Origin: an uncultured Spirochaetales bacterium
GTDB taxonomy: Bacteria; Spirochaetota; Spirochaetia; Sphaerochaetales; Sphaerochaetaceae
NCBI GenBank assembly: GCA_949282255.1
Contig: CASDPA010000016.1
Location: 1 to 46,946, forward strand
Length of the DNA stretch: 46,946 bases
Direction of reading: 5' to 3'
Each line of letters begins with the position of its first letter. The first letter of the stretch is position 1. The position numbers were made by a program, and so were the translations under genes. This document shows positions 1 to 46,946 of the stretch, one piece after another. The notes beneath the pieces were generated by a model. It was given only the letters and a program-made list of their open reading frames with translations. It did not search any database and had not been told where the DNA came from.

Positions 1-55
1 ACACCTACGATTATCGGACAGGTTTTCATTTTTATGTATAGCTAAAGCTTTCCGG

Positions 56-80
56 AACCTCCGTTCGAAACGGAGGTTTT
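56..80 (+). terminator. Intrinsic terminator of an upstream gene outside the window
   Basis: A perfect 10-bp stem (AACCTCCGTT / AACGGAGGTT) with a 3-base loop is followed by TTTT on the plus strand. It would end a plus-strand transcript entering from the left. It lies tail to tail with the terminator of the efflux operon. Confidence 0.8.
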
Positions 81-90
81 CGTTGCACAA

Positions 91-114
91 TAAAAAAAGG
101 GTCAACGACCCTTT
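91..114 (-). terminator. Intrinsic terminator of the RND efflux operon
   Basis: Read on the minus strand, AAAGGGTC, GTT, GACCCTTT forms an 8-bp stem followed by further T residues. It starts 17 bases after the stop codon of the TolC-like gene and so closes the three-gene efflux operon. Confidence 0.85.
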
Positions 115-130
115 ATTGCTTGCTTTGCTT

Positions 131-1516
131 TCACATTCCAGACAGATATCGGATTGTCAATGCATTCTGCATAAGCTCAGCCTTACGTTGCTGCAGCTCA
201 ACATCATTAGTCAAAATATCAATTTTCCTACTGATCACATCCGCCTTGCTGCCATAACCGGCATCCAATTCCTTTTCAAGCAGTGACAGCTGAGATTCAA
301 GAAGACGTGAGTTTGCTTCCAGATATCCGATATCGGCCAAAGCATAGGACGAAGAGCGCAGGCTCTGATTCAATTGCACAACTAGCTGGTCCTTTGCATT
401 TTCAAGATCCAAACGCGCGCTCTCAGCCTGGCTTTTCGATCTGTTTATGCTGTTTAAAACCTTTCCACCATCCCAAAGCGTCGTGGAAAATGCAACAGTA
501 ACATTAAGCCCCCAATCATCGCTGTCCTTCCAGCCCTCCTGCAAAAGAGGAAAATGAGAACCACCATAGCCAAGGCTCACCTTCAGTGCCAGATCCGGTA
601 GACCATACATACTTCCTCTTGCTATCTTTTCTGAAAGCTCTGCAACCTCGATCATGCCATTTGCCATCTGCAGATTCTTATTGGAAGGAGATAAAACCAT
701 CTTCTCCAATTCTTTCGGATCCATTGATACGATTTCAAGATATTCATCCTCATCCGGCACAAAACTTATTGAAGAAACATCAAGCTCATCGATTCCAGAG
801 ATTATGCTTATGCTCGATAAAAGATCGCTTTGCTGATTTTTGACCTGAGTCATTTCCACTTCTATCTCAGCCAAAGAAAGCTTTGCCTCCTGATAATCGG
901 TTTCAAGCATTGTACCCTGTTTGAAGGCATCTTCGGAAATCTCAACAAGGGATACAGCCTGATCATATGCCTGCTCAAGATCATCAAGGATCAAGCCGAC
1001 ATAATAAAGGGCTCCCAAATATCCTTCCAGTTCAACAGATAGCTGATCTATCTTGCTGCTTTTTTCAATGTTCCTTATATTCAAAACCTTGTTATACAGC
1101 TTTACCGAGTTACCGATCTTACCCCAGGTGACCAAAGGCTGGGTCAAAGATAAGTTTGCCATATAATAAGTGTTTCCGAGTTCAATCGGAATCTGCAAAG
1201 GCTCAGGAAAAAACTGTTCAACAAGAGGATTCGAACTTTGCTCAGCAATATCTACAGAAAAACTGAACGAAGGGGGATTTACCATATAGATGCCCATAAG
1301 ATCAAGATCTATCTGCGGCTGCCAGTTCGCCTTAGCATCCTTGACGTCCAGCACAGCCTGTTTTATGACTTCATCCTGTTTCAACAACTCGATGTTCGAA
1401 ACGTTCATATTCGCTATCAGCTGCTCATATGAATAAGGCCCTGAGATGTTTTCAGAAGAAAATACCAGTGCAGGCAGGACAAGGAAAACAGATATAACAG
1501 AAAAAACTTTTTTCAT
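131..1516 (-). CDS. TolC-family outer membrane efflux protein
   Basis: 461 aa outer-membrane factor that would form the exit duct of the RND pump encoded upstream. The N-terminus (MKKVFSVISVFLVLPALVF, then SSEN) is a signal peptide. The rest has long, heptad-like helical stretches and the duplicated architecture of the family, including a WGK segment near residue 130 of the mature chain and a second helical pair towards the C-terminus. An ATG 28 codons upstream is open, but the start at 1516 is chosen because AAGGAGGT sits 6 bases before it and the signal peptide begins there. Its ATG overlaps the stop of the RND gene as ATGA, so translation is probably coupled. Family assignment is confident; the exported substrate cannot be read from sequence. 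Confidence 0.88.
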   Translation of the reverse strand: MKKVFSVISVFLVLPALVFSSENISGPYSYEQLIANMNVSNIELLKQDEVIKQAVLDVKDAKANWQPQIDLDLMGIYMVNPPSFSFSVDIAEQSSNPLVEQFFPEPLQIPIELGNTYYMANLSLTQPLVTWGKIGNSVKLYNKVLNIRNIEKSSKIDQLSVELEGYLGALYYVGLILDDLEQAYDQAVSLVEISEDAFKQGTMLETDYQEAKLSLAEIEVEMTQVKNQQSDLLSSISIISGIDELDVSSISFVPDEDEYLEIVSMDPKELEKMVLSPSNKNLQMANGMIEVAELSEKIARGSMYGLPDLALKVSLGYGGSHFPLLQEGWKDSDDWGLNVTVAFSTTLWDGGKVLNSINRSKSQAESARLDLENAKDQLVVQLNQSLRSSSYALADIGYLEANSRLLESQLSLLEKELDAGYGSKADVISRKIDILTNDVELQQRKAELMQNALTIRYLSGM

Positions 1517-4500
1517 TCCTTTACCTCCTTCATCATCCTTTTTTCTTCCTCCATCCTCTTTTTGCGATACTTCCTCCGCATCCTTCCCTTTTCCGACCAA
1601 TAATAGAATACGGGCATCACAAAGAGTGTAAGAAATGTGCCTGTAGTAAGACCACCCATTATCACCTGCCCCAATGGTGCGTAAACCTCAGCCCCCTCTC
1701 CTTTTGCAATGGCCATCGGAATAACGCCAAGAATAGTGGTGAGATTGCTCATGAGAATCGGGCGCAGACGCGAAGTGGTCCCTTCCTTGATGTTTTCCCT
1801 GAGCATATCTAGCTCATCACCATAGCTGAGCAAACCGAATGTATCGTAATCCGGATCGTATCCTATACCTTGCTCTTCCAGCCGTTTTTTCCTTCCGCTC
1901 TCCTGCAGCTGGTTCATATAGTCAACAAGAATGATACCGTTGTTTACGAGCATACCCGAAAGGGATATGACACCCATAAGAGAGACCATGTTCAGCGTTG
2001 AGGAGAAAACCGCAAGGGACAGCATTACTCCAATCACACAGAACGGAATGGTTATCATTATTAAGATAGGATGCTTAAACCGTTCAAAAACGATCACCAT
2101 CACCATGTAAACAAGGAATATACCGATAAGGCCAGCCTGCATCATAGGAACTATTGAATCTCCAATGAGTTCACCTATTCCTCCTGTCCTGGTGCTTACA
2201 CCTGAAGGAAGAGGATTGGCCTTCAGATATTCATTGACTCTTTTGGAAACACCAAATGTACTTTCAGACACAAGCTGAGCAGAGACGGTTATGGTCCTGG
2301 ACCTGTCAATATGATTGACTTGGGACAACTCGGTTTCCGTTCTGAAATCAGCAATCGAAGAGAAGTTGATCTTACTTCCGTTCTGGCTGGTGAGAGTTAT
2401 ACCATTCAAGATCTGATCGGTTACAGGCTGATCTGCTATATCGCTTTCAAGGCGGATGTCATATCTCGATTTTCCATCCGATGAGGTATAGATCCCCATA
2501 TCCATTCCATTAAAGAGAATGGCGGTAGTCATTCCAGCCTCATAACTCGTAAGGCCGACGGAAGATAGATAATCATAACTTGCATCGAGAACAGCGACGG
2601 TTGAATCGTAGTTGCTGTTTATGCTGGTTGAGATGACTTCAGGATCGCTCTTTAAGAACTCCTCGATCCTCAGAGCATTCTCATACAGCTCCATTGTGTC
2701 GGATCCGACAAGTGTCAGTCCATAACCTCCGCCGCCACTGACAAAGCCTACCAGGTTGTCGAAACCTCCATTCTTTACAGACACATCAGCACCTGGAAGA
2801 GCTGCAGAAACCTTATACTGCAAATCCCTGATAATCTCATGAATATCCCTCTCCCTTTCTTTTACGGGAACAAGAACGGCATGGATGTTTCCAGCATTCA
2901 TCGTCTCTCCCATCTCAAGCATATCACCGCTTTTTCCTGCATAGCAGATATATGTGTCCAGTTCTGGAACGCTCTCAAGAAGGATGGACTCCACCCTCTC
3001 CATTCCTTTTTTTGTATCCTCCAGGCTATAACCGTACGGGAACTTCACTTTGATGTAGAAATCATTGTTATCGGTAGACGGGATGAAGGCAAATCCCACC
3101 TGGGTGAAAAGATAAAGCGAAATCAAAAGCAGACCAACAGAGGCAAAGACTATGAAAAAGCCATGATTAAGGGAAAATCCTATTGCTTTTCGGTAAAACC
3201 GTTCCAGTTTGTGCAATCCTTTCACAAAAACATTTTCCTTGGCAATTTTCCTATCCTGACCATCCTTGAGGAAAAGCTTCAAAAAGAATGGGATGAATAT
3301 TATTGCGACGACAAGACTGCTGGCGATTGCCAACATGAATGTTATTGTCACTGGAAACAAAATCATCCCGACAATACCTGTAAGCATTGCAAGAGGAATA
3401 AAAACAACTATTGTAGTGAAATTGGATCCGATTACGGACTTATCCACAACATCGGTACCTTTGTATATGGATTGAACGACAGTATTCTCAAATCTACCGT
3501 GCTCATCCTTCTTTTGGTAGAATTTATAGACCTGATCAAGGACAACTATTGATGCGTCCACTATCGCACCAAGAGATACAACGATGCCGGAGATGCTCAT
3601 CAAATTCACACTTAATCCCGCAACTTTCATTCCAATGAAAGTGAAAAACACACTAAGAGGAATGGATAATCCGATAACAAGTGTAGCTTTTCCATCATTG
3701 AGGAATATGAATATGACAAGAACTGCGATGATTATGCCAAGTATTCCTGATTCGATCACAGTTGAAAGGGATGAGGTTATGACCTGGCTGTCATCACTTA
3801 TTACACTGAATGAAAGGGCTCCGGAACTCATCTGTTCCTCCCTTTCTATTATTTCTTTTATGTTGTTGATTATGCTTATCGAGTTTCCGCCGCTTCGCTT
3901 ACATACCTCGATTACGATGACATCTTCCCCATATGCCGATACGCTGTATCCAAGATCCCCGTAGGATATGTACACATCTGCAATATCCCCTAGACGGGTG
4001 ATTATGCCATCTTCCGTTGCACCGACTGTCAGATTCCTTATTTCATCAAGGCTGTCATATGAGCCGTCATAGCGCATGCTTATCTCATTACCCGAATATT
4101 CTGCATTGCCAAGAGGTATGGAAAGATTGCTGTAGCTTAATACCTGATAAACATCCAATACGCTTATCGAACGGCTATCCATCTTATCCAGATTGAGCTT
4201 TATCATGACTTCAGGCTCGACAGAACCGAACACATCGACGTTCGAGACCCCTTCAAGTCTTGTGAACTGTGGAATAAGGTCGTCATCAACATATTCGCTC
4301 AGCCTTGCCATGTCCGACCCACCGGAAACGCTTATGGTTATGATCGGAAGCATATCCGCGCCTCCGACCATAGCTGTAGGAGTGCCGGAAAGACCTTCAG
4401 GCAGACTTGGAACAAGATCGGTTATCCTGTTTCTCACCTCGGTCAGCATCTCATAAGCATCAACTCCGTCTGCAAAACTTATGGTAATCACCCCTACACT

Positions 4501-4758
4501 GTTTGTGGCCTGGCTGGACATGCTTTTATAATTCTGAAGGGTGACAAAATCGTTTTCCATGACATTTATCACCGTTTCCTCAATGTCCTCACCACTTGCA
4601 CCTGGATATATGGCAAAAACATACACCTGAGGGGTATTTATATCCGCCATGAACTCTATGTTAACATCATACAGGCTTACAAGTCCGAAAACCGCAAGAG
4701 CTATCAGTATCATCATCAGCACCACAGGATGCTGGACACTGTACCGGCTTATTTTCAC
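1513..4758 (-). CDS. RND efflux pump, inner membrane transporter (AcrB/HAE-like)
   Basis: 1081 aa, the usual RND length. It starts with an amphipathic helix followed by TM1 (VVLMMILIALAVFGLVSLY) and has two repeats of one TM, a large periplasmic loop and a further TM bundle. The proton-relay region of TM4 reads GAIVDASIVVLD, keeping one of the two AcrB aspartates, and the TM10 region reads GMLVNNGIILVD, with Asn where AcrB has Lys. This pattern is common in non-AcrB branches. The C-terminal tail is very basic. The start is GTG at 4758, preceded by GGAGG, and overlaps the adaptor stop as GTGA. It would export hydrophobic compounds by proton antiport together with its two neighbours; the substrate is unknown. 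Confidence 0.92.
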   Translation of the reverse strand: MKISRYSVQHPVVLMMILIALAVFGLVSLYDVNIEFMADINTPQVYVFAIYPGASGEDIEETVINVMENDFVTLQNYKSMSSQATNSVGVITISFADGVDAYEMLTEVRNRITDLVPSLPEGLSGTPTAMVGGADMLPIITISVSGGSDMARLSEYVDDDLIPQFTRLEGVSNVDVFGSVEPEVMIKLNLDKMDSRSISVLDVYQVLSYSNLSIPLGNAEYSGNEISMRYDGSYDSLDEIRNLTVGATEDGIITRLGDIADVYISYGDLGYSVSAYGEDVIVIEVCKRSGGNSISIINNIKEIIEREEQMSSGALSFSVISDDSQVITSSLSTVIESGILGIIIAVLVIFIFLNDGKATLVIGLSIPLSVFFTFIGMKVAGLSVNLMSISGIVVSLGAIVDASIVVLDQVYKFYQKKDEHGRFENTVVQSIYKGTDVVDKSVIGSNFTTIVVFIPLAMLTGIVGMILFPVTITFMLAIASSLVVAIIFIPFFLKLFLKDGQDRKIAKENVFVKGLHKLERFYRKAIGFSLNHGFFIVFASVGLLLISLYLFTQVGFAFIPSTDNNDFYIKVKFPYGYSLEDTKKGMERVESILLESVPELDTYICYAGKSGDMLEMGETMNAGNIHAVLVPVKERERDIHEIIRDLQYKVSAALPGADVSVKNGGFDNLVGFVSGGGGYGLTLVGSDTMELYENALRIEEFLKSDPEVISTSINSNYDSTVAVLDASYDYLSSVGLTSYEAGMTTAILFNGMDMGIYTSSDGKSRYDIRLESDIADQPVTDQILNGITLTSQNGSKINFSSIADFRTETELSQVNHIDRSRTITVSAQLVSESTFGVSKRVNEYLKANPLPSGVSTRTGGIGELIGDSIVPMMQAGLIGIFLVYMVMVIVFERFKHPILIMITIPFCVIGVMLSLAVFSSTLNMVSLMGVISLSGMLVNNGIILVDYMNQLQESGRKKRLEEQGIGYDPDYDTFGLLSYGDELDMLRENIKEGTTSRLRPILMSNLTTILGVIPMAIAKGEGAEVYAPLGQVIMGGLTTGTFLTLFVMPVFYYWSEKGRMRRKYRKKRMEEEKRMMKEVKE

Positions 4759-5822
4759 TTGACTGCCTCCACCACCGCAACAAGCTGACCATCGAATACG
4801 GAATCCTGTCCATCGACGACGAACATCGTTTCCGCATATTCTTCATCAACAGCAAAATAGCTTCCATCGCTTCCGAGCTCGGTAAGCGTGATATTTTTGG
4901 CGGTTGATGTCTGGCTATCATAAATATACAGACTTCCATCCAGTTTCTTTATTCCTTCGCTCAATGACAGCACAGATGACAATTTTTCGTATACAATACG
5001 TATTTTGACATACATCCCAACAGCAAAATCAGCATTGCAATCATCAAGTTTGATCTTCAATGAAAAAGTCTTGCTGGCAGGATCGATGTATGGGCTGATT
5101 GAAACCAGGGAAGCTGATACGGACTTCCCGTCGTCTGGATTTGATACCTCAAACTCAAGCAAATCCATGTTGTTTTTTATGATCGAATAATATTTTTCCG
5201 GAACATTCACTTTGACGACCAGATTATCCAGATCGGCAATCACGGCAAGAGGCTGCGAAGATGAGGCCAAGGAGCCGGTAGTGCCGAAACTCTGCAGCAC
5301 AGTACCAGAGACAGGTGCTTTCACACTTGAATAAGAAAGCTGCAGCTCAGCAAGATCCAATTGCGCCTTCGCCGCATCTCTTTGAGCTTTCACCGTCTCA
5401 TAATCCTGTGTGGTTACAGCACCGGAAAGCTTGAGCTTCTCCATCCTTGAAAAAGCGCTTTCCAAAGCAAGGTACTGCGCTTCAGCCTGACTCTGCTGAA
5501 GTTCATAAGCCTGCGAATCGACCAAAGCAAGAACCTGATCTTTTTCAACTTTATCGCCCGCTTCAACATAATACTCAAGAATTGTCCCCTGGACAAACGG
5601 CACCACGGGTACCAGGCTATCAGATTCGACATATCCTGAAAGCTCTATATAAGAGCATATGTCCCTTCTCTCAGGTTTTTCAACCACAACAGAAGGAGGT
5701 GGCGCGGTATAAGTAACAACAGGCCGTGAACCGAAATAATATTTCATGCCTAAATAAAGTCCGGCAAGAATAAGGATAAGAACAAGAAACATCAAAAAGG
5801 ATAAGAATTTTTTTCCCTTCAT
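4755..5822 (-). CDS. RND efflux periplasmic adaptor (membrane fusion protein)
   Basis: 355 aa adaptor linking the inner membrane RND pump to the TolC-like channel. After the start there is one membrane anchor (FLSFLMFLVLILILAGLYLG), then a biotinyl-lipoyl-like half motif (GTILEYYVEAGDKVEKDQVL), a short alpha-hairpin rich in Gln/Ala/Leu, the second lipoyl half (VKAPVSGTVL) and a beta-barrel domain. An ORF extends 38 codons further upstream, but the start at 5822 precedes the anchor directly and has AAGG 7 bases upstream, so the longer form is rejected. It is first in an adaptor-pump-channel operon, joined to the pump gene by a 4-base overlap. Confidence 0.88.
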   Translation of the reverse strand: MKGKKFLSFLMFLVLILILAGLYLGMKYYFGSRPVVTYTAPPPSVVVEKPERRDICSYIELSGYVESDSLVPVVPFVQGTILEYYVEAGDKVEKDQVLALVDSQAYELQQSQAEAQYLALESAFSRMEKLKLSGAVTTQDYETVKAQRDAAKAQLDLAELQLSYSSVKAPVSGTVLQSFGTTGSLASSSQPLAVIADLDNLVVKVNVPEKYYSIIKNNMDLLEFEVSNPDDGKSVSASLVSISPYIDPASKTFSLKIKLDDCNADFAVGMYVKIRIVYEKLSSVLSLSEGIKKLDGSLYIYDSQTSTAKNITLTELGSDGSYFAVDEEYAETMFVVDGQDSVFDGQLVAVVEAVK

Positions 5823-5864
5823 AACAAAACCTTTATCGCAGCAAATCATCCTGCACAATCTCAA

Positions 5865-5900
5865 AATATATGATTTCAAGTACAAAAACAAACGTTTGTT
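5865..5900 (-). promoter_or_regulatory. Putative promoter and palindromic operator of the efflux operon
   Basis: A perfect 14-bp palindrome, AACAAACGTTTGTT, lies at 5887-5900. On the minus strand its left half supplies a -35-like TTTGTT, 16 bases from a -10-like TATATT (5865-5870), upstream of the adaptor gene. A repressor bound there would cover the -35 region. No regulator gene is adjacent. The core AAACGTTT resembles half-sites of several repressor families, so the regulator cannot be named. Confidence 0.5.
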
Positions 5901-5979
5901 GAAAGATTTTTGATATACATGTTCAAAATCATACATTTATATGTTAATTTTATGAGTTTCTCTATAAAATACATTTTTA

Positions 5980-6007
5980 TTGACACTTTTAAACAATTTT
6001 GTAAAAA
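5980..6007 (+). promoter_or_regulatory. Promoter of the aldehyde dehydrogenase gene (probably leaderless)
   Basis: A perfect -35 TTGACA (5980-5985) is followed after 16 bases by TAAAAA (6002-6007). The ATG at 6015 begins 7 bases after the -10 box, about where transcription should start, and no Shine-Dalgarno precedes it. Confidence 0.6.
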
Positions 6008-6014
6008 TACAGCC

Positions 6015-7385
6015 ATGCCGGATTATTCACAATTATTGGAAAAACAAAAGCTTTTCTTTGCAAAAGGAAGCACATTGGACATCAGTTTTAGAAAAAATGC
6101 GTTAAAAAGATTATATAAAGCATTGAAAGCTGAGGAGTCAGAACTGCTTTGCGCACTCACTCTGGATCTCGGCAAGAGTCAGACAGAAGGCTTTGCCACA
6201 GAAGTCGGAATCGTGCTTTCTGAATTAAGAAATGCGATCTCAAATGTACATAAATGGGCATCTAAAAAAAGGGTCCATACGGCCCTTCTCCATTTCCCCT
6301 CATCTTCTTACATAATCAAGGAGCCCTATGGGAATGTTCTCATCATGAGTCCTTGGAACTATCCTGTGCAGCTCACGCTTGTTCCACTTATCGGTGCAAT
6401 TGCCGCAGGATGCACCGCAATAGTGAAACCTTCGCGTTACAGTGCCAACACCAGCAAAATGCTGAAGAAAATCATAGAATCGGCTTTTGATGAAGCTCAC
6501 GTCGCATTGGTTGAAGGGGGACGAGAGGAAAATGAGGCTCTGTTGAAACTTGAATGGGACTATATCTTCTTCACGGGAAGCCCCAATGTTGGGCGTATCG
6601 TACAGAAAAAAGCGGCAGAAGATCTCACTCCAACAACTCTCGAATTGGGAGGCAAAAGCCCTGTGATCATAGATGAAAGTGCAAACATAAAGATTGCCGC
6701 ATCAAGACTCACTTTTGGAAAATTCATGAATGCAGGACAGACCTGCATAGCTCCCGATTATGTATTCATCCACAGATCCAAAACCAAAGAGTTTTTGGAG
6801 CAGATGAAGATACATATCGAAAAGTATTATGGAAAAGCCCCTTTGTTGAATCCGGAATTCGGCAAGATCATCAACAAGCACCATTTTGAAAGGTTGAACG
6901 GCCTTATCGCAGGTTCTCCGGTTTATTTTGGTGGAGGCTGCGACGAAGAAAAGAACAAGATCGAACCGACAATACTTTTTCCCGCGCAAAAGGATGAACC
7001 AATAATGCAGGAAGAGATTTTCGGACCGGTTCTTCCTGTGATGGAATATGAGAATCTTGAGGATGTTATTTCTTTCATCAGAAACAGGCCCCACCCTCTT
7101 GCATTATATGTTTTCAGCAACAACAAGAAGAATATAGAGAAAATACATTCAAGCATCCGTTTCGGTGGTGGATGCATAAACGATTGCATAATGCATATCG
7201 TCAGCCACAACCTTCCATTCGGAGGTTTCAGGCAATCCGGACTCGGCGCATACCACGGAAGAAGAAGTTTTGAAACCTTTACTCATGAAAAGAGCATCCT
7301 GAACCATCACCTTCATCCAGATATCACATTGCGCTGTCCACCATATAAAAACAAGCTTGGCATCATAAAAATGATGCTAAGATAA
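6015..7385 (+). CDS. NAD(P)-dependent aldehyde dehydrogenase (class 3-like)
   Basis: 456 aa cytosolic enzyme that oxidises aldehydes to carboxylic acids. Visible motifs are SPWNYP and the following cofactor-binding segment, FTGSPNVGR (NAD-binding loop), ELGGKSP with the general-base Glu, NAGQTC with the catalytic Cys, and EEIFGPV. The length and the short N-terminus (LLEKQKLFF) fit the ALDH3 group of membrane-associated or fatty aldehyde dehydrogenases. The ORF could begin 35 codons earlier, but that part is hydrophobic and AT-rich and unlike the family. The chosen ATG lies 7 bases after a strong promoter, so a leaderless mRNA is likely. The gene is divergent from the efflux operon and co-directional with the TPR gene 17 bases on. 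The physiological aldehyde is unknown. Confidence 0.9.
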   Translation: MPDYSQLLEKQKLFFAKGSTLDISFRKNALKRLYKALKAEESELLCALTLDLGKSQTEGFATEVGIVLSELRNAISNVHKWASKKRVHTALLHFPSSSYIIKEPYGNVLIMSPWNYPVQLTLVPLIGAIAAGCTAIVKPSRYSANTSKMLKKIIESAFDEAHVALVEGGREENEALLKLEWDYIFFTGSPNVGRIVQKKAAEDLTPTTLELGGKSPVIIDESANIKIAASRLTFGKFMNAGQTCIAPDYVFIHRSKTKEFLEQMKIHIEKYYGKAPLLNPEFGKIINKHHFERLNGLIAGSPVYFGGGCDEEKNKIEPTILFPAQKDEPIMQEEIFGPVLPVMEYENLEDVISFIRNRPHPLALYVFSNNKKNIEKIHSSIRFGGGCINDCIMHIVSHNLPFGGFRQSGLGAYHGRRSFETFTHEKSILNHHLHPDITLRCPPYKNKLGIIKMMLR

Positions 7386-7402
7386 AAGTAAATGGAGGAG
7401 AA

Positions 7403-8305
7403 ATGAGAAAAAACTGTTTCGCACTGATTTTACTACTTATCTTTTCGTCCGCGCTTTTTGCAGCGTTCAACCCAGAATACAGCGATTATCTGTTTTACAC
7501 GTTGGAAGATTATGAGGCGGATGAGAAATATCTTGCTCAAGCACTTTCAAGCGCTGAAAGCAACAGCGAGAAGAGCAGCATCCTCTGGCGTCAGAGCAGG
7601 AATGTCCTAACCCAGGGAGATGGCCTTGATGAAAATGACAAAGAAGGAAGGTTTGCAAAATATGAGGAGGCTGAAGCTCTGGCGATAAAATCGATAGAGC
7701 TGGAGCCAAATGCCGATGCATACCATTGGAAGAGTTCTGCAGTCGGACGCTGGGGCCAGACAAAAGGACCACTCAACTCACTGTCAAAAGCACCCGCCAT
7801 GCTCGAAGATGTCAAGATGGTCGTTGATACTTTCGGCTATGATTACACAGACGCGTGGTATGTGCTTGGACTCCTTTACAACCAGCTGCCAGGATGGCCG
7901 ATAAGCTTCGGCGATACGAATGCGGCCATAAGCTACATGAGAAAAAGTTTGGATACCAGAATCATTGGGAGAGGATTGTTTCTTACACTTTATCAAGAAC
8001 TCTCCGATCAGCTTTATGATAGGAACTGGGATGCCAAAAAGAGAGCAAAAGAATTCGATAAGATGAAGAAATCTTATGATAAGGAAAGCATACCAAGTGA
8101 GAAGATGAAATACTACGAGGGATCGGAAGGTTCTTCCAAAGTTCCCTTCTATTCCACGGTGCCTCTTTCAAAGATGAGCGACAGACAGGAAGCTGTAATG
8201 CTTTTAAGATATGCAGAGGCTCTTTACAAGGCTAAAGAAAATCCATTAGAGTCAGAAACGGAAAAATACAATGAAATCGTTGCGCGGCTCGGAGAAATCA
8301 CCTGA
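7403..8305 (+). CDS. Periplasmic TPR-repeat protein (TatT/RMD-like)
   Basis: 300 aa with a clear signal peptide (CFALILLLIFSSALFAAF) and an otherwise helical, soluble sequence containing TPR-like units, for example EALAIKSIELEPNADAY and the later block AWYVLGLLYNQLPGWPISFGD. The second block resembles the TRAP-transporter T-component/RMD-type TPR proteins, in which a proline-glycine-rich turn followed by SFGD is common. A TGGAGGAG Shine-Dalgarno lies just upstream of ATG 7403. It follows the aldehyde dehydrogenase by 17 bases and overlaps the CLC gene by 35 bases, so the three may be co-transcribed. No TRAP permease genes are nearby, so a transport role is unproven; the safest call is an exported TPR protein of unknown function. 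Confidence 0.7.
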   Translation: MRKNCFALILLLIFSSALFAAFNPEYSDYLFYTLEDYEADEKYLAQALSSAESNSEKSSILWRQSRNVLTQGDGLDENDKEGRFAKYEEAEALAIKSIELEPNADAYHWKSSAVGRWGQTKGPLNSLSKAPAMLEDVKMVVDTFGYDYTDAWYVLGLLYNQLPGWPISFGDTNAAISYMRKSLDTRIIGRGLFLTLYQELSDQLYDRNWDAKKRAKEFDKMKKSYDKESIPSEKMKYYEGSEGSSKVPFYSTVPLSKMSDRQEAVMLLRYAEALYKAKENPLESETEKYNEIVARLGEIT

Positions 8306-9560
8306 GATAAAAACAGGAAACAACTATAATATCGATATTTACCCACATTTGGAAAACGCCGTCAGAGGTCTGCTCACCGGTCTTGTGACGGCGCCTTTCA
8401 TCACATTGTTTGCAAACATGGTCCACTTTACGACCGTATTCAACACTGAGCACCGGTTCCTCATCCTTTTTCTCCCGGCAGGGGCCGCTATAATCCTTTT
8501 CACGTATTCGCGATTCGGAGCTTCAAGCAAGAAAATAACAAGCACTGCGATAAAGGAGATCCATCAGGCTGAAGACAACGAGGATATCAGCGAGGCTGAC
8601 AAGCTTATAACCCCAGGCATGGGAATCATATCCTTTTTCACAGCAGGACTCAGTCACCTTCTTGGTGCATCTGTAGGAAAAGAAGGTGCCGGGGTGCAGA
8701 TCGGTTTTACATGCGCAAGCACGATGAGCCATCTTGAAAGAAAGGTACGGGGCTCAAGCCGTTTGGATTATTATCTGATGAGCGGATCTGCCGCAGCCTT
8801 CTCCTCTCTTTTTTCCGCTCCTGTTGCAGGAACGCTTTTTGGCGCACACCTGGCCAGCCCCAAGCTCAGCAGGATGGATGCCTACCTGCCCTGTTTGGTC
8901 AGCTCCTTCACATCAAACATGGTCTCACAGGCCTTGCATATCCATGTGATTGGAATACCTGCTTTTACCCCTATGGAATTGAACAGCACAAATTTCTTAT
9001 CTGTTTTTCTTATTGCCGTACTAGTCGGCTTTGCAAGCAACCTTACCTGCCAGATGCTGGAATTTTTCAAAGAAAGGATGAATAGTCTCTATTCCTTCAA
9101 TAAATATCTGAAGGTGATCATCCCCGCTCTTTTATTGACGCTTTTTTCTCTTGCCGTATTCTTCGTTTCCGGCAATTTCAGCTACAATGGCCTTTCTTCC
9201 GATCTGATTTCCAAAGCGGTTCTGGGAGAAAGCAACATATACGATTTCCTTGTCAAGACCGTTCTTGTCCTTTTGTCCTTGTCTGCTGGATTCCAAGGAG
9301 GTGAAGTGGTCCCATTGCTTGTACTCGGCGCAACACTTTCTGCATCAGTGGCAGAAGCATTCATGCTTCCGGTTGCCCCCTTGGCGGTGCTTGGTGCGGT
9401 CGGATTCCTATCAGGAGGCATGAAGCTTCCTCTTGTGACGTTTTTCCTTGGCATGGAACTTTTTGGATATAACGAACCTCGGCTGCTTTTTGTCATGACT
9501 GTCGTATCCTTCCTTTCAAGCGGTAAAAGCGGAATTTATTCACAGCAGCGTGTAATTTAA
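8271..9560 (+). CDS. CLC-family anion/proton antiporter, fluoride-type-like
   Basis: 429 aa integral membrane protein with about ten hydrophobic segments. Key CLC motifs are GKEGAGVQIG (residues 136-145, with the gating Glu at 138), FSAPVAGTLFGAHL (about 181-194) and GFQGGEVVPLLVLGA (about 340-354). The last has GGEVxP where ordinary chloride CLCs have a GGxFxP form, and NGLS replaces the usual later motif. To my knowledge this pattern belongs to the CLC-F branch, which exports fluoride in exchange for protons. ATG 8271 lies inside the end of the TPR gene (35-base overlap) with only a weak GGA upstream; no other good start exists before the first CLC helix. No fluoride riboswitch was recognised upstream. 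CLC membership is firm, fluoride specificity is an inference. Confidence 0.82.
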   Translation: MKSLRGSEKSPEIKTGNNYNIDIYPHLENAVRGLLTGLVTAPFITLFANMVHFTTVFNTEHRFLILFLPAGAAIILFTYSRFGASSKKITSTAIKEIHQAEDNEDISEADKLITPGMGIISFFTAGLSHLLGASVGKEGAGVQIGFTCASTMSHLERKVRGSSRLDYYLMSGSAAAFSSLFSAPVAGTLFGAHLASPKLSRMDAYLPCLVSSFTSNMVSQALHIHVIGIPAFTPMELNSTNFLSVFLIAVLVGFASNLTCQMLEFFKERMNSLYSFNKYLKVIIPALLLTLFSLAVFFVSGNFSYNGLSSDLISKAVLGESNIYDFLVKTVLVLLSLSAGFQGGEVVPLLVLGATLSASVAEAFMLPVAPLAVLGAVGFLSGGMKLPLVTFFLGMELFGYNEPRLLFVMTVVSFLSSGKSGIYSQQRVI

Positions 9561-9569
9561 AAAAAGAGA

Positions 9570-9619
9570 TTGACGGAAGCCTGTATTTATATTAACATAT
9601 GAACAGATATTCATATGTT
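9570..9619 (+). promoter_or_regulatory. Promoter with SmtB/CzrA-type operator of the zinc ATPase gene
   Basis: -35 TTGACG (9570-9575), a 17-base spacer and -10 TAACAT (9593-9598). Overlapping the -10 and the start point is an inverted repeat: AACATATGAA (9594-9603), 6 bases, TTCATATGTT (9610-9619). Written as 12-2-12 it has 11 of 12 positions paired and contains ATATGAAC/ATTCATAT, the known operator form of ArsR/SmtB zinc and cadmium sensors. A repressor here would block RNA polymerase until metal is bound. Confidence 0.88.
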
Positions 9620-9633
9620 CAATGGAGAATCCA

Positions 9634-12225
9634 ATGCACCAATATACCTACAGGCTGAAAAAGGATATCGATGAAAACTGTTTTAAACCCAATTACTATT
9701 ATAAGAGACAGGGAGATTTCATTACCATTGAAAGCGATAAAAAAAGAAGCGAAATAACAAAGCAATTGCTCGATTCGAAAGTAATTATAGAGCCAAAAAC
9801 AATTACACTGGATGTAGAGGCCGATTGCATAGGCTGTCTGAACAAGGTTGAATTCATGCTGAAAAAACATCCATTAATTGAAGATGCGAGCTTCGATTTT
9901 GAAAGAAAAAAGCTTACTGTTTCCGGTTACATGAGTGAAGAAGAGATAAAGCATGAGGTAGTAAAAGTAGATAAAAACATTTCTTTTCATTCAAAGAAAA
10001 AAAGGATGAGAATATGTGCAACAATCGATTGCCCTTCATGCGCCAAAAAGGTTGAAAGAGCGTTAAACAGGCATGAGGGAATAAAAAATGCAGTATTTGA
10101 TTTTGAAAGAAAAACAATCAGCCTTACAACCGATCTTGATGAAAAGGAAGTGAAGGATATATGCAAAAAAACCGATGAGGACATAATCTTTTTGGAAAAA
10201 GAAAAAAACTACGAACTCAAGGTGAAAATCGACTGCGCAGATTGTGCACGCAAGGTTGAAGAGGCTCTAAAGAGGACAAAAGGGATAGAAAATGCGAATT
10301 TCAACTATCAAAAGGGCAGATTGACAGTTTCAGGGATCCTGCCATTGGAGGATATAAAAAGGATTTGCAAACAGGTTGAGGAAGATATCGAGTTCATCGA
10401 TGATGAGAAAAAGGAAAGAAAAGGTATTGATCAAATCTTGGTGAGAATACTGCTGGCTGCCATGCTCTTTTTCGTCTCAAAATTACTTGCAGTCCCCTAC
10501 CTTGCCATTTTGGCCTATGTCATTGCAGGCTACGATGTTCTCCTAAAAGCTTTAAGAAACATCATCAAAGGAAGAGTGTTTGATGAAAACTTCCTGATGA
10601 GTATTGCAACAATCGGGGCTCTCTTCATTTCCAGCTATGAGGAAGCCGCAGGAGTCATGATTTTCTACCAGATCGGAGAATATTTCCAGCAAAAAGCTGT
10701 TGCCAGAAGCAGAAAAAGGATCGGTGATCTGATGGACATGACCGAAGAATATGTCACGGTACTTGATGATGGCATGGAGAAGGTTGTAAAGCCTGAAGAA
10801 GTTAAAATCAATGAAGTGATAAAAATCAAAAGCGGTGAAAAGGTCGCTTTGGATTGCACCATATTGGAAGGGACTTCCTTTTTGGATAAAAGGGCGCTTA
10901 CAGGAGAAAGCATACCGGTTAAAGCCTCTCAAGGCGATTATGTGATGAGCGGAAGCATAAACGGGCAGGGAATATTGACAGCAAGAGTCCTAAAGACATA
11001 CCAGGACAGCACCGCAAGCAGAATAAAAGACCTGATGGATTCAAGCAGTACAAAAAAAGCCAAAAGCGAACGGTTCATAACCAGGTTCAGCAGATATTAT
11101 ACACCAGCAGTGTGCCTTATTGCTTTACTGGTGGCCGTTTTGATCCCTTTCCTCACAGGAGCGGATGCAAAAACCGGAATCTACAGGGCATTGAACCTTT
11201 TGGTGATCTCATGTCCATGCGCCCTCGTGCTTTCAATCCCCCTTTCCTATTTTGCCGCTATAGGAAGCTTTGCAAAAAATCAGATTCTTGTTAAGAACGC
11301 AGAAGGAATCGAAAAGCTTTCGAAGGTTAAAACAGTTGCCTTCGACAAGACCGGCACGCTCACAAAAGGCAACTTCAGGGTCATAAACATTAAAGCGCAC
11401 AACAAAAATGATGAAGAGCTTCTACTCATTGCCGCAAGCTTGGAAAAGGAAAGCAGCCATCCTGTTGCCCACTCCATTCTTGATGCATACAAAGGCAAAT
11501 CATTTCTTAGGGCTGAGGATGTGAGGGAAATTCCAGGCATAGGCCTTGAAGGGACTATAGACGGCATCAGATACCGGATTGGAAAGACAGGATGCACGGA
11601 AAGGCTTGGAAAAGATGATTTTGGAACTGTATGCCATGTTGAAAAAGACGGAATATGCATGGGCTACATTGTAATCCGTGACGAAATAAAGGAAGAGAGC
11701 GAAAACGCAATCAGAAGGCTTAAAAAGCTTGGTGTAGAAAAGACCGTCATGCTCAGCGGGGATAATGCCGCGTCTGCCTGCAGAATCGGAAGAAAGCTGC
11801 ATATTGACGAGATCCACTCATCTCTGATGCCGGAGCAGAAGCTCGAGGAGCTCGACAAGCTGATAAAGGAAAACAGCCCGGTATGCTATGTTGGGGACGG
11901 AATGAATGATGCTCCTGCGCTTATGAGAGCTGATATCGGTGTTGCCATGGGAGGAGTCGGAAGCGATGCCGCGATAGAGGCGGCGGACGCGGTTATAATG
12001 AACGACGATCTGAATAAGCTTGCAGATGCCGTTGAAATAGCAAAAAGAACGCAGAAAATAGTCATGGAAAACATCATTTTATCTCTTGGAATAAAAATTG
12101 CTGTAATGCTGTTTTCCATCATAGGACTGGCTGACATGTGGCTTGCAGTTTTTGCGGATACGGGCGTATGCTTCATCGCTGTGCTCAATGCCATGAGAGC
12201 AATGAGATTGAAAAAACAAATTTGA
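9634..12225 (+). CDS. zntA: P1B-type ATPase exporting Zn2+/Cd2+/Pb2+ with three HMA domains
   Basis: 863 aa cation-exporting ATPase of the inner membrane. A roughly 50-residue N-terminal extension is followed by three tandem HMA domains with metal-binding CIGC, CPSC and CADC. Catalytic motifs follow in order: TGES (actuator), SCPCAL (membrane metal site), DKTGTLT (phosphorylated Asp), SSHP and GDGMNDAP. The last TM reads MWLAVFADTG, as in ZntA-type (P1B-2) pumps where the Asp helps bind Zn, Cd or Pb; copper pumps differ here. Start: an ATG at 9622 is in frame, but GGAG sits 6 bases before ATG 9634, so the later start is preferred. Control by an SmtB-type repressor is indicated by the operator upstream. 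Three HMA domains are more than the one usual in ZntA, and their similar wording suggests internal duplication. Confidence 0.92.
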   Translation: MHQYTYRLKKDIDENCFKPNYYYKRQGDFITIESDKKRSEITKQLLDSKVIIEPKTITLDVEADCIGCLNKVEFMLKKHPLIEDASFDFERKKLTVSGYMSEEEIKHEVVKVDKNISFHSKKKRMRICATIDCPSCAKKVERALNRHEGIKNAVFDFERKTISLTTDLDEKEVKDICKKTDEDIIFLEKEKNYELKVKIDCADCARKVEEALKRTKGIENANFNYQKGRLTVSGILPLEDIKRICKQVEEDIEFIDDEKKERKGIDQILVRILLAAMLFFVSKLLAVPYLAILAYVIAGYDVLLKALRNIIKGRVFDENFLMSIATIGALFISSYEEAAGVMIFYQIGEYFQQKAVARSRKRIGDLMDMTEEYVTVLDDGMEKVVKPEEVKINEVIKIKSGEKVALDCTILEGTSFLDKRALTGESIPVKASQGDYVMSGSINGQGILTARVLKTYQDSTASRIKDLMDSSSTKKAKSERFITRFSRYYTPAVCLIALLVAVLIPFLTGADAKTGIYRALNLLVISCPCALVLSIPLSYFAAIGSFAKNQILVKNAEGIEKLSKVKTVAFDKTGTLTKGNFRVINIKAHNKNDEELLLIAASLEKESSHPVAHSILDAYKGKSFLRAEDVREIPGIGLEGTIDGIRYRIGKTGCTERLGKDDFGTVCHVEKDGICMGYIVIRDEIKEESENAIRRLKKLGVEKTVMLSGDNAASACRIGRKLHIDEIHSSLMPEQKLEELDKLIKENSPVCYVGDGMNDAPALMRADIGVAMGGVGSDAAIEAADAVIMNDDLNKLADAVEIAKRTQKIVMENIILSLGIKIAVMLFSIIGLADMWLAVFADTGVCFIAVLNAMRAMRLKKQI

Positions 12226-12258
12226 GTGATCCGACATGTTACAGATCCTTTCCGGTGG

Positions 12259-12287
12259 TTCACAAAAACAAGGAATATTGCTAAACT
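12259..12287 (+). promoter_or_regulatory. Promoter of the EF-G gene (probably leaderless)
   Basis: TTCACA (12259-12264), a 17-base spacer, then TAAACT (12282-12287). Seven bases later comes ATG 12295, with no Shine-Dalgarno between, so transcription should start at or next to the start codon. Confidence 0.55.
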
Positions 12288-12294
12288 TTTTTGC

Positions 12295-14319
12295 ATGGAC
12301 GAGAACCTGATAAGAAACATAGGCATCATGGCGCATATCGATGCCGGGAAAACGACAACCACCGAAAGAATACTCTTTTACACAGGGGAAAATCACCGCA
12401 TAGGTGAAGTTGACAACGGGGAAGCGACCATGGACTGGATGCAGCAGGAGCAGGACCGTGGAATAACGATCACAAGTGCGGCAACCACATGTTTTTGGAA
12501 AAATCATCAGATAAACATAATTGATACTCCGGGCCACGTGGATTTCACTGCGGAGGTGGAAAGGTCGCTCAGGGTTCTAGACGGGGCGGTAGCGGTGTTT
12601 TGTGCTGTAGGCGGTGTAGAACCGCAAACAGAGACGGTCTGGCGTCAGGCTGATACCTATTCCGTTCCAAGAATCGCATTCGTCAACAAGATGGATCGCC
12701 TTGGAGCTGATTTCTATTCGGTTCTCAGCCAGATGGTTAAGAAGCTGGGGGCAAACCCATGCCCGCTCTTCATTCCAGTAGGCAGTGAGAATGGTTTTTC
12801 TGGAGTGATAGATCTTTTGAAAATGCGCTATGTCACATTTTCGGGGGATCAGGGAGAGCAAATCATATATTCCGACATTCCTGAAGAGATGGTGGAAAAA
12901 GCTGCAGAATGGAGAGAAAAGCTTATCGACCAGGTCTCCTCTTTTTCCGATGAGATTACAGAGCTCTATTTTGAAGGTGCGCAAATTCCGGATGAATTGA
13001 TTAGGAAAACGATCAGAAAGGCAACTTTGGAGCGCACTCTTATGCCTGTTTTCGTCGGTTCTTCCCTTAAAAACATTGGAGTGCAAACGCTTTTGGATGG
13101 AATTGTGGACTTCCTTCCCTCCCCTGTTGAAATGCCAGCCATTGAAGCCGTGAATAACAAAAACGGCAAGAGCGTCGAGGTTACGCACAGTCCTAATGCA
13201 AATCTGGAAGCCCTTATTTTCAAAATTCAGGTCGATCCGCAGGCAGGAGCGATGTGTTTTGTCCGTGTATACTCAGGAGTGCTGAAAAAAGGTGTAGCAG
13301 TATATAATGCGACAAAGGAAAAGAAAGAAAGGATAAACCGCCTGCTCAGAATGCATGCCGACAGAAGTGAGGAGCTCTCAGAAATAAAGGCTGGGGATAT
13401 CGGGGTGATAATCGGCTTCAAGCAGGCTCAGACAGGGGATACCATAGCAACAGAAAGTGCTCCGTATCTTCTGGAGAAAATGATATTCCCCAAGCCGGTC
13501 ATAACGATTGCCATAGAACCAAAGACAACGGATGCGCAGGACAAGCTGAAGAAAGCATTGGAGATGCTTGCCATGGAAGATCCGACGTTCACATACAAAG
13601 ATGATCAGGAAACAGGCCAGCTTGTTATTTCTGGAATGGGTGAACTGCATCTGGATGTTCTTGTCACCAGAATTACTAAGGAAATGAAAATTGATGCAAG
13701 GGTTGGAAATCCACAGGTAACCTACCGTGAATCGATCCTTTCGGAGGCGGTTGCAGAAGAAAAGTTTGATCGTATGATCGCAAACAAAGAGAACACTGCT
13801 TCCGTCACGATCAAGGTCAGACCCTTGGGCCAAGGCTCTGACAATGTCTGCAAAATAAGCGCAAAGACAAGGGATGTGCCGGAAGAGATTATTGCGGCCA
13901 TGAGAGCAGGTATAGAAGGTGCGCTTTCAAGTGGAATAAAGTTCGGGTATGAATGTACCGGGATCGAAGCTGACATCACAAGCTTCAGCTATGATGAATT
14001 GACATCCACACCGTTTGCTTTCACCTCTTGTGCCGCCACCGCTTTCGACAAGGCCTGTACACAAGCCGGACCGGTTTTGATGGAACCTGTGATGAAGGTC
14101 CAGGTCTCAAGCCCCTCCGAATATATCGGCGAAGTGATAGGTTCAATAACACAAAGGATGGGCATTGTTGAATCGATGGAGTCAAAGGTCGGAGGGGATG
14201 TTGTCAATGCTCAGGTCCCTCTTGCGAAAATGTTCGGTTACACCACAGTTCTCAGGTCGGCAACCCAGGGGCGTGGATCGTTTTCGATGGAGTTTTCGCA
14301 TTACGCACAGAAATCCTGA
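12295..14319 (+). CDS. fusA: Elongation factor G (EF-G paralogue)
   Basis: 674 aa translational GTPase that moves tRNAs and mRNA on the ribosome or, for some paralogues, splits ribosomes at recycling. G motifs: [15 protein letters not shown] (G1), RGITIT (G2), DTPGHVDF (G3), NKMD (G4). Domains II-V follow, with GMGELHLDV in domain III and domain IV from about residue 455. Spirochaetes carry several EF-G types (EF-G I, spdEFG1, spdEFG2, EF-G II), and I cannot tell from reading which one this is; it is not the EF-G II type. A GTG start 23 codons earlier is open, but the family begins at [14 protein letters not shown]. It stands apart from the str operon (no rpsL or rpsG nearby), which favours a paralogue. 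Confidence 0.9.
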
Positions 14320-14328
14320 TTGCAGGAT
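14313..14328 (+). terminator. Weak hairpin after the EF-G gene
   Basis: ATCCTG / CAGGAT with a 4-base loop spans the stop codon of the EF-G gene. The following sequence has only short T runs, so any termination would be partial. Confidence 0.3.
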
Positions 14329-14329
14329 C

Positions 14330-14342
14330 TAATTTGTTAACG
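14330..14342 (+). promoter_or_regulatory. Candidate -10 region and operator of the XRE gene
   Basis: The 13-mer TAATTTGTTAACG contains a -10-like TAATTT and a GTTAAC palindrome. A closely similar 13-mer (TAATCTGTTAACA) covers the -10 of the downstream EF-G II promoter at 14761-14773. The shared element suggests one regulator acting at both sites, most simply the XRE protein itself. Confidence 0.4.
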
Positions 14343-14364
14343 TAGCATCTAGGAGAATGTCAAC

Positions 14365-14685
14365 ATGGAAAAAGTTAGCAATTTGCAAGAAATTTTTGCA
14401 AACAACCTCAAGCACAAGAGAAAGAAAAAAGGTCTTACACAAGCCAAGCTTGCAGACCTCGTAGGAGTCTCGACATCGTTTATTACTGAAATCGAAACAG
14501 CCAGAAAGGCTCCATCGTTTCAAACGATAGAAAAAATAGCATCTGTTCTTGAAACGCCTGCATGGACGCTTTTCAGTGAATATAGCGATATAAAATCGCA
14601 AAGCGATAACAACGACAGCCAGGAGCTTATGAGATTCCTGCTGAAAAACAAGATCAGTGACATAATCGAAGAAGTCATCAAATGA
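14365..14685 (+). CDS. XRE-family transcriptional regulator
   Basis: 106 aa DNA-binding protein. Residues about 12-66 form a Cro/C1-type helix-turn-helix (KGLTQAKLADLVGVSTSFIT with the recognition helix after VGVS). The C-terminal 35 residues are charged and helical, likely for dimerisation. AGGAG lies 9 bases before the ATG. It sits alone between two EF-G-family genes and is closed by its own terminator. A sequence element shared between its upstream region and the EF-G II promoter makes autoregulation plus control of EF-G II plausible, though unproven. Confidence 0.85.
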   Translation: MEKVSNLQEIFANNLKHKRKKKGLTQAKLADLVGVSTSFITEIETARKAPSFQTIEKIASVLETPAWTLFSEYSDIKSQSDNNDSQELMRFLLKNKISDIIEEVIK

Positions 14686-14689
14686 CTCA

Positions 14690-14712
14690 AGCCCGCTTAT
14701 GCGGGTTTTTTT
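14690..14712 (+). terminator. Intrinsic terminator of the XRE gene
   Basis: CCCGC, TTAT, GCGGG followed by seven T residues, just after the XRE stop codon. Confidence 0.9.
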
Positions 14713-14737
14713 ATGCGCGTGCGCGTTCTAAAAAAAT

Positions 14738-14766
14738 TTGACATATGATTGCTGAACATTTAATCT
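14738..14766 (+). promoter_or_regulatory. Promoter of the EF-G II-like gene
   Basis: Perfect -35 TTGACA (14738-14743), a 17-base spacer and -10 TAATCT (14761-14766). The transcript has a leader of about 30 bases with an AAAGGAGG Shine-Dalgarno. The -10 lies inside the motif shared with the XRE upstream region. Confidence 0.85.
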
Positions 14767-14803
14767 GTTAACAAGCTTTAATTTTTCAAAAGGAGGAAAA
14801 TTC

Positions 14804-16879
14804 ATGAGCGTAGACACCAAAGATATCAGGAATGTCGCAGTCATCGGCCATAACGGTACGGGAAAGACCAACCTGATAGAACAGATGCTTTTCTATTCGG
14901 GTATTCTTTCCCGTGCCGAGACAGTGGACAGTGGCAAGACCACAAGCGATTACACAGAAGAAGAGATTCAGAGAAAGATTTCAGTACACACCACCCTTTC
15001 CAGCATGGCTTGGGATGGAAGAACGCTCAATATACTCGATACCCCGGGAACCGCCGACTTCATAGGGGAAGCGATTTGTGCATTCAGGGCTTGCGAGGCG
15101 GCGCTCATGATCGTCGATGGCCGTGAAGGCGCACAGATAGAGACGATCAAGCTATGGAGAAGACTTGACGAGAGAAATAAACCGCGCGCAGTTTTCATCA
15201 ACAAGATGGATAAGGAGCGCGCAAGCTATAGACATGTTATCGATTCGCTCGAGAGCGAGTTCGATGCCCACTTCGTACCGGTAGTCATGGCCCTTGGTGA
15301 AGCTGAAGAATTCCATGGAGTCATCAATCTTATCGAAAACCAGGCATATGAATGCCATGAAGGCGGGAAGGAAACCGCCATGGAAATCCCGGAAAAGTAT
15401 ACTGCAGTCGTAGAGGATTTCAGGGGCAGACTGATCGAGAATGCCGCAGAAGGAGCCGACGACCTTATTGAAAAATACTTTGAAGAAGGCACTCTTTCTT
15501 CCGACGATATCAGACGTGGCTTGAGGGAAGGACTTAAAGAGAACCGTATCGTACCTGTATTCTGTGGCGCAACCGACAAGGGTGCGGGTATCACATCCCT
15601 TCTCAACTTCATAAAGAACAACTTCCCATCCCCGCTTGGAATGCCTGAATTCATTATCGGCCGCGAGGGAGAAGAGACTACTCTTGCCATCAACCCGGAA
15701 GGCCCCGTTTCGGCATACTGCTTCAAGACAACACTTGACCAATTTTCTGGAAAGATGAGCTTTATCAAGGTTGTTACAGGAATAATCACTCCTGAAACAG
15801 ATATCTACAACCCGGAACTTGCAAAGAAGGCCAAGTTTGGAAAGCTTTATCGTGCGGTAGGAAAAAAGCTAATTGAAACGGATTCCCTCCAGGCTGGAGA
15901 CATCGGAATCGTCACAAAGTGCGATATAGCATACACCAATGCCACATTCACAGCAGGACCGGAATTCAAGAGACGCTTCCGCCCGCTCCGACTCCCCCAG
16001 CCCATCTATCAGCTTGCAATCAGTGCGGACGACAAGAAGAGCGAAGACAAGATGAACGATGCCCTTCACCGCATTGCAGAAGAAGATCTCACCTTCCAGG
16101 TAAGCTATAATGAGGAAACCAAGGAATCGATCATTGGAGGAATGGGAGAGCTCCATATCAACATGATCCTCGATAAGATCCGTGACAAGCAGAAGGTTGT
16201 GATCCATACCCGCACTCCGAAGATCGCCTATCGCGAAACCATTACCAAAAAGAGTGGACTTGCTGAGTATTCCCACAAGAAGCAGTCCGGTGGACATGGA
16301 CAATTCGGACGTGTCGTCATCGAAATCGAACCGATTGAAAGAGGAAAGTATTACGAGTTCAACAACGTCATAAAGGGAGGAGCGGTCAGCAAGGGCTATA
16401 TTCCTGGAATTGAAAAGGGTCTTCATGAAAAGATGGAGGAAGGGTATCTTGCAGGCTATCCTCTTGTAGATATCGGAATCACCCTTTCAGATGGTAAGGA
16501 GCATCCTGTAGACTCGTCGGAAATGGCGTTCAAGCTTGCTGCGAAAGGAGCTATGGAAATCGCGCTTTCCAAAGCAGGCTGCGTGCTGCTTGAGCCGTTC
16601 ATGAAGCTTGAGGTGTTCATAGACCAGGAATATCTCGGTGCGATCCTTTCCGACCTTTCCAGCAAGAGAGGAAGAGTCCTTGGGCAAGAAGAGAAAGGAC
16701 ACCTTGTGGCTGTCAAGGCTGAGGTGCCGATGGCAGAACTAAGAAACTACGCAATAGACCTTAAGAGCATGACAAGTGGAACCGGAAGCTTCGAGCTTGA
16801 ATTCGATCACTACGAGACACTCAACGGAAAGCTTGCCGACGATGTCATCGCCGAGGCCAAGAAAGAGAAGGAAGCCTGA
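14804..16879 (+). CDS. EF-G II-like translational GTPase
   Basis: 691 aa. G1 is GHNGTGKTNLIEQML, G3 DTPGTADF and G4 NKMD; the G2 loop reads KISVHTTL in place of the canonical RGITI. These differences, and the IGHNGTGKT start, match the EF-G II subfamily, whose cellular role is poorly known. Domains II-V are present: GMGELHINMILDK in domain III and a domain IV with KKQSGGHGQFG. The gene has its own strong promoter, unlike the upstream EF-G, and a strong Shine-Dalgarno. Its convergent neighbour is trmB, with a shared hairpin between them. EF-G family membership is certain; the subfamily name is a confident but eye-made assignment. Confidence 0.88.
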   Translation: MSVDTKDIRNVAVIGHNGTGKTNLIEQMLFYSGILSRAETVDSGKTTSDYTEEEIQRKISVHTTLSSMAWDGRTLNILDTPGTADFIGEAICAFRACEAALMIVDGREGAQIETIKLWRRLDERNKPRAVFINKMDKERASYRHVIDSLESEFDAHFVPVVMALGEAEEFHGVINLIENQAYECHEGGKETAMEIPEKYTAVVEDFRGRLIENAAEGADDLIEKYFEEGTLSSDDIRRGLREGLKENRIVPVFCGATDKGAGITSLLNFIKNNFPSPLGMPEFIIGREGEETTLAINPEGPVSAYCFKTTLDQFSGKMSFIKVVTGIITPETDIYNPELAKKAKFGKLYRAVGKKLIETDSLQAGDIGIVTKCDIAYTNATFTAGPEFKRRFRPLRLPQPIYQLAISADDKKSEDKMNDALHRIAEEDLTFQVSYNEETKESIIGGMGELHINMILDKIRDKQKVVIHTRTPKIAYRETITKKSGLAEYSHKKQSGGHGQFGRVVIEIEPIERGKYYEFNNVIKGGAVSKGYIPGIEKGLHEKMEEGYLAGYPLVDIGITLSDGKEHPVDSSEMAFKLAAKGAMEIALSKAGCVLLEPFMKLEVFIDQEYLGAILSDLSSKRGRVLGQEEKGHLVAVKAEVPMAELRNYAIDLKSMTSGTGSFELEFDHYETLNGKLADDVIAEAKKEKEA

Positions 16880-16896
16880 GCTTCCGCCCTTTATGA

Positions 16897-16923
16897 GAAA
16901 GCCGGTCGAAATGACCGGCTTTC
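16897..16923. terminator. Bidirectional hairpin between EF-G II and trmB
   Basis: An 11-bp perfect stem (GAAAGCCGGTC / GACCGGCTTTC) with a 5-base loop lies between convergent genes. The T tracts are short on both strands, so it is a fair but not classical terminator for either. Confidence 0.65.
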
Positions 16924-16927
16924 TGCA

Positions 16928-17647
16928 TTATTTCTTTACAAACCATAATTCGCTTATCTTATAATCCTTATCCAAACCCTTTTGCTCGAATTTTGTCCTC
17001 GGGCGCCAGGAAACAGGATCTGCAAAATCATCATACGGATTTTCAAGCTCTACTGAGGAAGAAAGGATCTCAAGCATCCAATCGGCATATTCCTTCCAAT
17101 CGGTCGCAAGATACACATACCCACCTCTTTTAAGCTTTTTTGCAAGAAGGTCCACCAAAGGTTTTTGGATCAGTCTCCTCTTATGATGCCTATTTTTAGG
17201 CCAGGGATCGGGAAAGAAAATATGGAAGCCCTCTACAGAGCCATCCTCGATCATATGCTCAAGGACGTCGGGAGCATTGAAACGCATGATCCTGACATTT
17301 TCAAGATTTTCAGTGCCGACATTCTTTAAAAGCTTGACAACGCCGGAAAGGTACACATCCAATGCAAGATAGTTGTATCCATTTCTATTTTTTGCAATCG
17401 AGACCGTCCCCTCTCCCATTCCAAAGCCGATTTCGATTATCAAAGGCTTGTTGTTGCCATAAACCTTTTCAACATCGATTCTTCTATTTTCATCGAAGAA
17501 AAGAAGATATCTGTCACCATACTCCCTAATGATCTCTTTCTGGCTTTCCTCAAGCGTATTGTTCCTGAGAACATAACTTTTTATCTGACGTTCCGATCCT
17601 GTACGGACCTCTATTTTATTTAATTTGACAAAAATATCTTCCATCAT
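16928..17647 (-). CDS. trmB: tRNA (guanine-N7-)-methyltransferase
   Basis: 239 aa SAM-dependent enzyme that makes m7G46 in the variable loop of tRNAs. The SAM-binding motif is IEIGFGMGEGT, and the family signature DPWPKNRHHKRRLI is present, followed by the YLATDWKEYADWM region. The N-terminal 60 residues before the Rossmann domain are as usual for bacterial TrmB. GAGGAG lies 6 bases upstream of ATG 17647, which overlaps the mfd stop codon as ATGA, so the two genes form an operon. Confidence 0.94.
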   Translation of the reverse strand: MMEDIFVKLNKIEVRTGSERQIKSYVLRNNTLEESQKEIIREYGDRYLLFFDENRRIDVEKVYGNNKPLIIEIGFGMGEGTVSIAKNRNGYNYLALDVYLSGVVKLLKNVGTENLENVRIMRFNAPDVLEHMIEDGSVEGFHIFFPDPWPKNRHHKRRLIQKPLVDLLAKKLKRGGYVYLATDWKEYADWMLEILSSSVELENPYDDFADPVSWRPRTKFEQKGLDKDYKISELWFVKK

Positions 17648-20600
17648 AACAATCTCCTCAGCTGTTCCAGGATGAAGAGGGCCTTATCCTTTAAAGACAC
17701 ACCTCCAGCCTTCATTATCATATAATTCATCCTTCTCGGGTCCAATGTGACACGCCCTCCGCTGAGGCGTATAAGATTGACGACACGTTCAGGATTGATG
17801 GTTGCCAATTTAGAAAACTCAAATTCTATCACCCCGCCCTTTTCCTCTATATCATATATATCGAGCTTGCGTGCGACAATCTTTATCTCAGCTATGCACA
17901 ACAGGTTGTCCACCTCCTCCGGCAGAGGTCCAAAACGATCCTCAAGCTCGCTTCTCAGGCTTTCAAGCTTATCATATGTATCAGCAGAAGCGATCTTCTT
18001 ATATACCTCGAACTTGACTTCCGCTTCAGAAATATAAGAATCCGGAATGAAGCCGGTATATTCAAGCTTGAGCATAACCTCGCGCCTGATTTCTGGGTTC
18101 TCACTTGTGAGCCTGGATATTTCCTCATCGAGCAGTTTCATATACAAATCAAGACCCACAGCTTCAAGATGTCCACTCTGCTCGCGTCCGAGTATGTTTC
18201 CAGCCCCTCGGAATTCCATATCCTTCATAGCGATCTTGAACCCGCTGCCAAGCGCGGTGTTTTCGCTCATCACCCTCAGCCGCTTGATCGCATCGTCGTG
18301 CAAGCTGGATCTGTCAGGATAAAGCAGATGGCAATATGCTTGTCTGTCGCTGCGTCCCACCCTTCCCCGGAGCTGGTAAAGCTGTGCCAGTCCAAATAAA
18401 TCCGCCCTGTCGATTATTATCGTATTGACGTTCGGGATGTTGATTCCATTTTCTATTATGGTGGTGCTCACAAGCACCTGCACCCCTTCGTAAATGAAGC
18501 GGTGCATGACATCCTCAAGCTGCTCGGCTTCCATCCTACCATGAGCATATTCAACTATTGCAGATGGGATTGCAGAATTTATCATCCTTGCCACCTCATC
18601 CAGATCCTCGATCCTATTATGCAGATAGAAAACCTGTCCCCCACGGGCAAGCTCCTTTTCTATCGCTTTTTTAACAATCGAAAAATCATATTGCTCTATG
18701 AAAGTCTCCACAGCTTGGCGCTCCCTCGGGGCTGTGGTCAAAAGGGACATGTCACGCACTTTCAAAAGAGACATATAAAGCGTACGTGGAATGGGGGTTG
18801 CTGAAAGCGTCAGGCAATCGATGTTCGTCTTAAGCTGTTTGATCCTCTCCTTGTCCTTGACTCCAAACCGCTGCTCCTCATCGATGACCAATAATCCAAG
18901 ATCTTTAAAAGAAGTGTTTTTTAGTATCTTATGTGTTCCAAACAGAACATCAATCTTACCATCCTTCAGATCCTTTTGTATTTTCTTCTGTTTCGAAGAA
19001 GGAACAAAACGAGTAAGGATTTCAGAGTTCACGGGAAAGGACCCGAGACGTTCCCTGAAATTATTATAATGCTGCTCGGCAAGTATCACAGTCGGAGCAA
19101 GGAACGCAACCTGTTTCCCGCTTAAAACCGCCTTGAAGGCCGCACGGAACGCAAGCTCTGTCTTTCCGTAACCAACATCTCCGCATACAAGACGGTCCAT
19201 GACCTTGACCGTCTCCATGTCCTTCTTTATCTCCTCTAGGCATTTTATCTGATCAGGCGTCTCGGAAAAAGGAAATGATGCCTCAAACTGCAGTTGCCAA
19301 TCGTTATCCGGATTGAATGGAAAACCTTCAGCCCTTTCACGCTCCGCATATAGCCGCACGAGCTCTCCTGCAAGCTTCTGAGCACTTTCAATCGCCTTCT
19401 TTTTCTTTGCATTCCAGCTTGATGAGCCTATCTTTTCAAGCTTTGGCGGCTTACCGTCATTGCCGATGTATTTCTGCACAAGGTTCGCCTGCTCGATCGG
19501 CACATATATATATTCCTTGTCCTGATATTCGATCTTTATGTAGTCGCGCTCGGTATCAAAACCCTTGACGCGCTCGATTTTCACGAACTTTCCTATGCCA
19601 TAGTTGATATGGACCACATAGTCCCCGCTCTTAAGCTCTATAAATGAATCCAGGGGTGCGGAAAGAGTATCCACAATCTTGGAACTCTTTTGCTTTTTCC
19701 GCCCAAATATCTCATTATCAAGCACAACAAGAAGATTCTCATCCTCAAGTTGGAATCCCGAAGACAGGTCTTTTACCCCGATAAAAATATCATAATCCTT
19801 CAAAACAGAATCAAGACGGTCTTTTTGGACTATACTCGGTGCATATACAACTACACGCCAGGAATTTGAAAGGAGATTGCTTATATCCTCCTTGAAATAA
19901 GTGACATTGCCGAAATAGCTTCTAGACTGACTGACATGAAAATGGAAATGCTCCGGTTTCTGGATATCATAGACATGTATTGAATCATCATGTCCAATCT
20001 CAAAATCAGGCCAATTGAGCAGGAGCTTATCAGGAGTGGAAACATCCTCATATCTCCTGTATGCTTCCCTATAAAGTGCAAGAGCCTCTTTCGAAAGAGC
20101 CTTCCAGCTGGTTTCCAAGCGTTCCTTTCCAATAAATATGAAATAATCGTCCGGCCTTAAATAGGAGCAGAATGTTGTCAAGTTGGCCTTCTCCCTTCTG
20201 CCGATCGTTGGGATGCTTATGCGCCCCATATCCTTCAGGGCCTTTTGGGTAAGCGCATCATACTCCTTGATCGCAACGATTTCATCCCATTCGGAATATA
20301 TTCTCACCGGATTTTCCATGCCGAATGAAAAGACATCCAAAACCTCTCCACGTACGCTGAATGAGCCGGCTTCATAGCAAGAAGGACATCTCTCATACCC
20401 CGCCTCAATAAGAGAGGAGGAGAGATTCTCCTGATCAAAGGGATCCCCGACCTTGAACCTGATGCTCATGCTCATCAGAGCATCCCTGGTAAGCATAGGA
20501 GAAGAAAAGGTTCTAAGACTGATTACGACTATGCCGTTTTTCATCGCATCAAGCTCTTCTATATCCTTTTTACCTTCGTAGCTGAAATCCGACTCCAGGT

Positions 20601-20883
20601 ATTCAGAATAAAGCTGCTTACCGCTTGACTTATGGAAATGGACACCCAAATGAGAAACATCAAAAAGATCTGCAAAAAGGTTTTTTGCACTCTCTTCTGT
20701 AGGGCAAATGGCAAAGACACGCCCTCCCCTTTTTTCTGCAGCCGTCTTTACAAGCCTTGAAAGGGGATAGGAAGAGATTCCGTCGACATCAATTCTCCGC
20801 CTTTGCGGGGAAATCAACGCTTTATAAGCAGGGCTCTTTCTGATATTATCAGAACAGAGCTTATCCAAGTTAATGTCCACCAA
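17644..20883 (-). CDS. mfd: Transcription-repair coupling factor
   Basis: 1079 aa ATP-dependent translocase that removes stalled RNA polymerase and recruits UvrA. Order of domains: UvrB-like N-terminus, RNA polymerase-interacting domain (SGDYVVHINYGIGKF region, about residue 410), RecG-like translocase with GDVGYGKTE (Walker A), VIDEEQRFG (DEEQ box), SATPIPRTLYMSL and QLRGRVGRS, then the C-terminal TRCF domain (PEEVDNLLCIAEIK). The start is TTG at 20883 or the next codon GTG at 20880; both lie directly after a promoter with no Shine-Dalgarno, so the mRNA is probably leaderless. It is divergent from the phosphatase gene and joined to trmB. Confidence 0.95.
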   Translation of the reverse strand: MVDINLDKLCSDNIRKSPAYKALISPQRRRIDVDGISSYPLSRLVKTAAEKRGGRVFAICPTEESAKNLFADLFDVSHLGVHFHKSSGKQLYSEYLESDFSYEGKKDIEELDAMKNGIVVISLRTFSSPMLTRDALMSMSIRFKVGDPFDQENLSSSLIEAGYERCPSCYEAGSFSVRGEVLDVFSFGMENPVRIYSEWDEIVAIKEYDALTQKALKDMGRISIPTIGRREKANLTTFCSYLRPDDYFIFIGKERLETSWKALSKEALALYREAYRRYEDVSTPDKLLLNWPDFEIGHDDSIHVYDIQKPEHFHFHVSQSRSYFGNVTYFKEDISNLLSNSWRVVVYAPSIVQKDRLDSVLKDYDIFIGVKDLSSGFQLEDENLLVVLDNEIFGRKKQKSSKIVDTLSAPLDSFIELKSGDYVVHINYGIGKFVKIERVKGFDTERDYIKIEYQDKEYIYVPIEQANLVQKYIGNDGKPPKLEKIGSSSWNAKKKKAIESAQKLAGELVRLYAERERAEGFPFNPDNDWQLQFEASFPFSETPDQIKCLEEIKKDMETVKVMDRLVCGDVGYGKTELAFRAAFKAVLSGKQVAFLAPTVILAEQHYNNFRERLGSFPVNSEILTRFVPSSKQKKIQKDLKDGKIDVLFGTHKILKNTSFKDLGLLVIDEEQRFGVKDKERIKQLKTNIDCLTLSATPIPRTLYMSLLKVRDMSLLTTAPRERQAVETFIEQYDFSIVKKAIEKELARGGQVFYLHNRIEDLDEVARMINSAIPSAIVEYAHGRMEAEQLEDVMHRFIYEGVQVLVSTTIIENGINIPNVNTIIIDRADLFGLAQLYQLRGRVGRSDRQAYCHLLYPDRSSLHDDAIKRLRVMSENTALGSGFKIAMKDMEFRGAGNILGREQSGHLEAVGLDLYMKLLDEEISRLTSENPEIRREVMLKLEYTGFIPDSYISEAEVKFEVYKKIASADTYDKLESLRSELEDRFGPLPEEVDNLLCIAEIKIVARKLDIYDIEEKGGVIEFEFSKLATINPERVVNLIRLSGGRVTLDPRRMNYMIMKAGGVSLKDKALFILEQLRRLL
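20833..20860. repeat. Inverted repeat inside the 5' end of mfd
   Basis: GCTCT and TCTGATA (20833-20845) pair with TATCAGA and AGAGC (20847-20860) around a single central base, with one and two unpaired bases between the blocks. It covers roughly codons 8-17 of mfd, just after the apparent leaderless start, and lies upstream of the divergent phosphatase promoter. Confidence 0.5.
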
Positions 20884-20889
20884 GGACAG

Positions 20890-20918
20890 ACTATATATAA
20901 AAAGGTGAAAAATGACAA
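20890..20918 (-). promoter_or_regulatory. Promoter of mfd (probably leaderless)
   Basis: Minus strand: TTGTCA (20918-20913), a 17-base spacer, TATAGT (20895-20890), then 6 bases to the TTG at 20883. The -35 box overlaps the start codon of the divergent phosphatase gene at 20912. Confidence 0.65.
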
Positions 20919-21727
20919 TTACAGATGATTGCAGAAATAAGCTGGAGATTCTTTATCAATCGGTACTGGAAGCAGCCGCATATGCAAAAAGCATGCAAAA
21001 AAGCGTCACCAGGGACTACAAGGAAGATGGGTCTGTCCTGACCGAATGCGATCTTGAAATTTCAAAAAGGATCATTCAAAAAGTCAAAGAGCTTTTTCCC
21101 ACGGCAAACATCATCAGTGAGGAAGAAATCACAAAAACCGATAAGAATGCACCGCTTACCTTTGTACTTGATCCGATCGATGGAACAGATGTATTTTCCC
21201 AGGGACTTGCAAGTTTTGCAATCTCTCTTGCAATTCTTGATGAAAACAGAACACCAGTGGGAGCGCTGATATCCGCTCCGCGCTTTGGCATTGCTGAAGA
21301 TGAGCTTAACATACACCTTTTTCCTGGGGAAGATCTGCTTTTAAATGGAAGAAAGGTTGAGAAAAAGGAGACAAAAAGCTCCGAGTTGAGGCAGATAGCT
21401 TTCACCAGCCACGACCTTAAAAGCTATGACCTATCACGTTTTTGCGGAAAGACCAGAACCTTTGGTTCCACCATAATCCATCTACTCCTGCCAGCATTGC
21501 TGGAGCAGTTCGACGGAACCATAAGCCAACCATGTTATGTCTGGGATCTCGCTTCAAGCCATGCAGTTCTTCTGAAGCAGGGCATGAACATATACAATTC
21601 TGATGGAACAGAAATCCAATATACCGATGATTTCCTTTTTGAAAGGAAGAAATGCCCCATGTGCACTTATGCAGGCACAAAGGAAAAGGTTCAGCAGATG
21701 CTTCATGAAATCAGAAGAATCCGCTAG
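20912..21727 (+). CDS. Inositol monophosphatase-family phosphatase
   Basis: 271 aa metal-dependent phosphatase. The three family signatures are present: SEEE (residues about 70-73), DPIDGTD (about 87-93) and WDLASSHAVL near residue 211, which supply the metal-binding Glu and Asp residues. The substrate could be inositol phosphate, PAP (CysQ-like) or fructose bisphosphate; nothing nearby decides. ATG 20912 has AAGGTG just upstream. Its stop codon interlocks with that of the convergent ACT-like gene in a shared CTAG. Confidence 0.85.
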   Translation: MTITDDCRNKLEILYQSVLEAAAYAKSMQKSVTRDYKEDGSVLTECDLEISKRIIQKVKELFPTANIISEEEITKTDKNAPLTFVLDPIDGTDVFSQGLASFAISLAILDENRTPVGALISAPRFGIAEDELNIHLFPGEDLLLNGRKVEKKETKSSELRQIAFTSHDLKSYDLSRFCGKTRTFGSTIIHLLLPALLEQFDGTISQPCYVWDLASSHAVLLKQGMNIYNSDGTEIQYTDDFLFERKKCPMCTYAGTKEKVQQMLHEIRRIR

Positions 21728-22392
21728 CTCATTATCGGATCGTCGAGAAAAGACTGAAGAGAATCGTAGGCCTTGATGCTGTCCTCCCTTTTGATGACGA
21801 AGGTCAGCACATTCATCGTCGATACGATTTCAAAAACATTGATTTCTTCCCAGGCAAGCTTTCTTACTGCAAGATACAGAAGTCCAGGGGTTTCCAAAAA
21901 ATCCCCATCGAATACAATGGTTATAGCAACAAGATCGCTCCACTGATGAAGCACAGTCTCCCCTTTTATCAGTTCATCTGTGATGTCCTTATATTTTTCA
22001 CTGATAGCCAAAGAGATCTCATGACTGCCCAGAGTAACATTCAAGAAATCACCTTTTTCAAGCTGCACCCTTTCATAAAGGACTGCCAGCTTTTTGATAA
22101 ATTCATCATTGCCTGCCAAATTCACGTCATAGATGTTTGTCTTCATGGACAATTCATAGCCAATGCCCTTGCCTCCCTTTTCATCCTTCATCTGCTTAAG
22201 CTCATCGGTATAGCGCCTCAAAGCCATCACGATAGCCGAGGTGTTGACCTTTTTTGAAAGACGTTCCTCGATCTTAGGCTGGATGTATTTTGCAAGATTA
22301 GAAAAGCTGATCACATCCTGTATAAGCATTTCTGTGATGAAAGGGCTGCGGTTTATAACCTGTTTTACTTCCTGGGAAATCGTAGTGGCCAT
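21724..22392 (-). CDS. Conserved protein with C-terminal ACT-like domain (possible regulator)
   Basis: 222 aa soluble protein. The N-terminal half is helical (about residues 1-75) and could be winged-helix-like. The C-terminal half has two beta-alpha units; the last, WEEINVFEIVSTMNVLTFVI followed by a helix, has the rhythm of an ACT domain, as in aspartokinase-type regulators. AAGGA lies 7 bases before the ATG and a good promoter precedes it. It is divergent from the MFS transporter gene, which it could regulate if it binds DNA. I do not recognise a characterised homologue; both the ACT assignment and the regulatory role are inferences. Confidence 0.6.
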   Translation of the reverse strand: MATTISQEVKQVINRSPFITEMLIQDVISFSNLAKYIQPKIEERLSKKVNTSAIVMALRRYTDELKQMKDEKGGKGIGYELSMKTNIYDVNLAGNDEFIKKLAVLYERVQLEKGDFLNVTLGSHEISLAISEKYKDITDELIKGETVLHQWSDLVAITIVFDGDFLETPGLLYLAVRKLAWEEINVFEIVSTMNVLTFVIKREDSIKAYDSLQSFLDDPIMS

Positions 22393-22415
22393 GTGTAAAT
22401 CCTTATTTTGTTAGG

Positions 22416-22444
22416 ATAATAACAAAATGTTAACAAAAAGTCAA
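22416..22444 (-). promoter_or_regulatory. Promoter of the ACT-like gene
   Basis: Minus strand TTGACT (22444-22439), a 17-base spacer, TATTAT (22421-22416), then a short leader with AAGGA. The spacer region carries two direct copies of TTTTGTTA, 11 bases apart, a possible operator. Confidence 0.75.
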
Positions 22445-22486
22445 AAGAAATATAATTGTAACTTTCCACTCGTTCTCTTCCTCCCC

Positions 22487-22515
22487 TTGATACCAAAATA
22501 CATATGCAATATGCT
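22487..22515 (+). promoter_or_regulatory. Promoter of the MFS transporter gene (probably leaderless)
   Basis: TTGATA (22487-22492), a 17-base spacer, TATGCT (22510-22515), then 7 bases to ATG 22523. There is no Shine-Dalgarno. Confidence 0.65.
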
Positions 22516-22522
22516 CGTTCGT

Positions 22523-23710
22523 ATGGAACTAAAAGAGATATACAAAAAGGATGCGGATTATAAGCCGTTCTTGACCTCACTGCTTCTGATCGGGCTGTCC
22601 TACGGACTTTACAAAGGCATACTCGACAACTACTTGGCAGAAATCGTGAAGATGAGGGAGTTTGACCGTGGGATTGCAGAATTCTTCCGCGAGCTTCCTG
22701 GTTTTTTTCTTATCCTCATCCTTGCTTTTTTCAGCAGCTTCTCATCCGAACGTCTTTTCAAGCTTGGAGGCGCCATAATGATTTTCGGCCTTGCCATGAT
22801 GACAGGACTGCCGGCTTCAACCGTTTTAGCCATCACCTCTCTTACGATATACTCGCTTGGAGAGCACATCCAGCTTGGAATGAAAAGCTCATTGAGCCTG
22901 CAATATGCCCAAAAGGGTTGCGGAGGCACATCGCTTGGAATACAATCGGCACTATCGAATTTGGGTAATATTTTCGGTTATGTGGTGGTGATGCTTATAT
23001 TCTCCTTCTTTTCAGGGGAACACACTTTCCGATTAGTATTTTTTGCATCCCTGGTCATACTGTCAGCAGGAATGCTTTTTTCCTTGAGAATGAAGGGAAA
23101 TGGGCACCACAAAAGGGATATATCCAGGTTTTATTTCAGAAAAAAATATAAAAAATACTATATGCTTGAGGTTTTTTACGGTGCAAGAAAGCAAATATTC
23201 CTTACATTCGGTCCATATGTGCTCATACTGTTTTATGGGGCAAACGCCTCTGAAATAAGCATGCTTTTTGCTATTTCAGCCATCGCATGCTTCTTTGCCT
23301 CCCCTGTTGTGGGAAGGATAATCGACCGGCTGGGGTATAAGGTGGTCATGATTTCGGATACGCTTATACTTGTGCTAGTTTGCTTCTTCTATGGCTTCGC
23401 CCACCATATTTTCAGCATGCATACTGCTTTCATGATCTGTTCTGTCAACTACATCCTTGATGCCGTCATTTCCCTTGCTTCAATGGCAAGCAGTGTGTAT
23501 GTTCAAGACATATCGGATTCTCCGGAGGAGGTCAAGGCGACCATCAACACAGGAATATCTGTCAACCACTTCATATCGATCCTCATCGCGCTTTTCGGTG
23601 GCTGGATCTGGCAGAACCTTGGCATAGAGTTGCTCTTCACCCTGTCGGCATTCTTAGGGATCATGAACAGCATCTATGCCGCAACGATAAAGAAAAATCC
23701 AGGCCGATAA
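22523..23710 (+). CDS. Major facilitator superfamily transporter
   Basis: 395 aa with about twelve hydrophobic segments and a basic central loop (GHHKRDISRFYFRKKYKKYY) between the two six-helix halves. GRIIDRLGYK in the second half is an MFS loop motif. The ORF could start 32 codons earlier, but that stretch covers the promoter, and the chosen ATG lies 7 bases after the -10 box. It is divergent from the ACT-like gene. The substrate is unknown; a drug or metabolite exporter is as likely as an importer. Confidence 0.82.
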   Translation: MELKEIYKKDADYKPFLTSLLLIGLSYGLYKGILDNYLAEIVKMREFDRGIAEFFRELPGFFLILILAFFSSFSSERLFKLGGAIMIFGLAMMTGLPASTVLAITSLTIYSLGEHIQLGMKSSLSLQYAQKGCGGTSLGIQSALSNLGNIFGYVVVMLIFSFFSGEHTFRLVFFASLVILSAGMLFSLRMKGNGHHKRDISRFYFRKKYKKYYMLEVFYGARKQIFLTFGPYVLILFYGANASEISMLFAISAIACFFASPVVGRIIDRLGYKVVMISDTLILVLVCFFYGFAHHIFSMHTAFMICSVNYILDAVISLASMASSVYVQDISDSPEEVKATINTGISVNHFISILIALFGGWIWQNLGIELLFTLSAFLGIMNSIYAATIKKNPGR

Positions 23711-23723
23711 TGCCGGGATAAAA

Positions 23724-24278
23724 TCATTTGAGAATTTTTCCGTCACAAAAGGCTTTTCCAACCACATCACCCAAAGCAACATAATCATGATGAACTGGGT
23801 CATATGTTATCGGGCGGATCTTTTTATAATCCACAAGTCCATCCGGTCCCAAAACGGATTCATCCGCACTCACATTCACTATCTTCGCGACAAGATTCTC
23901 CCCCTCCACCTTTATAAGCTCACACTCCATACACATTGGAAGCTCATTTATGACAGGAGCATCGACAAATCGGCTCTTACTTACGCTGAATCCTGCTTTC
24001 TCAAGCTTTTCATGAACATTGTTTCCGCTCACAATCCCTACGAAATCACATGCCTTCAGCATGCTTTCAGTTCCAAAGGAGATGGTAAGCGCCTTTTTCT
24101 TCAAAAGGTTTTTCATTGTCTTATGGTCCCGACTTATGCAAAGACAAACGGTATCATCGTTATGAATCCCGCCCCATGCAGCATTCATTGCATTCGCCCT
24201 TCCATCCTCATCATATGTTCCTATTATCAGAACCGGCAATGGATACATCCATGTCTTTGATCCAAAATCCTTACGCAT
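23724..24278 (-). CDS. Flavin reductase-like FMN-binding protein
   Basis: 184 aa single-domain split-barrel flavoprotein of the flavin reductase/flavoredoxin type. The N-terminal YPLPVLIIGTYDEDGRANAM and AAWGGIHNDDTVCLCIS segments and the following RDHKTMKNLLKK are typical of the FMN-binding fold. It probably transfers electrons from NAD(P)H or a ferredoxin through FMN. AGGAGG lies 5 bases before the ATG. Its stop is 13 bases from that of the convergent MFS gene. Confidence 0.82.
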   Translation of the reverse strand: MRKDFGSKTWMYPLPVLIIGTYDEDGRANAMNAAWGGIHNDDTVCLCISRDHKTMKNLLKKKALTISFGTESMLKACDFVGIVSGNNVHEKLEKAGFSVSKSRFVDAPVINELPMCMECELIKVEGENLVAKIVNVSADESVLGPDGLVDYKKIRPITYDPVHHDYVALGDVVGKAFCDGKILK

Positions 24279-24298
24279 TCAGTCCTCCTGATACAACT

Positions 24299-24327
24299 AT
24301 TATATTCTTGCAAAAAACAGATGGCAA
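24299..24327 (-). promoter_or_regulatory. Promoter of the flavin reductase-like gene
   Basis: Minus strand TTGCCA (24327-24322), a 17-base spacer and a perfect TATAAT (24304-24299), followed by a leader with AGGAGG. Confidence 0.85.
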
Positions 24328-24386
24328 ACAGAAGAAAAAACAAAATATGAATTGTTTCAGAATTTAATTCTTCAAAAAGAAGAGAC

Positions 24387-24437
24387 TTGAAGAAAAGTAC
24401 GTAATCATACTATAGTAATAGTACTATTTCGTACTTT
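24387..24437 (+). promoter_or_regulatory. Promoter and palindromic operator of the MATE gene
   Basis: TTGAAG (24387-24392), an 18-base spacer, TATAGT (24411-24416). Around it lie an outer inverted repeat, AAAGTACG (24394-24401) and CGTACTTT (24430-24437), and a perfect 12-bp palindrome, AATAGTACTATT (24417-24428), covering the expected start point. The layout suits a dimeric repressor such as the MarR protein encoded just downstream. Confidence 0.7.
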
Positions 24438-24474
24438 ACTGTTTAAGAAACACATTACATCAGGAGGCTTCAGC

Positions 24475-25809
24475 ATGCCACGTATCAGCATGGGATCCCA
24501 TTTTACGTATGCATCATTGCTCCGTCTTACATTCCCTTCTGTGATAATGCTCGTATTTTCTTCGATATACGGTGTTGTAGACGGATTCTTTGTTTCAAAT
24601 TTTGTCGGCAAGTCCGCTTTTTCCGCAGTCAATTTCATAATGCCATTTCTAATGGCTTTAGGGTCCTTCGGATTCATGTTCGGCACCGGTGGAGGAGCAT
24701 ACATAGCGAAAAAAATGGGTGAGGGTGATGATAAAAAGGCAAACGAAGTCTTTTCCATGCTGATCTGCTTTTCCATTGTTTTCTCTTTTATTCTCACGGT
24801 TTCTGGACTTGTTTTTCTCCGACCTTTAGCAATTTTGCTCGGAGCGGAGGGAATTCTCCTTGAAGACTGCATAAGGTATGCAAGAATCCTTCTTATAGGG
24901 ATTCCTGCCTTCATCCTCCAGTATGAATTCCAATGCCTTTTTGCTACTGCAGGAAAACCCAAGCTCGGACTGTACACAACCCTGGCCGCAGGTATTGCTA
25001 ACATGATTCTGGATGCGCTTTTTATTGCTGTCCTCAACTTAAAAATCGAGGGAGCCGCAATTGCAACGGTTATCAGCCAGTGTATAGGAGGATTCATCCC
25101 CCTAATCTACTTTGGAAAGAATAACAGCAGTCTCCTTAAAATAAAAAGAGCACGCTTTGACAAGGATGCCATGATCAAAATATGCACCAACGGATCGTCG
25201 GAGCTGATGAGCAACATATCCACATCGCTTGTCAACATGCTTTATAACATCCAGCTGCTGAAATATGCTTCTGAAAATGGTGTTGCAGCCTATGGGGTTT
25301 TGATGTATGTCAACCTGGTATTTCTTGCAATCTTCATTGGATATTCCGTAGGATCGGCGCCAGTAATCAGCTACAACTATGGTGCAGAACGCAAGGCGGA
25401 ACTAAAAAGCCTTCTGAAAAAAAGTCTTATGATAATAAGCGTTTGCGCCATGATGATGGTCTTATCTTCCTACATCCTTTCAAACCCGCTCTCAAAGCTG
25501 TTTGTAGGATATGATGATGCGCTATGCCGGATGACAGTGCACAGTTTCAAGATATTTTCCTTGTCGTTCCTGTTCTCCGGCTTCTCGATATTCGCTTCAT
25601 CCTTTTTCACCGCCTTGAACGACGGGAAAACCTCGGCAATGATTTCCTTTTTGCGAACACTGGTGTGTCAGGTGGCCGCAGTGCTGCTTTTACCGCTTAT
25701 CTTTAAGATTGAAGGGGTATGGTTTTCGATAATCGTGGCCGAAGCCTCGGCTGTTTTAATCAGCATTTTCTTTCTCATCTCAAAAAATAAAAAATACGGA
25801 TACTGGTGA
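24475..25809 (+). CDS. MATE-family multidrug/cation antiporter
   Basis: 444 aa, about twelve TMs in two homologous halves. The N-terminus (LTFPSVIMLVFSSIYGVVDGFFVSNFVG) is the typical MATE TM1-TM2 region, followed by a GTGGGAYIAKKMGEG loop. It would export drugs or metabolites using Na+ or H+. AGGAGG precedes the ATG. The gene faces a marR gene; the two stop codons abut as TGATCA. An operator-rich promoter supports regulated expression, probably by that MarR protein. Confidence 0.9.
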   Translation: MPRISMGSHFTYASLLRLTFPSVIMLVFSSIYGVVDGFFVSNFVGKSAFSAVNFIMPFLMALGSFGFMFGTGGGAYIAKKMGEGDDKKANEVFSMLICFSIVFSFILTVSGLVFLRPLAILLGAEGILLEDCIRYARILLIGIPAFILQYEFQCLFATAGKPKLGLYTTLAAGIANMILDALFIAVLNLKIEGAAIATVISQCIGGFIPLIYFGKNNSSLLKIKRARFDKDAMIKICTNGSSELMSNISTSLVNMLYNIQLLKYASENGVAAYGVLMYVNLVFLAIFIGYSVGSAPVISYNYGAERKAELKSLLKKSLMIISVCAMMMVLSSYILSNPLSKLFVGYDDALCRMTVHSFKIFSLSFLFSGFSIFASSFFTALNDGKTSAMISFLRTLVCQVAAVLLLPLIFKIEGVWFSIIVAEASAVLISIFFLISKNKKYGYW

Positions 25810-26262
25810 TCAAAGTGTTCTTACCTTTCTTTTGAGGCATTCAAGAAACTTCTCGGAAAGCTCGAAATACCGCACTATATCCTCTTGGGACCAGGAAGTG
25901 AGAATCTCGTTCTCAATTTCTATGATCCTTCCTGCAGTCTCAGAAGCCATGAGCATCCCTTTTTCGGTAAGACATACATTTTTCGATCTTCCATCCACAG
26001 CCTCAAGATATATAACACCTTCTTTTTCAAGCCTGCGCAGCGCCGAGTTGACGGTCTGTTTGCTCAGCCCGGTACTTTTGACTATCTGATTGAGAAGGCA
26101 GCTTTTTCCGTTCGTACAGATCGAATACAGGATCATGCAGACGCTGTCTGATATTCCCAGCCTGAAAGAAGCCTCATGATACAAGGCATCGGTTTCACTG
26201 ATGATGTGATTAAGCCTATTAAGACTTTTTGAAACTACATCGGACATATCGCCCCCGCTCAT
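25810..26262 (-). CDS. MarR-family transcriptional regulator
   Basis: 150 aa winged-helix protein. The HTH lies at about residues 54-75 (LLNQIVKSTGLSKQTVNSAL), followed by the wing with DGRSKNVCLTEKG, the family signature. Terminal helices would form the dimer. An ATG five codons later is also possible. A -10-like TATAAT lies at 26283-26278 without a good -35. It converges with the MATE gene with no spacing, and the MATE promoter carries inverted repeats of suitable size, so it is the likely local repressor. The ligand is unknown. Confidence 0.88.
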   Translation of the reverse strand: MSGGDMSDVVSKSLNRLNHIISETDALYHEASFRLGISDSVCMILYSICTNGKSCLLNQIVKSTGLSKQTVNSALRRLEKEGVIYLEAVDGRSKNVCLTEKGMLMASETAGRIIEIENEILTSWSQEDIVRYFELSEKFLECLKRKVRTL

Positions 26263-26345
26263 ATTTTATAAAAACCGATTATACAGCATAATGCATGGGA
26301 AAAAGAAAGAAAATAAAAAAACAGCAGCGTATTCTTCCTGTTTTC

Positions 26346-26374
26346 TTGTTCCCCTGCCCTTTCTTTGATAGAAT
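26346..26374 (+). promoter_or_regulatory. Promoter of nrdR (probably leaderless)
   Basis: TTGTTC (26346-26351), a 17-base spacer, TAGAAT (26369-26374), then 6 bases to ATG 26381. There is no Shine-Dalgarno. Confidence 0.6.
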
Positions 26375-26380
26375 CAGCTT

Positions 26381-26854
26381 ATGAAGTGTCCAAGATGCGG
26401 GTCCTTGACGGACAAGGTTATCGAATCCCGGCCGGGAAGGGATGGGATGTCCATCAGAAGGCGTAGGGAGTGCACCGAATGCGGGTGCCGTTTCACTTCC
26501 TATGAGCGTGTTGAATTAAAACCCATCATAGTCATAAAAAAGAGCGGAAAGCACCAGGCCTTTGACATAAACAAGGTTGAGCATGGAATCCGGGTATGCA
26601 CCGAAAAGATCAACATAGATCCGGAGGAGCTTCAGAAAACCCTGATAAACATCGAAAACAGGATTACCGATCTTGCCGGTGCAAAAAGGACTATCACCAG
26701 CACAATGATCGGAGAAGAGACACTAAAGGAGCTTTACAAGCTCAACCCTGTGGCCTATGTACGTTTTGCCGCTGTTTACAGAGCGTTCGACAATGTCGGA
26801 CAGTTTATAAGCGAAATAGAAAAGATAGCACGCGAAAGCAAGAACGAAAAGTAA
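26381..26854 (+). CDS. nrdR: Transcriptional repressor NrdR
   Basis: 157 aa regulator of ribonucleotide reductase genes. The N-terminal zinc ribbon has two Cys pairs (CPRC at 3-6, CTEC at about 31-34) with SRPGRDGMSIRRRREC between, the family signature. An ATP-cone domain follows (about residues 49-139), which senses ATP/dATP. No ribonucleotide reductase genes are in the window. It converges with a dNTP hydrolase gene one base away, a second link to dNTP pools. Confidence 0.95.
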   Translation: MKCPRCGSLTDKVIESRPGRDGMSIRRRRECTECGCRFTSYERVELKPIIVIKKSGKHQAFDINKVEHGIRVCTEKINIDPEELQKTLINIENRITDLAGAKRTITSTMIGEETLKELYKLNPVAYVRFAAVYRAFDNVGQFISEIEKIARESKNEK

Positions 26855-26855
26855 C

Positions 26856-28016
26856 TCAACTTCGGGCGTCGAACCATTTTCCAGTCTGGCTCATCTCGAT
26901 CTCGTCGTTCAGATGCTCAGGCTTTAGTATCTCGTTCGCACAATCGAGACAGAAGTTATCCGTCATCCCAGCAACATAGTCGATTATCATTCTCTTGTCG
27001 CTTTTTTCTTTTTCAATATAAACAGGATACATGTCGCGGATATGGTTGTAAAAACCGGCACTCAGCATATTCTTCTCCCTAAGATATCCATCCTCTTTCA
27101 GGCCATACGAAGAATATATCTCTTCCAGATAATCCACAATAAGGTTTATGAGCCTGGTGAAATATCTGGTGTATCCATTCAAAATCGAACTTCTATAGAT
27201 ATTCTCATAATTGAAGGTGCTGAATGCAGAAACTGCTTCAAACACCTCATCGCTGAATCCTATGCCCTCTTGCGAATCTGCCCCCTTTATCAGGTCCTCA
27301 ACAAGAGAATTGATGATTTCGCTATTGTTTCGGCCAAGCCGTTTGATCACAATTTCAGGAAGCTCCTTGCCCTTGAGGATTCCAAGACGGGTTGCATCCT
27401 CGAAATCACGTCCAAGATATGCTATCAGATCGGAAAAGCGGACCACTGCCCCTTCGTATGTGGCGGGAATAAGCCCTTTGCGGCTGGATAGGGAGGAAAG
27501 GTCCTTCAGCGCAAACGTGGGCTTTATCCTTCGCCTTACATCCTCCCCGTTATGGCATACAATGCCGTCGCGGACTGCATACGTCAAATTCAGACCCTTA
27601 CCGTTGTCTGCGAGAAAAGTCACAACACGCAGTGAATTGATCTCGTGCTCGAATTCCCCTATTCCACGCTTTTGGCTCAATGTACCAATAATCTTCTCCC
27701 CCACATGGCCAAACGGAGTATGCCCAAGATCATGCCCCATTCCTATAGCCCAGGCAAGCTCCGTGTCCAAGCCTAAGGGACGGCAGATGGTGCTTGCAAT
27801 AGAAGCCACATGGAGCACGTGCTCCATCCTGGTGCAGATATGGTCGTTGCTCGGTGCGAAGAACACCTGTGTCTTATGTTTGAGCCTTCTAAACGGGGAG
27901 GAATGTATTATCGCGGTCGTATCCCTGTAATATTCGCCCCTTATATCCTCCCTTCTGGCTCTTTCCCTACTCTTGAGTTCTTTGGAAAATCTTTCTTCTG
28001 CGCTATAATCCAACAT
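26856..28016 (-). CDS. dgt: dGTPase-like HD-domain dNTP triphosphohydrolase
   Basis: 386 aa. The HD signature is spread over RMEHVLHV (first His), GMGHDLGHTPFGH (His-Asp) and a later Asp (LIAYLGRD). The N-terminus (RDTTAIIHSSPFRRLKHKTQVF) is characteristic of the dGTPase family that splits dNTPs into deoxynucleoside and triphosphate. It belongs to the shorter type-2-like group, not the 500-residue E. coli Dgt. No convincing Shine-Dalgarno precedes the ATG. Its divergent neighbour is a small membrane protein. Confidence 0.88.
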   Translation of the reverse strand: MLDYSAEERFSKELKSRERARREDIRGEYYRDTTAIIHSSPFRRLKHKTQVFFAPSNDHICTRMEHVLHVASIASTICRPLGLDTELAWAIGMGHDLGHTPFGHVGEKIIGTLSQKRGIGEFEHEINSLRVVTFLADNGKGLNLTYAVRDGIVCHNGEDVRRRIKPTFALKDLSSLSSRKGLIPATYEGAVVRFSDLIAYLGRDFEDATRLGILKGKELPEIVIKRLGRNNSEIINSLVEDLIKGADSQEGIGFSDEVFEAVSAFSTFNYENIYRSSILNGYTRYFTRLINLIVDYLEEIYSSYGLKEDGYLREKNMLSAGFYNHIRDMYPVYIEKEKSDKRMIIDYVAGMTDNFCLDCANEILKPEHLNDEIEMSQTGKWFDARS

Positions 28017-28074
28017 GGTTTCTTTTTTTACCGCCTGACTTATGATATCATAGCAATCAAGGAGATAAAAGGTT

Positions 28075-28542
28075 TTGTTCGTCTACGCTGTTCCTATGGT
28101 TTCCCTTCTTCTGGTGCTGATGGCCACGTTGACATGCTTCAGGTTCATAATATCCAGACAGGGAGCCTATTGGCTTCTGCCCTGTCTGATTTCATTCATA
28201 TTCACAGTTGAGAATTTCAATACGATATTGGATCTTTCAAACAACCCAGGCGGTTACAATCCCCAGTCTTTCAATTCTATCGCTCCCCTTTTGATAGCAA
28301 TCATGTGGTACATGATGATAATAGGATTCCACTATGCCCTGCGCTATAAGGTAGATATAAATAAATACCGAAATGAGAACAGGAAAAACAGAACTGAGGC
28401 AAGGTATATCGAGAAGCTTGAAAGAAGGAAACAGCAGAAGGAATTCCGTATTTATCAACAAAACAATGCCTACTCGCATTTCAAGCCTGAAATATATACC
28501 AAAAAGGATGAGAAGAACTGGAGCGACCTCTTTTCAGACTGA
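28075..28542 (+). CDS. Small membrane protein of unknown function
   Basis: 155 aa. Three hydrophobic stretches span residues about 4-26, 32-47 and 69-90, followed by a highly charged helical C-terminal tail (KNRTEARYIEKLERRKQQKE) that probably lies in the cytoplasm. The start is TTG at 28075 with AAGGAG upstream; no ATG fits better. Its stop lies 8 bases before the -35 box of aroK. I do not recognise the family. Confidence 0.6.
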   Translation: MFVYAVPMVSLLLVLMATLTCFRFIISRQGAYWLLPCLISFIFTVENFNTILDLSNNPGGYNPQSFNSIAPLLIAIMWYMMIIGFHYALRYKVDINKYRNENRKNRTEARYIEKLERRKQQKEFRIYQQNNAYSHFKPEIYTKKDEKNWSDLFSD

Positions 28543-28549
28543 GCTTGCC

Positions 28550-28578
28550 TTGAACGGTTTTACATATTTTGGTAAAAT
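28550..28578 (+). promoter_or_regulatory. Promoter of aroK (probably leaderless)
   Basis: TTGAAC (28550-28555), a 17-base spacer, TAAAAT (28573-28578), then 8 bases (TCTCCTTC, no Shine-Dalgarno) to ATG 28587. It would drive the aroK-aroC-XPB operon. Confidence 0.65.
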
Positions 28579-28586
28579 TCTCCTTC

Positions 28587-29126
28587 ATGGGAAAGTTAAG
28601 CGGACACATTTTCATATCCGGTATAAAGCATTCTGGAAAAACAACCTTTGCCCGTCTTCTGGCCGAAAAATATAAAAGGCCTTTCATAGATTCGGATGAT
28701 TTGGTGCTTGAAATAATAAAACCTTATTCAGTAAGGGAATATTATCAGAAATATGGAAAAGGTCATTTTATGGCCATGGAAGAGGATGCCATCAAGGGAT
28801 TCTTGAATAACAACAATGGAATGTTTTTTTTGAGCCTGGGTGGCGGAGCCTGTGATAACAAAGGTCTCATGGACCTGGTCAAAGAAAATGGCAAACTGAT
28901 CTATCTGGTAAGGGATGAAAAAGACATGCTTGAGGTTATACTCAAACATGGACGCCCTGCCTTTCTTGATCCGGAAGACTTAGAAGGAAGCTTTCATAAA
29001 CTTTATATTGAACGAGACGAAAAATATAGGTCCTATGCCGATCTTACCATAGATATGGGACCTTATCGGGATCGCATTGAAACCCTTGAAATGCTCGTAA
29101 AAAGACTGGAGGCGGAGGCTTTATGA
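28587..29126 (+). CDS. aroK: Shikimate kinase
   Basis: 179 aa, the usual length. It phosphorylates shikimate at the 3-OH with ATP in aromatic amino acid synthesis. Motifs: P-loop GIKHSGKTTFA (about residues 12-22), DSDDLV for shikimate and Mg binding, GGGA in the substrate site, and GRPAFLD in the lid. The ORF begins six codons earlier at TTG/ATG-like codons, but MGKLSGHIF fits the family start and follows the promoter. It overlaps aroC by 4 bases (ATGA). Confidence 0.9.
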   Translation: MGKLSGHIFISGIKHSGKTTFARLLAEKYKRPFIDSDDLVLEIIKPYSVREYYQKYGKGHFMAMEEDAIKGFLNNNNGMFFLSLGGGACDNKGLMDLVKENGKLIYLVRDEKDMLEVILKHGRPAFLDPEDLEGSFHKLYIERDEKYRSYADLTIDMGPYRDRIETLEMLVKRLEAEAL

Positions 29127-30175
29127 GCGCAAATACGTTTGGCAATCAGTTCAGAGTGACAACCTTTGGTGAATCACACGGCATGGCCTTGGGATGTATC
29201 GTAGACGGATGTCCCTCAGGAATAAGGATCGACGAGCAATTCATACAAGCGGAAATGGATCGCAGACGGCCTGGAGGGACAAAAATAGGTACCGCCCGTA
29301 ACGAAAAAGATAAGATAAGCATTCTCAGCGGGGTTTATGAAGGCCTTAGCACAGGTACTCCGATTGCAATGATCCTTTTCAATGAGAACCAGAAAAGCAA
29401 TGACTATGACAATTTGAAGGACATATTTCGTCCCGGACATGCAGACTATACCTATTTCAAGAAGTATGGAATAAGGGATCCACGTGGAGGGGGACGTTCC
29501 TCAGGGCGCGAAACAAGCGCCAGGGTTGCAGCAGGAGCAATTGCAAAGCTTGTATTGAAGGACTATGGTGTCAAAGTTAATGCCGCAATCAGAAGTGTCA
29601 AAGACATTATGATCGACGGACCATTCAACCCTCCTTTTTCTCCTCCCCTTTTCACTGTGAACAAATCCAAAGATGAGCAAATACTTGATCTGATAGAAAA
29701 AACAAAGACGGAGCTGGACAGCCTTGGAGGGACGATCGAATGCCACATTTCAGGTGTGAGCGCGGGGCTTGGCGATCCGGTCTTTGATAAGGCTGAGGCT
29801 TTGCTTGCCCATGCCGAAATGAGCATTGGAGCGGTAAAAGGGATTGAATTCGGACTCGGTTTTTCATCCACCTTCATCACCGCAAGCCGTATGAACGATC
29901 AGATGGATGCAAACGGATTCATCACCAACAACGCAGGAGGAATACTCGGAGGGATCACCACAGGAGAAGAAATTGTCTTCCGTTTGGCAGTAAAGCCGAC
30001 GCCATCCATTGCAAAAGAGCAGAAAACAATCGATATTGCTGGAAGGGAGAGGACGATCAGCATTTTCGGCAGACATGACGTTACGGTGCTGGTTCGGATC
30101 ATCCCTGTAGTCGAAGCAATGGCGGCGATAACAACGCTTGATATGATATTGGAAAATCTGAAGTATGAACGATAA
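29123..30175 (+). CDS. aroC: Chorismate synthase
   Basis: 350 aa FMN-dependent lyase making chorismate, the last shikimate step. Signatures: FGESHG near the N-terminus, RPGHADYTYFKKYG followed by RGGGRSSGRETSARVAAGA (the active-site loop), and GGILGGITTGE. Length is normal. GGCGGAGG upstream lies in the end of aroK. It overlaps the XPB gene by 11 bases, so all four genes appear co-transcribed. Confidence 0.96.
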   Translation: MSANTFGNQFRVTTFGESHGMALGCIVDGCPSGIRIDEQFIQAEMDRRRPGGTKIGTARNEKDKISILSGVYEGLSTGTPIAMILFNENQKSNDYDNLKDIFRPGHADYTYFKKYGIRDPRGGGRSSGRETSARVAAGAIAKLVLKDYGVKVNAAIRSVKDIMIDGPFNPPFSPPLFTVNKSKDEQILDLIEKTKTELDSLGGTIECHISGVSAGLGDPVFDKAEALLAHAEMSIGAVKGIEFGLGFSSTFITASRMNDQMDANGFITNNAGGILGGITTGEEIVFRLAVKPTPSIAKEQKTIDIAGRERTISIFGRHDVTVLVRIIPVVEAMAAITTLDMILENLKYER

Positions 30176-31802
30176 ACCACTTCTTATACAAAGCGACAGG
30201 ACCATTCTTTTGGATCTTTACAGTCCCCATGCAGAAGAGGCACGAAGGGATATCATTCCTTTTTCCGAGCTTGTGAAATCCCCGGAGCACATGCATACGT
30301 ACACAATCACCCCGCTTTCGCTTTGGAACGCGGTCAGTGCAGGCATTGACGCTGATGAGATACTTCATCGTTTGGACAGGTGGTCAAGATATGATATAGA
30401 TGAGAGAATCATATTTTTCATACGTGATACCGCCGGCAGGTACGGGGATTTCATCCTTGAAGAGGCGGAAGAAGGGAAAATGCGGCTTATTGTAAAAAGA
30501 CGTCTCTTCTTCATGCAGCTCCAAGCCTCCAGAGCCATGGCGAAATATCTGCACCCGGATGGGCAGGCCTCCTTTTTGATCAACAGCCTCGACAGGGGAA
30601 AAGTCAAGGTGGAGCTCATCAAAATGGGTTTTCCCGTCGATGACAGGATTCCTTTAAAAAAAGGCGAGCCTGTACCGATGAAGCTTAAAGCATCATTATC
30701 AGTGAGGCAATATCAAAAGGATGCGGTTACATCCGTATTGGGAAACGGAGAAAAAGGAACAGGCTATGGAACAGTTGTTCTTCCATGCGGAGCGGGAAAA
30801 ACAATAGTTGGGCTTGTGATGATGTCAAAGCTTCAGACCAGAACGCTTATTCTTGCTCCGAACGTCACATCGGTGCATCAATGGATGACCGAGATATCAT
30901 CCAAGACGGACATACCTTCCGATCTTGTCGGAGAATACTCCGGAGAAAAGAAGGAGATCAAACCGATAACGGTATGCACATACCAGATACTCACCTATCG
31001 TAAGAACGAGGAGGAAGAGTACAAGCACTTCGGGCTGCTTAAAGATGGCAACTGGGGACTTATCATCTATGACGAGGTACATATGCTACCTGCACCGGTA
31101 TTCCGTATTACCGCAGAACTGCAGAGCGTATACAGGCTTGGGCTTACAGCCACTCTTGTAAGAGAAGATGGACGTGAGGATGAGGTGTTCAGCCTCGTAG
31201 GCCCGAAACGGTTTGATACGCCGTGGGCGGACCTTGCAGAAAAAGGGTTCATAGCAAAAGCATGGTGCCATGAGATAAGGCTTTCCCTGCCCGAGGATCT
31301 TGAAGTGGCTTATGCCCTTGCCAAGAAAAGGGAAAAATACCGTATTGCAAGCGAGAATCCCCAAAAAATCGAGGTTATAGGCAGGATACTAAAAAGGCAT
31401 GAGGATGATCAGATTCTTGTTATCGGGCAATATCTTGATCAGCTTAAGGAGATATCCTTGACATATTCATGGCCCATAATTACAGGCACCACATCGAATG
31501 CAAAAAGGGATGAGCTTTACCAAGCATTCCGCAAAAAGGAGATCAGGGTGCTGGTGGTGTCCAAGGTTGCAAACTATGCGATCGACCTTCCAGATGCATC
31601 TGTTGCGATCCAGGTGTCCGGGACATTCGGGTCCCGTCAGGAAGAGGCTCAGCGGCTTGGAAGGATACTAAGACCCAAAAACCGAGACAGCCATTTCTAT
31701 ACGATTGTCACCGAGTATTCCGAAGAGGAGGACTTTGCAACAAACAGGCAGAAATTCCTCTCCGAGCAAGGATACAGCTACGATTTAGAAAGGATGGATT
31801 GA
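30165..31802 (+). CDS. XPB/RAD25-like SF2 DNA helicase
   Basis: 545 aa, the bacterial XPB type. An N-terminal helicase-associated domain (about residues 1-170) precedes the SF2 core: PCGAGKTIVG (Walker A), YDEVH (Walker B), LTATLVREDGRE (motif III joined to the RED motif typical of XPB), and EEAQRLGRILRPK (motif VI). In archaea and actinobacteria such helicases act in DNA repair with partner proteins. It starts inside the end of aroC (11-base overlap) and shares one base with the next gene (TGATG). The operon link with shikimate genes has no obvious functional reason. Confidence 0.9.
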   Translation: MNDKPLLIQSDRTILLDLYSPHAEEARRDIIPFSELVKSPEHMHTYTITPLSLWNAVSAGIDADEILHRLDRWSRYDIDERIIFFIRDTAGRYGDFILEEAEEGKMRLIVKRRLFFMQLQASRAMAKYLHPDGQASFLINSLDRGKVKVELIKMGFPVDDRIPLKKGEPVPMKLKASLSVRQYQKDAVTSVLGNGEKGTGYGTVVLPCGAGKTIVGLVMMSKLQTRTLILAPNVTSVHQWMTEISSKTDIPSDLVGEYSGEKKEIKPITVCTYQILTYRKNEEEEYKHFGLLKDGNWGLIIYDEVHMLPAPVFRITAELQSVYRLGLTATLVREDGREDEVFSLVGPKRFDTPWADLAEKGFIAKAWCHEIRLSLPEDLEVAYALAKKREKYRIASENPQKIEVIGRILKRHEDDQILVIGQYLDQLKEISLTYSWPIITGTTSNAKRDELYQAFRKKEIRVLVVSKVANYAIDLPDASVAIQVSGTFGSRQEEAQRLGRILRPKNRDSHFYTIVTEYSEEEDFATNRQKFLSEQGYSYDLERMD

Positions 31803-33676
31803 TGAACACGGAAATCCTTGCTTTGACAAAAGCCTTTTATCTTGCAAATCCGGATGCAGAAAATAAGGAACTGGAACAGTTTTATCTGCAGAACCTTCCA
31901 AAGATCGCCTCACTTGCAAATGATGAGGAGGCCTTGATCGTTTCTGCAATCAGGATTGCCCGTAGGCTGTCAAAAGAAGATATCAGGAATATGTTTCCCG
32001 ATGTTAAGGACACTATGCTTGACAATATGGAGCTCCGTGGCCTCATCAAGTCGGATGAAGAGGGGTTCTGCACAACATCTTGTATTCAGATTGCATCGCT
32101 TTATCCCCTTTTGGGTGTCGAGTATTCATCAGGAGCAAAAAAAAGAAGAGCTGACGAGCTTTCGAAAATAATACTTTGCGGGATCGGATCTGAAAGCATC
32201 GGAGTTAGGGAACTGAGATCGTTTTTCACTTACAAAGGTGAGGAGGATACCCAGCTGTTTCCATATCTTGATCAGGAGGAAATCGAAAAAGCTTTTCTTG
32301 CAACCCTTTTTTCACTCATCAAGCTGAATGTTGTCGAAGAAGGGGAGCACCGGCTCAAAGTCAACTTCAAACTTCTGAAATCATTTTTGGATCTCGACAC
32401 AATCAGCATGTATTCATATCTGATCTGGCCGGAGCTTGAGGGTCAGGAGAGAAAGAACAGCGTCAGATTCCTCAATCTGCTTTTTTTGTGCGGCACTGTC
32501 AAAAAAGACGATCTGCCTTCCCTTATAAAAAGGATTTCCATATTATCCTCCTTTCCAATGGATGCCACGGAGCCCCTGTTTTCATTTCTTCTTCTTGCAG
32601 AGGATGAAGAAGGAAATGTATATGTGCGCTCTGGTGAAAGCAGCACAGAGAGGGAAATCGGCATATCCAGTGATTACAGCATCAGCGTCATAGGAAGAAC
32701 ACCTTCAATAATCTTTCTCACTTCGGCTGCTGTGCAACAGGACAGGATAAAAATCTATAGGATGGACCGCAAAAGCATAAGAACAGCTTTCAATCTCAAT
32801 ATGGATGCCGATGCAGTCATCGATGAACTGAAAAGATATTCAAACGGGCTTTCAAGCGAAATGTTGTTTGAGCGCATACGTTCCTGGTACAGGGAATATT
32901 CAAGAATAAGGATATCCCGCGGCATGATATTGATGACGGACCAGAGGAGTGCAAACATCCTCTCATCCCTCCCCTCTTTCATGGAACATGTTATCAAAGA
33001 CAGCGGAAACGGATTTTTCCTCATGGACGAAAACGGGGAAGATGAATGGCGGAGAATACTCGAGAAGGGAGGCTTTGAAATGCTTGCAGAACCTTCCGGG
33101 CCTGAGTTTGAGAAAAACAGAAAAGAAGGCAGGCAATTTTCCAACCAGCAGATCAATCCCATCATTATCAACGAAAAGCGCCAAATAGGATTTGACAGGA
33201 GAATAAGAGAGACCGTTTTGGATGAAACAGAAGAAAAGGATATCAGCAAAAGGAGCTTGAAAAACCTTCTGATCAAATCCGGGATGATCTGCAACAAGCA
33301 GCTGCTTTGCCGTGATCTTCCATTTTTGGAAAGGGATGCCTTCGACTACCAGGAAAAGTTACGCCTTATACAATACGCATACCGCAACCGCGAATTCTGC
33401 CTGCAGGTGGAGAACCACCGTGGACAAAGTGCGATAGGACGTGTCGAGATGGTGGAGGACTTCTCAGATGGCGACCATATGGTCCTTGGACGCAAGGTTC
33501 TCAATATCTCCAGACTTTACAAGGTCAGGCTTGTTCCTGCTGCGTATCTGACATACCCGAGTCGACCCAATACGGATAGTGATAGCCGGAAAACGCCTCG
33601 AACTGGAGCTTGCCCTGTTCAAGAAGCATCTCAGAGCCGAAATGAAGACAGCAGCCGGCCTTATGAGCCTGTTTGA
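31802..33676 (+). CDS. XPB-partner protein, helicase-associated-domain-like
   Basis: 624 aa soluble, mostly helical protein. No Walker motifs are visible. The middle (about 250-400) and C-terminal parts, including DYQEKLRLIQYAYRNREFC and VLGRKVLNISRLYKVRLV, resemble the stand-alone helicase-associated proteins encoded next to bacterial XPB genes; this is inferred partly from position. Its ATG shares a base with the XPB stop. The last about 50 codons run antisense through the 3' end of aroDE and read as a low-complexity Ser/Arg/Pro tail, so the original stop may have been near 33535 and the tail a later extension. Confidence 0.6.
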   Translation: MNTEILALTKAFYLANPDAENKELEQFYLQNLPKIASLANDEEALIVSAIRIARRLSKEDIRNMFPDVKDTMLDNMELRGLIKSDEEGFCTTSCIQIASLYPLLGVEYSSGAKKRRADELSKIILCGIGSESIGVRELRSFFTYKGEEDTQLFPYLDQEEIEKAFLATLFSLIKLNVVEEGEHRLKVNFKLLKSFLDLDTISMYSYLIWPELEGQERKNSVRFLNLLFLCGTVKKDDLPSLIKRISILSSFPMDATEPLFSFLLLAEDEEGNVYVRSGESSTEREIGISSDYSISVIGRTPSIIFLTSAAVQQDRIKIYRMDRKSIRTAFNLNMDADAVIDELKRYSNGLSSEMLFERIRSWYREYSRIRISRGMILMTDQRSANILSSLPSFMEHVIKDSGNGFFLMDENGEDEWRRILEKGGFEMLAEPSGPEFEKNRKEGRQFSNQQINPIIINEKRQIGFDRRIRETVLDETEEKDISKRSLKNLLIKSGMICNKQLLCRDLPFLERDAFDYQEKLRLIQYAYRNREFCLQVENHRGQSAIGRVEMVEDFSDGDHMVLGRKVLNISRLYKVRLVPAAYLTYPSRPNTDSDSRKTPRTGACPVQEASQSRNEDSSRPYEPV

Positions 33677-34991
33677 GAAATTTTGTCATATGCGGCTTAT
33701 ATATGATGTCGTATGCGATTTCCTTTCCTGTGAACACAAAACCTTCGACAGGGTTTTCTTCGATATTGGGATAAAGCCCCACACTGGTCGTCTGGACCAC
33801 CAGATCCACCTGACCTGAGTACTTGTTGGCATTATCCAAGGTATCGTAAGAGCATACATTCAATTTTGCAATCTTTTCCGCATGACTTAATGTCCTGTTG
33901 AGAATCGTCACCTTGACTCCGTAATTCCTTAAAGCCCAGACAATTGCCTTACTAGCACCTCCAGCACCGATTACAAGGGCAGATTTTATCCTACCCTCCT
34001 CTATGTCTTTCAAGAGTGGGTGGATAAAGCCATAATAATCGGTATTTATGCCTTTCCACATCCCAGGTACCCTGACAACTGTATTACAGGAACCGATCTG
34101 CTTCACCTCCCTGGTTATGTTTCCAAGATATGAAAGCACATCGACTTTGAACGGAACGGTTACAGAGAAGCCACGCATCTTTATCTGCTCGGCAAAAGAG
34201 AAGAAGCTTCTGACGTTATCAACCAGAAATGGGACATAAACAGCATTGAAGTTGATTGCCTGAAAACCGCGGTTATGCATCACAGGGGATGCCGAGTGCA
34301 TGACGGGATTTCCTATTATTCCATATATCGCCGTGCGTTCATCCACTTTATCCGCCCGGTAAAGCTGCTTCAGCGCCTTTGGAGGTATCTGCCCGGGCGC
34401 AACCTCGTCATCACTTGCAAAAGTCAGGATGGAGCCAAGCCTTTTATAAAGTATTCTGGTGCATATGCCGAATTCCCCCATCCCTATGACAATCTTATCC
34501 ACGCCAGCAAGCTCTTCTTGTATTCTGAACAGAGTCAGGACATCGGAAAAGCTTCTTAATTTGACGGCAATCTTTGCAACATCACCACGACTGGAAAGAT
34601 GGAATATCTTGGAAAAAATATCATCGGGAACTTTTTCAAAATCATGCATGCTGCGAATGATTTTCACACCTCTTTCCCGAGCCTTGATCTCCACATCGTT
34701 TTTCTTTATGTCATCCTCGAGATCAATATATGCAAAATCGCCATCCAAAGCCCTGATAAGGATGTCCCTTCTTGCTCTCTCAGGCAAATCACATTTTCCT
34801 CCATCCTGAACTCTTCGGAGAGTAAGAATGACAGGAATGTCCACCATGGATGGAAATTCCTTGGCCCTTTTCTGTTCCTTCTGATCGAGCAGATCGACCC
34901 TCAGCTCGCAGATATCGATATATTCTCTATTTTTTACAACAGACGCCTTGCAGCTCTCGAGCGTACGTCCGCCCAGGGTAAGACAAATCAT
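33525..34991 (-). CDS. aroDE: Bifunctional 3-dehydroquinate dehydratase / shikimate dehydrogenase
   Basis: 488 aa fusion catalysing two consecutive shikimate steps, as in plants, chlamydiae and some other bacteria. Residues about 1-215 are type I dehydroquinase: ICELRVDLL, IIRSMHDF, the Schiff-base Lys in AKIAVKL, and IGMGEFG. From about 235 comes shikimate dehydrogenase: IYGIIGNPVMHSASP, TVPFK with the catalytic Lys, NTDYYGF, and the NADP-binding GAGGASKAI. The C-terminus ends with the family helix MLLEQGKLQFEAF. AAGGAGG lies 4 bases upstream of ATG 34991. It converges on the aroK-aroC operon and overlaps its last gene by 152 bases. Confidence 0.94.
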   Translation of the reverse strand: MICLTLGGRTLESCKASVVKNREYIDICELRVDLLDQKEQKRAKEFPSMVDIPVILTLRRVQDGGKCDLPERARRDILIRALDGDFAYIDLEDDIKKNDVEIKARERGVKIIRSMHDFEKVPDDIFSKIFHLSSRGDVAKIAVKLRSFSDVLTLFRIQEELAGVDKIVIGMGEFGICTRILYKRLGSILTFASDDEVAPGQIPPKALKQLYRADKVDERTAIYGIIGNPVMHSASPVMHNRGFQAINFNAVYVPFLVDNVRSFFSFAEQIKMRGFSVTVPFKVDVLSYLGNITREVKQIGSCNTVVRVPGMWKGINTDYYGFIHPLLKDIEEGRIKSALVIGAGGASKAIVWALRNYGVKVTILNRTLSHAEKIAKLNVCSYDTLDNANKYSGQVDLVVQTTSVGLYPNIEENPVEGFVFTGKEIAYDIIYKPHMTKFLKQAHKAGCCLHFGSEMLLEQGKLQFEAFSGYHYPYWVDSGMSDTQQEQA

Positions 34992-35000
34992 CCCCCCTCC

Positions 35001-35058
35001 TTGAATTTAACTGGAAATCTTGATATTTAATGATAACGACAACTAAGGTAAGGTTCAA
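35001..35058. promoter_or_regulatory. Overlapping divergent promoters of aroDE and the ABC-F gene
   Basis: Plus strand: TTGAAT (35001-35006), 17 bases, TATTTA (35024-35029) for ABC-F. Minus strand: TTGAAC (35058-35053), 17 bases, TATCAT (35035-35030) for aroDE. The two -10 boxes abut, so RNA polymerase can occupy only one promoter at a time. Confidence 0.6.
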
Positions 35059-35064
35059 TAAAAA

Positions 35065-37002
35065 ATGAAAAATTTGCAGGTATCAGATCTAACGCTTTCC
35101 TTTGGGGAAAGAAAGATCCTTGATAATATAAGCTTCACGCTTTCAGAAACATCCAGATCAGCACTTGCCGGAGCAAACGGTTCGGGTAAGTCCACCCTTT
35201 TCAAAACTCTTGCTGGACTTTTGGAAGCCGACAGTATGAACCTTTCTCTTACCAAAGATGCCAGGATCGCATATCTTCCACAATCCGATATAGTCTTCAG
35301 CAACGAAACCGTATATGAGGCCGCGGAAAAAGGCTATGACAGATTCAAAGGTCTTTTGGCAGAACTTGAAGAATTGGAAGAAAACCTGTCTTTGGATGAT
35401 GGCAAGCAGATAAAACGTGCACAAAGGATAAGCGAGATACACGATGAGCTGAGTGAAAGCGGCTACTATGACAGGAAAAGCAGGATAGAGACTATCCTTA
35501 TGGGCCTTGGATTTCACACCTTTGATTTTTCAAGAGAGGCAGGAACGTTCTCCGGTGGATGGCAAATGAGGATTGCTTTGGCAAAAATCCTGATAGAAGA
35601 CCCCGATTTTCTCCTTTTGGACGAGCCTACGAACTATCTGGATATAGAAGCCATGACCTGGCTTGAAGGCTACCTTTCTTCTTTCGGGGGCGGGCTTATG
35701 CTGGTTTCCCACGATCAGGACTTTTTAGACAGCACAGTAAACGAGGTTTTCGAGCTTTTTAATGGAAAGCTTAAAAGATATCCTGGCAATTACACAAAAT
35801 ACCTTGAGGTCAGGCAACAAGAGATCGAAGCTCTGGAAAAGGCATATAAGAGGCAGCAGGAAGAAATAGGACGAACCGAGCAGTTCATAGAAAAATTCCG
35901 CTACAAGGCTACAAAAGCAAAACAGGTACAGTCCAGGATCAAGATGCTTGAAAAAACAGAGCTTATTGAAATACCTGCACATCTGAAAAAAATCTATTTT
36001 TCTTTTCCTGATTGTGAGAGAAGCGGAAATGATGTGCTTATCGTCGAAAACCTGAAAAAGGCCTATGGAACGAATGTGATTTATTCAGATTTCTCCTTCA
36101 CCGTCAACCGCGGCGAGCGTCTTGCCATCACTGGTAGGAACGGTGCGGGCAAATCGACCCTTTTAAGGATTCTTGCAGGTCAAGACAAAATGTTCGAAGG
36201 TACGGTGCGTTTGGGATCAAATGTCAAAACCGGGTATTTTGCCCAAGATGCGGAAAACACCCTTTCTGCTGAAAATACGGTCCTTGAAGAGATCGAGAGC
36301 ATTGCTGACACCTCAGATATCCCCAAAGTCAGGAACATGCTTGGTGCATTCCTTTTTCAGGACGATGACGTATTCAAGACGGTCAAGGTACTTTCAGGTG
36401 GGGAAAAATCAAGGCTTTCGCTTTTGAAAATACTCATGCATCCAGCCAACCTGCTTTTGCTCGATGAGCCGACAAACCATTTGGACATCAACAGCAAGGA
36501 AGTGCTGCTGAAAGCCATGAAGGAATATGGCGGTACGACAGTGTTCGTAAGCCATGACAAGCATTTCATAAGCAATCTTGCCACCAAGATCCTCTATTTA
36601 AACGAAGATGGACCGGAATTTTTCGAAGGTGATTGGGAATACTTCAATTACAAGCTCAAGCAGAAGGAAGAGGAATTTTCCGTCGTAAAGAAAACAGATA
36701 CCAGCTATCAAGAAAAGAAAAATGTTTTACAGCTTTCCCATGAGCAGATAAAAGTGCTCAGAAATAAGAAGAAATCCTTGAAAAGGGAAATAGAGGACAT
36801 AGAGGACAGCATCAAAAGAATAGAAGATGATATTGCAGAGCTCGAAGGAGAGAGCATGAAAAGCGAAAACTACTCCGATGCGCTGAAAATAACTGCAATC
36901 CTTGCCAAAAAGAAAGACAAGGAAAGGGAAAAGGAAGAAAAGGAAAATCTATGGCTGGAAAAAACGATGCTTTTGGAGCAATACAATGAACAGGATAAAT
37001 GA
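35065..37002 (+). CDS. ABC-F family ATPase (ribosome-associated type)
   Basis: 645 aa with two ABC domains and no membrane segments. Domain 1: GANGSGKST (Walker A, about residue 34), FSGGWQMR (signature), LLLDEPTNYLD (Walker B). A charged linker of about 80 residues (EKAYKRQQEEIGRTEQFIEK) follows, the ribosome-probing interdomain linker. Domain 2: GRNGAGKST, LSGGEKSR, LLLDEPTNHLD. The C-terminal 110 residues form a coiled coil, as in Uup/YkpA-like members. ABC-F proteins act on the ribosome, some giving antibiotic protection; which subfamily this is remains open. It overlaps maf by 17 bases. Confidence 0.92.
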   Translation: MKNLQVSDLTLSFGERKILDNISFTLSETSRSALAGANGSGKSTLFKTLAGLLEADSMNLSLTKDARIAYLPQSDIVFSNETVYEAAEKGYDRFKGLLAELEELEENLSLDDGKQIKRAQRISEIHDELSESGYYDRKSRIETILMGLGFHTFDFSREAGTFSGGWQMRIALAKILIEDPDFLLLDEPTNYLDIEAMTWLEGYLSSFGGGLMLVSHDQDFLDSTVNEVFELFNGKLKRYPGNYTKYLEVRQQEIEALEKAYKRQQEEIGRTEQFIEKFRYKATKAKQVQSRIKMLEKTELIEIPAHLKKIYFSFPDCERSGNDVLIVENLKKAYGTNVIYSDFSFTVNRGERLAITGRNGAGKSTLLRILAGQDKMFEGTVRLGSNVKTGYFAQDAENTLSAENTVLEEIESIADTSDIPKVRNMLGAFLFQDDDVFKTVKVLSGGEKSRLSLLKILMHPANLLLLDEPTNHLDINSKEVLLKAMKEYGGTTVFVSHDKHFISNLATKILYLNEDGPEFFEGDWEYFNYKLKQKEEEFSVVKKTDTSYQEKKNVLQLSHEQIKVLRNKKKSLKREIEDIEDSIKRIEDDIAELEGESMKSENYSDALKITAILAKKKDKEREKEEKENLWLEKTMLLEQYNEQDK

Positions 37003-37606
37003 ACCGGATGAACTGCAGCTAAAATTCTCAAAACGCTTTCCTCGCCTGATGCTGGCCTCCTCATCGGCCAATAGAAAAGGCCTTCTGCAAGCCGGAGGCT
37101 CTATTGTGGAGGTTTTCAAACCAGATGCAGACGAAACAAAAAATGGTTCGTCTTTTATCAATATTGTGGAAAACATCGCTGCAAAAAAACTTGATGCATA
37201 CCTCTCCTCTTCCGCATTCAGACCGGATATCCCGGCAATCGCAGCAGACACGCTGGTGCTTTTTTCTAATTCACTCCTCGGAAAACCTGCTGATTCTCAA
37301 GATGCCAAGAGAATGCTGAAAATGCTTTCAGGAAAAAAGCACAGCGTAATCAGCGCAGTAGGACTTTATCTGCCAGGAGGAAGGAAAAAGGTTTTCTCCG
37401 ATGTGGCAGAAGTTTATTTCAAAAGTCTTGATGAAAATGAGATCGATGCCTATTTAGAAACAGGAGAATGGTGCGGTGCAGCCGGTGCATACAGGCTCCA
37501 AAAAACAGGGTACAAGCTCGTTGAACATATTTCAGGGGACTGGACAACGGTTGTCGGACTTCCTCTTGAAAGGATTTTGATGGAAAGTCAGGCCATTTCA
37601 GAGTAA
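36986..37606 (+). CDS. maf: Maf-family nucleotide pyrophosphatase
   Basis: 206 aa. Maf proteins hydrolyse dTTP/UTP or modified nucleotides and are thought to keep them out of DNA and RNA. Signatures: LASSSANRKGLL (the phosphate-binding N-terminal motif), FKPDADETK, AADTLVLF (catalytic Asp) and GKKHSVISAVGLY. The start at 36986, with GGAG 7 bases upstream, gives the N-terminal extension MNRINEPDELQLKFSKRF before the motif. It overlaps the ABC-F gene by 17 bases and the convergent arsR-type gene by 19. Confidence 0.9.
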   Translation: MNRINEPDELQLKFSKRFPRLMLASSSANRKGLLQAGGSIVEVFKPDADETKNGSSFINIVENIAAKKLDAYLSSSAFRPDIPAIAADTLVLFSNSLLGKPADSQDAKRMLKMLSGKKHSVISAVGLYLPGGRKKVFSDVAEVYFKSLDENEIDAYLETGEWCGAAGAYRLQKTGYKLVEHISGDWTTVVGLPLERILMESQAISE

Positions 37607-37893
37607 TGTTCTGTTCCAAGAGCAAGTATCTTGTGGATATGCTCGTCATTAAGGCGGTATATGGCCATTTTACCGTCTTTGCGGAACCTGACCAGCCTGT
37701 TTTGCCGCAGCACCTTCAGCTGTTGCGATATCGCAGACTGGCTCATAAGAAGCGCATCGGCTATTGTGTTCACCGATGCCTCCCCCTTCTCATCCAGAAA
37801 AAATAATATTTTCAGCCGGGTGGTATCCCCGAACAATTTATAAAAATCAGCAAGATCGGAGATATCCTCATCTGCAAGATTCAATGTTTCCAT
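37588..37893 (-). CDS. ArsR/SmtB-family zinc-type metal sensor repressor
   Basis: 101 aa winged-helix repressor. The HTH lies at about residues 43-63 (IADALLMSQSAISQQLKVL), followed by the wing RKDGKMAIYRL. The C-terminal helix carries Asp83, His85, His96 and Glu99, exactly the spacing of the SmtB alpha5 zinc site (D-x-H-x10-H-x2-E). There are no Cys residues, so arsenic or CadC-type cadmium sites are excluded. An ATG 14 codons earlier is open but lies upstream of the expected transcript start. The mRNA is probably leaderless. The likely target is the operator in front of the zinc ATPase gene at 9594-9619. Confidence 0.88.
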   Translation of the reverse strand: METLNLADEDISDLADFYKLFGDTTRLKILFFLDEKGEASVNTIADALLMSQSAISQQLKVLRQNRLVRFRKDGKMAIYRLNDEHIHKILALGTEHYSEMA

Positions 37894-37899
37894 GGATAA

Positions 37900-37929
37900 A
37901 ATATAACCCGAAATAATTAATATTGTTAA
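37900..37929 (-). promoter_or_regulatory. Promoter of the metal-sensor gene (probably leaderless)
   Basis: Minus strand TTAACA (37929-37924), an 18-base spacer, TATATT (37905-37900), then 6 bases to the ATG at 37893. Confidence 0.55.
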
Positions 37930-37935
37930 GTGCAT

Positions 37936-37964
37936 TTGTTTATTTATCCTTTTTGGGCTATACT
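37936..37964 (+). promoter_or_regulatory. Promoter of the beta-hydroxyacid dehydrogenase-gltA operon (probably leaderless)
   Basis: TTGTTT (37936-37941), a 17-base spacer, TATACT (37959-37964), then 6 bases to ATG 37971. There is no Shine-Dalgarno. It stands back to back with the metal-sensor promoter. Confidence 0.65.
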
Positions 37965-37970
37965 CATATC

Positions 37971-38852
37971 ATGTTCAACAAAATAGGTTTTATCGGAATC
38001 GGAGTGATGGGAAAAAGCATGGCCGCCCATCTTATGGATGCATACGGCCCTATCCTCATATACTCCAGGACAAAAAGCAAAGCTGAAGATCTGATTTCAC
38101 GCGGTGCAATCTGGAAGGACAGTGTGAAGGAGATTGCACAGGAAGCAGACCTCATCTTTACTATCGTAGGATATCCAAGCGATGTCGAAAGCATTTACCT
38201 TTCCGAGGATGGTTTAGTAAATAATGCAAAGGAAGGCACCTTCTTCTGCGATATGACGACAACCACTCCAAGTTTGGAGATGAAAATTGCCAAGCAAGCC
38301 GCCAAAAGAGGTTGCAAGTTCTTTGATGCTCCTGTAAGCGGAGGGGATGTAGGTGCGAGAAATGCCACTCTCACCATCATGCTTGGAGGGGATAAGGATT
38401 CTCTTGATGACATCATCCCCTACCTTGAGAAAATGGGAAAAAGCATCAATTACATGGGAAAGGCCGGTATGGGCCAGCACACAAAGATGTGCAACCAGAT
38501 AGTCATTTCCGGAACGATGATAGGCGTCTCTGAAGCTCTTGTCTACGGGAAAAAAGCAGGCCTGGATGTCCCTGCGATGATCGATGCGATCCGCCCGGGA
38601 GCAGCTGGATGCTGGACGCTGGACAATCTTGCACCAAGAGTGGTGAAAAATGATTTTGCACCTGGATTCATGATCGACCATTTCATCAAGGATATGAAAA
38701 TAGCCTTGGAAGAAAGCAAAGCTATGAATATTGAACTTAAAGGGCTCGCCCTTGTTGAAAAGCTTTACGAAAAACTGCAGGAAGAAGGATACGGCAAAGA
38801 CGGTACGCAAGCCCTTGTAAAAGCTGTTGAAGCTACGGCAAAGGAGGTTTGA
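37971..38852 (+). CDS. Beta-hydroxyacid dehydrogenase (3-hydroxyisobutyrate dehydrogenase family)
   Basis: 293 aa NAD(P)-dependent dehydrogenase. Motifs in order: the dinucleotide-binding GFIGIGVMGKSM, the substrate-binding DAPVSGGDVGA (about residue 115-125), and GKAGMGQHTKMCNQ with the catalytic Lys. These define the family of 3-hydroxyisobutyrate, tartronate semialdehyde and related reductases; the exact substrate cannot be read from these motifs. The ORF opens 16 codons earlier, inside the promoter, so ATG 37971 is chosen. Citrate synthase starts directly after its stop codon, so the two are co-transcribed. Confidence 0.88.
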   Translation: MFNKIGFIGIGVMGKSMAAHLMDAYGPILIYSRTKSKAEDLISRGAIWKDSVKEIAQEADLIFTIVGYPSDVESIYLSEDGLVNNAKEGTFFCDMTTTTPSLEMKIAKQAAKRGCKFFDAPVSGGDVGARNATLTIMLGGDKDSLDDIIPYLEKMGKSINYMGKAGMGQHTKMCNQIVISGTMIGVSEALVYGKKAGLDVPAMIDAIRPGAAGCWTLDNLAPRVVKNDFAPGFMIDHFIKDMKIALEESKAMNIELKGLALVEKLYEKLQEEGYGKDGTQALVKAVEATAKEV

Positions 38853-40157
38853 ATGCTCAACCTCGAGGAAAAGAAGAAGGCTAAACTCATCTTCCCTGAT
38901 GGAAAGGAATACGAGCTTAATGTAATGACGGATACAATGGGTGACAGGTCTGTAGATATCACAAACCTTCGTAAGGATACAGGCTATATCACCTATGACC
39001 CGGGATTTGTCAATACAGGGTCATGCATGTCCAAAATCTGCTACATCAATGGAGAAAAAGGCATACTTCGTTACAGGGGATATGATATCGAAGACCTTGT
39101 CGAACATTGTGACTTCATCGAGGTGGCATATCTGCTTGTAAAGGGCACGCTTCCAAATACCGCGGAAAGAATCAACTATCAGAAGCTTTTGAACAAGCAT
39201 TCGCTTTTACATGTGAACATGAGAGATTTTTTCCGGGCTTATCCTCATGACGGACATCCCATGGGAATACTTTCAGCAATGGTTGCATCCCTTTCCGCTT
39301 TCTATCCGGAATTGGAAGAAAAAGACCCTGAGGAGAATATCGACCTCACAGTTACAAGGCTTCTTTCAAAGATGAGGACAATTGCTGCCTTCACTTACAG
39401 GCAGATGAACGGACTGCCATATGTGGAACCGCAGTACAACTACTCATATTGTGCGAATTTCCTTAACATGATGTTCTATTCAAGTGTGAACAACTACACT
39501 CCGGATCCACTTCATGTCCAAGCACTCAACAAGCTTCTGATCCTGCACGCAGACCATGAACAGAACTGTTCCACAAGCGCAGTACGGCTTGTCGGTTCTT
39601 CAGAAGCAAACCTTTATGCTTCGGTTGCTGCCGGCTGTTGCGCACTATGGGGAAGCAAGCACGGTGGTGCAAATCAGGCAGTGATGGACATGCTGCAGAA
39701 AACTCATCAGGAAGGAATGAGCATCGACGAGGTCATTGCAAAGGCTAAGGATAAGAGTGACAGCTTCCGTCTTTCCGGGTTTGGGCACAGGGTATACAAG
39801 ACCTTCGATCCAAGAGCAAAGATTGCAAAACAGATCTGCAAACAGATTTTGGCACAATCGGAAGGTGGAGATCCGCTTCTTGATATTGCCTTGGAAATCG
39901 AGGAACGCGCCACCCATGACGATTATTTTATCGAAAGAAACCTTTATCCGAATGTCGACTTTTATACAGGCCTCACCTTCCATGCAATGGGCATACCTGT
40001 ATCGATGTTCACAGTGCTTTTTGCAATGGGCAGACTTCCTGGCTGGATAGCCCACTATCTTGAATGGAGGCATGACCCATACCAGAAGATCGGCCGACCA
40101 CGTCAGGTTTATTCAGGACCGACGATGAGAAAGGTTGTTCCGATAAACGAAAGATGA
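38853..40157 (+). CDS. gltA: Citrate synthase
   Basis: 434 aa, the type II (GltA-like) length, with the extra N-terminal domain. It condenses oxaloacetate and acetyl-CoA to citrate. Active-site segments: HADHEQN (His), GSKHGGANQAV (substrate-binding His), GFGHRVYK (catalytic His) and NVDFYTG (catalytic Asp), all intact. AAGGAGG lies 5 bases before the ATG, in the end of the dehydrogenase gene. A strong terminator follows about 80 bases later. Aconitase and isocitrate dehydrogenase are encoded nearby on the other strand. Confidence 0.96.
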   Translation: MLNLEEKKKAKLIFPDGKEYELNVMTDTMGDRSVDITNLRKDTGYITYDPGFVNTGSCMSKICYINGEKGILRYRGYDIEDLVEHCDFIEVAYLLVKGTLPNTAERINYQKLLNKHSLLHVNMRDFFRAYPHDGHPMGILSAMVASLSAFYPELEEKDPEENIDLTVTRLLSKMRTIAAFTYRQMNGLPYVEPQYNYSYCANFLNMMFYSSVNNYTPDPLHVQALNKLLILHADHEQNCSTSAVRLVGSSEANLYASVAAGCCALWGSKHGGANQAVMDMLQKTHQEGMSIDEVIAKAKDKSDSFRLSGFGHRVYKTFDPRAKIAKQICKQILAQSEGGDPLLDIALEIEERATHDDYFIERNLYPNVDFYTGLTFHAMGIPVSMFTVLFAMGRLPGWIAHYLEWRHDPYQKIGRPRQVYSGPTMRKVVPINER

Positions 40158-40234
40158 TATGAACAGCCTCTTTTGATCGGATAGGTGCTTTATTGAGAGA
40201 CCAGACAGACAGAGGTTGGAAACAATGTGAAAAG

Positions 40235-40269
40235 AACGATGTCGAGCCAAAAGGCCGGCATCGTTTTTT
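40235..40269 (+). terminator. Intrinsic terminator after gltA
   Basis: AACGATG / CATCGTT forms the outer stem, GCC / GGC with further pairs the inner part, followed by a run of T residues. The rest of the 264-base gap between gltA and the next gene holds no recognisable gene. Confidence 0.85.
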
Positions 40270-40421
40270 ACAATTAAAAATATTGAATCAACATAGGCTC
40301 TATTACAAATCGGCTGTTATCCTGAGAGTTCAAGATTCTTATATGTTTTTATGGTTGAAAAAAAGTAACGGATAATATACGATTTCATACACTGCTTGAT
40401 ACGTAATATGGAGAAAACAAC

Positions 40422-41456
40422 ATGATCAAGCCCAAACGCCTTGTAAGAGGAGATAAGGTGGCAATCGTTTCATTGTCACGGGGAATGCTTGGAGAGAAGA
40501 TGTTTGTCCATAAATTTGAGCTTGCAAAAAAACGGTTGGAAGAATATGGATTAGTGGTTGTTGCCATGCCTAATGCCTTAAAAGGAATAGACTATCTGTA
40601 TCGTCATCCGGAAGCAAGAGCTCAAGATTTGATGGACGCCTTTCGAGATCCTGAAATCAAAGCGGTGTTTAATGCCATTGGTGGTGATGATACAATAAGA
40701 CTTTTGCCATATGTTGACTTTGATATTTTGAAAAACAACCCTAAGATATTCACCGGCTTTTCGGATTCCACAACAAACCATTTCATGATGTACAAGGCCG
40801 GCTTGGTCTCTTACTACGGATTATCTGTCATGAACAACATTTCAGAGTATGTTGCGATGAACGGGTATACGAAACAAGCAATGGAAAAAACCTTATTCGC
40901 TCCCCAGGATAAACTTGAAATTCTTTGTAGTGATTTTTGCAGCTATGAAAAGGACAAGATTTGGTGGGCAGAAGAAAACATGCACCACACCACACCCCGT
41001 CACCCTAACACAGGCTACGAAATCATACAAGGAAACGGAAAAGTGACGGGCGAGCTATTAGGTGGATGTATAGATGTATTTCCAGAATTGCTTGGGACGT
41101 CCTTGTGGCCTTCACCAGACCAGTGGAAAGGCAAGATCCTGCTGCTGGAAACGAGCGAAGCCGATATGCCAGAAATGGTTTTATGTTGGCTTTTACGGAA
41201 TTTGCAGGCTCAAGGCATATTGCACGCCATAAATGGAATCATTGTAGGAAAACCTGCCGTAGAAGAAAAGTATGAAAAATATAAAAATGTGTATAAGCAG
41301 GTTGTAGGATTTGAGGCGAATTTGCCAGGCCTTCCAATCCTATACAATGTTAATGTGGGCCACGCATATCCAATCGGCGTATTTCCGTTGGGTCTGAAAT
41401 ACGAAATTGATTGCGCTAACAGAACACTCACCTTGTTGGAAAGTGCAACTGAATGA
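40422..41456 (+). CDS. S66-family peptidase (LD-carboxypeptidase / MccF-like)
   Basis: 344 aa cytosolic serine peptidase. GFSDST (Ser114) carries the nucleophile, GGDDTIRLLPY precedes it, and the catalytic Glu and His are probably in LLLETSEA and GHAYPIG. Family members are LD-carboxypeptidases that trim murein tetrapeptides during recycling, or MccF-type enzymes that cleave microcin C-like toxins. The length (344) and the HAYPIG tail fit the MccF-like side slightly better. TGGAG lies 9 bases before the ATG. It lies between gltA and icd, bounded by terminators on both sides, and looks more AT-rich than its neighbours, so it may be an inserted gene. Confidence 0.85.
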   Translation: MIKPKRLVRGDKVAIVSLSRGMLGEKMFVHKFELAKKRLEEYGLVVVAMPNALKGIDYLYRHPEARAQDLMDAFRDPEIKAVFNAIGGDDTIRLLPYVDFDILKNNPKIFTGFSDSTTNHFMMYKAGLVSYYGLSVMNNISEYVAMNGYTKQAMEKTLFAPQDKLEILCSDFCSYEKDKIWWAEENMHHTTPRHPNTGYEIIQGNGKVTGELLGGCIDVFPELLGTSLWPSPDQWKGKILLLETSEADMPEMVLCWLLRNLQAQGILHAINGIIVGKPAVEEKYEKYKNVYKQVVGFEANLPGLPILYNVNVGHAYPIGVFPLGLKYEIDCANRTLTLLESATE

Positions 41457-41481
41457 TAGCTTTCATTTTGCAAGGAGAAAG

Positions 41482-41518
41482 GATAAAACAAAAACAGGCA
41501 TGACAAAAATCATGCCTG
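41482..41518 (-). terminator. Intrinsic terminator of the acn-icd operon
   Basis: Read on the minus strand, CAGGCATGA / TCATGCCTG (9 bp, 6-base loop) is followed by TTTTTGTTTT. It lies about 65 bases beyond the icd stop codon. The hairpin could also end the S66 peptidase transcript, but the plus-strand side has no T run. Confidence 0.85.
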
Positions 41519-41584
41519 CTCCAAGAAATTCCCATATCACTTTTTCATAACCACTGGACACTTTATTTCAATAGTCAAAACGCC

Positions 41585-42808
41585 TTAAACCAGGCTTACA
41601 AGGTATTGGCAGAAATCCTTGGTACCGAGGAGCTCGGCCTCTCCTCCCTCTTTTTTGATCAAGGTGTAGAAATCAGACGTGACCTTACCTGAAGAAATTG
41701 CCTTGCTGACAATCCAAAGTACCTTATCCGCAGCTTCCGTCCATCCAATATAGCGCAGCATCATCTCGGCGGATAAGATTATTGATAACGGATTGACAAT
41801 ATCTTTACCAGCAATATCGGGAGCCGTTCCATGCGTTGCCTCAAAAATGGCACATCCTGTATCATAATTGATATTTGCTCCAGGAGCGATTCCAATCCCG
41901 CCAACCTCCGCTGCAAGAGCATCGGAAACATAATCCCCATTCAAATTGAGAGTCGCAATGACATCGTAAGCTTCCGGCTTCAGCAAAATATTCTGCAAAA
42001 ATGCATCACAGATGCAGTCTTTTATCTCAAAATCCTCAAGCCCTTCCCTTTTTATGACACAGCGTCCATCTTCCATGATTGCACCGAACTCATCCTTTGC
42101 AAGCTGATAGCCCCATTCACGGAACCCACCTTCGGTGAATTTCATTATGTTACCCTTATGGACAAGGGTCAGATTGCGTCTGTTGTTATGAAGGCCATAT
42201 CTGATTGCAGCCCTGATAAGCCTTTTGCTGCCTTCAGGACTTACAGGCTTTATTCCAATTGCACTCGTTTCCGGAAATCTTATTTTATTGACTCCCATCT
42301 CCTTTTGCAAGAAAGATATCACCTTGAGAGCATCTTCACTGCCGCTTCTCCATTCGATCCCTGCATATATATCCTCGGTGTTTTCCCTGAAGACGACCAT
42401 ATCGACATTTTCTGGATGCCTTACAGGAGATGGAACACCGTTAAAATAAACCACAGGACGCTGGCAGACATATAAATCCAATTGCTGACGCAATGCTACA
42501 TTCAGGCTCCTCATTCCCTTGCCAACAGGAGTCTGGAGCGGCCCCTTGATAGCAACAAGGCAATCCTTGATGCATTTCAATGTGCGCTCAGGCAGATTTG
42601 TTCCAACCTGCTCAAATGCCTTTCCTCCCGCAAGAACCTCTTCCCATTCGATTCTTCTCTTGCCCCCATATACAGAGGATACGACAGCGTTGACCACCTT
42701 TATCATGCAAGGGGTGATTTCGCTTCCGACTCCGTCGCCTTCGATGTATAGGATCGTAGGGATGTCAGGAACTGCAAGTTTTCCGTTTTCACAAGTGATT
42801 TTAGCCAT
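41585..42808 (-). CDS. icd: Isocitrate dehydrogenase, predicted NAD-dependent
   Basis: 407 aa homodimeric-type enzyme converting isocitrate to 2-oxoglutarate. The isocitrate-binding SLNVALRQ (Ser101, Asn103, Arg107), Arg141 in [11 protein letters not shown], Tyr148 and Lys218 in LVHKGN are all present. The cofactor loop reads HGTAPDIAG: Asp331 and Ile332 stand where E. coli NADP-enzyme has Lys344 and Tyr345, and Ser378 and Thr382 replace Tyr391 and Arg395. These are the residues that hold the NADP 2'-phosphate, so NAD is predicted. The start is ATG 42808 (AAGG 6 bases upstream), 2 bases before the aconitase stop; a TTG two codons earlier is open. The pair forms an operon. Confidence 0.93.
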
Positions 42809-42810
42809 AA

Positions 42811-44736
42811 TCAACCTTCAATCATATTAAGTCTTCCACCAGAGAGAAGCATCTTCTTCTGTTCTTCCGTGGCAAAAAGGGAAATAGGAATCCTTTTCCC
42901 CTTGGTCTTATCTATAAGCATGAAAACCCCATCTTTCATGCTGGAATAAATATCATCAAGCTCAAGAGCATCCCCTGCCTCGATCATCTCATAATCATCA
43001 GGATTATCAAAAACAAGTGGAAGTATACCGAAATTGCACAAATTAGCCTGATGGATTCTTTCTATCGATTTTGCAACGACAGCTTTGACACCCAAATACA
43101 TAGGGCATATCGCGGCATGCTCTCGGCTGGAGCCCTGACCGTATGAATAGCCTGCAATAACAAAGCAAGCACAACCGGACTTTTTATTCTCAAGGGCTCT
43201 TGAAGCAAAGCTCGGATCAACTCCTTCAAACACAAATGTGGAGTAAACAGGAATGTTGGAACGGAATTTGAGCCTTGCGCCTGCAGGCATGATATGATCG
43301 GTGGTTATCTTATCTCCAACCTTGATCGTCGCATCGCCTGAAAGAGTATCTTGCAAAACTGTATTTTTGGGAGGCTCACCGATATTTGGTCCACGCAAAA
43401 CCTCAACGTCCGTGGAATCTTCCGGGGGGAAAATGAACATATCATCATCATGTACATATTTTTCAGGAAGATCGATTTTGTCGTAAGGTACATTCTCATA
43501 TGGATCGGTCACAACCCCGTATATTGCAGATAAAGCTGCAGTTTCAGGGCTTACGAGATAAAGCTTGCCGCTTTTTGTTCCACTTCTTCCTTCAAAATTC
43601 CTATTGCTTGTCCTCAATGAAACCCCATCGGTTCCAGGAGACTGGTGATTGCCGATACAGAATCCGCATGCGCTTTCCAAAATTCTCGCACCGCTTTTGA
43701 CAAGGGTTGAAAGGGTTCCATCCCGGCTTATCATTTCCAGAACCTCACGGCTTCCAGGTGCAATCCCTAGGCTTACAGTTGGAGCGACTGTATGTCCATC
43801 AAGAATTTTGGCAACCTTTTTCAGATCCATATAACTGCTGTTGGTACAGCTTCCGATGAGAACCTGATTTACCGGCAAACCTGATATGGACGAAACCGTA
43901 GCTATGTTTCCCGGGCTATGTGGAAGCGCCACCAAAGGACGCAAATCATTAAGATTGATTTCAAAAACCTCATCATAAACAGCCCCATCATCCGCATGAA
44001 GCTCGATAAATCCCTGCTGCCTATCATGGGCTTTCAAGAAATCATATGTTTGGCTATCGGAGGGGAAAATGGAGAAAGTGACACCGCATTCAGCTCCCAT
44101 GTTGCATATCGTCGCACGCTCCGGAACAGTAAGAGATGAAACTCCAGGACCAAAGTACTCGAAGACACTGTTGACATTCCCTTTCACACCAAAGCGCTCC
44201 AGCACTTTCAAAATGATATCCTTTGCAGCAACACCACGTCTCAGATTGCCCACGAGACGTATGCCGATGACCTTTGGACAAATCAGCCTAAAAGGGAAAC
44301 CTGCCATGGCAAGGGCCACATCAAGCCCGCCTGCCCCAATGGCAATCTCACCTATTCCACCCTGCGTAGGAGTGTGGCTGTCCGAGCCAAGAAGTGTCTT
44401 CATAGGAAGAGCAAATCTCTCAAGCTGCACCTGATGGCATATACCGTTGCCTGCTCTGGAATATACAATACCCTTTTTTGCTGCAACCGTCCTTAAATAT
44501 TCATGATCATCAAAATTTTCAAAGCCAACCTGAACGGTATTATGATCGACATAGCTGACAGCAAGCTCATTTCTTACCCTGTCGATGTTCATTGATTCGA
44601 ATTCGAGATAACACATGGTGCCGGTAGCATCCTGAGTCAGCGTCTGATCGATCTTTATCCCGATCGGTTCTCCCTTTATAAGGTTTCCTTCCACCAAATG
44701 AGCCGATAGGATTTTATAACAAAGAGTCTGTGCCAT
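42811..44736 (-). CDS. acn: Aconitate hydratase (short, Aquifex type)
   Basis: 641 aa [4Fe-4S] enzyme interconverting citrate and isocitrate. Cluster cysteines are in [10 protein letters not shown] and [14 protein letters not shown] and [11 protein letters not shown] are the substrate-binding segments of domain 1, and the swivelling domain contains [13 protein letters not shown]. It is clearly shorter than AcnA/AcnB (about 850-900) and fits the Aquifex-type family. Start: ATG 44742 touches the Shine-Dalgarno GGAAGGAG, whereas ATG 44736 lies 6 bases after it and is chosen. A -10-like TATAAT lies at 44759-44754. The IS element begins less than 100 bases upstream, so the promoter may be affected by it. 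Confidence 0.93.
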
Positions 44737-44863
44737 TTTCATCTCCTTCCGATATTATAAAAAAATATGCAGATTTATAAAACCGTTCACGCCTGTTTTG
44801 ATCCGAATCTGATATCTATGGTTCCGAAGTTAGGTAAATAACATAAATTTTCATAAATTCTTT

Positions 44864-44893
44864 AAGTTCCTAGAAATAGGGGCTTGTTTTTTT
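44864..44893 (+). terminator. Inward-facing terminator at the left end of the IS
   Basis: AAGTTCCTA, GAAA, TAGGGGCTT (9 pairs, two of them G-T) followed by G and seven T residues. It points toward the transposase and would stop read-in transcription from outside. Confidence 0.7.
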
Positions 44894-44912
44894 ATGTTTA
44901 TTAAGTTATAAT
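44884..44912 (+). promoter_or_regulatory. Transposase promoter
   Basis: TTGTTT (44884-44889), a 17-base spacer, and a perfect TATAAT (44907-44912). The -35 box overlaps the 3' arm and T run of the inward terminator. Downstream are two near copies of TACGTRCTTAT in tandem. Confidence 0.75.
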
Positions 44913-44960
44913 AAATATTATACGTACTTATTACGTGCTTATGTGCATGAGGAACTTAAA

Positions 44961-46817
44961 ATGAGACTGAAGGTGATACCAACAAAGACCGACAAGAAGC
45001 TTTATCTTGTGAAAACCATCAAGAAGCCGGGTGCCAAGTACACGACGACAAAGGCAATTGAGTGCTTCGGAAGTCTTTCGGAGCTCGAGAAGATATATGA
45101 TGACCCTATTGCGCACTTCAAGGAAGTCGCCAGGAGGCGCACTGAGGAGGAAAAGGCAAGAAAAGACGAGCAGAAGCTCGTCGATCCCATAAAGGTAGAT
45201 TTGAATGCGCATGTGGACTTCAATGAGGAAGGCATGGAAGACGGGAAGTACGACAACTATCTCCATCTGGGACAGATGCCCCTCCTGCGCCTATACCACA
45301 TGCTTGAGCTAGACGACTTCCTTGCAAGGAAGAGGAAGAGCTGGGGGATAAGGTCCGGCATGGAGGTGATCTACAAGCTTCTTGTCATCGGAAGGATAAT
45401 ATGTCCTGGTTCAAAGCTTGCAACATGGCAGCAGCTGAGGCATTTCAAGTTAGGGAATTCAAAGCCCACGGACGATGATGTCTACAACGCGCTTGAGTTC
45501 ATCGGAGGCAGTTCCGAGGAGGTGCTGCAGCATCTGAACGAGGTCATGAAGCGCAAAACAGGCAGGAACACATCCCTTATGTATTACGATGTGACTAATT
45601 ACTATTGCGAGATTGATGATCCTGACAACGCAGTTGATGGAGGACTGCGCAGGAGAGGTGTCTGCAAGGAGCACAGGCCGGAGCCCATCATCCAGATGGG
45701 GCTGTTCATGGACGGCGATGGTCTTCCCGTCACATACGGCATATTCCCGGGCAACAACAATGATGTCACCACATTCATTCCTATGATGAACAAGACAACG
45801 GATGACTACGGGATGAAGAAGATAATCTATGTTGCGGACAAGGGAATGATGAGCCATGACAACATAGTCCACATCCTTTCCCACGGCTGCGGATACGTCA
45901 TCTCGGACAGTCCTAGGAAGAAGCAGGAGAAGGACATCATGGATTTCCTCCATGACCCTTGCGGCTACAAAGTCAAAATGGGTGGGGACGGGAACAGCGA
46001 AGTCGTATTCAAGTACAAGGAAAGAACCGTACCTATGAAACGCAGCGGAGTGACCTACCGCGGAGAGGGGGAAAAGAAGACATGCACCGTCGAGTACAAT
46101 GAAGTACAGATTGTCTTCTGGTCAAAGAAATACGCAGAGAGAGCAAGAAAGCAGAGGTACGAAGCCCTCGAGAAGGTCATGAGAAACCCGAAGGTGTTCG
46201 ATGACTACAATGTAAAGGGACTTCTTAAGAAGATTCCTGTAGACCCGAGGGACGGGGCCGTAAGAGAAGACATGGAATACATTGTGGAACTGGACAGGGA
46301 GAAGCTTCAAGAGGCAGAAGCGCTTGATGGCTACTACATCATAAGAAGCAATGTAATAGGCAGGAATGATGAGGAAAAGCCATGGGAAGACGAATACAGG
46401 TTCAGAAGGGACAACTTCTTCCAGCTCAACAAGGATGTGGATGCGATGAGCATAATCGACATGTACAGGGGGCTCTGGGAGATAGAGGAGACCTTCAAGA
46501 TTACAAAGTCGTTCCTTTCCACAAGACCTATATATGTAAGAAAAGAAAGTAGCATAAGGGCTCATTTCACCACATGCTTCATAGCCCTGCTCATGGTGAG
46601 GCTGCTGGAGAGGCAGACTGGAAACAAGTTGAACCATTCCGAAGTGCTTGATGCGGTCCGTCAGTCCATAGTGGCGGAAATCTCCCCCGGAGTGTACAGG
46701 AACATAGTAACAAGCAGGAACATGGAGAACATCGGGAACTCGATGGGCATGGATTTCACCAAGCTCTGGTACACAGCAAATGAGATAAGAGCACTTAGTG
46801 CGAAACCTAAATATTAG
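44961..46817 (+). CDS. IS1634-family (IS4 superfamily) DDE transposase
   Basis: 618 aa, full-length and uninterrupted. The catalytic triad is probably the Asp of YYDVTNYY (residue about 210), the Asp of YVADKGM (about 293) and the Glu of YRGLWEIEETFK (about 509, the family's YREK-like region). The ORF can be opened at GTG 44943, but GAGGA lies 7 bases before ATG 44961 and family members begin with the RLKVIPTKTDKK-like segment. Intact coding sequence, promoter and Shine-Dalgarno suggest recent or ongoing activity. Confidence 0.92.
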   Translation: MRLKVIPTKTDKKLYLVKTIKKPGAKYTTTKAIECFGSLSELEKIYDDPIAHFKEVARRRTEEEKARKDEQKLVDPIKVDLNAHVDFNEEGMEDGKYDNYLHLGQMPLLRLYHMLELDDFLARKRKSWGIRSGMEVIYKLLVIGRIICPGSKLATWQQLRHFKLGNSKPTDDDVYNALEFIGGSSEEVLQHLNEVMKRKTGRNTSLMYYDVTNYYCEIDDPDNAVDGGLRRRGVCKEHRPEPIIQMGLFMDGDGLPVTYGIFPGNNNDVTTFIPMMNKTTDDYGMKKIIYVADKGMMSHDNIVHILSHGCGYVISDSPRKKQEKDIMDFLHDPCGYKVKMGGDGNSEVVFKYKERTVPMKRSGVTYRGEGEKKTCTVEYNEVQIVFWSKKYAERARKQRYEALEKVMRNPKVFDDYNVKGLLKKIPVDPRDGAVREDMEYIVELDREKLQEAEALDGYYIIRSNVIGRNDEEKPWEDEYRFRRDNFFQLNKDVDAMSIIDMYRGLWEIEETFKITKSFLSTRPIYVRKESSIRAHFTTCFIALLMVRLLERQTGNKLNHSEVLDAVRQSIVAEISPGVYRNIVTSRNMENIGNSMGMDFTKLWYTANEIRALSAKPKY

Positions 46818-46839
46818 AAAATTTTCAATATTTTTCTTA

Positions 46840-46905
46840 TAAGGTACTACAAATGACAGGTATTTCTAACCGGGAATAATTTCTGTAAGTATTTGTAGTA
46901 CCTTA
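46840..46905. repeat. Perfect 15-bp inverted repeat after the transposase
   Basis: TAAGGTACTACAAAT (46840-46854) and ATTTGTAGTACCTTA (46891-46905) are perfect complements around a 36-base loop, starting 22 bases after the transposase stop. TTATTTTAT follows on the plus side. It may be a terminator, a barrier to outward or inward transcription, or part of the transposase-binding end. Confidence 0.75.
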
Positions 46906-46946
46906 TTTTATCTCAATATTTGCGAATATTTGCTTCGGAAAAAGGG

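Follow-up and report, generated by a model that had tools for sequence, protein, structure and literature searches.

The gene for the zinc sensor CzrA of Bacillus subtilis lies apart from its targets. In this organism, an excess of zinc leads to derepression of CadA and CzcD (PMC5189952). A remote position has also been described for AzuR of Anabaena sp. PCC 7120, whose gene is located inside a zinc-uptake operon and whose product binds the promoter of the metallothionein gene nmtA in gel shift experiments; the surroundings of the azuR operon yielded no 12-2-12 repeat (PMC8790569). Here, we have analyzed a stretch of 46,946 nt (hereafter the window) from an uncultured Spirochaetales bacterium (assembly GCA_949282255.1, contig CASDPA010000016.1), which contains genes for an ArsR/SmtB-family sensor and a P1B-type ATPase at a distance of 28 kb. 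A preliminary description of this DNA had proposed that the sensor controls the ATPase in trans, and this proposal is supported by the uniqueness of the operator, by relatives of the sensor that are linked to ATPases and by the way in which operators and regulators track each other in the genus. We consider it highly probable that the sensor represses the ATPase in trans through a site at 9594-9619, that zinc relieves this repression and that the arrangement is a derived state of a Sphaerochaeta-related clade.

Comparison with the described systems shows several likenesses. As with AzuR, an alpha5-type SmtB/ArsR sensor is remote from its proposed target, at whose promoter there is a 12-2-12 repeat; unlike AzuR, whose target is a metallothionein gene (PMC8790569), the window sensor would act on an efflux ATPase and lies among genes with no evident metal function. 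Since AzuR is known as a trans-acting alpha5 sensor without an operator at its own locus, the arrangement in the window is of an already known kind. Like CzrA, the sensor would respond to zinc excess and serve a CadA-type efflux system, although CzrA serves two exporters and only one site was found here (PMC5189952). ZiaR of Synechocystis, on the other hand, is encoded divergently beside its target (PMC8790569). TtSmtB of Thermus thermophilus HB27 is an ArsR/SmtB regulator with dispersed resistance genes, as is the case here, but belongs to an arsenic system (PMC5658604). No paper treating Sphaerochaeta, zinc and ArsR together was found in the open-access library searched, and the present finding amounts to a prediction of how zinc efflux is switched in spirochaetes related to Sphaerochaeta.

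The sensor gene is found on the minus strand at 37588-37893, where an open reading frame closed by a stop encodes 101 amino acids. It had been described as carrying a complete alpha5 site (Asp83, His85, His96 and Glu99) with SmtB spacing and as having no Cys; the translation bears out both statements, and alignment to SmtB of Synechococcus (1r22/1r1t) reveals the same ligand set and spacing, the matching positions in SmtB being 104, 106, 117 and 120. The four columns were invariant in an alignment of 18 sequences. In a larger alignment of 92 rows (the window, 80 named loci and 11 relatives' loci), in which any stop would appear as X, D, H and H were present in all 92, and E in 85 with a gap in the other 7; sensor matches lacking a stored locus (G052, G040, G036 and the second one of G012) were left out of the sensor alignments. 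The protein passed the cut-offs of PF01022 (48.1 bits against 22) and NF033788 (88.1 against 55) and thus has the ArsR-type winged-helix domain; the D-x-H ... H-x2-E/H ligands of the last helix are present too. By sequence, the closest solved structures were SmtB 1r22 and 1r1t, followed by CadC and CzrA, and the best PDB match was SmtB (E 2.1e-14). An ArsR/SmtB-family alpha5-type zinc sensor-repressor is the best explanation of this protein, its response to zinc being predicted. It should be noted that the ligand set by itself cannot tell Zn from Co or Ni.

With regard to its surroundings, the sensor gene converges with a Maf-like gene (36902-37606, plus strand) and diverges from a gene of the 3-hydroxyisobutyrate-dehydrogenase type, called garR here (37923-38852, plus strand), for which the in-frame ATG at 37971 is a likelier start than the listed TTG at 37923. 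Citrate synthase (gltA) follows at 38853-40157 on the plus strand, and both garR and gltA are recurrent landmarks of the sensor locus. A possible promoter of the sensor, TTAACA-N18-TATATT, was seen on the minus strand at 37900-37929, 6 nt before the ATG. It is a consensus match only and has no operator; two promoter-type pairs were found in the 551-nt region against 1.5 expected by chance, and both hexamers are also present in the related genomes G003 and G034. A transcript starting from it would be nearly leaderless. The earlier claim that no matching operator stands beside the sensor agrees with our scan, in which no site with fewer than five mismatches occurred in the 300 nt upstream. Neither of the two features of an ArsR/SmtB operon, a sensor adjoining its target and an operator upstream of the sensor, is found in the window, and calling the sensor non-autoregulated means that no recognisable operator is present, and no more.

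The ATPase gene occupies 9634-12225 on the plus strand, its open reading frame being listed from 9622. ATG 9634 is the more likely start, because GGAG at 9624-9627 would serve as the Shine-Dalgarno sequence (a probable one, judged by comparison with G003 and G034) and because G034 has no upstream ATG. ATPases of the P1B-2 group for Zn, Cd and Pb (ZntA/CadA) are marked by CPC, DKTGT, N-terminal CxxC HMA domains, and an Asp and a Gly in the final membrane helix. All of these motifs were identified in the window protein, namely CPC at 531, DKTGT at 575, DTG at 846 and three HMA domains with CIGC, CPSC and CADC. It passed the cadmium family model TIGR01512 (492.5 bits, cut-off 313.5) and stayed under the cut-off of the copper model TIGR01511 (352.5 against 397), while the ZntA equivalog models gave high scores that were still under their cut-offs. 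A zinc exporter of P1B-2 type is the best explanation of this predicted product. No regulator gene lies beside the ATPase, as had been stated before: its neighbours are a gene for a ClC-type channel and an EF-G gene. The former, a chloride channel gene at 8271-9560, is directly 5' of the operator and the ATPase, and the same pairing recurs in G026 (L055), whose ATPase is only 48% identical to that of the window.

The promoter of the ATPase consists of a -35 hexamer TTGACG (9570-9575) and, 17 nt further on, a -10 hexamer TAACAT (9593-9598), both on the plus strand; the region contains two pairs of this kind, where 1.1 would be expected, and TTGAC stands 24-25 nt 5' of the operator in nine of the ten genomes of the genus with the same operator class (AA; window included), the exception being G011. 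The near-perfect 12-2-12 operator claimed over this -10 is indeed present at 9594-9619. It reads AACATATGAACA-GA-TATTCATATGTT, is symmetric at 11 of 12 positions and covers five of the six bases of the -10, and its binding by the sensor is predicted. At up to 3 mismatches, the 26-mer matched only once in the window (expectation 0.00 from 100 shuffles). The genome search suggested by the preliminary description yielded a single site as well, the one other match in the 2.35 Mb of the assembly having 3 mismatches. A looser scan with the 18-mer core at up to 3 mismatches is mostly noise: it gave 41 and 38 matches on the two strands, and the reversed control gave 32 and 25. One position with a single mismatch (G000:C7:86104) was considered as a second member of the regulon and rejected, as it lies inside a 291-aa reading frame that appears AraC-like by eye. 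The parts of the system, their uniqueness, conservation and co-occurrence are established from sequence.

Five HTH_5 matches were obtained in the assembly, which is 96.75% complete: the sensor, two other ArsR-type proteins, one of DeoR type and one other winged-helix protein. The search for other ArsR/SmtB proteins, also suggested earlier, thus gave two candidates (on contigs C2 and C30), neither with alpha5 ligands; one is a neighbour of an ArsP_1 permease and the other of an unrelated frame. Since no other alpha5-type ArsR was found in the assembly and the operator is unique there, the pairing of sensor and ATPase is supported. It is nevertheless conceivable that the operator is read by another regulator, either one of these two or one encoded in the missing few percent, and that the sensor has a different target; six genomes of the genus that keep the sensor despite another operator class (see below) hint at such another role there. 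We regard this as very unlikely, given that neither of the other ArsR proteins has the alpha5 ligands and one stands beside its own permease, that no other good operator was found in the assembly, and that the recognition helix of the window sensor (QSAISQQLK) is close to that of regulators encoded beside this operator (QSAISHQLR in sensors with an operator of the AACATATGAACAGTTATTCATATGTT type).

Besides the window ATPase, two other P1B ATPases were found in the genome, 34-35% identical to it; one scored higher with the copper than with the cadmium model and the other passed both models. Upstream of another P1B ATPase (L318, G000:C1:17000-20200), before a short reading frame, there is a ATACCCCCTATGGGTAT palindrome, which resembles a CsoR copper operator.

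On the preferred reading, repression by the window sensor, a dimer of the apo-sensor would occupy the single 12-2-12 site at 9594-9619, over the -10 and the start region, and block RNA polymerase. Once bound by D83 and H85 together with H96' and E99' (the alpha5 site), zinc would lower the affinity for DNA and allow the ATPase to be made, and the ATPase, once made, would export zinc. The sensor itself, encoded 28 kb away with no recognisable operator, is probably expressed without feedback. The DNA binding, zinc as inducer and the constitutive expression of the sensor are what we infer here, as is the order of losses discussed below.

To place the sensor in its family, the best 80 of 566 relatives from a profile scan of named genomes were kept; 38 loci (L182-L219) are Spirochaetales records including Sphaerochaeta (inside the clade) and 42 (L220-L261) belong to Lachnospiraceae, other Clostridia, Treponema and some Spirochaetales (outside the clade). 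Among these best 80, a P1B ATPase came after the sensor in 34 of the 42 loci outside the clade; in 3 others it was a permease, and 5 had neither, whereas an ATPase or permease match occurred in 0 of the 38 clade loci in their stored flanks, which are short in some; citrate synthase was present in the stored flanks of 28 of these 38. The 34 ATPase operons, for example in Lachnospiraceae and Treponema, resemble the window in having a sensor up to 58% identical, a P1B ATPase and, in many of them, an operator nearly the same as that of the window ATPase (for example AACATATGAACAGTTATTCATATGTT in L241, L248 and L249). They differ in that the sensor lies directly 5' of the ATPase and the operator before the sensor. 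A further difference is a Cys-Val-Cys of the alpha3N kind, present in 11 of the 12 ATPase-linked relatives inspected (L221-L258) and missing from the window lineage, which suggests the loss of a second metal site in the latter.

The same absence means that selectivity may have changed, and P1B-2 ATPases also move Cd and Pb, so a sensor that represses the ATPase but responds mainly to Co, Ni or Cd has to be considered. The ligand set and spacing are, however, of SmtB type and invariant in the family, and there is no Cys for soft metals; a principal response to one of these other metals appears quite unlikely, and zinc remains the preferred inducer.

A single rule was used to compare operators upstream of sensors, at least 16 of 18 positions within 300 nt. 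It was reached by 0 of 39 sensors in the clade (window included) versus 40 of 53 outside it, and by one of 1820 shuffled upstream sequences; 13 of the 53 outside sensors had no operator at this level. This result bears on the alternative of autoregulation by way of a weak or atypical site to which the scan is blind. Three promoters in the genus carry asymmetric sites of class BA (see below), showing that true operators need not be symmetric, but the scores of clade members (10-14) are within the range of shuffled sequence and the best site of the window sensor has at least five mismatches, as mentioned above. Autoregulation of this type is therefore unlikely, and expression without feedback is still our preferred reading.

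In the sensor tree, all 39 orphan sensors fell on one branch (SH-aLRT 85) with the permease-linked sensors nearest; the tree is based on 94 columns, has many open forks and long branches that meet, and its labels come from neighbours in stored flanks only. We rejected the idea that the window state arose when an operon of sensor and ATPase was split directly, as it is permease-linked and not ATPase-linked sensors that adjoin the clade in this tree. In three genomes from other families of the class (G037, G038 and G051), the sensor is located at the same citrate-synthase or garR locus as in the clade; there, an operator-like site precedes it (2, 2 and 0 mismatches, respectively) and a permease gene follows it in place of the Maf-like gene. 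In G051, this permease scored above the NCBI cut-off for the SO_0444 family of Cu/Zn efflux transporters. The occurrence of permease and operator at these citrate-synthase-locus sensors suggests that both were lost in the window clade and that the sensor stayed. The series would thus comprise more distant sensors in one operon with an ATPase, the nearest non-clade sensors, which share an operator-preceded operon with an SO_0444-type permease, and, in the clade, a sensor that stayed at the citrate-synthase locus, its operator and partner gene gone, and acts in trans.

We also searched 22 further genomes of the clade for the operator. A site with 0-1 mismatch was identified in four of them (G061, G062, G063 and G077), in each case directly 5' of a P1B ATPase. 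With the sensor profile, no ArsR-like frame was detected in the 9.4-10.1 kb around these four sites (about 5 kb each way); the same profile does recover the sensor when applied to the control loci L192 and L193. G061 holds L192, the sensor locus of Sphaerochaeta halotolerans; judged from the length of the contig and the coordinates, some 49 kb of a single contig separate the sensor of this species from the operator-bearing ATPase. In the remaining 18 genomes there was no site with 0-1 mismatch, and two of the genomes had no match at all. Where the best site had 2 mismatches, six genomes were inspected (G081:C449 being left out) and the site was at an ATPase in only one, G079. Our confidence in the pairing of sensor and ATPase is slightly lower because a near-exact operator is present in only 4 of these 22 genomes. 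In G063, the ATPase behind a good operator (L324, L270) is split over two overlapping frames, owing either to a frameshift or to an assembly error.

Within the genus of the window, 36 genomes were compared (the window's own and 35 others), of which 19 contain the sensor. By half-site, the ATPase promoters comprised 10 of class AA, 3 hybrids (BA) and 21 of class BB; two were unreadable because the ATPase is at a contig end (G029 and G035) and were left out of the comparison, which covers 34 genomes. One promoter (G013) was read by eye: its operator, at a contig end, is identical to that of G022, with whose contig its 4,078 bases align at 90%. The 33 scored promoters reached 16-18 of 18 positions, whereas a score of 16 was attained once in 660 shuffles and none of 35 segments from within the ATPase gene scored above 14.

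The distribution of regulators followed these classes. The sensor was present in 12 of 13 AA or BA genomes versus 6 of 21 BB genomes; a rival CadC-like regulator (counted as present at 46% or more identity to P0006) showed the reverse, with 0 of 13 versus 20 of 21, and in 16 of the 21 BB genomes a CadC-like ArsR gene lies in the stored flanks of the ATPase. The nominal Fisher values for the genus association (3.7e-4 and 1.5e-8) are overstated since the counts are not independent. On the citrate-synthase tree, each trait requires only three changes and only two independent contrasts were obtained, neither sign test being near significance; both contrasts were in the expected direction for the CadC-like regulator and about one for the sensor, the other showing no difference. 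Few independent evolutionary events are behind the genus and clade counts.

Two exceptions deserve mention. G030 has an AA operator and the ATPase and yet no ArsR over the cut-off. Its assembly also has no citrate synthase, for which reason it is off the citrate-synthase tree, and because the sensor is next to citrate synthase in the related genomes G005, G013 and G022, the missing sensor is likely an assembly gap. The second exception, G008, combines the sensor with a BB operator, and no CadC-like regulator was found in it, which implies either that the sensor also binds BB sites or that a gene is missing. Altogether, six BB genomes keep the sensor (G004, G008, G012, G020, G021 and G027). An AA-type core with 0-1 mismatch was listed in none of five of them, the sites of G020 being unlisted, and in these genomes the sensor may be a vestige or act on something else.

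The hybrid genomes G002, G010 and G017 (82, 86 and 95% complete) contain a BB-type ATPase with a small HMA partner and the sensor. The right half of their operators, TTCATATGTT, is the AA half, and no CadC-like regulator was found in these assemblies. These observations are consistent with a clade-wide decoupling, which we regard as an evenly balanced proposition. Both the permease partner and the sensor's own operator would have been lost, and the sensor, still at the old housekeeping locus, would have become a trans-repressor of the zinc ATPase; in part of the genus, a CadC-like regulator would have arrived together with a second type of ATPase, with the other operator class and usually with loss of the old sensor, and in the three hybrid-operator genomes the old sensor seemingly took over the second ATPase. 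No printed account of this series was found in the literature searched. Its natural states (autoregulated operon, orphan trans sensor, regulator replacement and hybrid operators) illustrate how a metal sensor can leave its operon and keep a target.

In the second kind of ATPase of the genus (L088-L094, L110 and others), the HMA domain is a separate small protein encoded just upstream, an arrangement that produces a spurious in-frame TGA in read-through searches. In-frame TGA codons in relatives' ATPases were considered as possible selenocysteine codons and this was rejected: where inspected, TGA is the stop of the separate small HMA protein before the ATPase, and in G004 and G035 it terminates the ATPase itself, where the match ends. 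Finally, palindromes of the AATTAA type, and not of the ATATGAACA type, are present upstream of the sensors in L036 (G059) and L035 (G044), so both half-site classes of the genus also occur outside it.
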